The position numbers and the translations under genes were made by a program. Under the pieces are notes generated by a model. It saw nothing but the letters and a program-made list of their open reading frames with translations, had not been told where the DNA came from and searched no databases. This document shows, piece after piece, positions 1 through 64,000 of a DNA stretch of 64,000 nt. The stretch's first letter is position 1; every line of letters begins with the position of its first letter. Source of the stretch: Microbacteriaceae bacterium (GTDB taxonomy: Bacteria > Actinomycetota > Actinomycetes > Actinomycetales > Microbacteriaceae); the NCBI GenBank assembly GCA_025465095.1, contig JAODME010000015.1:82636-146635 (forward strand), written 5' to 3'.

Positions 1-366
1 GGCTGGGTCGCTCCTGTCCGGAAACTGGTCCGAATGGTTGCCGCTGCTCAGGGCGAAGACACCGGTCGGTCCGATCACGACATGGTCGATACCGGTCCCG
101 TGATCGTCCAATGGCACGGCATGAAGCACCACCCAGTCGGCACCGAGTGCCGCGAGCGCGTCACCGACCGCGATCTCGCTGAGCGCAGCCGTGTACCAGT
201 GCCTTCCCTCGTCGCTCAGAACGCCGACCCCGAACGCGCGGGCGAAGCCCGAGCGCCTCGGCATGCTCGCCCGGGCAAGAAGCAGGTTGCTCATGGCGGT
301 TTCGGCGGCCACCCGGCTGCGCAGCGAAGAGCGCACGTTCACGCCATCAGCCTCCAACGCGTTCAC
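1..366 (-). CDS. NERD (nuclease-related) domain protein, C-terminus beyond window edge
   Basis: Minus-strand reading from GTG at 366 stays open to position 1 (not in the ORF track because no stop lies in the window): ...LAALGADWVVLHAVPLDDHGTGIDHVVIGPTGVFALSSGNHSDQFPDRSDPA, typical NERD 'vlh-vpl..DHvvvgp.Gvf' pattern. Confidence 0.7.
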   Translation of the reverse strand, partial: MNALEADGVNVRSSLRSRVAAETAMSNLLLARASMPRRSGFARAFGVGVLSDEGRHWYTAALSEIAVGDALAALGADWVVLHAVPLDDHGTGIDHVVIGPTGVFALSSGNHSDQFPDRSDPA

Positions 367-468
367 CCCCGTGCAGCCCCTGTAATCCCACCAGTTCCAA
401 ATGGCTGCCTCATCGGCTGCCGGTCCCCGCCCACCCCTCGAATACTCCAGAGAGCGGGCAGGCGCATT

Positions 469-1112
469 TCAAGCGAGCAGGGTCGCCGCCAGGAACTCGC
501 CGACATCGTCGACTTCCTGCCGCGACACGCTGTGCCCGATGCCGTGGTACTCGCGCACCGTCAGCTCCGAGTGGCTCGGTAGCCATGCTAGCGTCCGCTC
601 GACCGCCGACGCCGGGATGATCGGATCTCGAGGATCCCGACCCCAGAACACAGGCTTCCTTCCCGTTGCGAGTCGCTCGTCGATGCCCGCTCCGGCAGCC
701 TCGACGATGAAGCCGGCCAGGTTCACGAAGCTCGCGAAGCGTTCCGGGGCGTGCCGAAGCAGCTGGGTCGCCATCGCGCCACCCTGGGAGAAGCCGACCG
801 CGCTGACGGGTCCGGATGGTGCGACCCGGTCGAGCCAGTCGAGCACTCCCCGCGCCGCGGCGACGGCAGATGCGGGATCCGGCGCGCCCGGCTGCCCGGA
901 CAGGAACCACGACCATCCGTCACCGTCGATGATCGGGGCGCGAAGGGAGGCGTACACCGGCTCCGCCGGCAGAGAGGGCACGAGCGCCACGAGGTCTCTC
1001 TCGTGCGAACCGCGACCGTGCATGAGCACGACGAGCGGTCGAGAGCCGAGCTCATCCGGCGGAACGGACCAGACGACGGCCGCGTCGTCGATGGGCAGGG
1101 AGATCGGGGACA
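469..1112 (-). CDS. alpha/beta hydrolase, phospholipase/carboxylesterase type
   Basis: VVLMHGRGSHERDL, GFSQGGAMA nucleophile elbow, C-terminal GIGHSVS; ORF extends to 1218, start approximate. Confidence 0.8.
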
Positions 1113-1236
1113 TTCCCCCATCTTCGTGCATCGGGAACCGGCCCGAGCATCGCGGCGGTCGAGTGGGCGGCGCCGTCCTACCCCGGCGCCCTGTCATGGG
1201 TGCGGGCGAGAAGCCCATCCCTGACGAAGGCCACGC

Positions 1237-3510
1237 TCAACCCTCCGATCGCGGGGGCCTCGCCTGGAAATGCTGGTCGAAAGCGTCGAGGATGCCCTCC
1301 GGTAGTTTCCCGTCGCTGCTGACGATGGACAGCCGCTGCGTCGGACGCGTCATGGACACGTAGAGCGCCCCCGCTCCGCGCTCGGTTTCCCTCAGGATGG
1401 CGGCCGGCTCGACGACGACGACCGCATCGAACTCGAGGCCCTTCGCGTCCTGCGGGCTCAGCACGTCGATGGACTTTCGAAGACCGTTTCCTCCGAGCCC
1501 GACGTCCTCTCCGAATGCCGATCGCAGCTGCTCGTACGCGGAGGCGACATCGGCGGTCGGGGCGATCACCGCGAGCGTGCCCGCCGTGCTGATGTCCCGG
1601 TCGTGACGCACCGCATCCAGGAGCGTGTCCGTTACGCGGATCGGCCATTCGCTTCCGCGCACCGCCTTGGACGGGGTGACCGGGAGTCCGTGGACGATGG
1701 CCATCCGCTCGGCGGCCGCGCTGATCTGGCTGGGAGTGCGGTAGTTGACGGTGAGCTCTTCCAACCGCAGGCGTGAATCGTCGGAGTCTCCGACGAGGGT
1801 GCGCAGGGCCTCCTTCCAACTGGATGCGGCCGAGGCGGACGCCGCCTGCGCGATGTCGCCGACGACGGTGAACGAACGCAGCGGGCAGCGCCTCAGCAGG
1901 AGGCGCCACTGCATGGGCGATAACTCCTGCGCCTCATCGACGACGATGTGCCCGTACGTCCAACTGCGATCGGCGGCGGCCCGTTCGGCCGTGGTGCCGC
2001 GGGCCGCGGCTTCGGCGAAGTTGTCGGCGAGCTCTTCGGCGTTCACGAGCCCGGCGACATCCATGTTCTCAATGGCCCGCTCCGCGTTCTCAACGTCGCG
2101 CTTTCGCTGCTGCTTCGCTTCCCGCTTCTGCGCGGCATCGACGACGTCGTGCTCGCCGAGCAACTCCGCCGCCTCGTCGAGCAGGGGAACGTCGGCGATC
2201 GTGAACGGTGCGTCCCGGTTCCGACCCAGCAGGGCTCGCTTGTCCGCCGACCAGCTCGGCGTAAGCTCGGCGAGCCACTGCGGCCGCGCGTAGAGGTCCT
2301 GCAGGAGCTTCGCCGGGGTCAATGGCAGCCAGGCGGTGTTGAGGGCGACCCGCACGTCGTGGGCCGAACGGAGGTCCTCACGCAGCATTGGATGATCGGA
2401 TTCGTCGACCGAGTTGCCCTGAGCACGCAACTGGTCGGCCCACTGGCGGGTCAGCTGACCGAGAGCGGTCTTCACGAACGTAACGCGTGCCTCGTTGTAT
2501 GGCTTGCGAGTCTGCTGGGCCCGGTGGATGGCATTCGCCACGAGCTGCGGATCGAGAGTGAGCGAGTCGCCGTTGACGTCGAGCTGCTGAGCTGCGGCCG
2601 GGACGCGCTGCCGCGACTTGACCGCGCGGGCGATGAGCGCGGCCATTGCCGCAGAGCCCTTGAGCGCGGCGGTCGCCGGGGCATCCTCGATGCTCGCGTC
2701 GACGCCGGGGTAGAGCTGGCCGACACTCGACAGCACCACTCCGGTCTCCCCGAGCGACGGCAGCACCGACTCGATGTACTGCAGGAACGACCTCGACGGG
2801 CCGACGATGAGCACGCCGGAGTTGCGCAGCCGATCGCGATGCGAATAGAGCAGGTACGCCGCCCGGTGCAGCGCCACGGCCGTCTTGCCCGTGCCGGGAC
2901 CGCCCTGCACGACGAGAATCCCCTTGAGATCGGACCGGATGATGCGGTCCTGCTCCGCTTGGATGGTGGCGACGATGTCGGCCATCCGCCCGGTGCGCTC
3001 CGCGGTCAGCGCGGACAACAGCGCGCCCTCCCCCTGGAGGTCCGAGCCGCCGTCGCGTAACAGCTCGGCGTCGAAAATCTCGTCCTCGATGCGGGTGATG
3101 CTGCGACCCTGCGAGATGAGGTGCCTGCGGGCTCTCGCGCCGAGCGGATTCGCGGCGGTGGCCTGGTAGAAGGCGCTCGCCTGGGGCACCCGCCAGTCGA
3201 GCAGGAGCGGGTGGAGGTCCTCGTCGCGCAGCCCGATGCGTCCGATGTAGCGGTGCACGGACCCCCCGTCGGCGTCCTCCAGGTCCAGGCGGCCGAACGC
3301 CAGGCGCTCGTTGACCTCGCGAAGCTGCACGATCCGGTCCTCGTAGATGCGGGCGAAGGCGTCGCGCTCCGAACGGCTCTGGTGACCGCCGCCCACATCT
3401 TGCCGGCGCACCAGCGCGAGCTGCGCGATAGCGGCGTCCTGCAGCTGGTCGAGTCGCGCATAGAGGCCCGCGACGTAGTCCTGCTCGCGTTTCAGTTCGT
3501 TGTTGGTCAC
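1237..3510 (-). CDS. HelD-like UvrD/Rep superfamily ATPase (RNA polymerase-associated helicase family)
   Basis: 757 aa; Walker A VQGGPGTGKTAVALHRAAYLLY, IVVDEAQELSPMQWRLLLRR, STAGTLAVIAPT. Confidence 0.85.
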   Translation of the reverse strand: MTNNELKREQDYVAGLYARLDQLQDAAIAQLALVRRQDVGGGHQSRSERDAFARIYEDRIVQLREVNERLAFGRLDLEDADGGSVHRYIGRIGLRDEDLHPLLLDWRVPQASAFYQATAANPLGARARRHLISQGRSITRIEDEIFDAELLRDGGSDLQGEGALLSALTAERTGRMADIVATIQAEQDRIIRSDLKGILVVQGGPGTGKTAVALHRAAYLLYSHRDRLRNSGVLIVGPSRSFLQYIESVLPSLGETGVVLSSVGQLYPGVDASIEDAPATAALKGSAAMAALIARAVKSRQRVPAAAQQLDVNGDSLTLDPQLVANAIHRAQQTRKPYNEARVTFVKTALGQLTRQWADQLRAQGNSVDESDHPMLREDLRSAHDVRVALNTAWLPLTPAKLLQDLYARPQWLAELTPSWSADKRALLGRNRDAPFTIADVPLLDEAAELLGEHDVVDAAQKREAKQQRKRDVENAERAIENMDVAGLVNAEELADNFAEAAARGTTAERAAADRSWTYGHIVVDEAQELSPMQWRLLLRRCPLRSFTVVGDIAQAASASAASSWKEALRTLVGDSDDSRLRLEELTVNYRTPSQISAAAERMAIVHGLPVTPSKAVRGSEWPIRVTDTLLDAVRHDRDISTAGTLAVIAPTADVASAYEQLRSAFGEDVGLGGNGLRKSIDVLSPQDAKGLEFDAVVVVEPAAILRETERGAGALYVSMTRPTQRLSIVSSDGKLPEGILDAFDQHFQARPPRSEG

Positions 3511-3685
3511 CGCTCACACCCCTCGAAATTCCGGCATGCAAGTTTACTCGGCGCGCGCGCCGCCGATTGACCACGCTCGTGGAGGCTCTGCTCGCCACGC
3601 CTCAGACGCGGAAGGTTGCCACGGTGAGCACGAAAAGCAGGAGAGATTCGAGTTCGGGATACGGATGTTCCGCAGCGGAGGTTCC

Positions 3686-4822
3686 CTATCGCGGCATGGG
3701 CGCCGGCAGCGGAGGCAGCGCCGAGAGCGCCCGCCGGTCCGCCATGAGCTCTGCAAGGAGGTCGGACTCGGCACGCTGAGCACCAATCCGGTCACGGCTG
3801 GAGACGACCCTCTGGCGGGCGAACGCCAGCCGCGTCGCGTTCCTCGTGAACCTCCCGAACTGAGGCCCGAGTCCGTGCCTTGCCGCCCACGCCCTGCCCT
3901 GACTGCGACCGGCTCCGGTCGACAGCATCCTCACCTCGGCGGGTGTGAACCAGCCGACGGCTGCGTACTCGCCTAGTCGCGCGGCGGTCACCCGCTGTTC
4001 CTGCCTGCGCAGGAACAGCACGATCGAGATGGCGATGAGGAACAACGGCACCTGCACGACCACGTAGTACACGTAGAAGTCGGTGACGATCAGGCTCATT
4101 CCGTTCCAGAACGCGTGCAACAGGATGGCGGGGATGAGACCGAGCAGGAAGTACCCGGCGGCGCCGAATCCGCTGGCGCGGTGGGAGGCGAAGCCGAGGA
4201 CTATGCCGGGGATGGCTGTGAACATGACATGCGCAAACGGTGACAGGATGCCGCGGAGGAAAAATATCTCGCTCACCCCGGCGACGCCGTCGCTCGTCAG
4301 CGCAAGACCGAAGTACTGGATGTTCTCGGTGAACGCGAACCCGACCGCGATTGTCGACGCGTAGACGAGTCCGTCGACCGGCCCCTCGAAGTGCCGGCGG
4401 AACGCCCAGAACAAGAGCAGTATGCCTAGGCCCTTGCCGAACTCCTCGACGATTGGCGCCTGCACGACGGCGGCCAGGAACATGGTGGCGAAGCTCTCGT
4501 TCACGCCCGACATCGCTTGCGCCATCGACACGAGGAACGAGAAGATCAGCGCGATGGCGATCGAGGCCGCCGCACCCCATAGGAACGCGAACAACAGCGC
4601 GGGGCGAGGTTCCGGTTCCCACTGATCGATCCAGCGCAGGGTGAAGAGCACGAGAGCGAGCGGCACGAGCGCCATCACGAACGCGACAGCGGCCGCCACG
4701 GTTCCCACGGCGAAGAGCAGATAGCTCGCGACGGCGATCGTGAGCAGTCCGAGCACGAGGAACCCGAAAATGGACAGCAACAGCACGGGGTCGGTCCTGC
4801 GCAGCGGTGTGACAGAACTCAT
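3686..4822 (-). CDS. PrsW-like intramembrane metalloprotease
   Basis: Multi-TM; VVQAPIVEEFGKGLGILLLFWAFRRHFEGPVDGLVYASTIAVGFAFTENIQYF; start MSSVTPL within the longer ORF. Confidence 0.85.
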   Translation of the reverse strand: MSSVTPLRRTDPVLLLSIFGFLVLGLLTIAVASYLLFAVGTVAAAVAFVMALVPLALVLFTLRWIDQWEPEPRPALLFAFLWGAAASIAIALIFSFLVSMAQAMSGVNESFATMFLAAVVQAPIVEEFGKGLGILLLFWAFRRHFEGPVDGLVYASTIAVGFAFTENIQYFGLALTSDGVAGVSEIFFLRGILSPFAHVMFTAIPGIVLGFASHRASGFGAAGYFLLGLIPAILLHAFWNGMSLIVTDFYVYYVVVQVPLFLIAISIVLFLRRQEQRVTAARLGEYAAVGWFTPAEVRMLSTGAGRSQGRAWAARHGLGPQFGRFTRNATRLAFARQRVVSSRDRIGAQRAESDLLAELMADRRALSALPPLPAPMPR

Positions 4823-4824
4823 CC

Positions 4825-6210
4825 TCAGAACACCTTCCCCGGGTTCATGATGCCGAGCGGATCGAACAGGGCCTTGATCTCTCGCTGAAGGGAGAGCTGG
4901 TTCTCGCCGAGCTCGGTGCCGAGCCACCGCTTCTTCAGCAGTCCGACGCCGTGCTCTCCAGTCAGGGTACCGCCGAGCGAGAGGGCCGCTTCGAATACCT
5001 CGCCGGCTGCATCCCAGACGACCTGCGGAACGTCCACACCGTCGAACAGGAAATTGGGGTGCAGATTGCCGTCGCCGGCATGGGCGACCGTGGGGATCAC
5101 GAGATCGTATCGGGCGGCTATTCCCGCGATGGCGGCGAACATCAGCGGAAGCGCGCTGCGTGGCACGGCGACGTCTTCGATCAGTACCGAGCCGTGCGCC
5201 TCCATCGCCGGATGGAATGACCGTCGGATCGCCAACATCCGCTCCCCCTCCGCCTCGTCGATGGTGAGGTCCGCGTCGCCGCCGAGCGAACGGATGATTC
5301 CGAGCGCATCCGCCGCCTCCCTCTCGCTCGCGGAACCATCGGTCTGGACGAGCAGATAGGCGCATCCGCGTCCGTGCAGCTCGAGCCCCAGGTGGACGCC
5401 GATGAGTTTGAGCGCATCGGCATCGAGCAGTTCCATCGCGGCCGGCCGGATGCGCGCTGCCGTGATCGCTGCGGAGGCGGATGCTGCGGCCGTGATGTCA
5501 GCAAAGTAGGCGCCGATCGTGGCGACGGTTCCGCTCGGCAGCGGGAGGAGTTTCACGGTCGCTTCGACGATGACTCCGAGGGTGCCCTCCGAGCCGATCA
5601 TCAGCGCGGTGAGGTCGAGCCCGGTTACCCCCTTGACGCTCCGATGCCCGAGGGTGAGCAGGGTTCCATCCGCCCGGACGACCTTGAGCCCGAGCACCGC
5701 CTCCCGCGTGACGCCGTACTTCGCGCACAGCAGCCCGCCGGCGTTCGTCGCGATGTTGCCACCTACTGTCGAGATGGTTTTGCTCGCAGGGTCGGGAGCG
5801 AACCACAGGCCGTGCGGCTCGAGCGCCCGGTTGAGGTCGGAGTTGATGATGCCAGGCTCGAGCACGGCGAGCTCGTCGGCGGCGGAGACCTCGAGTACCC
5901 GGTTCATCCCGAGTGTCGACAGAACAATCTCGCCCGGTCCGGCGATGCTGCCACCGGCGAGGCCGGTGCCGGCCCCACGGGTGACGACGCCGATCCGATG
6001 CTCACTCGCGATTCGCATCGTCTGTTGCACCTGCTCGATCGACGTCGCCGTCACGATCGCGATCGGGGCGCCCGAGGAGACGTGGCCGGACTTGTCTGCG
6101 CGCGCCTCCTGCAGCAGCTTCGCCGCCGTCGATACCGCGTCGCCGAGCGACTTGCGAAGCGCGGCGAGCGCCGCGGTCTGCCGAGCCTCGTGCGACAGCG
6201 TGCCTCTCAT
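4825..6210 (-). CDS. FAD-linked oxidase, glycolate oxidase GlcD type
   Basis: GVVTRGAGTGLAGGS, FAPDPASKTISTVGGNIATNAGG, HAGDGNLHPN, GEHGVGLLKKRWL. Confidence 0.85.
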   Translation of the reverse strand: MRGTLSHEARQTAALAALRKSLGDAVSTAAKLLQEARADKSGHVSSGAPIAIVTATSIEQVQQTMRIASEHRIGVVTRGAGTGLAGGSIAGPGEIVLSTLGMNRVLEVSAADELAVLEPGIINSDLNRALEPHGLWFAPDPASKTISTVGGNIATNAGGLLCAKYGVTREAVLGLKVVRADGTLLTLGHRSVKGVTGLDLTALMIGSEGTLGVIVEATVKLLPLPSGTVATIGAYFADITAAASASAAITAARIRPAAMELLDADALKLIGVHLGLELHGRGCAYLLVQTDGSASEREAADALGIIRSLGGDADLTIDEAEGERMLAIRRSFHPAMEAHGSVLIEDVAVPRSALPLMFAAIAGIAARYDLVIPTVAHAGDGNLHPNFLFDGVDVPQVVWDAAGEVFEAALSLGGTLTGEHGVGLLKKRWLGTELGENQLSLQREIKALFDPLGIMNPGKVF

Positions 6211-7106
6211 TCGAGCACCGCGTCGATCGACTCCCGTGACGGGATCGACGGCACGGCGCCGACGCGCTGTACCGACAGCGCGGCGGCGGTCGTGCCGAAC
6301 GTCGCGGCTTCAGCCAGCTCCCGGCCCTCCGCGATGGCGGCGGCGAATGCCCCGCAGAACGTGTCGCCCGCGCCGGTCGTGTCGACCGCGGTCACCTTGA
6401 GAGCGGGAACCATGCCGACCTCGATGCCCCCGTCGAACAACGCGGATCCCTGCGAGCCGAGGGTGACGATCACCCGGCCGACGAGCGACGCGAGGGTCGC
6501 GGAGGCGACGCTGAGATCGTCCGATCCGGCGATCAGGCAGGCCTCATGTTCGTTCACGATGAGGTAGTCGAGGGATTCGAGCAACTCGGGCGCGAGCGGC
6601 TGGGCGGGAGCAGCATTGAGCATCACGGTGGTTCCCACGCTGCGCGCGAACTTCGCGGCGGCCAGGACGACGCCGACCGGCAACTCCAACTGCAGAAGCA
6701 GAACGGATGACGCGGCGATCGCCGCGCGGTCGTCGTCGGTGAGCGCGACAACCGAGCTATTGGCGCCAGAGGCGACGATGATCGTGTTCTCGCCCCTCCC
6801 GTCGACAACGATGAACGCCTGACCTGTCGCCTCGTCGACCCTTCGGACCAACGTGTCGACGATGCCGTCCTCGGTCAGCACCGCCGCGAGCTGGTTCCCG
6901 TGGCTGTCTCGCCCGAGCGCGCCGACGAACGTGGTGACGGCTCCGGCGCGAGCCGCGGCGACCGCCTGATTGAGTCCTTTGCCGCCCGGATGCAACGCGA
7001 CGGATTCGGCGAGCAGCGTCTCACCCGGAGAGGGAACGCGGTCGACGGTGAACAGGATGTCCATGTTGGCGCTGCCTACTACGGCGACTCCGGAATGCGT
7101 GGTCAT
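6207..7106 (-). CDS. ribokinase (PfkB family)
   Basis: VVGSANMDILFTVDRVPSPGETLLAESVALHPGGKGLNQAVAAARAGA; DTTGAGDTFCGAFAAA; overlaps glcD-type start by ATGA. Confidence 0.88.
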   Translation of the reverse strand: MTTHSGVAVVGSANMDILFTVDRVPSPGETLLAESVALHPGGKGLNQAVAAARAGAVTTFVGALGRDSHGNQLAAVLTEDGIVDTLVRRVDEATGQAFIVVDGRGENTIIVASGANSSVVALTDDDRAAIAASSVLLLQLELPVGVVLAAAKFARSVGTTVMLNAAPAQPLAPELLESLDYLIVNEHEACLIAGSDDLSVASATLASLVGRVIVTLGSQGSALFDGGIEVGMVPALKVTAVDTTGAGDTFCGAFAAAIAEGRELAEAATFGTTAAALSVQRVGAVPSIPSRESIDAVLE

Positions 7107-7266
7107 TGAATCGACCCTAGGGCGTGGACGATCATGGTGCCATTTCCCCACCGACAGATCAACCCCAGTGAGCATTTTTTCGAGTTCGAGGACGACGGTG
7201 CGACAGTAGTGATGCCCCGATGGGGAGTCCCTGCTGGCCCCACTCAGAATGGAACGAGGTAGAGAA

Positions 7267-7551
7267 ATGACGAATACACCAGCTAACAACAATGCGCGCC
7301 GCGATCGTCTCTCGACTGAGACGAAGGCTGCATTCAAGACGACCGAGTTCATCGCCTACGTCGTCATCCTTATCGCCATGTTCATCGCGTCCGCCGTGGT
7401 TGATAACGGTGACGATGGCCAGGGCTTCGGCGCTGCGCATGTATGGCAGTACGCCACCTGGCTCACCATCGGATACATGATCAGCCGGGGCCTGGCCAAG
7501 TCCGGCAGCCGCGAGAACTACGACCGCGACGATCGCAACGACCGCCGCTGA
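7267..7551 (+). CDS. small conserved membrane protein
   Basis: MTNTPANNNARRDRLSTETKAAFKTTEFIAYVVILIAMFIASAVVDNGDD...; SD-like GGTAGAGAA upstream. Confidence 0.65.
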   Translation: MTNTPANNNARRDRLSTETKAAFKTTEFIAYVVILIAMFIASAVVDNGDDGQGFGAAHVWQYATWLTIGYMISRGLAKSGSRENYDRDDRNDRR

Positions 7552-7682
7552 CCGACAGCGCAAGACGGCGAGGCGAGGGTCTCCCGTGTCAGGGGGCTCC
7601 TCGCCTTTACCGTGGCCCAGCAGCGGGACGGAACCGCCCTGTGCCTCGTGCATCGCGTCATTGCTGGAATAGCATTCAGCGC

Positions 7683-8219
7683 ATGGCCACATCCCCGAGT
7701 CCCAGGGCATTCAGTGACGGCGATCAGAGTGAGGCCGGGTCCGAAGACGGTCGCAACGAGAGCGAGAACGAGCGTCTGGACCGCAACTGGAGCGAGATCC
7801 TGCAGGAGTTGCGGGTCATCCAGACAGGGACGCAGATCATCACGGGCTTTCTGCTCACGCTGGCGTTCCAGCAGCGGTTCTTCGATCTCGACGCATTCCA
7901 GGTCAGCACCTACCTGGTGCTCGTGCTGCTTGCGGGCTTCACGACCGCTCTCGCTCTGGCACCGGTGAGCCTGCATCGCGCGCTGTTCCGCCAGCGAGCC
8001 AAAGATCAACTCGTGCGCATCGCGAATCGCCTCCTCAAGGTCGTACTCGTCGGCGTGACCGCGGTGCTGGCCGGAACCGTGCTCCTGATCTTCGACGTGG
8101 TCGTGTCGCGTGAGGCGGGGGTATTGGCCGGTACGGCGATGCTCGTCGTCGCGGTCGCGCTGGGCATAGTGCTTCCGATCGCCGCGCGGCGTTTCCGCGA
8201 CACCGGCGTCGCGGAGTGA
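7683..8219 (+). CDS. DUF6328-like membrane protein
   Basis: NRNWSEILQELRVIQTGTQIITGFLLTLAFQQRF...; start 7 nt after a TAGCAT box. Confidence 0.7.
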   Translation: MATSPSPRAFSDGDQSEAGSEDGRNESENERLDRNWSEILQELRVIQTGTQIITGFLLTLAFQQRFFDLDAFQVSTYLVLVLLAGFTTALALAPVSLHRALFRQRAKDQLVRIANRLLKVVLVGVTAVLAGTVLLIFDVVVSREAGVLAGTAMLVVAVALGIVLPIAARRFRDTGVAE

Positions 8220-8462
8220 GCACGCGCAGTGGCCGGGCCTGGCCCCGAGGGACTGCGGCGGACCAGGCCGACCGGGTTCAGTGCGCAGCGCCCGGGCCGG
8301 AAACCGGCGTTCCGATGCTTGCCGGCCGTATTGCCGCTCCGCATCGCGCGGCATCCGCTGACCCGCCCGAGGGTAGCTGTTGACACTGCATTGCCGACGT
8401 CAGTCGGCGTATACCAATGATACCCCGCCTCGCCCCTGATCGGTCGGGCCAATCCTCGGCAG

Positions 8463-9428
8463 CTAGGCGCTCTTCGTTCTGCGGGCCGCTGACTTCTTCC
8501 GCGTACCGTTTGTGGACGCCGCGCCGTCGGCATCGTCCTCCGGTGCGGGCTTCGCCTGCCCCTGCGCCTTTTCCGCGGTCGCCTTGCCGGGTTTCCGCGC
8601 CCCCGATCCGCCGGCCGACGCCTTCCCGGACGCGCGGCTCTTCTCGACGCTTCGTCGAAGTGCCTCCATCAGGTCGAGCACCTCGCCGCCCTCGTCGTCA
8701 TCCTTCGCGGACTGCCCGAACGTCTCCTCCGTATCGACCGCGTCACCCTTCTTGAGCTTGACCTCGATCAGCTCGCGCAGCTGCTCCTGATAGTCGTCAC
8801 GGAACTGCTCTGGCTCGAAATCGGATTCGAAGCTCTTCACAAGCGCCTCCGACATCTCCAGTTCCTTGGCGGATATCTTCACGCGCTCGTCCAGCGAGGG
8901 GAAGGATGCTTCACGCACCTCGTCGTCCCAGAGCAGCGCCTGCAGCATCAACACGTCCCCACGCACGCGCAACGCACCCAGGCGAGTCTTCTGCCGGAGC
9001 GCGAAGTGCACGATCGCCGTGCGTTCGGTCTCCTCGAGGGTCCGGCGCAGGAGCGCATACGCCTTCGATGACTTCGAGGCCGGCTCGAGAAAGTAGCTGC
9101 GGTCGAACATGATCGGGTCGATCTGCTCGGTGGGCACGAACTCGACCACGTTGATCTCCCGGCTCTTCTCCTCCGGCAGGGACTTGAGATCCTCGCTGGT
9201 CAGGATGACGGTGCTCTCGCCGTCGTCATACGCCTTGTCGATGTGTTCGTAGTCGACGATTTTGCCGCATATCTCACACCGGCGCTGGTAGCGGATCCGC
9301 CCACCATCCTTGTCGTGCACTTGGTGCAGTGAGATGTCGTGGTCCTCCGTCGCGCTGTACACCTTGACGGGGACGTTGACCAGCCCGAAGGTGATCGCGC
9401 CGGTCCAGATAGCTCTCATGTTTTCCAT
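8463..9428 (-). CDS. ku: Ku protein (NHEJ)
   Basis: MRAIWTGAITFGLVNVPVKVYSATEDHDISLHQVHDKDGGRIRYQRRCEICGKIV; lysine-rich C-terminus; divergent from ligD. Confidence 0.93.
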   Translation of the reverse strand: MENMRAIWTGAITFGLVNVPVKVYSATEDHDISLHQVHDKDGGRIRYQRRCEICGKIVDYEHIDKAYDDGESTVILTSEDLKSLPEEKSREINVVEFVPTEQIDPIMFDRSYFLEPASKSSKAYALLRRTLEETERTAIVHFALRQKTRLGALRVRGDVLMLQALLWDDEVREASFPSLDERVKISAKELEMSEALVKSFESDFEPEQFRDDYQEQLRELIEVKLKKGDAVDTEETFGQSAKDDDEGGEVLDLMEALRRSVEKSRASGKASAGGSGARKPGKATAEKAQGQAKPAPEDDADGAASTNGTRKKSAARRTKSA

Positions 9429-9523
9429 TGTGATCCCGCCCCTCGCAAGAGGGAAGCCCGCGCTGCAGCGAAATCGCGGGGCAAGGGGTGGCAGGGTGCT
9501 TCGGCTTGCTCCAAACTTGACCC

Positions 9524-11980
9524 ATGGAAGGGTCTGAACCGACGATCGTCTCGGTCGACGGGCGTCGCATCCGGCTCACCAATCTCGACAAGGTGCTCTA
9601 CCCGGAGACGGGCACGACGAAGGCCGACGTGCTCGACTACTACGCTCGCGTGGCAGACGCCCTCATCAGCCACGCGGCGAACCGGCCCGCCACTCGCAAA
9701 CGCTGGGTGCACGGCGTCGGCACCGCCGAGAAACCCGGCCCGGTGTTCTTTCAGAAGAACCTCGACGACAGCACCCCTGAGTGGGTTCCGCGCCGATCGA
9801 TCGAGCACCGGGAGCACGCCAGCGACTACCCGCTCGTGAACGATGGGGCGACCCTGACCTGGCTCGGACAGATCGCAGCGCTCGAAATCCACGTTCCCCA
9901 GTGGCAGTTCGGGCGCACCGGGGTGCAGAAGAACCCCGACCGGCTCGTGCTGGACCTCGACCCGGGTGAAGGTGCCGGCCTTCTCGAGTGCGCAGAAGTC
10001 GCGAGGCTCGCACGAACCATCCTCACCGGTATGGGGCTCGATCCGATGCCGGTGACGAGCGGCAGCAAGGGCATTCACCTGTACGCCGCCCTCGACGGCA
10101 GGCAGGATTCGGAGGCCGTCAGCTCCATTGCGCACGAGCTGGCTCGCGCTCTCGAGGCGGATCACCCGGATCTCATCGTCAGCGATATGAAGAAGGATCT
10201 ACGCACCGGCAAGGTGCTCGTCGACTGGAGCCAGAACAACAAGAACAAGACGACGATCACGCCGTACTCTCTGCGAGGGCGCATCCGTCCGACGGTCGCC
10301 GCCCCCCGCACCTGGCGGGAGCTCGCGTCCCCCGACCTCGAGCAGCTCGACTACCGGCAGGTGCTCGCTCGCCTCGCTCGCCGGGGGGACCCGCTCGCCG
10401 GGCTCTCCGCGGGGCACCTCGCGTCCCTCGAGCCGACGCCGGAGCGTATGGCCGGGTTCGAGACCTCGCCGCAGGCCGACGATCGCCTGGCGAAGTATCG
10501 CAGCATGCGCGATGGGTCGAAGACTCCCGAACCCGTTCCGGGCGACCCGGCCCCGACCTCCACCGGGCAGAGCTTCGTCATCCAGGAGCACCACGCCCGT
10601 CGTCTGCACTGGGACTTCCGCCTTGAGCACGATGGCGTGCTGGTGAGCTGGGCGCTGCCGAAGGGCGTTCCAACCGACGGGAACCAGAACCACCTCGCCG
10701 TGCAGACAGAGGATCACCCGCTCGAATACGGGACATTCGAGGGCAGCATTCCCCAAGGTGAGTATGGCGCCGGTGAGGTCACAATCTGGGATTCGGGAAG
10801 TTACGAGCTTGAGAAGTGGCGTGACGGCAGGGAGGTCATCGTCACCGTGCACGGCGAGAGGCACGGTTCCCATCGCTACGCGCTGATCCACACGGGTGGC
10901 CGTGACAGCGCGTCAGAGAACAACTGGCTCATTCACCTGATGGAGTCCGGTCGCGATGCCCGATCACTGCGGAGTCGAAGCGCGAGCCGCAAGACGGTGG
11001 GCTCGCCGCGTCGGTCCCACGAAAAGGCGGTCGCCCCGATGCTCGCGGTGCTCGGGACGGAACAGGACCTCAACGGCGGTGACGACTGGGCGTTCGAGAT
11101 GAAGTGGGACGGCATCCGGGCTATCGCCTATGTCGAGGGTGATCGACTCCGGCTCGTGAGCCGCAACGGCAACGACCTCACTGCCGGGTACCCGGACCTC
11201 GCTTCGATCATCGACTCGGTGAACGCGGATGCCGTGCTCGACGGCGAGATCGTCGCCTTCAACTCGCGCGGGCGACCGGATTTCGGCCTCCTGCAGACGC
11301 GGATGAACTTGGCGAAACGAATCGAGATCGACGCGGCGGCGAAGACCACCCCGGCCCACTTCATCGTCTTCGATCTGCTCGAGAGCGACGGGAGATCGAC
11401 ACTGCGGTCCTCCTACGACGAACGGCGCGCGCATCTCGAGTCGGCCGTCAGAGCGCGCGGCCGGGTCCAGGTGCCGCCGGCCTTCGACGGAAACGCCGGT
11501 GACGCGATCAGGGCGAGTCTCGAACTCGGTCTCGAAGGAATCATGGCGAAGAAACGCGACGGGACGTACAGCCCTGGTCGGCGCTCCCGGTCCTGGATCA
11601 AAATCAAGCACCACCTTGCGCAGGAAGTGGTGATCGGCGGCTGGCGCCCCGGCAAGGGCCGGCGCCTCAGCCAGGTGGGCTCGCTGCTCATGGGAATACC
11701 GGACGGTAGGGGGCTGCGTTATGTCGGTCGCGTGGGGACGGGCTTCCGTGAACGCGACCTCGACGAACTCACGACGAGGCTGCGCCGACTGGAGCGAAAG
11801 ACCGCCCCCTTCCTCGACGTGCCGAGAGCCGACGCCTCCGACGCACACTGGGTGACACCCCGGCTCGTCGGGGAGGTCGAGTTCTCTGATTGGACGGCAA
11901 GTGGGCGCCTTCGTCAACCGGCGTGGCGGGGGTGGCGACCGGACAAGTCGGCGGCCGACGTCGCGCAAGAGACCCCGTGA
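9524..11980 (+). CDS. ligD: multifunctional ATP-dependent DNA ligase LigD (Pol-PE-Lig order)
   Basis: 818 aa; primase-polymerase domain (VLDLDPGEG), phosphoesterase (FVIQEHHARRLHWDFRLEHDGVLVSWALPKGVP), ligase (FEMKWDGIRA). Confidence 0.93.
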   Translation: MEGSEPTIVSVDGRRIRLTNLDKVLYPETGTTKADVLDYYARVADALISHAANRPATRKRWVHGVGTAEKPGPVFFQKNLDDSTPEWVPRRSIEHREHASDYPLVNDGATLTWLGQIAALEIHVPQWQFGRTGVQKNPDRLVLDLDPGEGAGLLECAEVARLARTILTGMGLDPMPVTSGSKGIHLYAALDGRQDSEAVSSIAHELARALEADHPDLIVSDMKKDLRTGKVLVDWSQNNKNKTTITPYSLRGRIRPTVAAPRTWRELASPDLEQLDYRQVLARLARRGDPLAGLSAGHLASLEPTPERMAGFETSPQADDRLAKYRSMRDGSKTPEPVPGDPAPTSTGQSFVIQEHHARRLHWDFRLEHDGVLVSWALPKGVPTDGNQNHLAVQTEDHPLEYGTFEGSIPQGEYGAGEVTIWDSGSYELEKWRDGREVIVTVHGERHGSHRYALIHTGGRDSASENNWLIHLMESGRDARSLRSRSASRKTVGSPRRSHEKAVAPMLAVLGTEQDLNGGDDWAFEMKWDGIRAIAYVEGDRLRLVSRNGNDLTAGYPDLASIIDSVNADAVLDGEIVAFNSRGRPDFGLLQTRMNLAKRIEIDAAAKTTPAHFIVFDLLESDGRSTLRSSYDERRAHLESAVRARGRVQVPPAFDGNAGDAIRASLELGLEGIMAKKRDGTYSPGRRSRSWIKIKHHLAQEVVIGGWRPGKGRRLSQVGSLLMGIPDGRGLRYVGRVGTGFRERDLDELTTRLRRLERKTAPFLDVPRADASDAHWVTPRLVGEVEFSDWTASGRLRQPAWRGWRPDKSAADVAQETP

Positions 11981-12714
11981 CGAGGATCACCGTCGTCGTG
12001 CCGGTGAAGGACGATGCGCCGATGCTCGAACACTGTCTTGCCTCGCTCAAGCGGCAGATCCGCCCCGCGGACCAGTTGATCGTCGTCGACAACGGTAGCT
12101 CCGACGACTCGGCGCAGGTCGCGGCGCGATTCGGCGCTACCGTCGTGACCGAACCGAGGGTGGGCATCTGGCAGGCAGCGGCTACCGGGTTCGATGCGGC
12201 GACGGGAGACATCATCGCGCGGTGCGACGCCGACTCACGACCCGACCCTGACTGGCTCGAGAGGATTGAGGAGGCGCTCTCGGAGCATCCGTCCGCCGTT
12301 GCCGTCAGTGGGCCGGGTCGGTTTTACGATCTGGGTCAGCCGCTACGCTTTCTCGCAGACTTGCTCTACATGCGGGCATACTTCTTGTTCGGCCGCGGGG
12401 CCCTCGCCAATCGCACCGTGTTCGGGTCGAACCTCGCTCTCCGGGCCACCGCATGGCGCGACGTCGCCGAGCAGGTGCACCGCGACGACCCAGACGTGCA
12501 CGACGACTTCGACCTTGCCTACCATTTCCATCCCGCGGCGACGGTGCTTTACGACCGCACCCTCACCGTCGGAATCTCGGCCAGGCCGTTCCGCGACCGG
12601 CGCGCGATGGTCGTGCGCTATCGTCGCGGACTGCACACCGTCGCGGTGCACGGCGCACGCGACTGCGCCCCCATGCGCTGGCGTCGGCGCATCATCGAAC
12701 GGTCCCAGTCCTAA
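11977..12714 (+). CDS. glycosyltransferase family 2
   Basis: MTRITVVVPVKDDAPMLEHCLASLKRQIRPADQLIVVDNGSSDDS; GTGA overlap with ligD stop. Confidence 0.85.
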   Translation: MTRITVVVPVKDDAPMLEHCLASLKRQIRPADQLIVVDNGSSDDSAQVAARFGATVVTEPRVGIWQAAATGFDAATGDIIARCDADSRPDPDWLERIEEALSEHPSAVAVSGPGRFYDLGQPLRFLADLLYMRAYFLFGRGALANRTVFGSNLALRATAWRDVAEQVHRDDPDVHDDFDLAYHFHPAATVLYDRTLTVGISARPFRDRRAMVVRYRRGLHTVAVHGARDCAPMRWRRRIIERSQS

Positions 12715-12723
12715 GCTGCACAG

Positions 12724-12774
12724 ATGACAACGTCGCACCGACCCGCCGAGGTGCGGGAGAGGGATGCCGGATGA
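12724..12774 (+). other. candidate leaderless leader peptide MTTSHRPAEVRERDAG coupled to the YihY gene
   Basis: ATG 6 nt after TAAGCT; TGA overlaps downstream ATG (ATGA 12771-12774). Confidence 0.5.
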
Positions 12775-13760
12775 CCCCCACGAGCCGCGGCCTCGACAGA
12801 ACGGCCTGGAGACTCGTGGCCCGCCGAAGCTGGCACGGTTTCGTGCGCCATCGCGGCATCGACTCCGCCGCCGCCCTCACCTTCTTCGCGGCACTCGCCC
12901 TGCTTCCCGCAGCACTGAGCGTCGTCTCCGCGGTCGCCGTCTCCGACACTCGAGAGGGTGCCGTTCGTGAATTGCTCGTCACCGTTGACACGCTGGTTCG
13001 AGACTCGACCGTCACGGCGGTTGCGGGACCGCTTCAGCAACTGACGGAGCTTCCGAGCCCAGGCTGGGGTCTCGCGATCGGACTGGTGCTCACGCTATGG
13101 ACCGCTTCGGGGTACGCGACCGCGTTCGGCCGGGCCGTGAACACCGTCTACGAGGTGCAGGAAGGTCGTCAGTTCTGGAAATTCCGCGGCCACATGCTCC
13201 TGGTGACCCTTGTCACCACCGTCGCATTCGCGGGCATCCTCACGATTCTGCTCGGGACGCCAGCTGTCGCCCAGGCCATCGGCGAGAACGTCGGCATCGG
13301 CGAGCCATGGCTCACCATGTGGAACATCGGCAAGTGGCTCGTGTTGCTCGTTCTCGCCCTTGTCATCGTCGCGATACTCTACTTCTTCACGCCGAACGTC
13401 CTCCGCCCGAGGCTGCGCTGGGTATCGTGGGGCTCCGCCTTCGCGATAGTGCTCTGGGCGACCGCAACCGCCGGTTTCGCCGTGTACGTGGCATCGATCG
13501 GGCAGTACGACGAGATCTACGGCTGGCTCGGCGGTGGAGTGGTACTGCTGCTCTGGCTGTACCTGACGAATCTCGTGCTCGTGCTCGGCGCGGAGGTGGA
13601 CGCCGAAATCGTGCGGGTGCGTCAGCTGCAGGCGGGAATCGAAGCGGAGGACGTCATCCGGTTGCCCCTTCGCGACTCCACCCGCAACCTGATGATCGCC
13701 CGCCAGAGCGCCGACGACGCGGCGGACGGTCGCGCTCTCCGCGAGCAGCACGTACCGTAG
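12771..13760 (+). CDS. YihY/BrkB family membrane protein
   Basis: GIDSAAALTFFAALALLPAALSV...GYATAFGRAVNTVYEVQEGRQFWKFRG. Confidence 0.88.
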   Translation: MTPTSRGLDRTAWRLVARRSWHGFVRHRGIDSAAALTFFAALALLPAALSVVSAVAVSDTREGAVRELLVTVDTLVRDSTVTAVAGPLQQLTELPSPGWGLAIGLVLTLWTASGYATAFGRAVNTVYEVQEGRQFWKFRGHMLLVTLVTTVAFAGILTILLGTPAVAQAIGENVGIGEPWLTMWNIGKWLVLLVLALVIVAILYFFTPNVLRPRLRWVSWGSAFAIVLWATATAGFAVYVASIGQYDEIYGWLGGGVVLLLWLYLTNLVLVLGAEVDAEIVRVRQLQAGIEAEDVIRLPLRDSTRNLMIARQSADDAADGRALREQHVP

Positions 13761-13784
13761 AAGCACCCAATCTAAGGACTCATC

Positions 13785-14264
13785 ATGCGCCTCAAGCTGT
13801 TGTTCGTGATCGGAACCGTCTCCGGCTATCTTCTGGGGGCCCGCGCCGGGCGGTCGAAGTACGAACAGATAAGGACTCGCGCCAGCGAGGCGTGGAACGT
13901 CCCTCGCGTGCAGAAGATCGTCACTGAGACTCAGGAGTTCCTGAAGGAGAACGCCCCGATCATTGCCGACAAGGTGGCTGAGGGCACAAAGATCGCGAGT
14001 GAGAAGTTCGCGGAAAGCGTGACGATCGCCAGCACGTCCGTCTCCGAGGGCACGAAGGTCACCGTTTCCGGCGCAAAGGATGCTGCAGAGAAGGTGGCCG
14101 GCACCGCCCGGGAAGTGGGCGGGAAGGTGGCCGAGGCGGCACGTTCCGTCGCCGCCCGGGTTGCGGGCGCGAGTGCGGGAGCCGACCGGAACGACGCGGC
14201 GGATGCTGCCGACACGGATTCCACGGACGGGCGCGCCGGGAGCACCGAGCCGCGTCCTCTCTGA
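13785..14264 (+). CDS. YtxH-like protein with N-terminal hydrophobic segment
   Basis: MRLKLLFVIGTVSGYLLGARAGRSKYEQIRTRASEAW..., amphipathic Ala/Lys/Glu tail. Confidence 0.6.
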   Translation: MRLKLLFVIGTVSGYLLGARAGRSKYEQIRTRASEAWNVPRVQKIVTETQEFLKENAPIIADKVAEGTKIASEKFAESVTIASTSVSEGTKVTVSGAKDAAEKVAGTAREVGGKVAEAARSVAARVAGASAGADRNDAADAADTDSTDGRAGSTEPRPL

Positions 14265-14283
14265 TCCGATCTGGTGGTCGGCG

Positions 14284-15846
14284 TCAGTCCTCGTCGTCAT
14301 CCGTGAAACGATCCTGCGATACGACGCTGATCACCCCGGTCATAGGCACGATTCCGCTGAGCCTCTCGGGCGAGAGAATCCGTGTCACCTCGTCGCGATC
14401 CATCAGGCCGGCGGCGACTACGAGATCGGCGATCGACGCGTTCGTCGTGAGCGCCGTGTGCGCCAGGCTCGCCGACGCGGTGTAACCGATGTAGGGCGTC
14501 AGCGCAGTGACGACGCCCACCGAGGTCTCTACCTGCATGCTCAGTCGTGAGAGGTTCGGCGTGATGCCGTCGATGCAGTTGATGCGGAGCGTGCGGCAAG
14601 CGTTGGTCATCCAGGCGAGCGACTGCAGAATGCTGTGCGCGATCACGGGCTCGAAGGCATTGAGCTGCAACTGTCCTGCTTCGGCCGCGGCCGTCACCGT
14701 CGCATCTGCCCCGATCACGCTGAAGGCGACCTGATTGACAACCTCCGGAATGACCGGGTTGACCTTTCCCGGCATGATCGACGACCCCGCCTGACGAGGG
14801 GGAAGGTTGATTTCGCCCAAGCCCGCCTGGGGTCCGGACGACAGCAGGCGCAGATCATTGCAGATTTTGGACAGCTTCACCGCCGCGCGCTTGAGCGTGC
14901 CGCTCAGGGTCATGAAGATGCCGGCATCCGAGGTCGCCTCGATCAGGTCCGCGGCGGTCACCATGTGAATACCGGTGACCTCGATGAGCTGACGACACAC
15001 CGAGGCGGCGTAGCGCGGGTCGGCGGTGATGCCGGTGCCGATCGCGGTCGCACCCATGTTGATCTCGTTGAGCCACGGAATCACTTCGCTGAGCCTGTCG
15101 AAGTCCTCCGCGAGCGTGTGAGCGAATCCGCTGAACTCCTGACCGAGCGTCATTGGCACGGCGTCCTGCATCTGGGTGCGACCCACCTTGAGCACTCCGG
15201 CGAACTCGACGCCCTTCGCCGCGAATGACTTCGTCATTCTCGCGTGCTCCTCGAGGAGCCGTTTCGTGCCGAAGACCATCGCAAGCTTGATCGCGGTCGG
15301 GTACACGTCGTTGGTGCTCTGGCTTCGGTTCACGTCGTCGAGCGGGTGCATGTGCTTGTAGTCGCCGAGTTCATGCCCGAGCAGTTCGAGACACCGATTG
15401 GCGATGACCTCGTTCGTGTTCATGTTCGTCGAGGTGCCCGCTCCGCCCTGGATGACGCCGACGACGAACTGGTCGTGCAGTTCGCCGTTGACAATCTCGA
15501 GGCACACACGTTCGATCAGGTCGGCCTTGGCGGGATCGAGGACGCCGATCTCCCGGTTGGCTCTCGCCGCCGCCTGCTTCACCCGGGCGAGCGCGCGGAT
15601 CAGGTCGGGATAGACCGAGATGGGCCGCCGGGTGATCGGGAAGTTCTCCAGTGCCCGCGCCGTGTGAATGCCCCAGTAAGCGTTCGCCGGTATTCTCATC
15701 GACCCGAGGGAGTCGCGTTCGAGTCTCGTCGGCACCGAGTCGTCGAGGCCGAGGGGACCGGGATCGAACTCGCCGGCGGCAGGCGCTTCCCGAAGGTTCT
15801 CGAAACCCGCCGTGGCCGGAAGGAGGATGGGTGAGGTTTCGTTCAC
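14284..15846 (-). CDS. aspA: aspartate ammonia-lyase
   Basis: DSLGSMRIPANAYWGIHTARALENFPIT; QGGAGTSTNMNTNEVIANRCLELLGH; PGKVNPVIPEVVNQV signature. Confidence 0.93.
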   Translation of the reverse strand: MNETSPILLPATAGFENLREAPAAGEFDPGPLGLDDSVPTRLERDSLGSMRIPANAYWGIHTARALENFPITRRPISVYPDLIRALARVKQAAARANREIGVLDPAKADLIERVCLEIVNGELHDQFVVGVIQGGAGTSTNMNTNEVIANRCLELLGHELGDYKHMHPLDDVNRSQSTNDVYPTAIKLAMVFGTKRLLEEHARMTKSFAAKGVEFAGVLKVGRTQMQDAVPMTLGQEFSGFAHTLAEDFDRLSEVIPWLNEINMGATAIGTGITADPRYAASVCRQLIEVTGIHMVTAADLIEATSDAGIFMTLSGTLKRAAVKLSKICNDLRLLSSGPQAGLGEINLPPRQAGSSIMPGKVNPVIPEVVNQVAFSVIGADATVTAAAEAGQLQLNAFEPVIAHSILQSLAWMTNACRTLRINCIDGITPNLSRLSMQVETSVGVVTALTPYIGYTASASLAHTALTTNASIADLVVAAGLMDRDEVTRILSPERLSGIVPMTGVISVVSQDRFTDDDED

Positions 15847-15986
15847 TTCGTAGCTCCGTTGCTGTTGGTCGCTTCGCTCGTGGCAGTGGACTCAGTTGAC
15901 TCTACTCGGCGGTTGACGCAAGCCCTTGAGTCCTCGGACGACCGGGCATAGCGTGTCGGAGACGGCGAACCCGGGAGGACGAAACG

Positions 15987-16235
15987 ATGAGCACCTTCGA
16001 CACCGCAGGCGACCTGTCGGCGGGAGGCCCGTATACCGATGGCCTCGACAGCGAGGCGGTGACGAGCCGGTCGGCGGCAGACGATGCCGCGACGAGCGGC
16101 GGAACCCCGGAGGAGACAGCCTCGGACGGCCAGAACCTCGGCGAGAACGGCGGGAATGCGAACCTGGCCGATGGGGCGCTGTCGCCGGGAAGCACCGCGA
16201 CAGGTGGGCCGACGACGACCGGCGACGTGCAGTGA
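15987..16235 (+). CDS. small acidic low-complexity protein
   Basis: MSTFDTAGDLSAGGPYTDGLDSEAVTS...; SD GGGAGGAC; promoter-like TTGAGT-17-TAGCGT at 15926-15954. Confidence 0.6.
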   Translation: MSTFDTAGDLSAGGPYTDGLDSEAVTSRSAADDAATSGGTPEETASDGQNLGENGGNANLADGALSPGSTATGGPTTTGDVQ

Positions 16236-16381
16236 TGACGGCGACCGATAAATCGTGGTTACCGCACCTGAACCGCCCCCGCGATTCGGTGTCGACCTTC
16301 GGTCGCCGCCATCCCTAGCCCCCCGGCTAGTTGCATGGTCCACTCTAGGCAGAAGCGGCGTTCCGCCGACCCCCCCAAATC

Positions 16382-16408
16382 GGGGGTGGGCATTAAGGGG
16401 GACAAGGG
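16382..16408 (+). other. putative G-quadruplex motif
   Basis: GGGGGTGGGCATTAAGGGGGACAAGGG: four G3+ runs with loops T, CATTAA, ACAA. Confidence 0.55.
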
Positions 16409-16422
16409 CGCCCGTCGAGGGC

Positions 16423-16451
16423 TTGCACAGCGTTCTCGGCGGGCCTAGCGT
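16423..16451 (+). promoter_or_regulatory. candidate leaderless promoter of the 55-aa ORF / recQ
   Basis: TTGCAC (16423-16428) - 17 nt - TAGCGT (16446-16451), then 6 nt to ATG 16458. Confidence 0.6.
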
Positions 16452-16457
16452 CGGGGT

Positions 16458-16625
16458 ATGGATGACGCGATGAACGGCCCGGACCTCGGTCGACACTCTG
16501 CCGGCCGGCAAGACGGCGACGAGCAGGCGGTTGAAGAGGTCGCGGATGCTTTGCCGGGTAGCGGCCGGCTCGAGGAGCCGGAGGACGACCTGAACGGGGC
16601 GAGCGGACCCATTCAGGTTCCGTGA
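16458..16625 (+). CDS. 55-aa acidic small protein overlapping recQ start
   Basis: MDDAMNGPDLGRHSAGRQDGDEQAVEEVADALPGSGRLEEPEDDLNGASGPIQVP; GTGA overlap with recQ; too short for the ORF track. Confidence 0.6.
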   Translation: MDDAMNGPDLGRHSAGRQDGDEQAVEEVADALPGSGRLEEPEDDLNGASGPIQVP

Positions 16626-18313
16626 CGACTGCGTCCACGCGAGCGCAGGCTGCCGACGAGGCGCTCACCACTGGCCAGATGAACAGCGACATCCGCCGCG
16701 TCGCGAGAGAGTATTTCGGCTGGGAGTCTCTCCGCCCCGGCCAGCTCGAGGCGATTGTCGGCGTTTTGGAGGGTCACGACTCGTTGGTGGTCATGCCGAC
16801 CGGATATGGGAAGTCCGCCGTCTACCAACTCGCGGGGGCGCTTGTGAACGGCCCGACGGTCGTGGTTTCGCCGCTCATCGCACTGCAGGCCGACCAGGTG
16901 GCAGGCATCCGCTCCCGCCGTCGCGCGCCGGATGCCGCGGCCATCAACTCCGCTCAGAACGATCGGCAGAACGACGAGGCTTGGCGGTCCCTGTCGACGG
17001 GCAACTCCGAGTACCTGTTCCTCGCGCCGGAACAATTGGCGAAGGACGACGTCGTCGACCGACTCCGCGAGCTTCGAGTGCAGCTCTTCGTCGTCGACGA
17101 AGCACACTGTGTCTCATCCTGGGGTCACGACTTCCGGCCCGACTACCTCCGCCTCGGCGATGTTATCGACCGTCTCGGCCGGCCCACGGTACTGGCGCTG
17201 ACCGCGACCGGTTCCGCCCCCGTGCGGGAAGAGATTCTCGAGCGCCTGAAGATGCGCGAACCGCGGGTTCTCACCCGCGGCTTCGACCGCCCGAACCTCC
17301 GCCTGGAAGTCGTGCGCCATTCTGAGGATTCGGCCAAGCGCGATGCGGTCGTCGGACAGATCGCCAACCTTCCCAAACCGGGGCTGCTCTACGTCGCCAC
17401 GCGCAGAGACACCGAACGCTTCGCGTCCGAACTGAACGAACGAGGCATCCGGGCGACGGCGTACCACGGCGGCCTGAACGCGGCGGAGCGCAGAACCGCG
17501 CACGAATCGTTCCTCGCCGACGAGGTCGACGTCGTCGTGGCGACCTCCGCGTTCGGAATGGGGATCGACAAGCCGAACGTGCGCTTTGTGCTGCACGCGG
17601 CCGTGACCGACTCAATCGACAGCTACTACCAGGAAATCGGCCGCGCCGGCCGTGACGGCGAGGCGGCGACCGTGACGCTGCACTATCGCTCGGAGGATTT
17701 GGGATTGCGCACCTTCTTCACCGCACGGACTCCGGACAAGGCGGCGCTGACGCAGGCATTCGCGGCGCTCACGGCCGCGAAGGAGCCGGTCCGCCCCGGG
17801 GCGCTCGCTCGCGACCTCGGAATCTCGTCCAGAAAGCTCACCGGGCTATTGAATCTGTTCGTCGAGGCCGGTGTCCTCGAATCACGTCCGCGCGGCCTGA
17901 AGGCAGTGCGCTCCACTACCCCGGCAGACGCAGTGCGGCTCGCCGTGGAGGCCTCCGAATCGCGCGAGCGGATCGAGCATTCGCGGCTCGCAATGATGCG
18001 GGGGTACGCGGAGACAAGAGCCTGTCGCCGCGTCGTACTGCTCGGCTACTTCGGAGACGAGCTCTCCGAGCCCTGCCGCAACTGCGACACGTGCTCCGAC
18101 GGCAGCGCCTTCGAGGCGGCGCCGGAGAACGCGGATTCGCCGTTCCTCCCCGATACCCACGTCCGGCACGGTGAGTGGGGAGAAGGCACGGTCATGAGCA
18201 TCGACGACGACAGGATCACCGTGTTCTTCGAGAGCGAGGGCTACAAGGTACTGTCTCTCGACGCCGTGCAGGAACGTGGCCTGCTTGAGACCCTCGCCGC
18301 GAATCCGGCTTGA
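16622..18313 (+). CDS. recQ: RecQ-family ATP-dependent DNA helicase
   Basis: VVMPTGYGKSAVYQL, VDEAHCVSSWGHDFRPDY, ATSAFGMGIDKPNVRFVLH, QEIGRAGRDGE, Zn motif CRRVVLLGYFGDELSEPCRNCDTC. Confidence 0.93.
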   Translation: MTTASTRAQAADEALTTGQMNSDIRRVAREYFGWESLRPGQLEAIVGVLEGHDSLVVMPTGYGKSAVYQLAGALVNGPTVVVSPLIALQADQVAGIRSRRRAPDAAAINSAQNDRQNDEAWRSLSTGNSEYLFLAPEQLAKDDVVDRLRELRVQLFVVDEAHCVSSWGHDFRPDYLRLGDVIDRLGRPTVLALTATGSAPVREEILERLKMREPRVLTRGFDRPNLRLEVVRHSEDSAKRDAVVGQIANLPKPGLLYVATRRDTERFASELNERGIRATAYHGGLNAAERRTAHESFLADEVDVVVATSAFGMGIDKPNVRFVLHAAVTDSIDSYYQEIGRAGRDGEAATVTLHYRSEDLGLRTFFTARTPDKAALTQAFAALTAAKEPVRPGALARDLGISSRKLTGLLNLFVEAGVLESRPRGLKAVRSTTPADAVRLAVEASESRERIEHSRLAMMRGYAETRACRRVVLLGYFGDELSEPCRNCDTCSDGSAFEAAPENADSPFLPDTHVRHGEWGEGTVMSIDDDRITVFFESEGYKVLSLDAVQERGLLETLAANPA

Positions 18314-18351
18314 CTTGCGCTGACCGCCGTGACCCGACGTAGGCTCGATCC

Positions 18352-18396
18352 GTGATGTCGTCGTGTGCGCCCGAGGTGATCGGGGTCCGGTCGTGA
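18352..18396 (+). other. candidate leaderless leader peptide MMSSCAPEVIGVRS
   Basis: GTG 6 nt after TAGGCT (18340-18345); TGA overlaps GTG start of next ORF (GTGA 18393-18396). Confidence 0.45.
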
Positions 18397-18689
18397 CCCG
18401 CGAGGTCAGCCTCGAGGTACTTCGCGCCGAGGCCCGCGATGAGCTCGACACCGTGATCTTCGAACGATGCCGAAACGGCGAGGACCCGTGGGACTTCATG
18501 GACGAGCTGCCGAGCATTGATGAGCTCGTTGTCTACCTGCTCCGCGCCGAACAGATTCTGGCAGACGGCTCGCAGGCGCCGAGCGCCGCACGCGAGTACC
18601 GGATCCTCCGTCAGATCGGTTTGGATCATCCGGACCTGACCGGCACCGTCTGGCGGCTGCTCGGTCAGGTGAGTCTTCCGGCGCTCTGA
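18393..18689 (+). CDS. conserved hypothetical protein
   Basis: VTREVSLEVLRAEARDELDTVIFERCRNGEDPWDFMDELPSIDELVVYLLRAEQIL... Confidence 0.6.
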   Translation: MTREVSLEVLRAEARDELDTVIFERCRNGEDPWDFMDELPSIDELVVYLLRAEQILADGSQAPSAAREYRILRQIGLDHPDLTGTVWRLLGQVSLPAL

Positions 18690-18708
18690 CCTCCAGGCCG
18701 CGTTCCTC

Positions 18709-18737
18709 TTGCGCCGAGCGACGTCGCCGGTCAGGCT
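18709..18737 (+). promoter_or_regulatory. candidate leaderless promoter
   Basis: TTGCGC - 17 nt - CAGGCT, then 6 nt to ATG 18744. Confidence 0.5.
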
Positions 18738-18743
18738 GGACGC

Positions 18744-18926
18744 ATGGACAAATCAGAGCATGCACCCGACCCGTATGAGGACGGCACCGTGCCTGCGGAC
18801 GCCGACCTGGCCACCTCGAGCGAGGACGGTTCGGCGGCCGAGCCGTCGATCGACCCCGTCGCACCCGAGCCCGGGAACGAGCCCGCAACCGAAGACGAGA
18901 AAGATCGGGCACAACGCCATTACTGA
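18744..18926 (+). CDS. small acidic protein, possibly frameshift-split with the next ORF
   Basis: MDKSEHAPDPYEDGTVPADADLATSSEDGSAAEPSIDPVAPEPGNEPATEDEKDRAQRHY. Confidence 0.5.
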   Translation: MDKSEHAPDPYEDGTVPADADLATSSEDGSAAEPSIDPVAPEPGNEPATEDEKDRAQRHY

Positions 18927-19071
18927 TCAGCGCAAGGACGCCGAGCCGGCGACGTCCGAGGCCTCGGATGCGGCGGGCGACGAGGTGCTGGGCGCAACGG
19001 GCGATCAGCGGCCGAACCCGGACGCCCTCATCGAGGGCAACCGGGTGGTCACCGTGGAGGACATGGAGTGA
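18919..19071 (+). CDS. small acidic protein fragment lacking a standard start codon
   Basis: ATT-ACT-GAT-CAG...: (I/M)TDQRKDAEPATSEASDAAGDEVLGATGDQRPNPDALIEGNRVVTVEDME; +1 frame relative to 18744 ORF. Confidence 0.4.
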   Translation: MTDQRKDAEPATSEASDAAGDEVLGATGDQRPNPDALIEGNRVVTVEDME

Positions 19072-19190
19072 GCGGCACAGGCAACGGGGAGGCATCGGCC
19101 GAGGAGCGCGACGATCTGCTGCGAAACGACCATCCGCTGCGAAACGACACCGACGACCACGAGCTGGGCGACATCGACGAGCGCGACTAG
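19068..19190 (+). CDS. 40-aa very acidic small protein
   Basis: GTG start overlapping upstream TGA (GTGA): MSGTGNGEASAEERDDLLRNDHPLRNDTDDHELGDIDERD. Confidence 0.45.
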   Translation: MSGTGNGEASAEERDDLLRNDHPLRNDTDDHELGDIDERD

Positions 19191-19993
19191 GAGCGTCCGC
19201 GCTGCCGCGCCTCGGCCACGGCGCCGCGGATGCCCGTCTTCCAGGGCGTCCCGTGCCCGGGCAGGACGATGCGGGCTTCCGTCTCGGCGAGCGCGTCGAG
19301 GGATTCGAGGGCCTGAGCGCTGTCTGCCGTCGCCGCGCCGGACACGATCTGTGGGCCCGACCTGCCCGTGTACGGGTCGAAGGTGACGAGCGCGTCGCCG
19401 CACAGCAGCGTCGAACGGTCGGCGAGATGCAGCGCGGAATGCCCGTAGGTGTGGCCGGGACAAAAGATCACGGTGGGACGACCTGGAACGGCCAACACGT
19501 CGTCCGCCTCGAAGAACTGCAGGTTGGCGAGCCCCTTGACCGAGAGCGCGCCGGCTTTTGCCATCGCGGTGAGCACCGGAATGGAAGCGGGATGCTTCAC
19601 CGGGTACAGGATGCGAGGAGACTCGTGCTCGTATCGATACGGGTGCCGCGCGATGTACTCCTCGTTGGGATGCGCCCAGATCGGCACGCCCCACTCCTCG
19701 CCGGCGCGACGGGCGGCGCCGAGGTGGTCGAAGTGGGCATGTGTCAGCACTACCGCGCGAACGTCCGAGGGGGTCCGGCCAATCTGCTGAATCGCCTGCA
19801 ACAGCAGCGACCAGGTTGCCGGGAAGGCCGTGTCGACGAGGGTCAGCTCCCCCGCGTCCTCGATCAGGTAGCAGTTGACGTACGCGTGTTCGAGTCTGTG
19901 GACGCCGGGGGCCACGTTGCGGGTGAGCGTCGCCCCGCCCGGCCGCACGGCCCGGTGCATCGGAGCCGGCAAGATGGTGGAGGCGGAAGTCAT
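19187..19993 (-). CDS. MBL-fold metallo-hydrolase
   Basis: VVLTHAHFDHLGAARRAG, CPGHTYGHSALHLADRSTLLCGDAL, VLPGHGTPW. Confidence 0.88.
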   Translation of the reverse strand: MTSASTILPAPMHRAVRPGGATLTRNVAPGVHRLEHAYVNCYLIEDAGELTLVDTAFPATWSLLLQAIQQIGRTPSDVRAVVLTHAHFDHLGAARRAGEEWGVPIWAHPNEEYIARHPYRYEHESPRILYPVKHPASIPVLTAMAKAGALSVKGLANLQFFEADDVLAVPGRPTVIFCPGHTYGHSALHLADRSTLLCGDALVTFDPYTGRSGPQIVSGAATADSAQALESLDALAETEARIVLPGHGTPWKTGIRGAVAEARQRGRS

Positions 19994-20115
19994 CGATACC
20001 TCTCTCGTGCATGGACGGGTCCCTCGACGCTACGCGCCGTTCGCGACCGGCGGCAGGGATTGACTTGCCCTGGCGCCCTGTCCAATCGGGGGGAGACGTG
20101 CTTACCCTTGGGAGC

Positions 20116-20364
20116 ATGACCGACACTCAGCGCCCAGAGGGCGACGACGACCTCAGCACCGCACCGGAGTACGAGCAACTCGGCGAGAAGGGCAACCCGT
20201 TCACGGGCGACAGTGGCGCCCCCGACGAGGCCGACATCGATCAGGTGCCGGCCGAGCAGGGTGAGCGGGCGGGTGGAGCCGTAGGCGACCAGAACCCGCC
20301 TCTTCCCGACTGGGGGCCGACCGACGGGGAACACGGCGTGGACGGCGACACCACGACCAGCTAG
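20116..20364 (+). CDS. small acidic low-complexity protein
   Basis: MTDTQRPEGDDDLSTAPEYEQLGEKGNPFTGDSGAPDEADIDQVPAEQGERAGG...; 7 nt after TACCCT. Confidence 0.6.
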   Translation: MTDTQRPEGDDDLSTAPEYEQLGEKGNPFTGDSGAPDEADIDQVPAEQGERAGGAVGDQNPPLPDWGPTDGEHGVDGDTTTS

Positions 20365-20581
20365 CTTCACTCGCCGCATTGCGGCGCAGGAACGACGCTG
20401 CCGGGGCCGGCGCTGGCTGCCGAGGTATCCGCGTGGCACGGCCCGCCCGGATATCTCCGCCGAACCGATGGCGTGGCCGGAGCCGCAATGAGGAACGCTG
20501 CCGTACAGAGCGGTACCCGACCCGGTGTGAGTTGGCCGGTTGCGATTCGAGGCACGAGGCAGCCGGGTCACTTGCTTCGGC

Positions 20582-22084
20582 TCAACGAAACCTTCTCAGC
20601 GCGGCGAGCGCCGCCGGATACTCGGCGAGGCAGAGGGCGGCGCCGTGACGCTCGACCTCGTGCAGTACGCCGAACTGGAACGCGTAATCGCCGGTGCTGG
20701 GCGTAGCGCGAAGATGCTGCTGCATGCGCACGCTGTCGCGGTGCTCGCCGAGGAGGTCATGTACCGCCTCGGCCGCGAACGCCATGCGGCGAACTCGCTT
20801 GCCGAACACTCCCGCGTCGCCCTCGGTCACGGCCTCAGCCGCGTAGCGCAGCCGCTTCGCGGCTTTGCGGGTCTCGTGCAGCAGGGGAATGAGCTCCTGC
20901 CCGGTGCTCGCCGCATCCGCCCGCCTGGCCCGGCGCACCACCCGCTTGAGGTCGCGGGCGAGCGCGATCGGAATCAGTTCGCCCGCGCTTTCGAAGGCGC
21001 CGTTGGCGAGGGCAGGGCGGCGCACGAACTCGTCGAGGGAGTCGAGGAGCCGGAAATAGCGCTCCCCCGACAGCTCGGCCAGCACGCGCGAATGGGCCTG
21101 GCCGTAGTCGCCGCCCCAAGCATCGGCGAGGTGATCACCGACCTCCGCGGGGATGCCGTCATGGTCAGCGGCAATCGCCCGGCTTCGATCTCGCATCACC
21201 TCCGCGTCCCGCGCCTGGCCGAGGACGGTGCCGAGCTGTTTCAGTTCGTCCCGGATGTGTCCGCTGACCGCGCGATCAAACACCTCCCGGTAGCTTGCGA
21301 AGAGACTGCGCAGCCGCCGGATCCTCGTGCGCATCTGATGCACCGAGTCCGCCTGATCAACCCGTACCTTCGGGTCGAGCTGCTTCAGCTCCTCGACGAG
21401 CGCCTCGATCGCGACGGCCAGCACTTCCCCGGCGGTGCTCGAGCGGTCGAGGGACGGTGCCACCCGGTCCTCCGAGAGGCTTGTGCGTCCGAGGGCGCTC
21501 GCGAGCTTCGATGCGCTCGACGCGGGCGTCGCCCCCGCCGCGAGAACCTGTTGCTCGACGGCGTCGAGAAGCGCCGAGCGCTCCTCCGGCGACTCGGGCG
21601 CCCCACCGAGCAACTCGGTTTCCCACTCTCGCCAGATTCGGAGGATGCCCGTGTTCACGTCGCTCGCCGACACGACGTCGTCTGCGAACTCGAGCAACTC
21701 TGCGCCGTCCGGCCCTAAGAGGTGCAGCAGGGTGCGGCGGGTGTGGATGCGCGCGACGACCCGCACCTCTTGGTCGCGGACGAGGGAGCGGATCGGTTCG
21801 AGCACGCTGTCGGGGGCGTCACCATCGGTGAGCGGCCAATGCAGCTCGGTGCGACCGTGCGGCGCGGGCAGCTTGATGTGCCACCCCTCGTCGTCGCCGC
21901 CGCTGCGTCGACGGAGCACGATGCGCCGGGATGCGAGGTCACCGCCAGGCGTATCGAAGTACTCGGCGTGCAGTTCCACCTCGCCGCGGAGCTCAACCGT
22001 CCCTATGCCGTCGAGGCGGGGAACGGACGTGTGCTCGTCGACCTCATACTTGCGTTCGATCTCCTCATGCGTCGTCATGCTCAT
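20582..22084 (-). CDS. CYTH + CHAD domain protein
   Basis: N-terminal HEEIERKYEVDE (ExExK CYTH signature); C-terminal QADSVHQMRTRIRRLRSLF and HETRKAAKRLRYAAEA (CHAD). Confidence 0.88.
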   Translation of the reverse strand: MSMTTHEEIERKYEVDEHTSVPRLDGIGTVELRGEVELHAEYFDTPGGDLASRRIVLRRRSGGDDEGWHIKLPAPHGRTELHWPLTDGDAPDSVLEPIRSLVRDQEVRVVARIHTRRTLLHLLGPDGAELLEFADDVVSASDVNTGILRIWREWETELLGGAPESPEERSALLDAVEQQVLAAGATPASSASKLASALGRTSLSEDRVAPSLDRSSTAGEVLAVAIEALVEELKQLDPKVRVDQADSVHQMRTRIRRLRSLFASYREVFDRAVSGHIRDELKQLGTVLGQARDAEVMRDRSRAIAADHDGIPAEVGDHLADAWGGDYGQAHSRVLAELSGERYFRLLDSLDEFVRRPALANGAFESAGELIPIALARDLKRVVRRARRADAASTGQELIPLLHETRKAAKRLRYAAEAVTEGDAGVFGKRVRRMAFAAEAVHDLLGEHRDSVRMQQHLRATPSTGDYAFQFGVLHEVERHGAALCLAEYPAALAALRRFR

Positions 22085-22178
22085 GGGTCCTGTCTACCGG
22101 ACCTCGCCCCGCGCCGCCTGAAGAAGTCGCAAGCCCCCGCGCTGTGTCACCGATGTCGATTGCTCGATACGGTGGAGT

Positions 22179-24344
22179 GTGACGTTTTCGACTCCTCCTA
22201 CACCCCAGAAGAAGCCCGCCGTTCGAACGCACCATGGACACGCGTTCGTCGACGACTACGAATGGCTTCGCCGCAAGGACGATCCGGAGGTGCTCGCGTA
22301 CCTCGAGGCTGAAAACGAATGGACCGCTGCCGAGACGGCGCATCTCGAAGCGCTCACCGAACAGGTCTTCGAGGAGATCAAGGGCCGCACGCAGGAGACG
22401 GACCTCTCGGTGCCGGTGCGCCAAGGGTCCCATTGGTATTACACGCGAACCGTCGAGGGAAAGTCGTACGGCGTGTACTGCCGGGCGCCGATCACGGGAC
22501 CGGATGACTGGACGCCGCCCGAGGTCGGAGCCGTCGGGAACGGCGAGGAGGTGCTCCTCGACGCGAACGCAGAGGCCGAAGGACACGAATTCTTCTCCCT
22601 CGGCAGCTTCGACGTGTCGACCGACGGGACACTCCTCGCGTGGGCGGTCGATGTGAAAGGTGACGAGCGCTACACGCTGCGGATCAAAGACATCGCCTCT
22701 GGCAAGGTCAGCGCGGTCGACGAGGTGGCGAACACGGCCGGCGGGGCCCTGTTCGCGCTGGACGGGCGATTCGTGTTCTACGCGACGATGGATGACGCCT
22801 GGCGCCCCGACACGGTATGGCGGCATCGGTTGGGAACGCCATCATCAGCCGATGTGCGCGTGTTCACGGAACCCGATGAACGGTTCTGGGTCGGCGTCGG
22901 ACGCACCAGGAGCCGCCGATACCTGCTGATCGAGGTCGGCTCGAAGGTCACGAGCGAGGTGCTGCTGCTCGACGCCGACGATCCGGAGGGAGAGTTCTTC
23001 CCCGTGTGGCCGCGGGTGGAGGGCGTCGAGTACGACGTCGAGCACGCTGTGGTCGCCGGCGAGGACCGGCTGCTGATCACGCACAACGATGGTGCCGAGA
23101 ACTTCGAGCTCGTCGACGTGGCCGCGGTGGACCCTCTCGGAGAGCGGATCGTCGTGATCGCGCACGCGGCGGATTCGCGACTCGAAGGTGTCGACGCGTT
23201 TGAGACGCATTTGGCCGTGTCCTACCGAAGTGGCGCGCTCACGCGAGTCGGGATCATTCCGCTGCGCTCGGAGATCAGTACCGGAACGATCGCCGGGCGA
23301 TCCGCGCTGGGCCAGATCATCGGCTACGGGGCCGTGCGAGAGGTCGAATTCGAGGAACCGCTGTTCGACGTCAGCGTCGGCAGCAACCCGGAGTGGCAGC
23401 AGCCGCGCCTGCGGCTCTCGTTCACGTCGTTCGTGACCCCGATGACGGTGCTGGACTACGACGTGAACTCCGGGGAGCGGCGAATACTGAAGCGACAGGC
23501 CGTTCTCGGAGGATACGACCCTGAACAGTACGAGCAGTCCCGCGACTGGGCCGTCGCCACCGATGGCACGCGGATCCCGGTGTCGCTCGTCTGGAAGACG
23601 GATGCCGTCGACCGCTCCCAGCCCGCGCCGACTCTGATCTACGGCTACGGGTCGTACGAGGCCAGCATGGATCCGAGCTTCTCGATCGCCCGGTTGTCGC
23701 TGCTCGACCGCGGCATGATCTTCGCCGTCGCTCACGTGCGCGGCGGAGGCGAGCTCGGCCGCGCCTGGTATGAGAACGGCAGAACGCTTACCAAACGCAA
23801 TACCTTCACTGACTTCATCGCCGTCGCGGAGCACCTGATTGCGGAGGGTTACACGACACCGTCGAGGCTCGTTGCGGAAGGACGCAGCGCCGGCGGGCTG
23901 CTCGTCGGCGCCGCCGCGAACCTCGCGCCCCACCTTTTCGCCGCAATTCTCGCCGGGGTACCGTTCGTGGACGCCCTCACGAGCATCCTCGATCCCGAGC
24001 TTCCCCTCACAGTGATCGAGTGGGACGAGTGGGGCAATCCCCTGCACGACGCTGCGGTCTACGAGTACATGCGCACCTACACTCCCTACGAGAACGTGCG
24101 TGAGGATGTCGCGTACCCTCGGATCCTCGCCGTCACGAGCCTCAACGACACCCGAGTGCTTTACGTCGAGCCGGCGAAATGGGTCGCCCGCCTGCGCGAA
24201 GTAGGTGCGCGGGCGCTGCTTAAGACCGAGATGAAGGCCGGACACGGCGGGGTGAGCGGCCGCTACGAAGCCTGGCGGGAGCGGGCCTTCGAGTACGCCT
24301 GGGTGCTCGATGTCTCAGGTACGGCACGTAATCTCGAGGGATGA
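22179..24344 (+). CDS. S9 family peptidase (oligopeptidase B-like)
   Basis: HGHAFVDDYEWLRRKDDPEVLAYLEAEN; AEGRSAGGLLVGAAANL nucleophile motif; KTEMKAGHGGVSGRYEAWRE. Confidence 0.9.
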   Translation: MTFSTPPTPQKKPAVRTHHGHAFVDDYEWLRRKDDPEVLAYLEAENEWTAAETAHLEALTEQVFEEIKGRTQETDLSVPVRQGSHWYYTRTVEGKSYGVYCRAPITGPDDWTPPEVGAVGNGEEVLLDANAEAEGHEFFSLGSFDVSTDGTLLAWAVDVKGDERYTLRIKDIASGKVSAVDEVANTAGGALFALDGRFVFYATMDDAWRPDTVWRHRLGTPSSADVRVFTEPDERFWVGVGRTRSRRYLLIEVGSKVTSEVLLLDADDPEGEFFPVWPRVEGVEYDVEHAVVAGEDRLLITHNDGAENFELVDVAAVDPLGERIVVIAHAADSRLEGVDAFETHLAVSYRSGALTRVGIIPLRSEISTGTIAGRSALGQIIGYGAVREVEFEEPLFDVSVGSNPEWQQPRLRLSFTSFVTPMTVLDYDVNSGERRILKRQAVLGGYDPEQYEQSRDWAVATDGTRIPVSLVWKTDAVDRSQPAPTLIYGYGSYEASMDPSFSIARLSLLDRGMIFAVAHVRGGGELGRAWYENGRTLTKRNTFTDFIAVAEHLIAEGYTTPSRLVAEGRSAGGLLVGAAANLAPHLFAAILAGVPFVDALTSILDPELPLTVIEWDEWGNPLHDAAVYEYMRTYTPYENVREDVAYPRILAVTSLNDTRVLYVEPAKWVARLREVGARALLKTEMKAGHGGVSGRYEAWRERAFEYAWVLDVSGTARNLEG

Positions 24345-24601
24345 CCGACAATTTCGTTCCCTCCCCCGGCTCGATCACCATGTTCTCTACGACCTGGTGC
24401 GGCTACTGCGCTCGACTGAAGTCGCAACTCGACAAGGCCGGTGTCAGGTACCTGGACATCAACATCGAAAACGTGCCGGGAACGGCAGAGCTAGTGGAGC
24501 GGGTGAACGGCGGCAACCGGACCGTGCCCACTGTGCTGTTTCCGGATGGCTCGTCCGCGACCAACCCGTCCTTGGCCGAGGTCACGGCGCGACTGGGCTG
24601 A
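24341..24601 (+). CDS. glutaredoxin/mycoredoxin family protein
   Basis: ITMFSTTWCGYCARLKSQLDKAGVRY; TVPTVLFPDGS; ATGA overlap with upstream gene. Confidence 0.85.
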   Translation: MTDNFVPSPGSITMFSTTWCGYCARLKSQLDKAGVRYLDINIENVPGTAELVERVNGGNRTVPTVLFPDGSSATNPSLAEVTARLG

Positions 24602-24673
24602 GCCCGCTCCCTAGGAGCGCACCGCGCTCCTGCGTATGGTTGAATCTGCTGTCGTTGTGCAAAGGAGGCGCAC

Positions 24674-26062
24674 GTGTCCGAGGTTCCCGAGTACCTGTCC
24701 GATTGGATCACCGCTCAACGGTGGTACGGGGGCAAGGGGCGGAGCCCGCGATTCGAGCGTATCGGCGGCTTCGATCTCGATGATCCGACAGGGGAGGCTC
24801 GGATCACCATCCACCTGCTCCTCGACCGATCGGCTCCCGCAGCGCTCTACCAGGTGCCTCTCACCGAGAGGACCGCGCGGTTCCCCGCAATCGACCATGC
24901 CCTCATCGAAATCACGGAGGACGAGCGGGGCGTCATCTACCTGTACGACGGACCCCACGATCCCGCCTGTGCGAGCGCTATCCTCCGGCTCATCCTCGAC
25001 GAGGGGAGCGTGCGCCCCGATGAGTTGGGGGTTCCGGCCCGGGGACGCCCCGCGTCGGCGGACCCTCCTCTCTCGATCCGCTCCTCACGAGTGCTTTCCG
25101 GGGAGCAGTCGAACACGTCGATCATCTTCGACACCGAAACCCGTGACGGGCATCCCGGCGTCCCGGTCATCTGCAAGCTGTTCCGCACGCTGCACAACGG
25201 CGAGAACCCCGACGTCGTGCTGCTGGATGCCCTCACCGGCGCCGGGTCCACCGTCGTTCCGCGATCCATCGGCCACATCGACGGCCAGTGGCGCGACCAC
25301 GGAGAGCCGTCGGGCGTGGCCTTCGGCCACCTCGCCTTCGCCCAGGAGTTCCTGCCTGGCGTGCAGGATGCGTGGCGGGTGGCGCTTCGGGCTGCCGAGG
25401 ACGGCGAGGACTTCACGGACCGGGCGAGGACGCTAGGGGAAGCGACGGCCGACGTGCACACCACTCTCGCCGCCGCGCTGCCCACACGGGAGGCGACAGC
25501 GGCCGGCATCTCAGGGGTAATCGCGAGCATGAGACAGCGCTTCGAGCAGGCCGCGGCTGAAGTACCGTCGATCGAACACCATCGAGAGGCGCTGCGGGCG
25601 GTTTACGAGCGCGCGGAGGCCAGCGTGTGGCCGCCGATGCAGCGAATCCATGGCGACTATCACCTCGGCCAGGTGCTCGCCGTTCCCGATCGCGGCTGGG
25701 TCGTGCTCGACTTCGAGGGTGAACCGATGCGGCCGATGAGCGAGCGGTCGATGGAGGACTCTCCCCTCCGCGACGTTGCCGGGATGCTGCGCTCGTTCGA
25801 TTACGTCGCCGGCTCGGTCAGCCGGTCGCGACCGGGTGTGCCAGTGGCGGATTGGGCGTCAGCGGCGCGCCGGGCATTCCTCGACGGGTACATCGCCCGG
25901 TCGGGGCTCGACCTGAGGGCAAACCGTTCGCTGCTCGACGCCTTCGAGATCGACAAGGCTCTTTACGAGGCCGTGTACGAGGCGCGAAACCGCCCGAACT
26001 GGCTCTCGATCCCCACCGCTGCCATCGAGCGACTGGTCGAACGGGCTACGGCGACGGCCTGA
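24674..26062 (+). CDS. maltokinase-like phosphotransferase
   Basis: DWITAQRWYGGKGR, RIHGDYHLGQVLAVPDRGWVVLDFEGEPMRP, SPLRDVAGMLRSFDYVA. Confidence 0.85.
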   Translation: MSEVPEYLSDWITAQRWYGGKGRSPRFERIGGFDLDDPTGEARITIHLLLDRSAPAALYQVPLTERTARFPAIDHALIEITEDERGVIYLYDGPHDPACASAILRLILDEGSVRPDELGVPARGRPASADPPLSIRSSRVLSGEQSNTSIIFDTETRDGHPGVPVICKLFRTLHNGENPDVVLLDALTGAGSTVVPRSIGHIDGQWRDHGEPSGVAFGHLAFAQEFLPGVQDAWRVALRAAEDGEDFTDRARTLGEATADVHTTLAAALPTREATAAGISGVIASMRQRFEQAAAEVPSIEHHREALRAVYERAEASVWPPMQRIHGDYHLGQVLAVPDRGWVVLDFEGEPMRPMSERSMEDSPLRDVAGMLRSFDYVAGSVSRSRPGVPVADWASAARRAFLDGYIARSGLDLRANRSLLDAFEIDKALYEAVYEARNRPNWLSIPTAAIERLVERATATA

Positions 26063-26155
26063 GTGCACCCAGCAGAACGCTGCCAGCACCTCCCATCGAA
26101 GCAGCTGCCGGCTCGCCGCGCTTGACGATTGCAGGACCAGCAGGCGAGACCCCCG

Positions 26156-28312
26156 CTATCGCCCGGCGATGGCGTCCCTGAGCAGATGCATGAGCGCATC
26201 GAGCTGCAGGCTCGACTCTGCGGCGGCTTCGGTGTCGTCGCCGTCCAGTGCTCTGGCCGCGAGCCCCGCCTTGCTGCCGATGAGCTCGGCGATCTTCGCG
26301 TCGATGGTCTGGGCCGCGATGATTCTCCAGGCCGTCACCGGCTCGAGCTGTCCGATGCGGTGTACGCGGTCGATCGCCTGCGTCTGCTCCGCACTCGTCC
26401 AGCTCAGTTCTGCGAGCACAACGTTCGATGCCGCCTGCAGGTTGAGCCCCACACCGGCCGCCGTGAGCGATGCGACGACAACGGAGACCTCAGGATCATT
26501 GTTGAACGCGTCGACCTGCGACTGCCGGAAAGCCGCCGTCTGGTCGCCACGGATCGACACGGTCTTGAGCCCCCGCTTCGCGAGCGTCTGCTCGGCGATG
26601 TCCATGACGTCGATGTGCTTGGCGAAAAACACGACCTTGCCCACCGACCGCGCGAGCTGGGCGGTGTAGTCCGCGGCGAGCACGGCCTTCGCCTGCCCAA
26701 TTTTGCGAACCATCGTGAAGACGTTCTCGCCCGTCTTCGCCGCCTTCGACTCCTCGAGCTCCGCCTGGGCGACGAGCCGGATGAGTGCCGCGCGGTCGAC
26801 ATCGTCAGGGTTCCTCGCCAGGGCGAGGCCACGGTTGTAACGGTCGAGCAGGCGCCTCGACAGTGCGGCCTCCGCCTCACGAATCGAGCGTCCCATCTCG
26901 TCGTCGAGTTCGACCGGCAGGTCGGCGATGCGCTTCGACGGCAGGTCGGACGCAACGTCGATTTTCTTGCGACGCACGATTCCCATGTCGATGACCGTTT
27001 GCCTCGCCTCGGCGAAGAACCCGAAGTCCGCCGGTGTGAGGCCGTTCTCTTCCAGCCTGTCCATCAAGTCAGCGGTCGGCTTCTCGCCGTCGATCCAGCC
27101 GAGAAACTGCCAGATCGCGCGGAAGTCCTCGATCGTGTTGATGAGTGGTGTTCCGGTCAGCGCGATCATGAGTGCCCGTGGCGATCTGGCGCGAATGCTC
27201 GCCGCGAGGGAGAGCACGTGCTTGGACCGTTGGGACTCGCGGTTCTTGATGAAGTGCGCCTCGTCGACGACCATCCCCTTGAACCCGAGCGTGCGCAGCC
27301 AACCGACATGCCGGTCGAGAACGTCGTAGTTGACGATAACGATGTCGGCGAACGCATCCAGGTTCTCGCCGGACCCGTGGATCACCGTCGCCGATTTGTG
27401 CGGTGTCCATAGTTCCACCTCCCTCGCCCAGTTCATCTTCACGACGTTCGGGGCGACGACGAGCAACGGGTAGGAGCCGGATGCGGATGCCGCGAGCAGC
27501 GCCTGAGCGGTCTTGCCGAGTCCCGGCTCATCCGCGAGAAGGTACGACCGGTGGCCGTCGCGAACGCTCGCCACGAAGGCGGCCTGATGGGTGAACAACT
27601 CCAGCCCGTTCGGCACCCTGCGGTCAATGGGTGACGGGTTTGGCAGATCCATGCTGGCCACGTTGCCGCCGGACCCGTACTCGAACGCGCGGAAGAGCGG
27701 TTCGAGCAGCTCCCAGTTCGCGAGCCGGCGCGTGGTGGGCTTCGCCTTCACCGGCTGGCTGAAGTCAGGTGCGAGAAAGGGGTTGGCGAGCTGGCGTGCG
27801 ACGACGGATTGCGGCACCACGTGCCGCTCCGCCTGAGCGGGAGCCGGTTCTGGCTCCTTCGCGATGATGAGCTCCTCCGGGCTGAGCTCGACGCCGGATG
27901 CCATGAGCATGTCGCGGCGCAGCGACTTCGCGGAATCGGAAACCGCGGCGTCTTCGGCGAGGAGTTGGATGAGGGAAGTGTCCCGGGCGGCCGTCTTCGC
28001 GAGAATCGTCGCGACGCCGTCGAGACGCTTGAGAAGTTCGGCCCGGTCGGAATCGGGGATGGTCCTGTCGGACTTCGCCCGAGCGCGCTCCTCACGAACG
28101 AGCAGCGCGACCACCTGAAACTTCGTGCGGTTCGTCGGGCCGACCTTGCCTCGCTCCGCTGCCGACTCGATCTCGCGCACCGCGCGGGCCAGGACTGGAA
28201 TCAGCCCCGCCTCGTCGCCGAAGCGAGGTCGCCGCTGCTGGGCAGACCGCCCCGACGCTCTCCTCGAACCCTGTCCCCGTTGTGGGGTCTTCGACTGGCT
28301 GGACCGAGCCAT
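26156..28312 (-). CDS. SNF2/SWI2-type DEAD/DEAH helicase
   Basis: LADEPGLGKTAQALLAASASGSYPLLVVAPNVVKMNW; VVDEAHFIKNRESQRSK; IDRVHRIGQLEPVTAWRI. Confidence 0.88.
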   Translation of the reverse strand: MARSSQSKTPQRGQGSRRASGRSAQQRRPRFGDEAGLIPVLARAVREIESAAERGKVGPTNRTKFQVVALLVREERARAKSDRTIPDSDRAELLKRLDGVATILAKTAARDTSLIQLLAEDAAVSDSAKSLRRDMLMASGVELSPEELIIAKEPEPAPAQAERHVVPQSVVARQLANPFLAPDFSQPVKAKPTTRRLANWELLEPLFRAFEYGSGGNVASMDLPNPSPIDRRVPNGLELFTHQAAFVASVRDGHRSYLLADEPGLGKTAQALLAASASGSYPLLVVAPNVVKMNWAREVELWTPHKSATVIHGSGENLDAFADIVIVNYDVLDRHVGWLRTLGFKGMVVDEAHFIKNRESQRSKHVLSLAASIRARSPRALMIALTGTPLINTIEDFRAIWQFLGWIDGEKPTADLMDRLEENGLTPADFGFFAEARQTVIDMGIVRRKKIDVASDLPSKRIADLPVELDDEMGRSIREAEAALSRRLLDRYNRGLALARNPDDVDRAALIRLVAQAELEESKAAKTGENVFTMVRKIGQAKAVLAADYTAQLARSVGKVVFFAKHIDVMDIAEQTLAKRGLKTVSIRGDQTAAFRQSQVDAFNNDPEVSVVVASLTAAGVGLNLQAASNVVLAELSWTSAEQTQAIDRVHRIGQLEPVTAWRIIAAQTIDAKIAELIGSKAGLAARALDGDDTEAAAESSLQLDALMHLLRDAIAGR

Positions 28313-28488
28313 GTTCCTCCTGTACTTAGCGCGCTGAGATTTCGGCGCTGACGCTTCCCGCCCCGGTGGGCAACACCGTGTACGGGGCCGGCTCCGGACG
28401 ACCCTCCAAGGAGGGGCCGATCAGGGGCCGTTAGGCGAAGAATCCAGACGCGAGCAACTTGGGGTCAAGGTCGCGACGGAAAGGCGGA

Positions 28489-28522
28489 TTCGGCGGGCGC
28501 TACTACAACAGTACGCGCCGAA
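28489..28522. other. hairpin in 335-bp intergenic region
   Basis: TTCGGCG-GGCGC-TACT-ACAAC-AGTA-CG-CGCCGAA: 7-bp outer and 4-bp inner stem. Confidence 0.4.
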
Positions 28523-28647
28523 GGGCCGGTAGCGCCACATTTGCGCTCGATCACGCTCGGCGAGGAGAGTCGCGCCCCCGTTTCTGGGGTGAGGACTCTG
28601 CGTGATTTGTTCACCTGCCCGCAAGGTTCAGGTGTTTCGATGGACGC

Positions 28648-29592
28648 ATGACCGGTTACACGGCCCAGTACGCACGGCCAGACCATTTCATCCTTCACCT
28701 GAGCGACACGCATTTCGTAGCCGGCGACCGGCTGCACGACTCGGTCGACTCCGAAGCTCGTCTCCGTCAGCTCGTCGGGGAATTGGAGGGATCCGGATCC
28801 CGACCGGAGGCGATCGTGTTCACGGGAGACCTCGCCGACAGGGGCGAGGCGCAGGCGTACGAGAAGCTGCGGGCCATCATCGAGCCGGTAGCGGAGCGGC
28901 TCGGGTCCGAGATCATCTGGGTGATGGGCAACCACGACGATCGGCCGACTTTCCGCCGCGAACTGCTCGGGCAGCTGCCGACGAGCAACCCGGTGGATCG
29001 CGTTCACGATATCAACGGCCTGCGCATCGTCGCCCTCGACTCGACGGTTCCCGGGCATCATCACGGCCTGGTCAGCGACGACCAGTTGGACTGGCTCGCG
29101 GAAGAGCTGTCGGTGCCGGCGCCGCACGGAACGATCCTCGCGATGCACCACCCTCCCCTCCCGAGCGTGCTCGATCTCGCCGTGCTGGTGGAACTCCGGG
29201 AGCAGGACGGACTTGCGGAGGTGCTCAGGGGCTCCGATGTGCGCAGTATCCTGGCCGGTCATCTGCACTACTCCACGACGGCGACGTTCGCGGGCATTCC
29301 GGTTTCGGTCGCCTCTGCCACCTGCTACACCCAGGATCTCAACGTCCCGGTCGGCGGAACACGCGGCCGCGACGGCGCACAGGCCTTCAACCTCGTGCAC
29401 GTCTACGACGAGACGGTGCTGCACTCCGTCGTTCCTGTGGGCGACTTCCCCGTCGTGTCGTCCTGGATCACCGCGGAGGAGACCGCGAAGATCCTCGCGG
29501 CGCGCGGCGTCGTCATCCCTCCGGCGCTCAACCCGCATGTCGCGGCGGAATCGCCCCTCGTACTGCCCGTTCCCGCCGTCGCTGCCTCCTGA
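28648..29592 (+). CDS. metallophosphoesterase (CpdA/Rv0805-like phosphodiesterase)
   Basis: LHLSDTHFVAG, FTGDLADRGE, VMGNHDDR, AMHHPPLPS, LAGHLHYST. Confidence 0.87.
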   Translation: MTGYTAQYARPDHFILHLSDTHFVAGDRLHDSVDSEARLRQLVGELEGSGSRPEAIVFTGDLADRGEAQAYEKLRAIIEPVAERLGSEIIWVMGNHDDRPTFRRELLGQLPTSNPVDRVHDINGLRIVALDSTVPGHHHGLVSDDQLDWLAEELSVPAPHGTILAMHHPPLPSVLDLAVLVELREQDGLAEVLRGSDVRSILAGHLHYSTTATFAGIPVSVASATCYTQDLNVPVGGTRGRDGAQAFNLVHVYDETVLHSVVPVGDFPVVSSWITAEETAKILAARGVVIPPALNPHVAAESPLVLPVPAVAAS

Positions 29593-29603
29593 CCCGCGGC
29601 GGC

Positions 29604-31190
29604 TCAGCCCATTTCGCCCGCCGGCTCCGCTGAGGCGCGTTCGCCGCGCACCTCCCACGGAGCCGTGATCGGGAAGTAGTCGTCGAGGAACGAGAGCACC
29701 GCGCTCGCCCGCTCCGCCGCATCGATCTCGGGAAAGCTTCCGTCGTTGAGGCAGAAGAAGTCGTGTGAGCGACGCTTGAGCAGCCGTTTCAACTCGCGCA
29801 ACCCGTCGTAGGTAGTGGTGTCGACATACTTCACCCGCGCCTGCGTCTGCACGAACGCGCGGGCCGTCATGAGTGCGTAGTAGTGGTAGAACGAATTCGT
29901 CACCGAGATGTCGGTGGCGGAGCGGAATGCGCTCGCGCTGGTGCGCCGGAAGTCGTCGCTGAATTCTCGTTCCATCTCGAGCAGCACCGACTTGCGCAGC
30001 GGCGTAGCCGCATGCTCGAGATGCCGGGTGGTGATCTTGCCGAAGCGCTGCTCGAGCAGCCGACGGTTCACCCGTGCGGCGTTCTCGAATCCGCTCCGGC
30101 TGGGGTTGCTGTCTCCGAGGCCGATTCGAGTGGTCGCCTCGATGAACTTGGTCAGCCCGCCCGGCGAGAAGAACATCTCCGGTCCGACCGGACGACCGAA
30201 GAACATGTCGTCGTTGGAGTAGAGGAAATGTTCGCTGAGACCGGGAATGTGCTGCAGCTGGCTCTCGATCGCGTGCGAGTTGTGGGTGGGGAGCACGGAC
30301 GGATCGACGAAAAACTCCTCGCTGCGCACGATCGTGACACCGGGGTGCTCGTCGAGCCAGGCCGGCACCGGTGAATCGGTGACGATGAAGATCCTTCTGA
30401 TCCAGGGCGCGAACAGGTGCACAGAGCGCAGCGCGTACTTGAGTTCATCGATCTGCCGGAACCGCGCCTCGGCACTGTCGCCCTCGCCGACTACGTAGCT
30501 CTCCATCCGCTTCGCACGCGCTCGCTGCCAGTCGAGCGAGGCACCGTCCACCCAGGAGAACACGATGTCGATGTCGAACGAGATGTCACTTGCGTGCTCG
30601 GCGAACATGCCTTCGAGGGTCGGCCAGGTCTGACCGTACAGGTCGACCTCGCCTTCGACGGCCTCCGTCGCCGGCAGGGTGGTGCGCATGAGCGCGTTCT
30701 CGGCAGGAGCGATGATCGCGTCATCCTTCCACTCCCATAGTTCGAGCCGCACTCCCGTGGCCGCCCCATAGCGCAGACGGCCTTGCGGTTCGATTCTGGG
30801 CCGGTAGAGGGTGAATGCGCGGGCCTTGGCGGCGGTCGCGAGCTTTCCATCGGCGACGAGCACAGGCGTCTGCCGCTCCAGCCCCTCCGCCCGCGAGTAG
30901 AACGGCTCGTTTGCGCACGCGGCCGCGAGGGCTGAGCGCAGTGGCTTGCGTGACGCCCAATCCACCGCGAGCACCGGCCGGTCATCGCTGCCGCGGATGA
31001 GGAAGTAACGGATGTCTGCCTTCTCGAGCACGGAGCGCAGGAAGAGCAGGTCTTCGACCATCGACTCGCGGGGAGTCAGGTGACCATTGATGAGGGTGAA
31101 GAGACCCTTGCGCACGACGACGTCGTTTCGCTTGATGACGCCGGGGGAAGCCAGCGATGGCACCACTACGGGTGCGAGATTTTCGTTCAT
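29604..31190 (-). CDS. Stealth-family sugar-phosphotransferase
   Basis: CR1-4 like blocks: FDIDIVFSWVDGASLDWQRARAKR, RQIDELKYALRSVHLFAPWIRRIFIVTDSPVPAWL, THNSHAIESQLQHIPGLSEHFLYSNDDMFFGRP. Confidence 0.85.
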   Translation of the reverse strand: MNENLAPVVVPSLASPGVIKRNDVVVRKGLFTLINGHLTPRESMVEDLLFLRSVLEKADIRYFLIRGSDDRPVLAVDWASRKPLRSALAAACANEPFYSRAEGLERQTPVLVADGKLATAAKARAFTLYRPRIEPQGRLRYGAATGVRLELWEWKDDAIIAPAENALMRTTLPATEAVEGEVDLYGQTWPTLEGMFAEHASDISFDIDIVFSWVDGASLDWQRARAKRMESYVVGEGDSAEARFRQIDELKYALRSVHLFAPWIRRIFIVTDSPVPAWLDEHPGVTIVRSEEFFVDPSVLPTHNSHAIESQLQHIPGLSEHFLYSNDDMFFGRPVGPEMFFSPGGLTKFIEATTRIGLGDSNPSRSGFENAARVNRRLLEQRFGKITTRHLEHAATPLRKSVLLEMEREFSDDFRRTSASAFRSATDISVTNSFYHYYALMTARAFVQTQARVKYVDTTTYDGLRELKRLLKRRSHDFFCLNDGSFPEIDAAERASAVLSFLDDYFPITAPWEVRGERASAEPAGEMG

Positions 31191-31298
31191 GGGAGGCCCA
31201 TCGTTCGAGCCTGGCCCGGTACACCGCGATTGCGGCTCGAACCCTCAGCTCCTTCCATTATCACCTGCGCTCGACAGTCGCGCTTCGTGTCCGCTTCG

Positions 31299-31646
31299 TT
31301 ACCGTCGATTCCGGTCGTCGGGGTTCTCGGTCGTGATCAGAATGCCGCTCACGATGAACACGAGCGCGGCGACGAATTGCATCGCCTTCCAGACCTCGTC
31401 AACGAATTGCACCGGGACGACGGGGTTCCAGGCGACTGCGATCGGCACCAGCACGACGAGCCACCACCACTGCCGAGCCTGCCAGGCGAACACGGCGACT
31501 ATGAGCGCGAGGATGCTGACGACATACAGGACCCAGGTGAACCCGTCGGTTCCGACGAGAGCGGACGCCGCAAGGAGAACGATCGCGGCGAGAACCGCCG
31601 GGACGAGTGCCGTGCGCCGGCGAGCGGGCGTGGGGTAGGAGGTCAC
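31299..31646 (-). CDS. small membrane protein (DUF6804-like)
   Basis: 115 aa with several TM segments, FAWQARQWWWLVVLVPIAVAWNPVVPVQF. Confidence 0.6.
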   Translation of the reverse strand: MTSYPTPARRRTALVPAVLAAIVLLAASALVGTDGFTWVLYVVSILALIVAVFAWQARQWWWLVVLVPIAVAWNPVVPVQFVDEVWKAMQFVAALVFIVSGILITTENPDDRNRR

Positions 31647-31655
31647 CGCCTAAGG

Positions 31656-33122
31656 TTAGCTCGCCAAGTCCCGTTTAGCCGGGCCTTCGAGTCGGGTGCC
31701 GTCCGCCGCGAACCGCGAGCCGTGCGCCGGGCAGTCCCAGCTCTTCTCCGAGTCGTTCCAGGTGACGATCGCGGCCATGTGGCTGCAGATCGCCGACAGT
31801 TCGCACGTCACGCCGCCGAGCGTCGAGACTGCCGTCGGGCGCAGCCGCGAGCGGCCGACCACCCCGTTCCCCTCCACCGGTGACGCATCGGGCAGCGCCG
31901 TCGACAGTGCGCGTCCGTATCCTTTCACGTACCACCAGCCTGCTGCGGCGCCACGGCCGAGTCCCGTCGCCAGTGCGCGCGGCATCGTGATGCGATGGTG
32001 CAGGACCTTCTGCCAGTCGGAGTTCTCCCCGAGGATGTCGGCGACGAGGGTGAGCGAGGCGGCTACGCCGCCTGTCATCCCCCACTTGTCATAACCGGTG
32101 GCGAGGAAGATTCGTCCCCTCCCACGTGGAAGCCAACCGACGAAGGGAACGTGATGCGCCGGGCTGTAGTCCTGCGCGGACCAGGAGTGTGTGCGCACGG
32201 CACCGGGCCAGTACCGTTCCGTCCACGCCGTCAGGTCGTCGACCTGTCGCTGCGGCGATGAATCGCGGCCGACCACGTGACCGTTGCCGCCCGTGACGAG
32301 AAGGCCACGGTGAGTGCGGATGCTGCGTGTCGGGGACTCGGCGCTCAGATACATGCCTGCGGGCAGCAACCCTTCGGGCACCTCGAACGCCTGACCGTAG
32401 CTGCGCTGCGCCTCGACCTTCGCGAAATACAGGCCGCGATCGAGGACAGGCGTTCCGGTGGCGAGTACGACGTGAGCCGCGGTGACCTCGCCGCCGCTCG
32501 TGACGACCCGTGCCGGATTGCTGGCACGAACCGCGAGCACCCTGGCTCCCTCGTGAATGACGCCGCCCAACTCGCGCAGCTCTGCGGCGAGCGCCGCGAG
32601 GAGGTCGAGTGGGTTGAACTGTGCCTGATCGGGTAGCGCGACGGCGGCGAAGGTGGGAAACGGCAGCCCGGCATCCGGAAGTATCCGCGCGTCGAGACCG
32701 ACCGAGCGGGCGAGCTCGTACTCCCGCTCGACCTTCCATACGGCTTCGCGCGTGCTCGCGTAGGTGTATGCGGCCCTGCGCTCCACGGGCACGCCGCGCG
32801 TCTCGGTGTATTCCATCAGCCAGTGGAACGCGGCACGGTTGCCGTCGGCGTAGGCCTGCAGCATCCCCTGGTAGCCGTGCGACCGGATCCTCTGGAAGTG
32901 GGTGCCTTGCAGCTGGCTGATCTTCGCCGTCGTGTTGCCTGTCGTGACCGCGCCGACGGTGCGCGCCTCGAGCACACCGACCCGGCGGCCGCGCCGGGCC
33001 AGCAGGACTGCGGACACGAGCCCGGTGATCCCCGCGCCGACGACGACTTCGTCATATTCGGCACCGGACACGAAGGGGTCGGTGGGAATCGGTCGGGGGT
33101 TGTCCAGCCACAGCGACTTCAT
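31656..33122 (-). CDS. FAD-dependent oxidoreductase with C-terminal Rieske [2Fe-2S] domain
   Basis: DEVVVGAGITGLVSAVLLARRGRRVGVLEA; C-terminal CELSAICSHMAAIVTWNDSEKSWDCPAHGSRF (C-H ... C-x2-H). Confidence 0.88.
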   Translation of the reverse strand: MKSLWLDNPRPIPTDPFVSGAEYDEVVVGAGITGLVSAVLLARRGRRVGVLEARTVGAVTTGNTTAKISQLQGTHFQRIRSHGYQGMLQAYADGNRAAFHWLMEYTETRGVPVERRAAYTYASTREAVWKVEREYELARSVGLDARILPDAGLPFPTFAAVALPDQAQFNPLDLLAALAAELRELGGVIHEGARVLAVRASNPARVVTSGGEVTAAHVVLATGTPVLDRGLYFAKVEAQRSYGQAFEVPEGLLPAGMYLSAESPTRSIRTHRGLLVTGGNGHVVGRDSSPQRQVDDLTAWTERYWPGAVRTHSWSAQDYSPAHHVPFVGWLPRGRGRIFLATGYDKWGMTGGVAASLTLVADILGENSDWQKVLHHRITMPRALATGLGRGAAAGWWYVKGYGRALSTALPDASPVEGNGVVGRSRLRPTAVSTLGGVTCELSAICSHMAAIVTWNDSEKSWDCPAHGSRFAADGTRLEGPAKRDLAS

Positions 33123-33171
33123 CGTGCTCCTCAGGCGGGCAGTGCCGGCTCGCGCTCGTCCGGCTCGGGCT

Positions 33172-33816
33172 TCAGCGCTCCGGTCGGGCGTACTGGTCGG
33201 GGCGGATGATCTGAATCGGCGTCGTCATCGGCGGCAGCTCGCGCAGCCGCGCGAGAGCGGGGCGAAGCTCGGTCAGCCAGGCCTCGTAGCCGGCATCGTT
33301 GAGGTGCAGCCGGTCGTTTGTGTATGCGGGGTTGAGTTCACCGTCCTCGAGGGCGAGAACGGCCCAGAGGTCGAGGAACTGCGCCTTGACGGTCGAGGAG
33401 AACTGCCGCAGGTGGATGTTCGTCTCTTGAATGCGATGGGCGTATTCCCTGCCTCGCGGCATGACCGACTGAACGAGCATTCGCGCACCTGGGAGTTCGC
33501 GTCGGAGCGTGACGCAGATTGTCTCGACGTTGCGCACCAGGTGCTCGACGGTCTGACGCGTACCGAGATCGTTCGTACCGATGAGCAGCACGATCTCGTC
33601 GGGCTTCTCGGCGACGACCTCATCGAGGCGGGCGAGCAGATCGTCGGTCGTGCTGCCACCGCGAGCGAGGTTGACCACTCGCTGGTCGGCGAACCATTCG
33701 GACCAATTGCCGTCCTGGGTGATGCTGTCTCCAAGAAAGACCACCTTGTCCCTGCCGTCGTCGGCCGGTTCGTGGCTCGCCGTGGAATCGTCGGGAACAG
33801 CGGATGAGTTCGTCAT
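33172..33816 (-). CDS. SGNH/GDSL hydrolase
   Basis: VVFLGDSITQDGNWSEWF, LIGTNDLGTR, NDRLHLNDAGYEAW. Confidence 0.85.
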   Translation of the reverse strand: MTNSSAVPDDSTASHEPADDGRDKVVFLGDSITQDGNWSEWFADQRVVNLARGGSTTDDLLARLDEVVAEKPDEIVLLIGTNDLGTRQTVEHLVRNVETICVTLRRELPGARMLVQSVMPRGREYAHRIQETNIHLRQFSSTVKAQFLDLWAVLALEDGELNPAYTNDRLHLNDAGYEAWLTELRPALARLRELPPMTTPIQIIRPDQYARPER

Positions 33817-33909
33817 TGGTGGGGCCTCCCCGTTAGTCGCTCGTGGGAGCAGCGTCCCTCCATTCTGCTGGAGGTCGCTGGGAATCTCCACCGGCTCCGG
33901 CCACCGCCG

Positions 33910-34851
33910 TCAGCTCGATCGGCGCCGAACTCCCAGCAGCTCCCTGCGGCCACGCTCAGCGAATCGCATGATCAGGACGGCGCCGATTACCAGAACGGCA
34001 AGCACGAAACCGCCTGCCGGGGCCTCCTTGCTAGCCGCGAGGGCCACCATTGTCTGAGCCAGTTCGGACTCCGGGGCGACACTTCTCGGAGCGGAGTCGC
34101 TTTCGCGATCGCGGCTCGCGAAAGATCCGACGCCGGGGCGGATGATCGGGGAATCGCGGGAGGTGCCGGGCCTGTCGGCTGCGACATCAGCCTTCTCCTC
34201 CGCCGCGGCATCCGCCTTCTCGTGGAGCTTCTCGCCTGCTGGCGGGGCCTCCGGCGCGGCGGCGACGGGCTCGTCTGCTTCCGCCGGCGCCGTTGTGGGC
34301 TCCGGCTCCGGTTCCGGTTCCGGCTCGGGGGCAGGAGCCGCGGAACGGGAGCGGGTCAGCTCGGGTGATGGGACGGCGGAGCTGACCGAACCGGGGTACG
34401 ACGCGAAGACCTCGACGCCCCACGTCGTTTCCCCCGCAGAGACGAACGCGATCCCGATGTCGGTGTAGTTGCCGAGAATGTTGCCTCGATGGCCGTCGGA
34501 GTCCATCCATGCCCGGTGCATCGACGCGCCATCCGACTGGCCGCGGGCGATATTCTCAGCGACGGAGCTCCAGCCTCCGGAGATCTGGTTCGAGTAGTCG
34601 GGATTGTGCTTCATCGTGCCCGAGGCTGCCATCTGATTCGCCCAGTCGAGGGCCACGCGGTCCATCTGGCTGTTGCGGGAAAGCGGGGGTTGGCCGTTCG
34701 CCGCCCGGTCTTTGTTGACGAGCGCGTGAATCGATTCCGGCTCTCCGGCGTTGGCCGGGCTCGCAGGCCCGGCGATCACGCCGAACATGGCGAGAGCCGC
34801 GACAATCGTTGCTGCGGAGAGCGCGCGGTAAGGTATCCCCCGAAAAGACAT
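33910..34851 (-). CDS. CAP (SCP/PR1) domain protein with EP-rich stalk and C-terminal TM segment
   Basis: HALVNKDRAANGQPPLSRNSQMDRVALDWANQMA...HRGNILGNYTDIGIAF; PEPEPEPEPEPTTAPAE; GGFVLAVLVIGAVLIMRFAERGRRE. Confidence 0.85.
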   Translation of the reverse strand: MSFRGIPYRALSAATIVAALAMFGVIAGPASPANAGEPESIHALVNKDRAANGQPPLSRNSQMDRVALDWANQMAASGTMKHNPDYSNQISGGWSSVAENIARGQSDGASMHRAWMDSDGHRGNILGNYTDIGIAFVSAGETTWGVEVFASYPGSVSSAVPSPELTRSRSAAPAPEPEPEPEPEPTTAPAEADEPVAAAPEAPPAGEKLHEKADAAAEEKADVAADRPGTSRDSPIIRPGVGSFASRDRESDSAPRSVAPESELAQTMVALAASKEAPAGGFVLAVLVIGAVLIMRFAERGRRELLGVRRRSS

Positions 34852-34857
34852 CCGTCA

Positions 34858-34873
34858 ACCCTAGACGATCTAG
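34858..34873 (-). promoter_or_regulatory. -10-like box overlapping a small palindrome upstream of the CAP gene
   Basis: Minus: CTAGATCGTCTAG palindrome (34861-34873) overlapping TAGGGT (34858-34863), 6 nt before ATG 34851. Confidence 0.45.
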
Positions 34874-35121
34874 TTTTCTTTCTTCGACGCCAGGTGCTGT
34901 ATCGGCACAAGGGGCACGCAACGTCCACATCGGAACATCTGCGTTCCGCACACGAATTGTTCCTTCATTCTGCGCGAAACACCCACTTTCTCCGCTCTAG
35001 GCATAGGAGGAAGCGGCGAGCCCTGTTGGTCATGACGTGCTGCAATCTCCGCAGCGCGGAGCTTGAGCGCATCACGCGCCGGCACCGCGAATGGCCAAAT
35101 GGGACGCTCAATCTCGTCAGC

Positions 35122-35976
35122 TCAGATGATGCCCTTAGGGTGCCAGACGGTCTTGGTCTCGGTGAAGAAGGTGATGCGTTCGAGGGAAGGGGCCGGAACG
35201 CCTACCTCCGGCGCAAGCACTCGCTTGAGTGTCTCGGCGGCCGCGATCTGCAGGTCGACCCATTCGAGCGAGCCTGCACCGGCGAGGTCGATCGCATTGA
35301 CGTCGGCGTGGCTCGCGAGCCAGGGTGCGACCTCTGCCGCGGAACCCGTGAGGATGTTCACCACACCGCCTGGCACATCGCTGGTCGCGAGGATCTCGCT
35401 GAAGCTGATGGCGCTGAGCGGCGCGGTCTCGCTGGCAAGCACGACGACGGTATTGCCGCTCACAAGCGCCGGGGCGACGACGCTCGCCAGTCCGAGCAGG
35501 GACGACTCCTGCGGCGCGACGATCGCGACGACCCCTGTCGACTCCGGCGTCGAGACGTTGAAGAAGGGGCCGCTCACGGGGTTGCCGTTGCCGGCCACCT
35601 GCACATACTTGTCCGCCCAACCGGCGTACCAGACCCAGACGTCGATCGCCGCGTCCACCTGCCGCTCGGCTGCTGAGACGCTTACGCCCTCTGATGCGCG
35701 AATCTCGTCGACGAACTGGGCACGACGTCCCTCGAGCAGTTCGGCGATGCGGTAGAGAACCTGACCGCGATTGTAACCGGTGGCACCAGACCAACCTGTC
35801 ACGGCCGCACGTGCGGCGACGACGGCCTCGCGTGCGTCCTTTCTGGACGCCTTGGCGACGTTGGCGAGGAACGTTCCCTTCGCGGTCGCTATCTCGTAGA
35901 CGCGACCTGACTCGCTGCGCGGGAACTTACCGCCAATGTAGAGCTTGTAGGTCTTCGGTATGACGAGGCGGTTCAC
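35122..35976 (-). CDS. truncated aldehyde dehydrogenase-family protein (N-terminal/NAD-binding part only)
   Basis: 284 aa; ALDH-like VVAPALVSGNTVVVLASETAPLSAISFSEIL...VPGGVVNILTG, no catalytic Cys/Glu half. Confidence 0.75.
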   Translation of the reverse strand: MNRLVIPKTYKLYIGGKFPRSESGRVYEIATAKGTFLANVAKASRKDAREAVVAARAAVTGWSGATGYNRGQVLYRIAELLEGRRAQFVDEIRASEGVSVSAAERQVDAAIDVWVWYAGWADKYVQVAGNGNPVSGPFFNVSTPESTGVVAIVAPQESSLLGLASVVAPALVSGNTVVVLASETAPLSAISFSEILATSDVPGGVVNILTGSAAEVAPWLASHADVNAIDLAGAGSLEWVDLQIAAAETLKRVLAPEVGVPAPSLERITFFTETKTVWHPKGII

Positions 35977-37448
35977 GCTCTGGCTCCCTCGCTCGGTACC
36001 GGCGAGTTCCAGCCGCGTGCTTCCAAATAGGCGGCAAGTCCGTGCCTGCCACCCTCGCGGCCGTATCCAGACTCCTTGTACCCACCGAACGGGCTCGCGG
36101 GATCGAACTGGTTGAATGTGTTGGCCCAGACGACACCCGCCCGCAGCTTGTCGGCGACTCCGAGGATGCGGCTGCCCTTGTCACTCCAGATTCCTGCGGA
36201 GAGACCGTAGGGGGTGTTGTTGGCCTTCGCGATCGCCTCGGCCGGGGTGCGGAACGTGAGCACGCTGAGCACAGGACCGAAAATCTCCTCACGGGCTATT
36301 CGGTGACTGGTCGACACGTTGGTGAAGATGGTAGGCGCGAACCAGAACCCGGTGGTCGGAAGTTCGCACGCGGGGCTCCACCGTTCGGCGCCCTCCTGTT
36401 CTCCTACCTCGGAGAGTTCCTGGATGCGTTCGAGCTGCTGCCTGGAGTTGATCGCCCCGACGTCGGTGTTCTTGTCGAGCGGGTCGCCGACACGGAGCGT
36501 CGACAGGCGGTGCTTGAGTCTGGAGATGACCTCGTCGTGCACGTTCTCCTGCACGAGCAGCCGCGACCCGGCGCAGCAGACGTGGCCCTGGTTGAAGAAG
36601 ATGCCGTTGACGATCCCTTCGATGGCCTGGTCGATCGGCGCGTCGTCGAAGACGATGTTCGCGGCCTTTCCGCCCAGCTCAAGGGTGAGCTTCTTGCCGG
36701 TGCCCGCGGTCGATTTCGCGATGGCGCGGCCGACTGCCGTGGATCCGGTGAACGCAACCTTGTTGACGTCACCATGGTTGACGAGGGCCTTTCCGGTGTC
36801 GCCGGCGCCGGTGATGATATTGACGACACCGGGCGGCAGGTCAGCCTGCTGCAGGATCTCAGCGAAGATGAGCGCCGTGAGCGGCGTCGTCTCGGCGGGC
36901 TTCAGCACGACGGTGTTGCCCGCGGCGAGTGCCGGGGCGATCTTCCAGGCGAGCATCAGCAGGGGAAAGTTCCACGGTATGACCTGCGCGGCGACGCCGA
37001 GCGCGCGCGGTGAAGGCCCAAGGCCGGCGTAGTCGAGCTTGTCCGCCCAACCGGCGTAGTAGAAAAACCAGGCGGCGACGAGCGGGATGTCGACATCCCT
37101 GCTCTCCTTGATGGGTTTTCCGTTATCGAGGCTCTCGGCGACCGCGAGTTCGCGGGCGCGTTCCTGCACGAGCCGGGCGATGCGGAACAGGTACTTGCCG
37201 CGATCGGCTCCTGACAGCTTCGACCAGGTGCGCTCGTAGGCGCGGCGGGCCGCGGTGACGGCAGCGTCGACATCCGCACCGTTGGCGTTCGCGATCTCCG
37301 CGATCGGCACCTCGGTTGCCGGCGAGATCGTCTGGAACGGCGTTCCCCTGCCGTCGACGAATGCGCCGTCGATGAACAGGCCGTAGCTCTTTCGCAGATT
37401 CAGAATCGCCGTCGACTCAGGCGCGGGTGCGTATTCGAGAAATGTCAT
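35973..37448 (-). CDS. aldehyde dehydrogenase
   Basis: VIPWNFPLLMLAWKIAPALAAGNTVVLKPAETTPL; LTLELGGKAANIVFDDA; FFNQGHVCCAGSRL. Confidence 0.92.
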   Translation of the reverse strand: MTFLEYAPAPESTAILNLRKSYGLFIDGAFVDGRGTPFQTISPATEVPIAEIANANGADVDAAVTAARRAYERTWSKLSGADRGKYLFRIARLVQERARELAVAESLDNGKPIKESRDVDIPLVAAWFFYYAGWADKLDYAGLGPSPRALGVAAQVIPWNFPLLMLAWKIAPALAAGNTVVLKPAETTPLTALIFAEILQQADLPPGVVNIITGAGDTGKALVNHGDVNKVAFTGSTAVGRAIAKSTAGTGKKLTLELGGKAANIVFDDAPIDQAIEGIVNGIFFNQGHVCCAGSRLLVQENVHDEVISRLKHRLSTLRVGDPLDKNTDVGAINSRQQLERIQELSEVGEQEGAERWSPACELPTTGFWFAPTIFTNVSTSHRIAREEIFGPVLSVLTFRTPAEAIAKANNTPYGLSAGIWSDKGSRILGVADKLRAGVVWANTFNQFDPASPFGGYKESGYGREGGRHGLAAYLEARGWNSPVPSEGARA

Positions 37449-37451
37449 CGG

Positions 37452-38465
37452 TCAGTCAATCGTCACGTAGTCGGGGCCGGAGTAGCGGCCGGTGCGGAGC
37501 TTCTGGCGCTGGAGTAACACATCGTTGAGCAGGCTCGAGGCACCGAAGCGGAACAGGTGCGGCTGCAGCCACTGTTCACCGACGGTCTCGGCGACGGTCA
37601 CGAGGTACTTGATCGCGTCCTTCGAGGTGCGGATGCCACCGGCCGGTTTGACGCCGATTCGCTCGCCCGTGAGCCGGTACCAGTCGCCGACGACCTGCAG
37701 CATGAGCAGGGTGACGGGAAGTGTCGCGGCTGGCGTGACCTTTCCCGTGGACGTCTTGATGAAGTCGCCGCCCGCGAGGATCGAGAGCCAGGACGCGCGG
37801 CGCACGTTGTCGTAGGTGGTGAGTTCCCCGGTCTCGAGGATCACCTTCAGGTGCGCGTAACTGCCGTCCTCGCGGCGACACGCCTCCTTGACGGCGACGA
37901 TTTGGTCGAAGACGAGTCCGTAGCGTCCGGACAGGAAGGCACCGCGGTCGATGACCATGTCGATCTCGTCGGCGCCGGCGACCACCGCTTCTGCGGTGTC
38001 GGCGATTTTCACCGACAGCGAAGCACGCCCGCTCGGGAAGGCGGTCGCCACCGCTGCGACGTTGATACCGTCGTCACCACCGGCGCTGTGTGCGGAACCG
38101 AGCGCCGCCACGGCATCCGCGACCATGTCGCCGTAGACGCAGACGGCGGCGACGCGTGGAGTCGTGAGATCGGAGGCGTCCGGCGTTATCGCCTTCGCGA
38201 CGAGCGAGCGAACCTTGCCCGGCGTGTCTGCTCCCTCGAGCGTGGTGAGATCGATGAGTTCGATGATCTTGTCGAGGGCCCAAGCCTTCGACGTCGTCTT
38301 GATCGACCTGGCGCCGAGGGCGCCTGCCCGAGCCTCCAGGCCGACGGCGTCGACGCCGGGCAGACCCTCGAGATGCAGTCGAAGGCTCTTCTCGGTGAGG
38401 TCGCCGCCGATGAGTTCGACGGCGCGTTCGGCGGGAGCGAGTGCAGTGTGTTTCATTGCCGTCAT
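37452..38465 (-). CDS. deoC: deoxyribose-phosphate aldolase
   Basis: VAAVCVYGDMVADAVAALG; GDFIKTSTGKVTPAATLPV; IGVKPAGGIRTSKDAIKYL. Confidence 0.9.
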   Translation of the reverse strand: MTAMKHTALAPAERAVELIGGDLTEKSLRLHLEGLPGVDAVGLEARAGALGARSIKTTSKAWALDKIIELIDLTTLEGADTPGKVRSLVAKAITPDASDLTTPRVAAVCVYGDMVADAVAALGSAHSAGGDDGINVAAVATAFPSGRASLSVKIADTAEAVVAGADEIDMVIDRGAFLSGRYGLVFDQIVAVKEACRREDGSYAHLKVILETGELTTYDNVRRASWLSILAGGDFIKTSTGKVTPAATLPVTLLMLQVVGDWYRLTGERIGVKPAGGIRTSKDAIKYLVTVAETVGEQWLQPHLFRFGASSLLNDVLLQRQKLRTGRYSGPDYVTID

Positions 38466-38565
38466 GGCGTGACCCCATTGACTGCGCTGTTCTTCATGAG
38501 TTCTGGCTTTCGAGGGCGCCGGCCGGGCAGAATCCCCGGGGAGAGCGGCAAGAACCAATTCTGCA

Positions 38566-39036
38566 CTATGGGCGAGTGAAGCGCTCACTGGAGCCGGGAC
38601 GATGACGGCGCATCGCTGCTCCCCATTCAACCGGGTGCCCGTGCAGCAAAGCGCCGAGCTGGTCGAGGCTCGAGACCCAGACCCGCCTGACCTGCGCCTC
38701 GAACGGCGCATCGATCTCGAGCTTCACGGCGAGACGCACATGCGTCGACGTTCCCCGCGAACCGCCCTCGACCGCCGTGAAAGCGATGTCGAGCCTGCCA
38801 TGGAGTTCCGTTTCGACAGTGAGACGCTGCTGCTCCGCCAGATGCACGATGATGCCGCGGCTCGGCGCGCACCCCGGCGACCCGAGCCAGTCGAGGTCAT
38901 ACCTGCCGTCGAGCACCGCGTCGATGTGCGCTCCGCCCAGCCAGCCGCTTACGAGCACTGGGTCGACGAACGCGTCCCAAACGATGGACGTGGGCAAGTC
39001 GTAGTCGCGCTCTAGAACGAGTAGACGCAGGGTCAC
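38566..39036 (-). CDS. SRPBCC/AHSA1-like protein
   Basis: VTLRLLVLERDYDLPTSIVWDAFVDPVLVSGWLGGAHIDAVLDGRYDLDW. Confidence 0.7.
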   Translation of the reverse strand: MTLRLLVLERDYDLPTSIVWDAFVDPVLVSGWLGGAHIDAVLDGRYDLDWLGSPGCAPSRGIIVHLAEQQRLTVETELHGRLDIAFTAVEGGSRGTSTHVRLAVKLEIDAPFEAQVRRVWVSSLDQLGALLHGHPVEWGAAMRRHRPGSSERFTRP

Positions 39037-39104
39037 AGAGCCACTGTAGGCGCGGGATCCGACCCTCCCCCGCGCACCGCCGGGGTTCCCCCTATGCTCG
39101 ACGG

Positions 39105-39143
39105 GTGACCCTTCTGCTCCGGCCCCGGCTGCGTCTCGCATGA
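39105..39143 (+). other. candidate leaderless leader peptide MTLLLRPRLRLA coupled to the ROK gene
   Basis: GTG 6 nt after TATGCT (39093-39098); TGA overlaps ROK ATG (ATGA 39140-39143). Confidence 0.5.
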
Positions 39144-40072
39144 GCCGCCCGGTTGCGCTCGCCGTCGATCTCGGCGGCACCAAGGCTGAGGCGGCACTCG
39201 TCGACGCGGACGGCACCGTGCTCCCTGGAAGCCGCTTCCGCCACCCGACCGGGCCGGTCGCGGACTCGGATGACCTCGCCACGGCCGTGCGATCCGTGAT
39301 CACCAGGAGTCTCGCCCAGTTGCCGGATGAACGGCAGCTGCTCGGCGTCGGTGTCGGCAGCGCAGGCCCGATCAACGAGAGCAGAGGACTCGTCTCCCCC
39401 CTCAACCTTCCCGTGTGGCGCGACTACCCCCTGAAGGCCCTCGTCGAGGCCAGCGTGCCAGGAGCGTCGGTCACCCTCCGCATGGACGGGCTCTGCATCG
39501 CCCTCGCGGAGCACTGGGTGGGGGCAGGCCGCGGGTACGACAATGTCATGGGGATGATCGTCTCGACCGGAATCGGCGGTGGGCTCGTGTTGCACGGCAA
39601 CACGGTCTCCGGCCCGACGGGCAACGCCGGACACATCGGCCACGTTGAAGTAGCCGGGTTTGACGACCCCTGCGCGTGCGGGGGCATCGGCTGCGTCGAG
39701 GCCGTCGCGTCGGGGCCGAAGACTGTCGCCTGGGCGAGACGGCACGGCTGGCAGGGGTTCACCGGGGAGGATCTGGGTGTCAGCTACCGCGAGGGCGATC
39801 CTACGGCACTGGCGGCGATCGAGCGATCGGGACGAGCCATCGGTCAGGCGATAGCCTCGGCGACGGCGCTCGTCGATCTGGAGGTCGTCACGATCGGTGG
39901 TGGCTTCTCACAGGTCACTCCGGACCTCTTCGGGCACATCCGCGCCGCCGTCGCGCGGCGCGAGCAGTTCGGCTTCGTCACCAAGGTCAGGGTGGAGCCG
40001 AGCGGTCTCTCGAGCGACGGACCCCTCATCGGCGCCGCCGCGCTCGTGCACCGCTCAGAGCGCGTCGGATAA
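39140..40072 (+). CDS. ROK family protein (sugar kinase type)
   Basis: LAVDLGGTKAEAALVDADG; GIGGGLVLHGNTVSGPTGNAGHIGHVEVAGFDDPCACGGIGCVEAVASG. Confidence 0.9.
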   Translation: MSRPVALAVDLGGTKAEAALVDADGTVLPGSRFRHPTGPVADSDDLATAVRSVITRSLAQLPDERQLLGVGVGSAGPINESRGLVSPLNLPVWRDYPLKALVEASVPGASVTLRMDGLCIALAEHWVGAGRGYDNVMGMIVSTGIGGGLVLHGNTVSGPTGNAGHIGHVEVAGFDDPCACGGIGCVEAVASGPKTVAWARRHGWQGFTGEDLGVSYREGDPTALAAIERSGRAIGQAIASATALVDLEVVTIGGGFSQVTPDLFGHIRAAVARREQFGFVTKVRVEPSGLSSDGPLIGAAALVHRSERVG

Positions 40073-41335
40073 CCGTTCCGGCCGGCGGTCGTCGAGCTCG
40101 ACCTCGTCTTCCACGAACGCGGGTCGGCGCAGCATCAGCCCCGGGACAGTGCAGGCCAGCGCCGTGCCGATGAGCAGCATCAGCGGAATCGACCATCCGC
40201 CGCTCGTCTCGTGCAGGAGGCCCACCAGGATGGGACCGACGAGCGCGATCGTGTAGCCGACGCCCTGCACGAAACCACTCAGCGCAACGGACCCGTCGGC
40301 CGTCCTCGTACGGAGGTTGATGAGCACGAGGGCTGCCGGAAACAGCATTGTGCCCAGCCCGGCCAGCACAACCCAGAGCGCCGTCCAGGTCCCGGGCACG
40401 AGCATGAGCCCGAGGTATCCGGCCACGAACGCCGCGATGCCGATCTGCACGAGCACGCCGACGTTGCGCATCCGGCTTGCCAACACCGGGACGATCAGCG
40501 CACAGGGCAGCCCGACGATTCCGAAGAGCGCTAGCAGCGCGCCCGCCTGCACGGGCGTGACTCCCGCGACATCGATGAGCATCTGGGGCAGCCACGCGAA
40601 CGCCGTGTACGCGTGGAATCCGCTAAGCGCGAAGATCAGAGTGAGCGCCCACGCCGTGCGGGAGTGCCAGATGCTGCCGAGGAGTCGGGCTTCCGGCTCA
40701 GGCAGCTCTGGCGCCTCGTCGTACTCCAGGGCCGAAGCGGCGAGTCCGCGCTCCCTGCGGTGTTGCACCAACACGACGAGCCAGGGAAGGAGGCTGGCGA
40801 AGGCAAGCACCGACCAGATACCCAGGGACAGGCGCCATCCTGCCGAACCGGCGACGGGCGCGGCGAGGGCGGCCGGCACGGCGGTGCTGATCGCCATCAC
40901 CGAGGCGTACACGGTGGTGACCAGCCCGATCCGGTCGGGAAAGTAGCGCTTGACGAGCGGCGGGAGCAGGATATTCGCCACACCGATGCCCGCGAACACG
41001 ACGACCGTGCCGACCAGCAGCCCGACGTACGAACCTGCGAGAGCCCGCACAAGATGGCCGGCCGCCATGACGAGGATCGAGAGCACGACGGTGCGCTCGA
41101 GCCCGATTCGCCGTGCGAGCAACGCCCCGATGAGCCCGGAGACCGCGAATGCAACAGGCGGAAGCGCCCCTATCACGCCCAGGCCGACACCGTCGAGGGC
41201 GATGTCGACGCGGATCGCTTCGACGATCGGCGAAACCGCGGCGACGGCCGTTCGCAGGTTGAGGGCGACGAGCACGATGCCTACAAGCGCCGTCGCGCGA
41301 CCGGCCCACAGCGGGAGGGGCTGAATATCAAGCAT
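40055..41335 (-). CDS. MFS transporter, CynX/NimT-like
   Basis: LNLRTAVAAVSPIVEAIRVDIALDGVGLGVIGALPPVAFAVSGLIGALLARRIGLERTV; 12 TM-like pattern. Confidence 0.83.
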   Translation of the reverse strand: MLDIQPLPLWAGRATALVGIVLVALNLRTAVAAVSPIVEAIRVDIALDGVGLGVIGALPPVAFAVSGLIGALLARRIGLERTVVLSILVMAAGHLVRALAGSYVGLLVGTVVVFAGIGVANILLPPLVKRYFPDRIGLVTTVYASVMAISTAVPAALAAPVAGSAGWRLSLGIWSVLAFASLLPWLVVLVQHRRERGLAASALEYDEAPELPEPEARLLGSIWHSRTAWALTLIFALSGFHAYTAFAWLPQMLIDVAGVTPVQAGALLALFGIVGLPCALIVPVLASRMRNVGVLVQIGIAAFVAGYLGLMLVPGTWTALWVVLAGLGTMLFPAALVLINLRTRTADGSVALSGFVQGVGYTIALVGPILVGLLHETSGGWSIPLMLLIGTALACTVPGLMLRRPAFVEDEVELDDRRPERLSDAL

Positions 41336-41385
41336 TACGCTGGAGTCTACCGATCGAGTTCTGCCTGATACTTCGGAGGGCACAG

Positions 41386-42045
41386 ATGAGCGACTTCGCA
41401 CGTCACCTGCCGCTGAGCCAGCGCCCGAATGGCGACGAGTCGGGTGTCACGAACGACCGGCGACCGATGATCGGCGATGCCCTCTGCAGGATCGCGGACC
41501 TGCTCGAATCCCTTCCAGCACCCGAGTGGGAAGCGGCAAGCCTCTGCTCGGGCTGGCGAGTGCGCGACGTCGCCGGGCACCTCGTCTGGCGCCTCGGAAG
41601 CAGCACTCCCGAACTCCTTGCCAGCGCCAGGGACGCCGTGTTCTGCGAGCGGGTGCCACCGTGGCGGGTGATCGACTGGGTGTCGAGGCGCGCAGCGCTG
41701 TCAACCCCGGACGACCTCGTCATGCAGCTGCGAGGGATCGCGGATGCCCGGCTCGCGAACCGCGGCCGCAAAGGGGTGCACGAACTCACCGAGGTAATCG
41801 TGCACGGTTATGACATCGCGCACGCGCTCGGGCGACCGATCTCGTTCGCCCGAGCAGCGACGGGCGCGGTGGCGTTCGCGAGAACACCGGCGGCACCCAC
41901 GGCCATCAAGGCTGCCGTTCGAGGACGCACGCTTGTTGCCAGCGACGCCGGCTGGTCTGTCGGGCACGGTCCAGAGCTCGTCGCGCCCGCCGAGGCCCAC
42001 ATCCTGTTCCTCTTCGGGCGCAGCCGCTCGCTGCCGTCGACCTGA
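41386..42045 (+). CDS. maleylpyruvate isomerase-family mycothiol-dependent enzyme
   Basis: WEAASLCSGWRVRDVAGHLVWRL; HELTEVIVHGYDIAHALGRP. Confidence 0.78.
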   Translation: MSDFARHLPLSQRPNGDESGVTNDRRPMIGDALCRIADLLESLPAPEWEAASLCSGWRVRDVAGHLVWRLGSSTPELLASARDAVFCERVPPWRVIDWVSRRAALSTPDDLVMQLRGIADARLANRGRKGVHELTEVIVHGYDIAHALGRPISFARAATGAVAFARTPAAPTAIKAAVRGRTLVASDAGWSVGHGPELVAPAEAHILFLFGRSRSLPST

Positions 42046-42055
42046 CCGGGCGGGG

Positions 42056-42730
42056 TCAGCCGAGCAGAGACCAGGCCCGACGCTTGATCAGTACGTGCCC
42101 GCGAGGCGTCGAGAGCCGCGTCCAAGGTCCGGTCTCGTAGATCTGCACGGCGTCGTCGGACAGGAACCCCAGCGAGAGGGCCGCGAATGCTCCGCCGGCA
42201 GGAAGATGTTCGAGTCCGCCGATCGGTCGTCCCCACACCTCGCTGCGCACGCGCTGCACGATCTGTTCACCGGTACCGGAGGGGATCGCCTCGGCAACCT
42301 CATCGATTCCGGCCTTGGCCACTCGCTCCAGCACGCCCGGATCGACCGACTCGTGTTCGACCCAGCCGCCCTTCGGGGGCGAGATCGCCGCCCAGGTTGC
42401 CGTGTACACCTCCATGGGCAGGGTCACGGAGACGGGCGCCGTCGCATCAGTCACCTCGTTCTGCAGGCGCACCACCCGCTCGACGAGTGACCGGACGGGC
42501 ACGACCGCGTCGATCGTCGCGGCGTCGGTGAGCGCGAACGTGCGCAGCCCCAGCACGGTCGGGTTCTCGTCGAGCAGCCCGGACGGATACAGCACCGCGA
42601 CGTAGACGGCGAGCACCTTGCCCTGGGCGATGAGGCGCACGGAACCGTCCTCGACGCGCCCCGCGCGCGCGAGGAAGACCTGCAGGTCGCCTAGGGAAAG
42701 GGAATCGGGGAGGGAGAATTCGCGGCTCAT
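42056..42730 (-). CDS. conserved hypothetical protein
   Basis: MSREFSLPDSLSLGDLQVFLARAGRVEDGSVRLIAQGKVLAVYVAVLYPSGLLD... Confidence 0.55.
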   Translation of the reverse strand: MSREFSLPDSLSLGDLQVFLARAGRVEDGSVRLIAQGKVLAVYVAVLYPSGLLDENPTVLGLRTFALTDAATIDAVVPVRSLVERVVRLQNEVTDATAPVSVTLPMEVYTATWAAISPPKGGWVEHESVDPGVLERVAKAGIDEVAEAIPSGTGEQIVQRVRSEVWGRPIGGLEHLPAGGAFAALSLGFLSDDAVQIYETGPWTRLSTPRGHVLIKRRAWSLLG

Positions 42731-42798
42731 GTGCCCTCTAAAATACCTACATCGGCGGAGCGCAATGTACCGCGGCGACACAATTGACCGGAGAGCGC

Positions 42799-43668
42799 AT
42801 GACCGAACCCCTCGCGGGCCTGCTGGCAGCGCTCGATCTCACCGACACGGGCGCGCGGACGAACGAGGACATTTTCACAGGTCCCAGCCAATGGATGCCC
42901 CTCGGGCGTGTGTTCGGCGGGCAGGTACTCGCGCAGTCCCTCGTCGCCGCCATGCGCACCATCCCCCACGACCGGTTCGTGCACTCGATGCACGGTTACT
43001 TCCTGCGGCCGGGCGACGTGAACCTGCCGATCACTTTTTCGGTCGACCGGATTCACGACGGCCGATCCTTCTCCACCAGGCGCACTCAGGCGTACCAGGA
43101 GGGGCGCCCGATACTGTCGATGATCGCATCCTTCCAGGACGAGGATGACGGCCTCGAACATCAGGTGGAGATGCCGACAGGCATCCCTGCGCCGGAAGAT
43201 CTGCCGAGCGCCGCTGAGGCTCTCGGCCAGGTTGACCACCCCGTAGCCCAGTATTGGGCTCGAGAGCGGCCGTTCGATATGCGTCACGTGCCGTCGCCGG
43301 TGTTCCTGAGCGTCGAAGGGCCCCATGTGGCGCATCAGGCGGTCTGGATCAAGGCGGTCGGAACCCTGCCGGATGACCCGAACCTGCACCGGGCAGCCCT
43401 CGCCTACGCGAGCGACTACTCCATTCTGGAGTCGATCTTCCGCCGTCACGGTGTCGCCTGGGTGACCCCTGGGCTGAAAGCTGCGAGTCTCGACCACGCG
43501 ATGTGGTGGCACCGGTTCGGGCGTGTGGACGAGTGGATGCTGTATCTGCAGGAATCTCCGAACGCGATCGGCGGCCGCGGACTCTCGACCGGCCGCATCT
43601 ACGACCGCGACGGCCGCCTGCTCGCGAGCATTGCGCAAGAGGGCATGGTACGGGTCAAGAAGGCGTAG
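42799..43668 (+). CDS. tesB: acyl-CoA thioesterase II
   Basis: RVFGGQVLAQSLVAAMRT, VHSMHGYFLRPGDVNLPITFSVDRIHDGRSFSTRR, hot-dog ends YDRDGRLLASIAQEGMVR. Confidence 0.9.
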   Translation: MTEPLAGLLAALDLTDTGARTNEDIFTGPSQWMPLGRVFGGQVLAQSLVAAMRTIPHDRFVHSMHGYFLRPGDVNLPITFSVDRIHDGRSFSTRRTQAYQEGRPILSMIASFQDEDDGLEHQVEMPTGIPAPEDLPSAAEALGQVDHPVAQYWARERPFDMRHVPSPVFLSVEGPHVAHQAVWIKAVGTLPDDPNLHRAALAYASDYSILESIFRRHGVAWVTPGLKAASLDHAMWWHRFGRVDEWMLYLQESPNAIGGRGLSTGRIYDRDGRLLASIAQEGMVRVKKA

Positions 43669-43731
43669 CCGTCAAAGTCCGACCAGCACGCGATTGCCCC
43701 AGCTCCACCCCGCGGCCACGACTGCCGCAAC

Positions 43732-45414
<1,683 letters not shown>

Positions 45415-45457
45415 GTCCCCAGTCTATTTGCGACGTCGGGGCACGAGCACCGACCGC

Positions 45458-45964
45458 CTACCAGTCGATCGTGCGAGTAGTGCCGATCAGGCAGCCCGTG
45501 GCTCCGGTCGCCGGACCGACAATGCCGACGTAGCCTGCATCGCTCGTCTGTCCGATGAGGCAGTCCTCGCCCCATTTCACGGCGAACTGGAGCGAGTCGA
45601 CATCCCGTCCGATCGAGGTCTTGTCCGGAGTCACCTGCATGGCCGCCCTGTCGAAGCCGGAAGCTACAAGATTGTCAATGATCTCTCGACCGCCGGGGTG
45701 CACCCCCTCGGCGAGAAGACGGGAATTGACGAGATCGAAGTACGGCAGGTTCTCGCTCGCCGTACCGTCGACGATGAGGGACGGATCATCCGTCGGTTCG
45801 GCAGATGCACTCGGGGCATCCGACGGATCCGGCCGCGGCTCTCGCGGCGCTTCCTCGCCGCAACCGGCGAGCAGGGTGGCACCGAGAATAACGCCGGCCA
45901 CGGCAGAGGTGCCCCGGATCATCAGGCGGACCGAGAAGAGTCGCGCTGCAAACATCTTCCGCAC
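45458..45964 (-). CDS. lipoprotein (DUF6993-like)
   Basis: Lipobox LLAGCGEEAP; YFDLVNSRLLAEG...DSLQFAVKWGEDCLIGQ. Confidence 0.7.
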   Translation of the reverse strand: MRKMFAARLFSVRLMIRGTSAVAGVILGATLLAGCGEEAPREPRPDPSDAPSASAEPTDDPSLIVDGTASENLPYFDLVNSRLLAEGVHPGGREIIDNLVASGFDRAAMQVTPDKTSIGRDVDSLQFAVKWGEDCLIGQTSDAGYVGIVGPATGATGCLIGTTRTIDW

Positions 45965-46044
45965 CTCTCCCCTGCCGGCCCCGCGATCGGGCGCTCCGAT
46001 TGTATCGGTGTCGGGCGAGAGCCGTGCATGAAACGGGGCGGCGG

Positions 46045-46641
46045 TTAGAAGGGTGTCGAGATGTCGACAGCGCGCCTCGCCGAAGCCGCCTGATTATCGT
46101 CGTACTGCCCTCCGGGCTCGACATCGGCCGAATCCCCGGGCGACTCGCCATCCCCCGCCGGCTCGGACCTCTCCGCCCCGAAACTGGTTCCGTAGTCGCC
46201 AGGTTCACTCGCCGCCCCGAAGGGCTGCAGGTTGACGGTCGATGGAACCTGGTCGGGCGGCCCGTCCGTCTGGGCGGACGAGGGGGAGGCCGCGCGAACC
46301 CACCTCGCGGTTCCCCAGCTGAGATCGTGGCCGAGGGCATCCGCCTCGACTTCGATGTTCGTGCCCGACTTCTCGCCGCTTTGCCAGTTCCGAATACGAA
46401 GTCTCCCGCTCACCACTACCCGGTCACCTTTGTTGAGCGACACGCCGGTGTTGAGGGCGAGTTGACGGAACGCACTGACGGTGTACCAGTTGGTCTCACC
46501 GTCGATCCACTTGTTCTGCGCACGGTCGAACCGGCGCTGGGTGGAAGCCAGCCGAAAGCTGGTGATGGGCAGCCCCGACCCGGTGGTGAATTGACGGGGC
46601 GGTGTAGCGATGAGTCCGGTGAGAGTGATGGTGTCTGTCAT
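46045..46641 (-). CDS. single-stranded DNA-binding protein (second-type SSB)
   Basis: MTDTITLTGLIATPPRQFTTGSGLPITSFRLASTQRRFDRAQNKWIDGETNWYTVSAFRQLALNTGVSLNKGDRVVVSGRL. Confidence 0.85.
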   Translation of the reverse strand: MTDTITLTGLIATPPRQFTTGSGLPITSFRLASTQRRFDRAQNKWIDGETNWYTVSAFRQLALNTGVSLNKGDRVVVSGRLRIRNWQSGEKSGTNIEVEADALGHDLSWGTARWVRAASPSSAQTDGPPDQVPSTVNLQPFGAASEPGDYGTSFGAERSEPAGDGESPGDSADVEPGGQYDDNQAASARRAVDISTPF

Positions 46642-46682
46642 GCAGCAATGGTCGGCGCGCCGAAGGTCACTCGGGAGCGCGG

Positions 46683-46712
46683 CGACCCGTCGGTGCAGTC
46701 ACCGACGGGTCG
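46683..46712. terminator. perfect 13-bp inverted repeat, hairpin/terminator candidate
   Basis: CGACCCGTCGGTG-CAGT-CACCGACGGGTCG between the 46753-46971 gene and ssb; no U-tract. Confidence 0.5.
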
Positions 46713-46752
46713 GACAGCTGTGCAGGACCAGCGACTCGGTGACCGTGCGCTA

Positions 46753-46971
46753 TCAGTGCTCCCGAAACTCCGGCCAATCCGAGCCCGGCAGCAGGCTCGC
46801 GTGCAGAGCGCTCTTCGTCACCTCGAGGGTGGGGTACACGGCACGGAAGTTCTCATCACTCATGAGCTTGAACGTGTATCCGTCATCCACCCGGTGGATT
46901 GACCCGACTGCTCCCGCCGGGCCGAAGGCGACCCACGTCTGTCCCGTGAGCGTGAGGTTGGTGTTACTCAT
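46753..46971 (-). CDS. conserved hypothetical protein, 72 aa
   Basis: MSNTNLTLTGQTWVAFGPAGAVGSIHRVDDGYTFKLMSDENFRAVYPTLEVTKSAL...; SD AAAGGGG. Confidence 0.6.
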   Translation of the reverse strand: MSNTNLTLTGQTWVAFGPAGAVGSIHRVDDGYTFKLMSDENFRAVYPTLEVTKSALHASLLPGSDWPEFREH

Positions 46972-46999
46972 CGTTGAGCCCCTTTCCTGCGCTCGTCGA

Positions 47000-47527
47000 C
47001 TATGAAGCGAGCACGTACCCAGCGTACGACTTTCGTACCTTGTTGACCTTCGGAAGCGCCACCGCCATGCAATATCCCTGGCCCGGATTCTTCGCGAAAA
47101 AGTCCTGGTGGTACTCCTCCGCTTCGAACCATTCCCCGAGGGCGCTGATCTCGGTGACGAGGCCGCCGTCCCAGATCTCGGATGCTCGTTCGCGGGCCGC
47201 CTCAAAGAGCTCACGCTGGGCATCATCCGCGTAGAACATCGCCGAACGGTACTGCGTGCCGACGTCGGCCCCTTGCCGGTTGAGTTGGCGCGGGTCGTGA
47301 AGGGTGAAGAACACGTCGAGGATTACCTCGGCGGGGATGACCTCGGGATCGAAACTGACCGCGACCGCCTCTGCATGCCCAGTGGCGCCCGTGCACACCG
47401 CCTCGTAGCTCGGAGCGACCGTTTCTCCCCCTGTGTATCCGGAGACGACCGAGTCGACGCCCTTCAGAACCCGATAGACCGCATCGAGGCACCAGAAACA
47501 ACCACCGGCGAGCACGAATGTCTGCAT
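47000..47527 (-). CDS. msrA: peptide-methionine (S)-S-oxide reductase
   Basis: FVLAGGCFWCLDAVYRVLKGVDSVVSGYTGG; HAEAVAVSFDPEVI; TAGGCT-6 nt-ATG upstream. Confidence 0.92.
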   Translation of the reverse strand: MQTFVLAGGCFWCLDAVYRVLKGVDSVVSGYTGGETVAPSYEAVCTGATGHAEAVAVSFDPEVIPAEVILDVFFTLHDPRQLNRQGADVGTQYRSAMFYADDAQRELFEAARERASEIWDGGLVTEISALGEWFEAEEYHQDFFAKNPGQGYCMAVALPKVNKVRKSYAGYVLAS

Positions 47528-47629
47528 GAGAGGAGCCTACTTTCTTGGGCTGAAATTCGTTTGGGCCCGAGAGCGTCAACCGCGGCAACCCGCGGGTCAT
47601 TCCCGCCCCGCGAGCCCTAGGCTTGCCGG

Positions 47630-48634
47630 ATGAGCTACCGTGCCGCCGAAAATCGCTACGAATCCCTCGAGTACCACCGGGTGGGACGCAGCGGCCTCAA
47701 ACTGCCGGCCGTGTCGCTTGGACTGTGGAACAACTTCGGCTTCGACCGCCCGATCGAGGTTCAGCGCGCCATCCTCAGGCGGGCGTTCGATCTCGGAGTG
47801 ACCCACTTCGATCTGGCGAACAACTACGGTCCGCCCGCAGGATCCGCCGAGACGAATTTCGGCCGGATCTTCGCCGACGACTTCCGCCCGCACCGCGACG
47901 AGCTGATCATCTCGTCGAAGGCCGGATACGACATGTGGCCCGGCCCGTACGGCGAGTTCGGCTCACGGAAGTACCTGCTGGCGTCGCTCGACCAGAGCCT
48001 GGAACGGATGGGGCTCGACTACGTCGACATCTTCTATTCACACCGTCCCGACCCCCAGACGCCGATCGAGGAGACGATGGGGGCGCTTGCCACCGCGGTG
48101 CAGTCCGGGCGGGCGCTGTACGCCGGCATCTCGAACTACGACCCTGCGCAGACGGCGGCAGCTTATGGCGCCCTCGCCGAGCACAAGATCCCCCTGCTGA
48201 TCCACCAGCCGAGGTACAGCATGTTCGATCGTCACATCGAAGACGGCCTCTTCCCCGTGCTGGATGACCTCGGCATGGGCAGCATCGTGTTCTCGCCGCT
48301 CGCACAGGGGCTGCTCACCGACCGTTATCTTGCGGGAATCCCCTCGGACTCACGGGCGGCCGAGGGTCGTTGGATGAACGCCGACAACATCAGCGACACC
48401 TACCTCGAGCGGGCCAAGGGGCTCAACGAGATAGCGAAGCAGCGCGGCCAGAGCCTCGCCCAGCTCGCCCTGACCTGGGTTCTGCGCCAGCCGCAGGTGA
48501 CGTCGGCGCTTATCGGTGCGTCGAGCGTCGCTCAGCTGGAGAACAACGTGCAGGCCGTCGAGGGCGCCCCGCTGACCGCCGACGAGCTGGCCGCGATCGA
48601 GCCCCTCGCCGTGCACGGCACCGGCCTGCGCTGA
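47630..48634 (+). CDS. aldo/keto reductase, glyceraldehyde 3-phosphate reductase-like
   Basis: YHRVGRSGLKLPAVSLGLWNNFG; GVTHFDLANNYGPPAGSAE; DYVDIFYSHRPDPQTPIEE; TAGGCT-6 nt-ATG upstream. Confidence 0.9.
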   Translation: MSYRAAENRYESLEYHRVGRSGLKLPAVSLGLWNNFGFDRPIEVQRAILRRAFDLGVTHFDLANNYGPPAGSAETNFGRIFADDFRPHRDELIISSKAGYDMWPGPYGEFGSRKYLLASLDQSLERMGLDYVDIFYSHRPDPQTPIEETMGALATAVQSGRALYAGISNYDPAQTAAAYGALAEHKIPLLIHQPRYSMFDRHIEDGLFPVLDDLGMGSIVFSPLAQGLLTDRYLAGIPSDSRAAEGRWMNADNISDTYLERAKGLNEIAKQRGQSLAQLALTWVLRQPQVTSALIGASSVAQLENNVQAVEGAPLTADELAAIEPLAVHGTGLR

Positions 48635-48730
48635 GTCGGCGCCCTCGCAGCAAGCAGTTCCGCTCGAGGAATTCGGTGACACTCGCCCGATTTCGTCGCC
48701 CGAGTCGCCGCGCCGGGTTATGGTGCCGAC

Positions 48731-49732
48731 ATGCAGTGGTGGAATGACTCTATGGACTGGTTCAACTCCGAAGACGGGCGGAACGTCTCTTTGAACGTGA
48801 TCCTGCCGTTTCTCGCAATCCTCGTCGCCGGTGCCGTCGCCGCCGCGATCGGTCGCGGGGCGACGAGAAGGCTGCTCACGATTCACGACCGGGAGAACCG
48901 GGTGTCCGCGGTGGCGACCTTGATTGCGGCCGCACGCCGGGCATCCGTCTGGAACACGCTCAGCGCGCCGGAGCAGCAGCACGGCGACCATGTCGCGAGC
49001 GAAGCCGACGTGCGCGTGCGGCTGCTCGCCGTCTCGGGGGCCGGGCTCGCCGCTGACTGGGCTGCCCACGAGATCGCCGCCATGAAGAAGCACTCTGTGT
49101 CGTTCAGCTTTCAGGCCGAGCAGTCGCTCATCGAGTTCCGTGAGCGGATGGTCGCCTGGCAGGCGAGGCCGAGCCGAGCTCGAAAGCTGTTCAAGGGCGA
49201 CCTCGAACTGTGGGCGTACGAGGATTCGCAGAACGCGAACGACCTCGTCAGCCAGCAACAGGCGTGGGCGGCGAGCCAGGTCGCCGCTGAGACAGTGTCG
49301 ACCCCCGTGGTCAAGCCGAGCGCGAAGGATTCGGCCGAGAGGCCGTCCGAACGCGTGCACGTCGCTCCTCGGGTGGTTGCAGCGCCGGCCTACGCTTCAG
49401 CCCCCCAGGAGGCAACGAGCACGGCGAACGCCGGGACGGCGGTGCTCGTGGAACCGCGAGACGATCACGATGCGGCCCGGCGTGAGTTGCGCCAGGCTCT
49501 CGCGAACGACGCTCCCACCAACGAGGATCGGGCGGACGAGGACGTGCGCGTCGATGACGGGTCTCGCCCGGCTTCAAGCGACGAGACGGCACCGGTTGCC
49601 CCCGGGTACGACGCCGCAGATGACGACTCGGACGGACAGACCAAAGGGTTCTCATACTCACCACCTGTCACCGCCAACGCCGTGACGAAGCGAGTCAATC
49701 CGCCGGAATACAGCGACGACCGCCAGTACTGA
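48731..49732 (+). CDS. membrane-anchored hypothetical protein
   Basis: N-terminal TM ILPFLAILVAGAVAAAIGRGATRRLL, acidic low-complexity C-terminus; TATGGT-6 nt-ATG upstream. Confidence 0.6.
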   Translation: MQWWNDSMDWFNSEDGRNVSLNVILPFLAILVAGAVAAAIGRGATRRLLTIHDRENRVSAVATLIAAARRASVWNTLSAPEQQHGDHVASEADVRVRLLAVSGAGLAADWAAHEIAAMKKHSVSFSFQAEQSLIEFRERMVAWQARPSRARKLFKGDLELWAYEDSQNANDLVSQQQAWAASQVAAETVSTPVVKPSAKDSAERPSERVHVAPRVVAAPAYASAPQEATSTANAGTAVLVEPRDDHDAARRELRQALANDAPTNEDRADEDVRVDDGSRPASSDETAPVAPGYDAADDDSDGQTKGFSYSPPVTANAVTKRVNPPEYSDDRQY

Positions 49733-49879
49733 GCTCCGAGCAGACGGCTCACACGGCTTCGGGCGAACTTCACCCGGCAGGTCGGGCAGCTTCGAAATGC
49801 TCACGCCCCCGCCGCGGCGTGTTTGCGGTAGAAGGCGACGCTGGATCGTGGGTGGAAACAGCCGAGTTTGTCGTCTCGG

Positions 49880-50860
49880 TCATTCCCGTGAGCGGGCTCC
49901 GGCGTCGAGGGGGGCAGCGACTTCGCCTGCTCGTTCGCGGACGCCTTTCCCGCGCCGCCCCCGTACGGCAATACCGGCACAGAGGACGACGGCCAGGCCG
50001 CCGAGGATCGTGGGCCAGGTGAGCTGTTCGTGCAAGAAGAGCGCGGCCCAGCCGATGCTCAGCACCGGTTGGACGAGTTGCACCTGGCTCACCTGCGCCA
50101 TCGGTCCGATCGCGAGGCCGCGATACCACGCAAAAAACCCGAGGAACATGCTGACCACCGCGAGATACCCGAATGCGGCCCACTCGACCGGAGTCGCCGT
50201 GGGTGCCTGCTGACTTACCGACAGAGCGGTCAACCCGATCGTCAGCGGTGACGACAGCACCAGCGCCCAAGAGACGGTCTGCCAGGAACCCAGTTCGCGG
50301 GCGAGAGAACCACCTTCGGCGTATCCCACTGCGGCGGCCACGACTGCCCCGAAAAGGAGCAGATCCGGCCAGCCCAGCTGATCAATCCCCCCGCCTTGCG
50401 AAGACGCGAACCCGACGGCCACCATCGAGCCGATCCCGGCCATGATCCAGAACCAGAGCGGTGGACGTTCGTTGCCTCGGATCGTTGCCATCACGGCCGT
50501 TGCTGCCGGCAGCAACGCAATGACGACGGCTCCGTGAGTGGCCGGCACCGCAGCGAGTGCGAACGACGTCAGAAGCGGAAAGCCGACCACGACGCCACCT
50601 GCCACAACCCCCAAGCGCACCCACTGGTCGCCGTGGGGCAGTCGCTGTCGGGTCAATGCGAGTGCGGCGGTAGCGAGCAGAGCGGCAACAACTGCTCGGC
50701 CAGACCCGATGAACAGCGGCGAGAGGCCGGCGACCGCCACGCGTGTGAACGGAACCGTGAACGAGAACGCGAGGATCCCGAACAGGCCCCAAAACAATCC
50801 GGCTCGAGAAGGCGATATCGCGGCCGGGCGAACCCGAGTAGCGCTACTATATATCGGCAT
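49880..50860 (-). CDS. DMT/EamA family transporter
   Basis: AGLFWGLFGILAFSFTVPFTRVAVAGLSPLFIGSGRAVVAALLA, multi-TM; start ATG at 50860 (in-frame TTG at 50866). Confidence 0.85.
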   Translation of the reverse strand: MPIYSSATRVRPAAISPSRAGLFWGLFGILAFSFTVPFTRVAVAGLSPLFIGSGRAVVAALLATAALALTRQRLPHGDQWVRLGVVAGGVVVGFPLLTSFALAAVPATHGAVVIALLPAATAVMATIRGNERPPLWFWIMAGIGSMVAVGFASSQGGGIDQLGWPDLLLFGAVVAAAVGYAEGGSLARELGSWQTVSWALVLSSPLTIGLTALSVSQQAPTATPVEWAAFGYLAVVSMFLGFFAWYRGLAIGPMAQVSQVQLVQPVLSIGWAALFLHEQLTWPTILGGLAVVLCAGIAVRGRRGKGVRERAGEVAAPLDAGARSRE

Positions 50861-52274
50861 GGGCAACGATAGCAGTTCGGCGATTGCGGCCGCGCTCCGG
50901 ATATGGATAGCGAACGCGCCGGCTGGGGCGCGTCTGCCCCCGACTCGGGCGCTGGTCGCCAGCTACGCGGCGAGCCCGCTGACTGTCCAGAAGGCGATGC
51001 GCGCATTGGCTGCCCAGGGCCTGATCGAGAGCAAGCCGGGCGTAGGAACGTTTGTTCGAGCGGTCCGCACCGTGCGGCCACTCGACTATGGATGGCAGAC
51101 CGCCGCCCTGCGCTCACCCCTGAATCGCGTCACACTGCTGCCCAGCGCTGTGCGCAGCGCACCAGTCGACGCGATCGCATTGCACGCCGGCTACCCCGAC
51201 CGGGAACTCCTGCCGGAGCGTCTGGTCAGAGCCGCGCTCGCCCGAGCGGCGCGAAGCGACGCCGCGCTATCGCGCTCTCCCATTTCAGGGCTGCCCGAAC
51301 TGCAGTCCTGGTTCGCCAGTGAACTGGGCAGCTTCACGCCGGTCGGCGTGACACCACCCCGAGCAAGCGATGTCATCGTGCTCCCGGGAAGCCAGAGCGG
51401 GCTCAGCTCGATCTTCCGGGCCCTCGTCGGGACCAGCCAGCCGCTGCTGATGGAGTCGCCGACCTACTGGGGGGCAATCCTTGCCGCGGCGCAGGCCGGC
51501 GTCACCGTCGTTCCCGTACCGAGCGGCGTGGATGGTCCCGACCCGGGCGAGTTGGCTCGAGCCTTTGAAGAGACGGGCGCGCGGGTGTTCTATGCGCAAC
51601 CGAACTACGCCAATCCCACTGGCACCCAATGGTCCCAAGCGTTGACTCAGCAGATCCTGGACGTCGTCCGCGACCACGGTGCGTTCCTCGTCGAAGACGA
51701 CTGGGCTCACGACTTCGGTATCGACTCCAGCCCCACCCCGGTGGCTGCGCAGGACAGCACCGGCCACGTCGTCTACCTTCGGTCCCTAACGAAGAGCGTG
51801 TCACCGTCCGTTCGCGTCGCAGCGCTCATCGCACGTGGCCCGGCCAGAGAACGCATCCTCGCCGACCGGGCAGCCGCGTCGATGTATGTCAGCGGGATAC
51901 TCCAAACCGCAGCCCTCGACGTCGTCACCCAGCCCGCATGGCAGACCCACCGGCGCAACCTCCGCCAACAACTGCGCGCCCGTCGCGACCTGCTCGTGAC
52001 CAGTTTGCGAGAGCATGCCCCGCAAGCCGACCTGCGCAACGTACCCAAAGGCGGCCTGAACCTGTGGGCACGCCTCCCCGACGCGACCAACCTTCCGCAA
52101 CTCATCCGGGACTGCGAATCCTCAGGCGTCCTCATCGCGCCCGGCACCGAATGGTTCCCCGCCGAGCCCACCGGCCCCTTCATCCGCCTCAATTATGCAG
52201 GGCCCGACCCCGGCGCGTTCCCCGAAGGGGCACGCGTCATCGGCGAAGCGTTGACGCGCAACGTGGGAGCTTGA
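50859..52274 (+). CDS. MocR-type GntR/aminotransferase-like transcriptional regulator
   Basis: wHTH ARLPPTRALVASYAASPLTVQKAMRALAAQGLIESKPGVGTFV; PLP fold QPNYANPTGTQWS, EDDWAHDFG, SLTKSVSPSVRVA. Confidence 0.88.
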   Translation: MGNDSSSAIAAALRIWIANAPAGARLPPTRALVASYAASPLTVQKAMRALAAQGLIESKPGVGTFVRAVRTVRPLDYGWQTAALRSPLNRVTLLPSAVRSAPVDAIALHAGYPDRELLPERLVRAALARAARSDAALSRSPISGLPELQSWFASELGSFTPVGVTPPRASDVIVLPGSQSGLSSIFRALVGTSQPLLMESPTYWGAILAAAQAGVTVVPVPSGVDGPDPGELARAFEETGARVFYAQPNYANPTGTQWSQALTQQILDVVRDHGAFLVEDDWAHDFGIDSSPTPVAAQDSTGHVVYLRSLTKSVSPSVRVAALIARGPARERILADRAAASMYVSGILQTAALDVVTQPAWQTHRRNLRQQLRARRDLLVTSLREHAPQADLRNVPKGGLNLWARLPDATNLPQLIRDCESSGVLIAPGTEWFPAEPTGPFIRLNYAGPDPGAFPEGARVIGEALTRNVGA

Positions 52275-52366
52275 ATCTGGTCACCGCGACCGAGTAGTGC
52301 GTCTGCCCCGCGTCCACGGTCTGTGGATGCTTCGACCGTGAGCGCTTTCTCGGCACTGCGGTTTAG

Positions 52367-52756
52367 CTACTGGCGTCGAAGCAGATCCAGAAACTCATCT
52401 GCCATTTGCAGCTGTTCGTGCAATTTCTTTCGTCGTTCGACAGCTTGAACTACGAACTCCCCCAGCTCTTCACGGACGGAGGGATTGTCCGAGCCAGGGC
52501 CGCCGCTCTGCAGAGTGTCAATGATGCGCAGAAGGTCCATCATCTCCTCGAGGGAGAAGCCCAGTGGTTTCATCCGTCGGATTAACATCAGCCGGGAAAG
52601 GTCATCTTGGGTGTAGATCCGGAATCCACCATCGGTGCGACCGGATGCCTTCAGGAGCCCGATTTCGTCGTAGTGACGGATCGTTCGCAACGACAGACAC
52701 GTCTTGTCGGCGAGTTCGCCTATGTGCATCGTCACCGTCGGCGCGTCCGTCACCAT
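52367..52756 (-). CDS. MerR family regulator
   Basis: HIGELADKTCLSLRTIRHYDEIGLLKASGRTDGGFRIYTQDDLSRLMLIRRMKPLGFSLEEM. Confidence 0.88.
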   Translation of the reverse strand: MVTDAPTVTMHIGELADKTCLSLRTIRHYDEIGLLKASGRTDGGFRIYTQDDLSRLMLIRRMKPLGFSLEEMMDLLRIIDTLQSGGPGSDNPSVREELGEFVVQAVERRKKLHEQLQMADEFLDLLRRQ

Positions 52757-52773
52757 CGCTCATCCTCCATCTC

Positions 52774-52805
52774 GACTACCACCTAACCCTAACGTTAGGG
52801 TAGTC
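52774..52805. promoter_or_regulatory. nested palindromes, probable MerR operator
   Basis: Inner ACCCTAACGTTAGGGT (52786-52801, perfect 16 bp); outer GACTACC (52774-52780) / GGTAGTC (52799-52805). Confidence 0.7.
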
Positions 52806-52946
52806 TTCGCTGACGGCTGGCCTTCCCGTGTGAGCCGAATCCCACCATTGTCCACTAAGACCGTGCTGGCCTGCGCAATGGGGCGCTCAACCATTTCCCA
52901 TTCACCCGCGGTTTCTCGCCGAGAGCCCCAGCATCTGGAGTCAGCC

Positions 52947-54467
52947 ATGGCCATCGACCTGAAGCCCGACGCGCCCAGCCGTTACAAACCAAATCCCTCG
53001 GTCATGACCGCTTTGCGCACACCCCGCATCCTGATCCGCGAGATCCTGGCCGGGCTGGTGGTGGCGCTCGCGCTCATTCCCGAGGCCATAGCGTTCTCGA
53101 TCATCGCCGGCGTCGACCCGCGCGTGGGGTTGTTCTCCACTTTTGTAATGGCAGTCGTGATCTCGTTCATCGGCGGCCGACCGGCGATGATCACCGGCGC
53201 CACCGCTGCCGTGGCGCTCGTCGTAGCCCCCGTCGCGCGCGAGTACGGCTTGGACTACCTCATCGCCACCGTCATACTGGGCGGAATCTTCCAGCTCATC
53301 CTGGCGGCCGTCGGTGTCGCGAAGCTCATGCGTTTCATCCCGCGAAGCGTCATGGTCGGCTTCGTGAATGCGCTGGCGATCCTGATCTTCACCGCACAGC
53401 TTCCGCAACTGCTCGGCGTGCCATTCATGGTCTACCCGCTCGTCGCCGTAGGCATCGCCATCATGGTCGTGATGCCGCGCTTCACCAAGGCCGTCCCGGC
53501 GCCGCTCGTCGCGATCATCGTGCTCACGGCGGTCACCGTCCTCGTCGCGATCAACGTTCCCACCATCGGCGACCAGGGCGACCTGCCGGAGAGCCTGCCG
53601 CAGTTGTTCTTTCCGGATGTTCCCTGGAACCTGGAGACCCTCGCAATCATCGCGCCTTATGCACTCGGTGTGGCAGTAGTGGGCATCCTCGAATCCCTCA
53701 TGGCGGCCAAGCTCGTCGACGAGATCACCGACACCCACTCGCGCAAGACGCAGGAGACCTTCGGCCAGGGCGTTGCCAACGTCCTTTCCGGCTTCTTCGG
53801 AGGAATGGGCGGTTGCGCACTGATCGGCCAGACCATGATCAACGTCAAGGCCTCAGGTGCCCGAACCCGCATCTCGACCTTCCTCTCCGGCGCCTTCCTG
53901 CTCGTGCTCGTGCTCGGCGTGGGTGACCTGCTCGCGGTCGTGCCGATGGCGGCACTCGTGGCGGTGATGATCATCGTCTCCGTGCTCACCTTCGATTGGC
54001 ACAGCATCCGATGGAGCACGCTCAAGCGGATGCCGAAGAGTGAGACGACCGTCATGGTCGCGACGGTCATCGCCATCGTCGCCACCCACAACCTCGCCAT
54101 CGGCGTCGGTGTCGGCGTGCTCATCGCCATGGTCGCCTTCGCGCGCCGCGTCGCCCACCTCGTAACCGTGGAACGAACCCTCCCAGAAGATCAGGCGGTG
54201 CCGACCGCCGTCTACACCGTCGATGGCGCCCTGTTCTTCGCCTCGAGCCACGACCTGACCACGCAGTTCGCATACACCGAAGATCCGGATCGGGTCATCA
54301 TCGACATGGCGGGATCGCACGTGTGGGACGCGTCCACCGTGGCCGCCCTGGACGCCATAACCAACAAGTACAAACACCTCGGCAAGCGGGTCATCATCGA
54401 AGGCATGAACGAAGCCAGCACCGATATGCACACCCGCCTCGCCGGCAATCTCGGCGGCGGCCACTGA
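52947..54467 (+). CDS. SulP family anion transporter with STAS domain
   Basis: LVVALALIPEAIAFSIIAGVDPRVGLFSTFVMAVVISFIGGRPAMITGATAAVALVV; C-terminal YTVDGALFFASSHDLTTQF...AGSHVWDASTVAALDAI. Confidence 0.9.
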   Translation: MAIDLKPDAPSRYKPNPSVMTALRTPRILIREILAGLVVALALIPEAIAFSIIAGVDPRVGLFSTFVMAVVISFIGGRPAMITGATAAVALVVAPVAREYGLDYLIATVILGGIFQLILAAVGVAKLMRFIPRSVMVGFVNALAILIFTAQLPQLLGVPFMVYPLVAVGIAIMVVMPRFTKAVPAPLVAIIVLTAVTVLVAINVPTIGDQGDLPESLPQLFFPDVPWNLETLAIIAPYALGVAVVGILESLMAAKLVDEITDTHSRKTQETFGQGVANVLSGFFGGMGGCALIGQTMINVKASGARTRISTFLSGAFLLVLVLGVGDLLAVVPMAALVAVMIIVSVLTFDWHSIRWSTLKRMPKSETTVMVATVIAIVATHNLAIGVGVGVLIAMVAFARRVAHLVTVERTLPEDQAVPTAVYTVDGALFFASSHDLTTQFAYTEDPDRVIIDMAGSHVWDASTVAALDAITNKYKHLGKRVIIEGMNEASTDMHTRLAGNLGGGH

Positions 54468-54657
54468 CGCCCGCCAGTCACCAGACGGCCCGTCGCACCA
54501 CAGGGGGAGTTCATCTCTGCGCGGCGGCGCCAGAAGGGGCGCCGGTCCGAACTCGGCACCCCTCTTCCTCTCCGAACCATGCCGTTCACGCGAAACGAAC
54601 TGCACTCATACGGTGCTATCGCCCTCAGGCAAACCTGCCAAGAAAGAAAGAAGGACC

Positions 54658-54846
54658 ATGAATTCCTACGTCTCCATCCCGTTCCGCCACGACAATCTGC
54701 CGACCGGGTATGTCACGTCCCCGCGAGGGCGCGTTGCCGACGTCAACGGTTACGTCAGCCGGGTCTCTCACGAGAGCACAGCCGGCCAGTATGTGACCGC
54801 GCCCGTGGACCGCGCGCGGTCCCAGAAGATCCGGGAATCGGTCTGA
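54658..54846 (+). CDS. small GYVT-repeat protein
   Basis: MNSYVSIPFRHDNLPTGYVTSPRGRVADVNGYVSRVSHESTAGQYVTAPVDRARSQKIRESV; strong purine SD AAGAAAGAAAGAAGG. Confidence 0.6.
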   Translation: MNSYVSIPFRHDNLPTGYVTSPRGRVADVNGYVSRVSHESTAGQYVTAPVDRARSQKIRESV

Positions 54847-55157
54847 AGCGGCGGCCGGGACAGACCGAAGCAAGAACGCGGGCCTGAGCGTCAGTTCGGT
54901 CGCTCGGCAAGGTGCTCGGAAATGTCCAGCCCGAATTCAGTGACGCCCTTCGCCTTGAGCGTTCAACTCCCGCGCTGGTGTGGTGGCGAAATGACACATG
55001 CGGAAAGCCGGAACTGGGGGCAAGTTGCCTTTGTGTCGCGACCAAGCGTGCGCTGCAGTTTGAATTGATCGAAGACTGCGCACTCGCGGCCCTCTCGATA
55101 TCGGATGGTTCACAAAGAAACCCTGAAATTCCAGAATTTTCGAACTGGCGTGACAAG

Positions 55158-55230
55158 TGCCCCCGGCAGGATTCGAACCTGCGACCAAGAGATTAGAAGG
55201 CTCCTGCTCTATCCCCTGAGCTACGGAGGC
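55158..55230 (-). tRNA. tRNA-Arg (TCT)
   Basis: Minus: GCCTCCGTAGCTCAGGGGATAGAGCAGGAGCCTTCTAATCTCTTGGTCGCAGGTTCGAATCCTGCCGGGGGCA; anticodon TCT; CCA not encoded. Confidence 0.9.
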
Positions 55231-55263
55231 GCGTTGGGCGCTTAACGATACCGCAGGGCGTCG

Positions 55264-55524
55264 TCAGACCGCTTTCGCCAGTGCCACGAGCACCTGATTG
55301 AGGGTCGGCACACCCTCGGCGCGAAACACCTCGGAATCGTCCGCCCCCAGCACGATAATCGTGGGCGTGTTCCGGATGCCCGCGCGCTCCGCTTCGACAA
55401 CATCACGAGCGACGTCGAGCTCGGCGATCTTCAATGCAGGCACGACCGCAGCCGCAAGCTTCAGCACTGCGCGTGTCTGGATGCAGGGATCGCAGAACGC
55501 CGAGGAAAAGAACAGGAGCTTCAC
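55264..55524 (-). CDS. thioredoxin-like protein
   Basis: MKLLFFSSAFCDPCIQTRAVLKLAAAVVPALKIAELDVARDVVEAERAGIRNTPTIIVLG (CDPC). Confidence 0.8.
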   Translation of the reverse strand: MKLLFFSSAFCDPCIQTRAVLKLAAAVVPALKIAELDVARDVVEAERAGIRNTPTIIVLGADDSEVFRAEGVPTLNQVLVALAKAV

Positions 55525-55544
55525 GTTGCGGCCGATCCCTCGCG

Positions 55545-55823
55545 CTAGTCGTTGAAGCCGAGCGCTCCCTGTTCCTTGCCCGGTTCGCTCTCCGCCTCGT
55601 CGTAAGCGTAGGTGACGTGGTAGACGCCGCCGACCTCAGTCCAGGACACGGCGTTGTAGTTCTCCATCGTCTCCTTGCCGCTGACGAGGGCGAGCACCGT
55701 AAGCTCTTCGTCCCAGCCTCCGTCGGTGCTGATGCGCCGATCCGACTGCCCGTCATTCGGACCGCCGGTGTAGAGCACGACATATTCGTCGCCATGGGCA
55801 AGAGTGGGGGTGTCGTCAGTCAT
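55545..55823 (-). CDS. hypothetical protein, 92 aa
   Basis: MTDDTPTLAHGDEYVVLYTGGPNDGQSDRRISTDGGWDEELTVLALVSGKETMENYNAVSW... Confidence 0.6.
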   Translation of the reverse strand: MTDDTPTLAHGDEYVVLYTGGPNDGQSDRRISTDGGWDEELTVLALVSGKETMENYNAVSWTEVGGVYHVTYAYDEAESEPGKEQGALGFND

Positions 55824-55919
55824 GCGTCCTTACTACCACGGGAGGGTGGGAGCCGCGATAAAGACCACCGCCAGCCGCCTGCCGCAAGGAGCGTCGGCAC
55901 GCGGCAGTACAATTCTCGA

Positions 55920-56561
55920 ATGCCTTCAGTCTCGGATCGTCTTGTCTGGATCGATTGCGAAATGACCGGACTCGACCTCGCAGTCGATGAGCTGGTCGAG
56001 GTCGCGGTCGTGATCACCGACTTCGACCTCATTCCCGTCGATCCGGGCTTTTCCGTCGTCATCCGTCCCGACAACTCCGCTTGGGAGAACATGGGCGACT
56101 TCGTGCGGAAAATGCACGACGAGTCGGGGCTCGCCGCCGAGGTGCCCAACGGGGTGAGCCTCGCCGACGCAGAGTTCGCGGTGCTCGAATACATCCTGAA
56201 GTTCGTGCCGACCGGGCAGCAGGCGCCCCTCGCCGGCAACACGATCGGCACCGATCGTGCCTTCCTCGCCAAGTTCATGCCGCGTGTCGACGGGCACCTG
56301 CATTACCGCAGCATCGATGTGTCCTCGATCAAGGAACTAGCCAGGCGTTGGTTCCCGCGGATCTACTTCAACGCACCGGTGAAGAACGGCGGTCACCGGG
56401 CACTCGCCGACATTCTCGAGTCGATTCGCGAGTTGCAGTATTACCGCCTCGCGGCGTTCGTGAGCGAGCCTGGCCCCTCGACGGAGTACGTGCAGACGAT
56501 CTCCGCCTCGGTCGTCGAGGCCTTCGCTCCGCGGCTCGCATCGCCGCCCGTTCACACCTGA
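55920..56561 (+). CDS. orn: oligoribonuclease
   Basis: RLVWIDCEMTGLDLAVDELVEVAVVITDFDL; DVSSIKELARRWFPRIY; TACAAT-6 nt-ATG upstream. Confidence 0.95.
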   Translation: MPSVSDRLVWIDCEMTGLDLAVDELVEVAVVITDFDLIPVDPGFSVVIRPDNSAWENMGDFVRKMHDESGLAAEVPNGVSLADAEFAVLEYILKFVPTGQQAPLAGNTIGTDRAFLAKFMPRVDGHLHYRSIDVSSIKELARRWFPRIYFNAPVKNGGHRALADILESIRELQYYRLAAFVSEPGPSTEYVQTISASVVEAFAPRLASPPVHT

Positions 56562-56618
56562 GCCGTAAGGTGTAATAAGATTCTTGAGTTGCCGGACCGC
56601 GCGAGCGATCCGGAGCAT

Positions 56619-56695
56619 GGTGGGCGTAGCTCAGTTGGTAGAGCGCTGGCTTGTGGAGCCGGATGTCGCGGGTTCGAGCCCCGTCGTTCACCCCA
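56619..56695 (+). tRNA. tRNA-His (GTG), CCA encoded
   Basis: GTGGGCGTAGCTCAGTTGGTAGAGCGCTGGCTTGTGGAGCCGGATGTCGCGGGTTCGAGCCCCGTCGTTCACCCCA with templated G-1. Confidence 0.92.
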
Positions 56696-56696
56696 A

Positions 56697-56726
56697 GGAA
56701 TGGCCTCACCGCGGTGGGGCCATTCC
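56697..56726 (+). terminator. hairpin immediately after tRNA-His
   Basis: GGAATGGCCTCACCGCGGTGGGGCCATTCC, 13-14 bp stem with one T-G wobble; no U-tract. Confidence 0.6.
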
Positions 56727-56764
56727 GCATTGAGGATCAGTATTCGCTCGTGACGAGGTGGACA

Positions 56765-57061
56765 GTGCCGCAGACCGCAGAAGCCGTCGACACGTCCCGC
56801 GATACGGACATCAGCTTCGCCCTCAGTTCTGCGTGGACGACAACGGTGTGGAACGACCCCGTCAACCTCATGTCGTATGTCGCTTGGGTCTTCCGCAGTT
56901 ACTTCGGATTCGACCGGGAAGAGGCTCAGCTCCGCATGCTCCAGGTCCATAACGACGGCCGTGCGATCGTAGCCCTGGGAACCCGCGAAGAGATGGAGCG
57001 GCACGTCGAGGCGATGCACGATTTCGGCCTGTGGGCCACCCTCGAGCGGGAAGACCGGTGA
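56765..57061 (+). CDS. clpS: ATP-dependent Clp protease adaptor ClpS
   Basis: WTTTVWNDPVNLMSYVAWVFRSYFGFDREEAQLRMLQVHNDGRAIVALGTREEMERHVEAMHDFGLWATLE. Confidence 0.9.
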   Translation: MPQTAEAVDTSRDTDISFALSSAWTTTVWNDPVNLMSYVAWVFRSYFGFDREEAQLRMLQVHNDGRAIVALGTREEMERHVEAMHDFGLWATLEREDR

Positions 57062-57558
57062 GAGGGTTCCGGGCGGCTGGCGAGAACCTGAGCGCGGAGT
57101 TCGATCGAGTCGAGGCGGCGCTTCTCAGCCAGCTTGCTGGTCAAGTCGCCGCGCTCCTGCGTGGGGCGCAAGCGGATGATGCGGCTCCCGATCCCGTAAT
57201 TGCTCGGCTGCTTCCCGACGCGTACACCGACGATCCGGAGGCGTCGGCGGAATTCCGTCGGTTCACTTCGGCCGACCTCACCGAACGCAAGGTGCGCAAC
57301 GCGCTCATGATCGTCGCCTCTGTCGAATCGGCGACGACCGCCTCGGAGTCCGTGGAGGTGCTGCTCGATGGCGTCGCCGCGCAGGCATGGCTGCGTGCGC
57401 TCACCGACATCCGTCTCGTGCTCGCGGCCCGCCTCGGAATCGAGGAGGACGACGATGAGATACGCGCCGATGAACAGGCCCTTATCCTGGGCGACGTGTA
57501 CGACTGGCTCGGCTGGATGCAGGAATCACTCCTGAGCGCGCTGGATCTCGATGGGTGA
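57058..57558 (+). CDS. DUF2017 family protein
   Basis: GTGA overlap with clpS; DAYTDDPEASAEFRRFTSADLTERKVRNALMIV...LGDVYDWLGWMQESLLSAL. Confidence 0.8.
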   Translation: MRGFRAAGENLSAEFDRVEAALLSQLAGQVAALLRGAQADDAAPDPVIARLLPDAYTDDPEASAEFRRFTSADLTERKVRNALMIVASVESATTASESVEVLLDGVAAQAWLRALTDIRLVLAARLGIEEDDDEIRADEQALILGDVYDWLGWMQESLLSALDLDG

Positions 57559-57931
57559 CGCCGAACAAACCGGAATCAATCCGACCGAGATCGACGCGCA
57601 CGAGTTCGAGCGACTCGTCACCCACGAACTCGACGAGCTGCCCGATGACATGGTCGATGGGCTCGAGAACATCGTGTTCGTCACCGAGGACAGGCCGGAG
57701 GACGGCTCCCTTGACCTGCTTGGGCTGTATGACGGCACAGCGCTGACCGATCGCGGCAACTACGGGTTCGGAGAACTGCCCGACCGGATCATCCTGTACC
57801 GCGAACCACTGCTCGCCGCCTGCGACACCCTGGGTGAACTCAAGGATCAGATCCACGTGACGCTCGTTCACGAGATCGCGCACTTCTACGGGATCAACGA
57901 CGAGCAGCTGCACGAGCTCGGCTGGGCCTGA
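57551..57931 (+). CDS. metallopeptidase family (zincin-like) protein
   Basis: LPDRIILYREPLLAACDTLGELKDQIHVTLVHEIAHFYGI (HExxH). Confidence 0.85.
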   Translation: MGDAEQTGINPTEIDAHEFERLVTHELDELPDDMVDGLENIVFVTEDRPEDGSLDLLGLYDGTALTDRGNYGFGELPDRIILYREPLLAACDTLGELKDQIHVTLVHEIAHFYGINDEQLHELGWA

Positions 57932-58003
57932 TGACATCTCCCACCGAACTCTCACCCGGCGCTCAATAGACTGACCGAGGCAACACAGCCGTAGGAGGCT
58001 CCC

Positions 58004-58333
58004 ATGAAGTGCCCGACTGACTCAACGACGCTTGTGATGAGCGAGCGCGGCGGAGTCGAGATCGACTACTGCCCTCAGTGTCGCGGCGTGTGGCTCGACC
58101 GCGGCGAGCTCGACAAGATCATCGACCGCGCGGAGGCCGAGCTCACGTCGAACCCGCCGCCCGCCGCGGCGCCGTCGATGCCAGCGTCCGCGCAGTACCA
58201 GGACCCCCGGTTCCGGGCGCCTCAGTACGGCGAGCGTGACGACCGTGATCGCGGCTACGGTGACCGAGATCGCACCGACGGCGGCTACCGCCGCAAGAAG
58301 AAGGAAAGCTGGATCAGCGACCTCTTCGACTGA
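58004..58333 (+). CDS. zf-TFIIB zinc-ribbon protein
   Basis: MKCPTDSTTLVMSERGGVEIDYCPQCRGVWLDRGELDKII. Confidence 0.85.
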   Translation: MKCPTDSTTLVMSERGGVEIDYCPQCRGVWLDRGELDKIIDRAEAELTSNPPPAAAPSMPASAQYQDPRFRAPQYGERDDRDRGYGDRDRTDGGYRRKKKESWISDLFD

Positions 58334-58411
58334 GTTCGAGGTGTGACCGACGACGGGACCGGGCACGAGTTGGAGCGGAGCGATCCGTGCACCCCCGACC
58401 ACCACGAATCC

Positions 58412-58570
58412 CTAGCGCGATTGGCGCCGCTTGCCCGGACGCGGCTGCCCCTTCACCGCGGGCGCCCGTCCCTTGCCTTTCGACGCTTTCGCCTTCCCGC
58501 CGGCCTTCGGAACCGGCGCGTCCGAGTCACGCCCGACCTCACCCGGCTCCGGGCTGTTGCTGTCCTTCAC
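58412..58570 (-). CDS. small basic protein, 52 aa
   Basis: GTG start with GGAAGGA SD: MKDSNSPEPGEVGRDSDAPVPKAGGKAKASKGKGRAPAVKGQPRPGKRRQSR; below ORF-track size cutoff. Confidence 0.5.
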   Translation of the reverse strand: MKDSNSPEPGEVGRDSDAPVPKAGGKAKASKGKGRAPAVKGQPRPGKRRQSR

Positions 58571-58680
58571 CGGTATCCTTCCGACGTCCGCGGGCCAATC
58601 GGTCCGCGCTCCAGACTATCGAGATGTTTCGCGCTGATTCAGTCGGAGCGTCCTTGCCTACTTCTCGCGGGCCCTCCAGG

Positions 58681-59493
58681 TCAGCGATTTGCGGATCGAC
58701 TCAGAGAACGGGGCAGCGATACCGGCAGATCCAGTGTCATGCGTTGCACCAGCAGGAGCATGAGCGACATGACACCCAACTCGCCGGCGGTCTCGGTGAA
58801 GGTCAACAGAGACTTCACCGCACCCGGAACGAAATCACCGACCGCGCTGTCGATCATGTCCAGCACCACCGCGAAAACGGCAAGCAGAACGACCGATAAG
58901 AAGAGAATCGACGAGTTCGATCGATCCGTCCGACGAGCACGGAAGTGGGCCATGACCAGCAGAACGCCCAATGGGGCCGCGATCATCGCCCAGATCACCA
59001 ACTCGCCCAGGTCTTGAGCCCGCAGCCCGGCGATCGACGGCAATCCGATCGATCCGACGAGCGCTACGCCGCCGCGCTCGTGCAATCTCAAGAGATCATC
59101 TGCCACCAGGACGGAGAACACCAGCGCCCACGCGAGGTACACCGTGACGCGGTTACCGCTCCACAGGAAGAACAGCATCACCACCGCCGCGACGAGCTGG
59201 ATGTGACCGAGCATTTCTATGTACGACGCGTCCGAGCCTCCGTTCCAGACGGAGTTCACGAATATCGGGTCTCCCGGTCCCGCCGCCCTTTTGGCGAAGA
59301 AGTGGATGACGCTGGCCAGCAGGAGCAGCCCGTCGAGAACGACGAGGGTGGTCAGGGTGATCCTGAACTGCTTCGGCGGGCCGGCGAGCCCGCCGAGGTC
59401 GCCTGCACGCCTGTCGTCACCCTCCGGGTAGCGGCGGCGTCGCGCGCCCTCGAATATCCGCCCGGGAACCCGCTCAGATTCTGCGCTCGGCAT
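58681..59493 (-). CDS. multi-TM hypothetical membrane protein
   Basis: MPSAESERVPGRIFEGARRRRYPEGDDRR...FRITLTTLVVLDGLLLLASVIHFFAKRAAG; start chosen inside longer ORF. Confidence 0.65.
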   Translation of the reverse strand: MPSAESERVPGRIFEGARRRRYPEGDDRRAGDLGGLAGPPKQFRITLTTLVVLDGLLLLASVIHFFAKRAAGPGDPIFVNSVWNGGSDASYIEMLGHIQLVAAVVMLFFLWSGNRVTVYLAWALVFSVLVADDLLRLHERGGVALVGSIGLPSIAGLRAQDLGELVIWAMIAAPLGVLLVMAHFRARRTDRSNSSILFLSVVLLAVFAVVLDMIDSAVGDFVPGAVKSLLTFTETAGELGVMSLMLLLVQRMTLDLPVSLPRSLSRSANR

Positions 59494-59641
59494 GTTCGCC
59501 TCCTCAGGTCTTCGGGTCTTGAGTTGCCTCAGCGTAGGGCCGCACCATATGCCTGCACAAGCATTCGGTTCAACAGGGCGCGGAATCGCCACCTCGCTGC
59601 GGCCTGGTTCATCCACCGCCGGTTGGAGGTCTCGGGGAGCG

Positions 59642-60214
59642 TCACCCGGAGATGCGGTGCCCGTCGATGAGCAGATCCGCCGAGAGCCGTGGACGCTCCC
59701 TCGCCAGAAATGCCTCCTCCTGGGCAGCCCACCGATGCCAATGGGGCGCGTAGAGATCCCCGTCCCTTGCGAGCGCCCGGCGCTTGCGCGTCTCATCGTC
59801 CAGTTCGACCCAGATGCCGAATGTCGCGAGCGCGCGATTGGCCCGAGTGAGGATGCCGGCACCTTCGATGACGAGCGCCGCCGTCGGGTCGACGGCATGC
59901 CATTCGGCAGCAGCATCCGCTGTCCAGTCCCAACGCCGCCACCGCGAGGGCCTGCCCTCCGCGAGCGGAACGAGCACATTCTCGAGCACGTGACGACTTC
60001 CGGCGGCGAGGCCACCCCAACCCGGGTAGATATCGTCGAGGCGGATCAGCTGGGCGGGCGTTTCCAGCGCGGCGGCCACTAAGGGCGCCAGTGTGCTTTT
60101 ACCTGAACCGGAACGACCGTCGATGAGGATGACGGTGCGCTGGACCTCGCCTGAACCGACGGGGCGGGCACGCGTGGCGCCGTCCGGTGCTGCCCTGCGA
60201 TCCGCCGCCGGCAC
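59642..60214 (-). CDS. P-loop kinase-like ATP-binding protein
   Basis: TVILIDGRSGSGKSTLAPLVAAALETPAQLIRLDDIYPGWGGL; GTG start next to the ecfT-type stop. Confidence 0.75.
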   Translation of the reverse strand: MPAADRRAAPDGATRARPVGSGEVQRTVILIDGRSGSGKSTLAPLVAAALETPAQLIRLDDIYPGWGGLAAGSRHVLENVLVPLAEGRPSRWRRWDWTADAAAEWHAVDPTAALVIEGAGILTRANRALATFGIWVELDDETRKRRALARDGDLYAPHWHRWAAQEEAFLARERPRLSADLLIDGHRISG

Positions 60215-60215
60215 C

Positions 60216-61001
60216 TCATCGGCCGGCAATGAAGTTCCAGTTTCCGGTCGCGACCGAAACCGTGACGGCTGCCCCCGCGATCGCTGACGCCGCGAGCACA
60301 AGCACCAGGTCCCGCGCACCGAGTCGTGATTCCCGTGCCCAGCTGCGCTTGTTCGACGCGCCGAACCCTCGGGCCTCCATGGCGGTCGCGAGTTTGCTTC
60401 CGCGGCGTATCGACAGCACGAGCAGCGCGAACGCCTGACCCGCAAACCGCTTCAGCTTGCCGCGATCGCCCACTCCCCTTGCCCGACGAGCGAGCTCGAG
60501 GGACCTCCAGTCCTCGAGAAACAGTGCCACGAGTCGGAGCCCGGCGAGGGCGCCCAGCACGAATCGAGACGGCAGCCGGAGCACTTGGGCGAGCCCGTCG
60601 GCGAGGTCGGTGGGATCGACCGTGACAAAGAGCACGACCGCGGGCAGCCCGATCGCGAGCACGCGAAGCAGTGTGGCGATCGCGAGCTCGATCGAGCCGT
60701 CGGTGACATTGACGAGCAGGAAGGTGAAGTGGCTCCTTCCGGACGCCTGACCGTACAGGAGGATCGTCACTGCGCCGAGCGGCGCGGCGATCCAGATGGG
60801 TGCCGTGCGGAGGAAGAACTGTCGGGGCGTCAGCCCCGCGAAAAGGAAGAGCACCGCTTCGAGGGCGAGCGCGACCGACGCCGACGCCCAATCGATGCTC
60901 AACACCAGCGCGACGCTGATGATGCCCGCCGCGGCGAGCTTCGCGACGGGGTTGACACGGTAGATGGCCTGCCTGCCCGCGGTCGGGGTGAGGATGCTCA
61001 T
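60216..61001 (-). CDS. ECF transporter transmembrane protein EcfT
   Basis: RVNPVAKLAAAGIISVALVLSIDW...RFVLGALAGLRLVALFLEDWRSLELARRARGVGDRGKLKRFAGQAFALLVLSIRRGSKLATAMEARGFG. Confidence 0.88.
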   Translation of the reverse strand: MSILTPTAGRQAIYRVNPVAKLAAAGIISVALVLSIDWASASVALALEAVLFLFAGLTPRQFFLRTAPIWIAAPLGAVTILLYGQASGRSHFTFLLVNVTDGSIELAIATLLRVLAIGLPAVVLFVTVDPTDLADGLAQVLRLPSRFVLGALAGLRLVALFLEDWRSLELARRARGVGDRGKLKRFAGQAFALLVLSIRRGSKLATAMEARGFGASNKRSWARESRLGARDLVLVLAASAIAGAAVTVSVATGNWNFIAGR

Positions 61002-62470
61002 GGCCGCACTACCGATTCCGTCTCAAGGCGCCGCCGCGACATTCGGAACTCCGTGTCCGCGAGCACGGAGACGAGCGCACGGTCGTGCGTGACGGCGACG
61101 ATTCCGCTGCCCTCCTCGAGTAACTCGGCAAGGAATGCTACGAGCTCACGCCAGGTGCGGGCATCCTGTCCGAACGTCGGCTCGTCCAATACGAGCAGCC
61201 GCGGACGCGTGACGAGCACCGTGGCTACCGACAGGCGCCGCTTCTCACCGCCGGAAAGGGTGAACGGATTCGCCTCCGCGAGGGATTCGAGACGCAGCCG
61301 CTCCATCAGCGGGTCGATCCGTCGTGCCGTCTCGATTTCCGACAATCCCAGGGTGCGTGCCCCGACGGCGAGCTCGTTCCGCACCGTGCCGGTGATGAAC
61401 TGATGCTCCGGATCCTGAAACACCGTTCCGATCCGGGTGAGCAGCTCGCGGGATTTCCAGGAGATCGGGTCCGGCGCGAGGCCGCCGGACAGCCCGTGGG
61501 CGAGCACGCGTCCGCTTGCCGGGCGAAGAAGGCCGGCGAGGGTCAGGCCGAGCGTGGACTTGCCGGCACCGTTCGGTCCGGTGACCGCGAGGCAGCGGCC
61601 TGCATCGACGGTGAGCGTGATCCCCTCGCGCACGACGCTGCCCTTCACCCGGGCGACCGCGAGATCCTCCGTCGCGAGCAGCCCGGCGCCTGCTTCCCGG
61701 GCGCGGGCCGGTGCCTCCGGGACGTGACCGGGCACCCAGACGCCCGCCGCCGACAGCGCATCGCCTGCGGCGGCGAGCACGTCGTCGGGGGCACCATCGG
61801 CGAGTACTCCGCCGCCGGGGGCGAGCACGATCACCCGATCGACGACCTTCCACCACACGTCCACTCGGTGCTCGACAACGACGAGAGTGGCATCGGTGCC
61901 CCGCAGGACGCGTGCCACGGCATCCCGCACCTCGATCACACCGTCCGGGTCGAGGTTCGCGGTCGGCTCGTCGAGCAACAGCAGGCCGGGACGCATGGCA
62001 AGCACTCCAGCGAGGGCGAGTCGCTGCTTCTGGCCGCCGGAAAGCTCGCTCGTGGGATGGTCCAGCGGCAGAGCGAGGCCGACGGCGTCCAGCGCGTTTC
62101 GCACCCGGCGCCAGATTTCGTCGCGGGGAACGCCGAGATTCTCACAGCCGAATGCCACGTCGTCGCCGACTCGCGCGAGCACGACCTGCGAATCCGGGTC
62201 CTGCAGCACGAGCCCGGCACTGCCGCGGGCACTTTCGGCCGCCGCGCCGTCGATCAGGAGTTGCCCGATCTGCTCACCTTCGTCGTCCCCGCCGAGCACG
62301 CCAGCGAGCGCGTGGAGCAGCGTCGACTTGCCTGCACCGGATGCACCGAGCAGCAGCACACGCTCGCCGGGCTCGATCCGCAGGTCCAGCTCTCGGACGG
62401 CCCAGCCCGCGCGGCCGTGGTGCCGCCAGCCCCAGCCGCGCGCCACGACGGACGCGGCGGCGGAGCCCAC
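60998..62470 (-). CDS. ECF transporter ATP-binding protein, two fused ABC domains
   Basis: VLLLGASGAGKSTLLHALAGVL and VTGPNGAGKSTLGLTLAGLLRP; two LSGG signatures; start approximate (GTG 62470 or an upstream TTG). Confidence 0.9.
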   Translation of the reverse strand: MGSAAASVVARGWGWRHHGRAGWAVRELDLRIEPGERVLLLGASGAGKSTLLHALAGVLGGDDEGEQIGQLLIDGAAAESARGSAGLVLQDPDSQVVLARVGDDVAFGCENLGVPRDEIWRRVRNALDAVGLALPLDHPTSELSGGQKQRLALAGVLAMRPGLLLLDEPTANLDPDGVIEVRDAVARVLRGTDATLVVVEHRVDVWWKVVDRVIVLAPGGGVLADGAPDDVLAAAGDALSAAGVWVPGHVPEAPARAREAGAGLLATEDLAVARVKGSVVREGITLTVDAGRCLAVTGPNGAGKSTLGLTLAGLLRPASGRVLAHGLSGGLAPDPISWKSRELLTRIGTVFQDPEHQFITGTVRNELAVGARTLGLSEIETARRIDPLMERLRLESLAEANPFTLSGGEKRRLSVATVLVTRPRLLVLDEPTFGQDARTWRELVAFLAELLEEGSGIVAVTHDRALVSVLADTEFRMSRRRLETESVVRP

Positions 62471-62496
62471 ACTCGAGATGGTCCCAGGAGACAATG

Positions 62497-63174
62497 TCAG
62501 CGCGCTGGTCGGGCGACGCTCTCGGTGCGCCCCTCTCGACCGGACGCGAATCGGCTGAGCACTCCGGTCTTCGCGAGTCCGCGAGCGAGTAGCCACGAGC
62601 CGAGGCCGGCGATTACCGTTCCCGAGATCACTGCGGAGACCGCGTAAATCACCTGGAAGGCGACATCCGCCCCCGCATACCAGAGGGCAAGGTCGTTGAC
62701 CCCCATCGCGAGGCCGGCGCCGGCGCCGGCAAGGAGCGCGACCGGTAGCCTCCAATAGGAGTAGAAGAAGAGCAGGAAGACCAGCTCTGCCCCGAGACCC
62801 TGAACGAGCCCTGCCTCGATCGTGAGGAAGCCGCCCCACTGCGCTCCGAGCAACGCGGACACCGTCGCCGCGACGAGTTCGGTGAACAGCGCTGCACCCG
62901 GCTTGCGGATTATGAGCCCACCGAGGACGGCGGCAAACAGCCACACCCCGTACATGAGGGCCTGCGAGCCGGGAAGACCGGCCTCGAGGGGCGCCGTCAC
63001 CGGCTGATAGAGCTGGTTCCAGGCGAAGAAGATGAGCGCGGCGGCGACGCCGAGCACGCTCGCCACCACTATGTCGACGACCCGCCAACGGTAGTTGATG
63101 CGCCGCTTGTCTCGCGGTGTCGCAACGGGCGAATTCTCGATCGGACTGTCCTGTGTTGCGTTGATGTTGTGCAC
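62497..63174 (-). CDS. ECF transporter S component, YkoE-type (thiamine/HMP)
   Basis: RWRVVDIVVASVLGVAAALIFFAWNQLYQPVTAPLEAGLPGSQALMYGVWLFAAVLGGLIIRKPGAALFTELVAA; downstream of TPP riboswitch. Confidence 0.85.
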   Translation of the reverse strand: MHNINATQDSPIENSPVATPRDKRRINYRWRVVDIVVASVLGVAAALIFFAWNQLYQPVTAPLEAGLPGSQALMYGVWLFAAVLGGLIIRKPGAALFTELVAATVSALLGAQWGGFLTIEAGLVQGLGAELVFLLFFYSYWRLPVALLAGAGAGLAMGVNDLALWYAGADVAFQVIYAVSAVISGTVIAGLGSWLLARGLAKTGVLSRFASGREGRTESVARPAR

Positions 63175-63242
63175 TGGCGTGCCCTCTCAAATCTGAATGG
63201 GACGCGGGTGCGGGTAGCGACGGATGCCGCGACCCGGAGAGA

Positions 63243-63335
63243 TGCCTCCCTGCGCTGGCATGATCCAGATCAGGTTCGACGGTCGAAGCCCTATTCAGCT
63301 TCCTCTCAGCCCGGTTCACCGGACTCCCGTGTTCG
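63243..63335 (-). ncRNA. TPP riboswitch (THI element)
   Basis: Minus: ACGGGAGTCCGGTGAACCGGGCTGAGAGGAAGCTGAATAGGGCTTCGACCGTCGAACCTGATCTGGATCATGCCAGCGCAGGGAGGCAT; conserved CTGAGAGG and ACCTGATCTGGATCATGCCAGCGCAGGGA. Confidence 0.95.
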
Positions 63336-63449
63336 GTAGCGAGTCTAGCGGGGCGCGGGGCGCTGGGCGACGCGGGCGAGCGACCACGCGCCCCGCCCGC
63401 CGCGCTGGGCCGTTCCAGCGCGGTCACCGCTCCCCCACGGGGCGAACGG

Positions 63450-63835
63450 TGAACCGCGGGAACGTCGCGGCCGTCGCGTGCCACGCGTTCGACGAGCTCG
63501 TCTGGATCACCGACCTCAATGCGGTGTGGCTGCTCTTCACGCTCCTAGGTGGTGTGGTGTTCGGGCTCGCCCCGGCGGCGGTCGCGGCGAGCACTCTGGT
63601 TCGCAAGCGCTTCAGCGGTGAGAAGGTGCGTCTGCTCGCCGAGTTCTGCACCGTCTACCGTCGCGAGTTCGGCGTCTACCGCGCTCGCGACGCCATGCGC
63701 ACAGCCGTGAACCTGCGTAAGGACTGGCTCGACAAGCTCGGGCTCGAGATTCCCAAGACCACCGACGACCTGTACGAAGTGGCGAAGGCCTTCACCGAGC
63801 TCGACCCCGACGGCAACGGTGTCGACGACACATAA
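63450..63835 (+). pseudogene. chimeric remnant: DUF624 (YesL-like) fragment fused in frame to extracellular solute-binding protein fragment
   Basis: [55 protein letters not shown] (DUF624-like) | [54 protein letters not shown] (SBP-like). Confidence 0.65.
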
Positions 63836-64000
63836 GGTACGTCGCATCACGCACGGGCGACGTCTCCCTGGCCGACGCGCCTGGACCGAATTCGCCGCGG
63901 GCGTGGAACCGCTCGGCAACGACCTCGCGTTCAAAGGTTACGCCGTCGACCCGCCCTCCGTGCTGCAGCCGATCACCGAGGCGTACACAATCTCGACGAA

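Follow-up and report, generated by a model that had tools for sequence, protein, structure and literature searches.

Regulators of the MocR subfamily often activate the gene transcribed divergently from their own, and their known operators consist of two to four direct or inverted boxes at helix-turn spacing, as described in a published collection (Suvorova and Rodionov 2016, PMC5320631). In that collection four-box motifs are rare, two regulons show the box order direct-direct-inverted-direct, and divergons place the regulator opposite a DMT or BenE transporter across a multi-box operator. In the actinobacterial YczR-YczE divergons, a MocR regulator likewise diverges from a membrane-protein gene with a repeat operator between them (Milano et al. 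2016, PMC4944035), across intergenic regions of 27-274 bp with a mean of 100 bp in Actinobacteria. Regulators of other families offer further comparisons. In LysG-LysE of Mycobacterium tuberculosis, a regulator and an exporter are transcribed divergently from promoters that overlap, a palindrome lies between the two, and one transcript is leaderless; this pair differs in its LysR-type activator and its 108 bp of intergenic DNA (PMC5648196). Rv1129c-Rv1130 (prpD) of the same species is also a regulator with a divergent target, both leaderless, under a regulator of another family; the accessible text of that study does not report a shared start for the pair (PMC3898074). Overlap between divergent genes is uncommon in general. 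It accounts for 1% of overlapping pairs (PMC2478687), and its underrepresentation in prokaryotes is thought to reflect counter-selection, as regulatory DNA needs room upstream of genes (PMC2174442).

The pair analyzed here lies in a 64,000-nucleotide stretch of DNA from a Microbacteriaceae bacterium (the window). It resembles the published MocR divergons in its regulator, its DMT-family transporter and its multi-box operator-like element. It differs from YczR-YczE in having no intergenic DNA, and from the divergons in the accessible part of the collection (PMC5320631) in this and in its boxes, which are placed within the two coding sequences and take in the -10 hexamers of both promoters. The locus belongs to a known type, the MocR divergon, and is set apart by an unusually compact, putative operator and promoter element within two coding sequences. 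Our literature search found no account of divergent genes that share their starts and hold an operator and two promoters within themselves; an earlier description is possible in subscription papers and supplements, which lay largely outside that search. The features are listed below, with positions in the window, box offsets relative to the MocR ATG, and counts among 188 distinct loci or the 104 non-redundant relatives of a first set.

49880-50860, minus strand: EamA/DMT-family transporter, 326 aa (Pfam EamA; frame from the shared ATG)
50814-50819, plus strand: putative operator box 1, GATATC, in the transporter coding sequence (GRTANC at -45, first set)
50837-50842, plus strand: putative operator box 2, AGTAGC, in the transporter coding sequence; left half of the palindrome AGTAGCGCTACT (TA at -20/-19 in 104/104 and 180/188)
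50843-50848, minus strand: putative operator box 3 (GCTACT on the plus strand), right palindrome arm, overlapping the mocR -10 box (TA at -14/-13 in 104/104 and 182/188)
50845-50850, plus strand: predicted mocR promoter -10 box, TACTAT, 8 nt before the ATG, with CGC in front (TANNNT in 104/104 and 176/188)
50858-50861, both strands: CATG containing both start codons (185/188 distinct loci)
50859-52274, plus strand: mocR, GntR-type winged-helix and class I/II aminotransferase domains, 471 aa (Pfam matches, aligned orthologues)
50866-50871, minus strand: predicted transporter promoter -10 box, TATCGT, 5 nt before the ATG (TANNNT in 183/188)
50868-50873, plus strand: putative operator box 4, GATAGC, in the mocR coding sequence, overlapping the transporter -10 box (TA at +12/+13 in 187/188)
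50872-50874, minus strand: TGC, predicted extended -10 of the transporter promoter (TG in 173/188)

By its domains and PLP residues, the regulator can be assigned to the MocR subfamily of GntR regulators. It carries the N-terminal GntR winged helix (Pfam GntR, 2.2e-13) and the C-terminal aminotransferase-like domain (Aminotran_1_2, 5.6e-22) that define the subfamily, both above cut-off. K312, D280, N252 and R443 are invariant in the orthologue alignment, and the SFSK lysine in 2egy lines up with K312. We take K312 to be the PLP-binding lysine and the other three to be residues with catalytic roles in fold type I. Identification with a named MocR regulator was rejected for PdxR (NF052282; 199.2 bits against a curated cut-off of 320), YczR (178.4 against 487.4) and GabR (40.6 against 600). 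The transporter matches Pfam EamA at 2.4e-30 (106 bits, cut-off 28.2).

The first-pass annotation had placed both start codons in one CATG, leaving no intergenic DNA, and our comparisons confirm this. The mocR ATG occupies 50859-50861 on the plus strand and the transporter ATG 50860-50858 on the minus strand, such that the genes overlap by 2 nt. Among 60 related genomes, nine matches (the window's own included, identity down to 40%) all have CATG. Wider searches gave a first set of 112 distinct loci, with CATG in 111 and an EamA match in frame with the shared ATG in 109 of those 111. Class and plasmid-record loci brought the total to 188, with CATG in 185 and a partner-side ATG in 186; starts in these later loci were picked by favoring a CATG close to where the match began, a possible bias from which the first set is free. 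Most loci came from Actinomycetota, across many actinomycete families, with others from rhizobia and Deinococcus. NCBI annotation of the plasmid-borne relatives likewise begins both genes at the shared CATG. This conservation excludes a chance origin of the shared site. For comparison, a hand count of four annotated 49-kb actinobacterial stretches gave 26 divergent pairs, none overlapping and the closest 40 bp apart.

The conservation of the transporter-side ATG disfavors the alternative that the transporter begins downstream, near LFWGLFG, or that MocR begins internally. The EamA frame from the shared ATG is held in 109/109 loci despite changes in linker length, and a downstream partner start with a Shine-Dalgarno-like motif is rare (9/177). 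Of the three loci lacking CATG, one (L036) has CATA, so that the transporter retains its ATG, whereas MocR loses its own and would have to use ATA or a different start. The other two agree with the shared-start reading: L148 has neither an annotated divergent partner nor a partner ATG, and in Deinococcus aetherius the site reads CACG, leaving the transporter a GTG, with an in-frame MocR ATG six codons further on that is also present in the related protein of Deinococcus sp. QL22 (L147).

Four boxes stand at fixed distances from the MocR ATG in the 104 non-redundant loci: GRTANC at -45, RRTAGC at -22, an inverted GCTAYY at -16 and GATAGC at +10. Sequence comparison thus places conserved repeat boxes of MocR type in the regulator's own divergent region. 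Box 2 and box 4 are 31 bp apart, approximately three helix turns. The left half of box 1 occurs in 135/188 loci, its right half in 37/188 and both in 3; in those 37 loci the opposite half-site, six bases further on, replaces it. A general repeat search of 50800-50900 returned only GC-rich repeats and did not detect the short boxes.

We consider it likely that the locus is an autoregulated divergon with zero intergenic DNA, in which leaderless, facing promoters and a four-box MocR operator provide joint repression and mutually exclusive initiation. Two -10-only promoters would face each other around CATG, with transcripts beginning at or within a few nucleotides of each ATG's A, on opposite strands and approximately 1 bp apart, to yield two leaderless mRNAs. 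MocR would bind all four boxes (direct, direct, inverted, direct); since the inner ones include the -10 hexamers, binding would repress both its own gene and the transporter. Joint repression and exclusion of simultaneous initiation are both suggested by the overlap of the operator-like boxes with the two -10 boxes. From the geometry, RNA polymerase would serve one side at a time, as both promoters need the same ~27 bp, and the transporter promoter, with its extended TGC -10, is expected to be the stronger of the two. We infer both an effector, probably a metabolite recognized through PLP, that would relieve repression, and a transported compound. The earlier suggestion of a built-in switch, taken as two alternative stable states, is not supported: only one of the proteins is a regulator, and the boxes suggest joint repression.

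Several observations bear on this autoregulated, jointly repressed divergon. In its favor, a pattern search blind to proteins found 18 sites in 17 of 397 phylum genomes, every one a MocR divergon, while the control gave 3 hits, and ten loci carry the mini-ORF overlaps detailed below. Against it stand the frequency of activation among MocR regulators, the rarity of four-box motifs, the unequal spacing of the two hexamers and the rhizobial loci, which keep the geometry and have no TANNNT boxes.

The main rival follows the classic MocR divergon: MocR would repress its own gene and activate the transporter, with the overlap merely bringing the sites together. Activation of the divergent gene is described as common for these regulators (PMC5320631), and an effector-dependent rearrangement between direct and inverted boxes has been reported for PdxR. 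However, the placement of the boxes does not suit an activator of the transporter. The transporter promoter has no box on its upstream side: box 4 sits over its -10, and the other three are downstream of its start. Box 1 is instead upstream of the mocR promoter. Moreover, the good extended -10 on the transporter side would need no activator. We therefore regard transporter activation as unlikely, while taking it seriously.

A second rival accepts the boxes as a MocR operator and places the real promoters and starts elsewhere, with TANNNT arising from the operator and the shared ATG translated without a Shine-Dalgarno sequence from longer mRNAs. The TA steps are indeed part of the repeats themselves. 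The hexamers, however, are fixed relative to the MocR ATG (-14 to -9 on the plus strand and +13 to +8 on the minus strand), and their final T is conserved at 96% and 98%, against 43% at the equivalent repeat position. As this exceeds the need of the repeat, it counts for promoters rather than an operator by-product. No sigma-70 promoter with a -35 box was found near the shared start, and Shine-Dalgarno-like motifs are depleted: either side has one in 1/188 loci, whereas they occur in 13.6% of random stretches. Together these findings make promoters elsewhere improbable.

The position of the mocR hexamer required correction: CTATAT at 50847-50852 had been proposed as its -10, whereas the conserved hexamer is TACTAT at 50845-50850, in which T-14, A-13 and T-9 are invariant across 104/104 non-redundant first-set relatives. 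TATCGT had been rightly placed on the transporter side. As also proposed, the positions put each -10 box within the other gene's coding sequence and both promoters on the same DNA. The TG extension is a property of the transporter side, occurring on the MocR side in only 2/188 loci.

As neither side has a Shine-Dalgarno sequence, both mRNAs are probably leaderless. In M. tuberculosis, 26% of the genes that have a primary start site are leaderless, and mapped starts have TANNNT centered 7-12 bp upstream, no -35 box, C at -1 and T at +2 (PMC3898074). The hexamer centers here, 11.5 bp upstream on the MocR side and 8.5 bp on the transporter side, fall within this range. Being self-complementary, CATG gives both strands the C-A-T favored at those starts (PMC3898074) together with an AUG. 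The unequal spacing of the hexamers (8 and 5 nt) implies that one start may sit 1-3 nt inside or outside its ATG.

It had also been argued that any operator must lie within coding sequence; codon choice agrees, revealing DNA-level selection on the operator-like element within both genes. The third base of MocR codon 4 is A or T in 104/104 genes, against 17.5 expected from the codon usage of the same genes. For transporter codons 5, 7 and 15 the count is 102/102 each, against 13.3, 14.5 and 7.1 expected. The last rival, that the N-termini are functional peptides (MxNDSSS in MocR and MxxxSSAT in the transporter) and the DNA repeats secondary, is very hard to sustain: both peptides are conserved by residue, but the rare synonymous codons GAT, AGT, GCT and NTA are fixed (z 22.7 to 36.9) and a similar peptide start occurs in unrelated partners and mini-ORFs. 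Because the third bases are fixed as A/T, the conserved peptides are better read, for the most part, as a consequence of the operator and promoter sequences.

CATG is kept while MocR diverges to approximately 40% identity and partners change. In a set of 202 loci, slightly larger than the 188 and not fully de-duplicated, the partner was EamA in 186 and otherwise MFS, class-V aminotransferase, BenE, short ORFs or none. MFS is the partner in the rhizobial group (L143-L145), and a class-V aminotransferase takes the place of the transporter at two loci (L139 and L183). In a quick tree built from 105 full-length MocR sequences, the non-EamA partners fell in the deeper, more diverse part.

At ten loci the frame that begins at the partner-side ATG is a mini-ORF of 17-51 codons, and its stop overlaps the start of the next ORF, as ATGA or GTGA in eight and with the ATG 5 nt earlier in two. 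Such stop/start overlaps are fairly frequent by chance. Translational coupling nevertheless appears likely because the downstream proteins are conserved, and, if real, it requires that the partner-side ATG be translated. The next gene encodes BenE in two loci, a small membrane protein with a GPD(T/S)RD motif in six and a looser version of it in a seventh; nothing recognizable was found in the ORF after the mini-ORF at the tenth (L224). The BenE-family transporters, on Prescottella and Rhodococcus plasmids (L149 and L239), are joined by ATGA to ORFs of 28-29 codons from CATG. The GPD(T/S)RD protein replaces the transporter on the minus strand at L191, L194, L196, L202, L205 and L208, possibly also at L009, and two examples had no Pfam match.

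More broadly, and with confidence slightly short of even, we propose that CATG is a bidirectional leaderless start within a ~60-bp element that serves at once as operator, as a pair of mutually exclusive promoters, as both translation starts and as both N-termini. The arrangement would be held by selection on this element rather than on the partner protein, with partners swapped or linked through an operator-encoded, coupled, leaderless mini-ORF. Such a module, fixed across deep divergence, would illustrate how the cost of divergent start overlap can be met. It would also provide a natural setting in which to test mutually exclusive initiation, the translation of leaderless mRNAs and selection on an operator embedded in two genes, and the regulatory site can be predicted from its signature in many genomes.

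Two further candidates were rejected. Extra palindrome copies did not point to a wider regulon (two sites, against six in the reversed control), and a second two-sided CATG divergon in the window's genome was attributed to chance, as the single pattern match had a partner ORF of 14 codons and the reversed control gave two. Downstream of mocR, the translation of an ORF at 52367-52756 (minus strand) resembles a MerR-type regulator, and the adjoining ORF at 52704-54467 (plus strand) resembles a SulP-type transporter.
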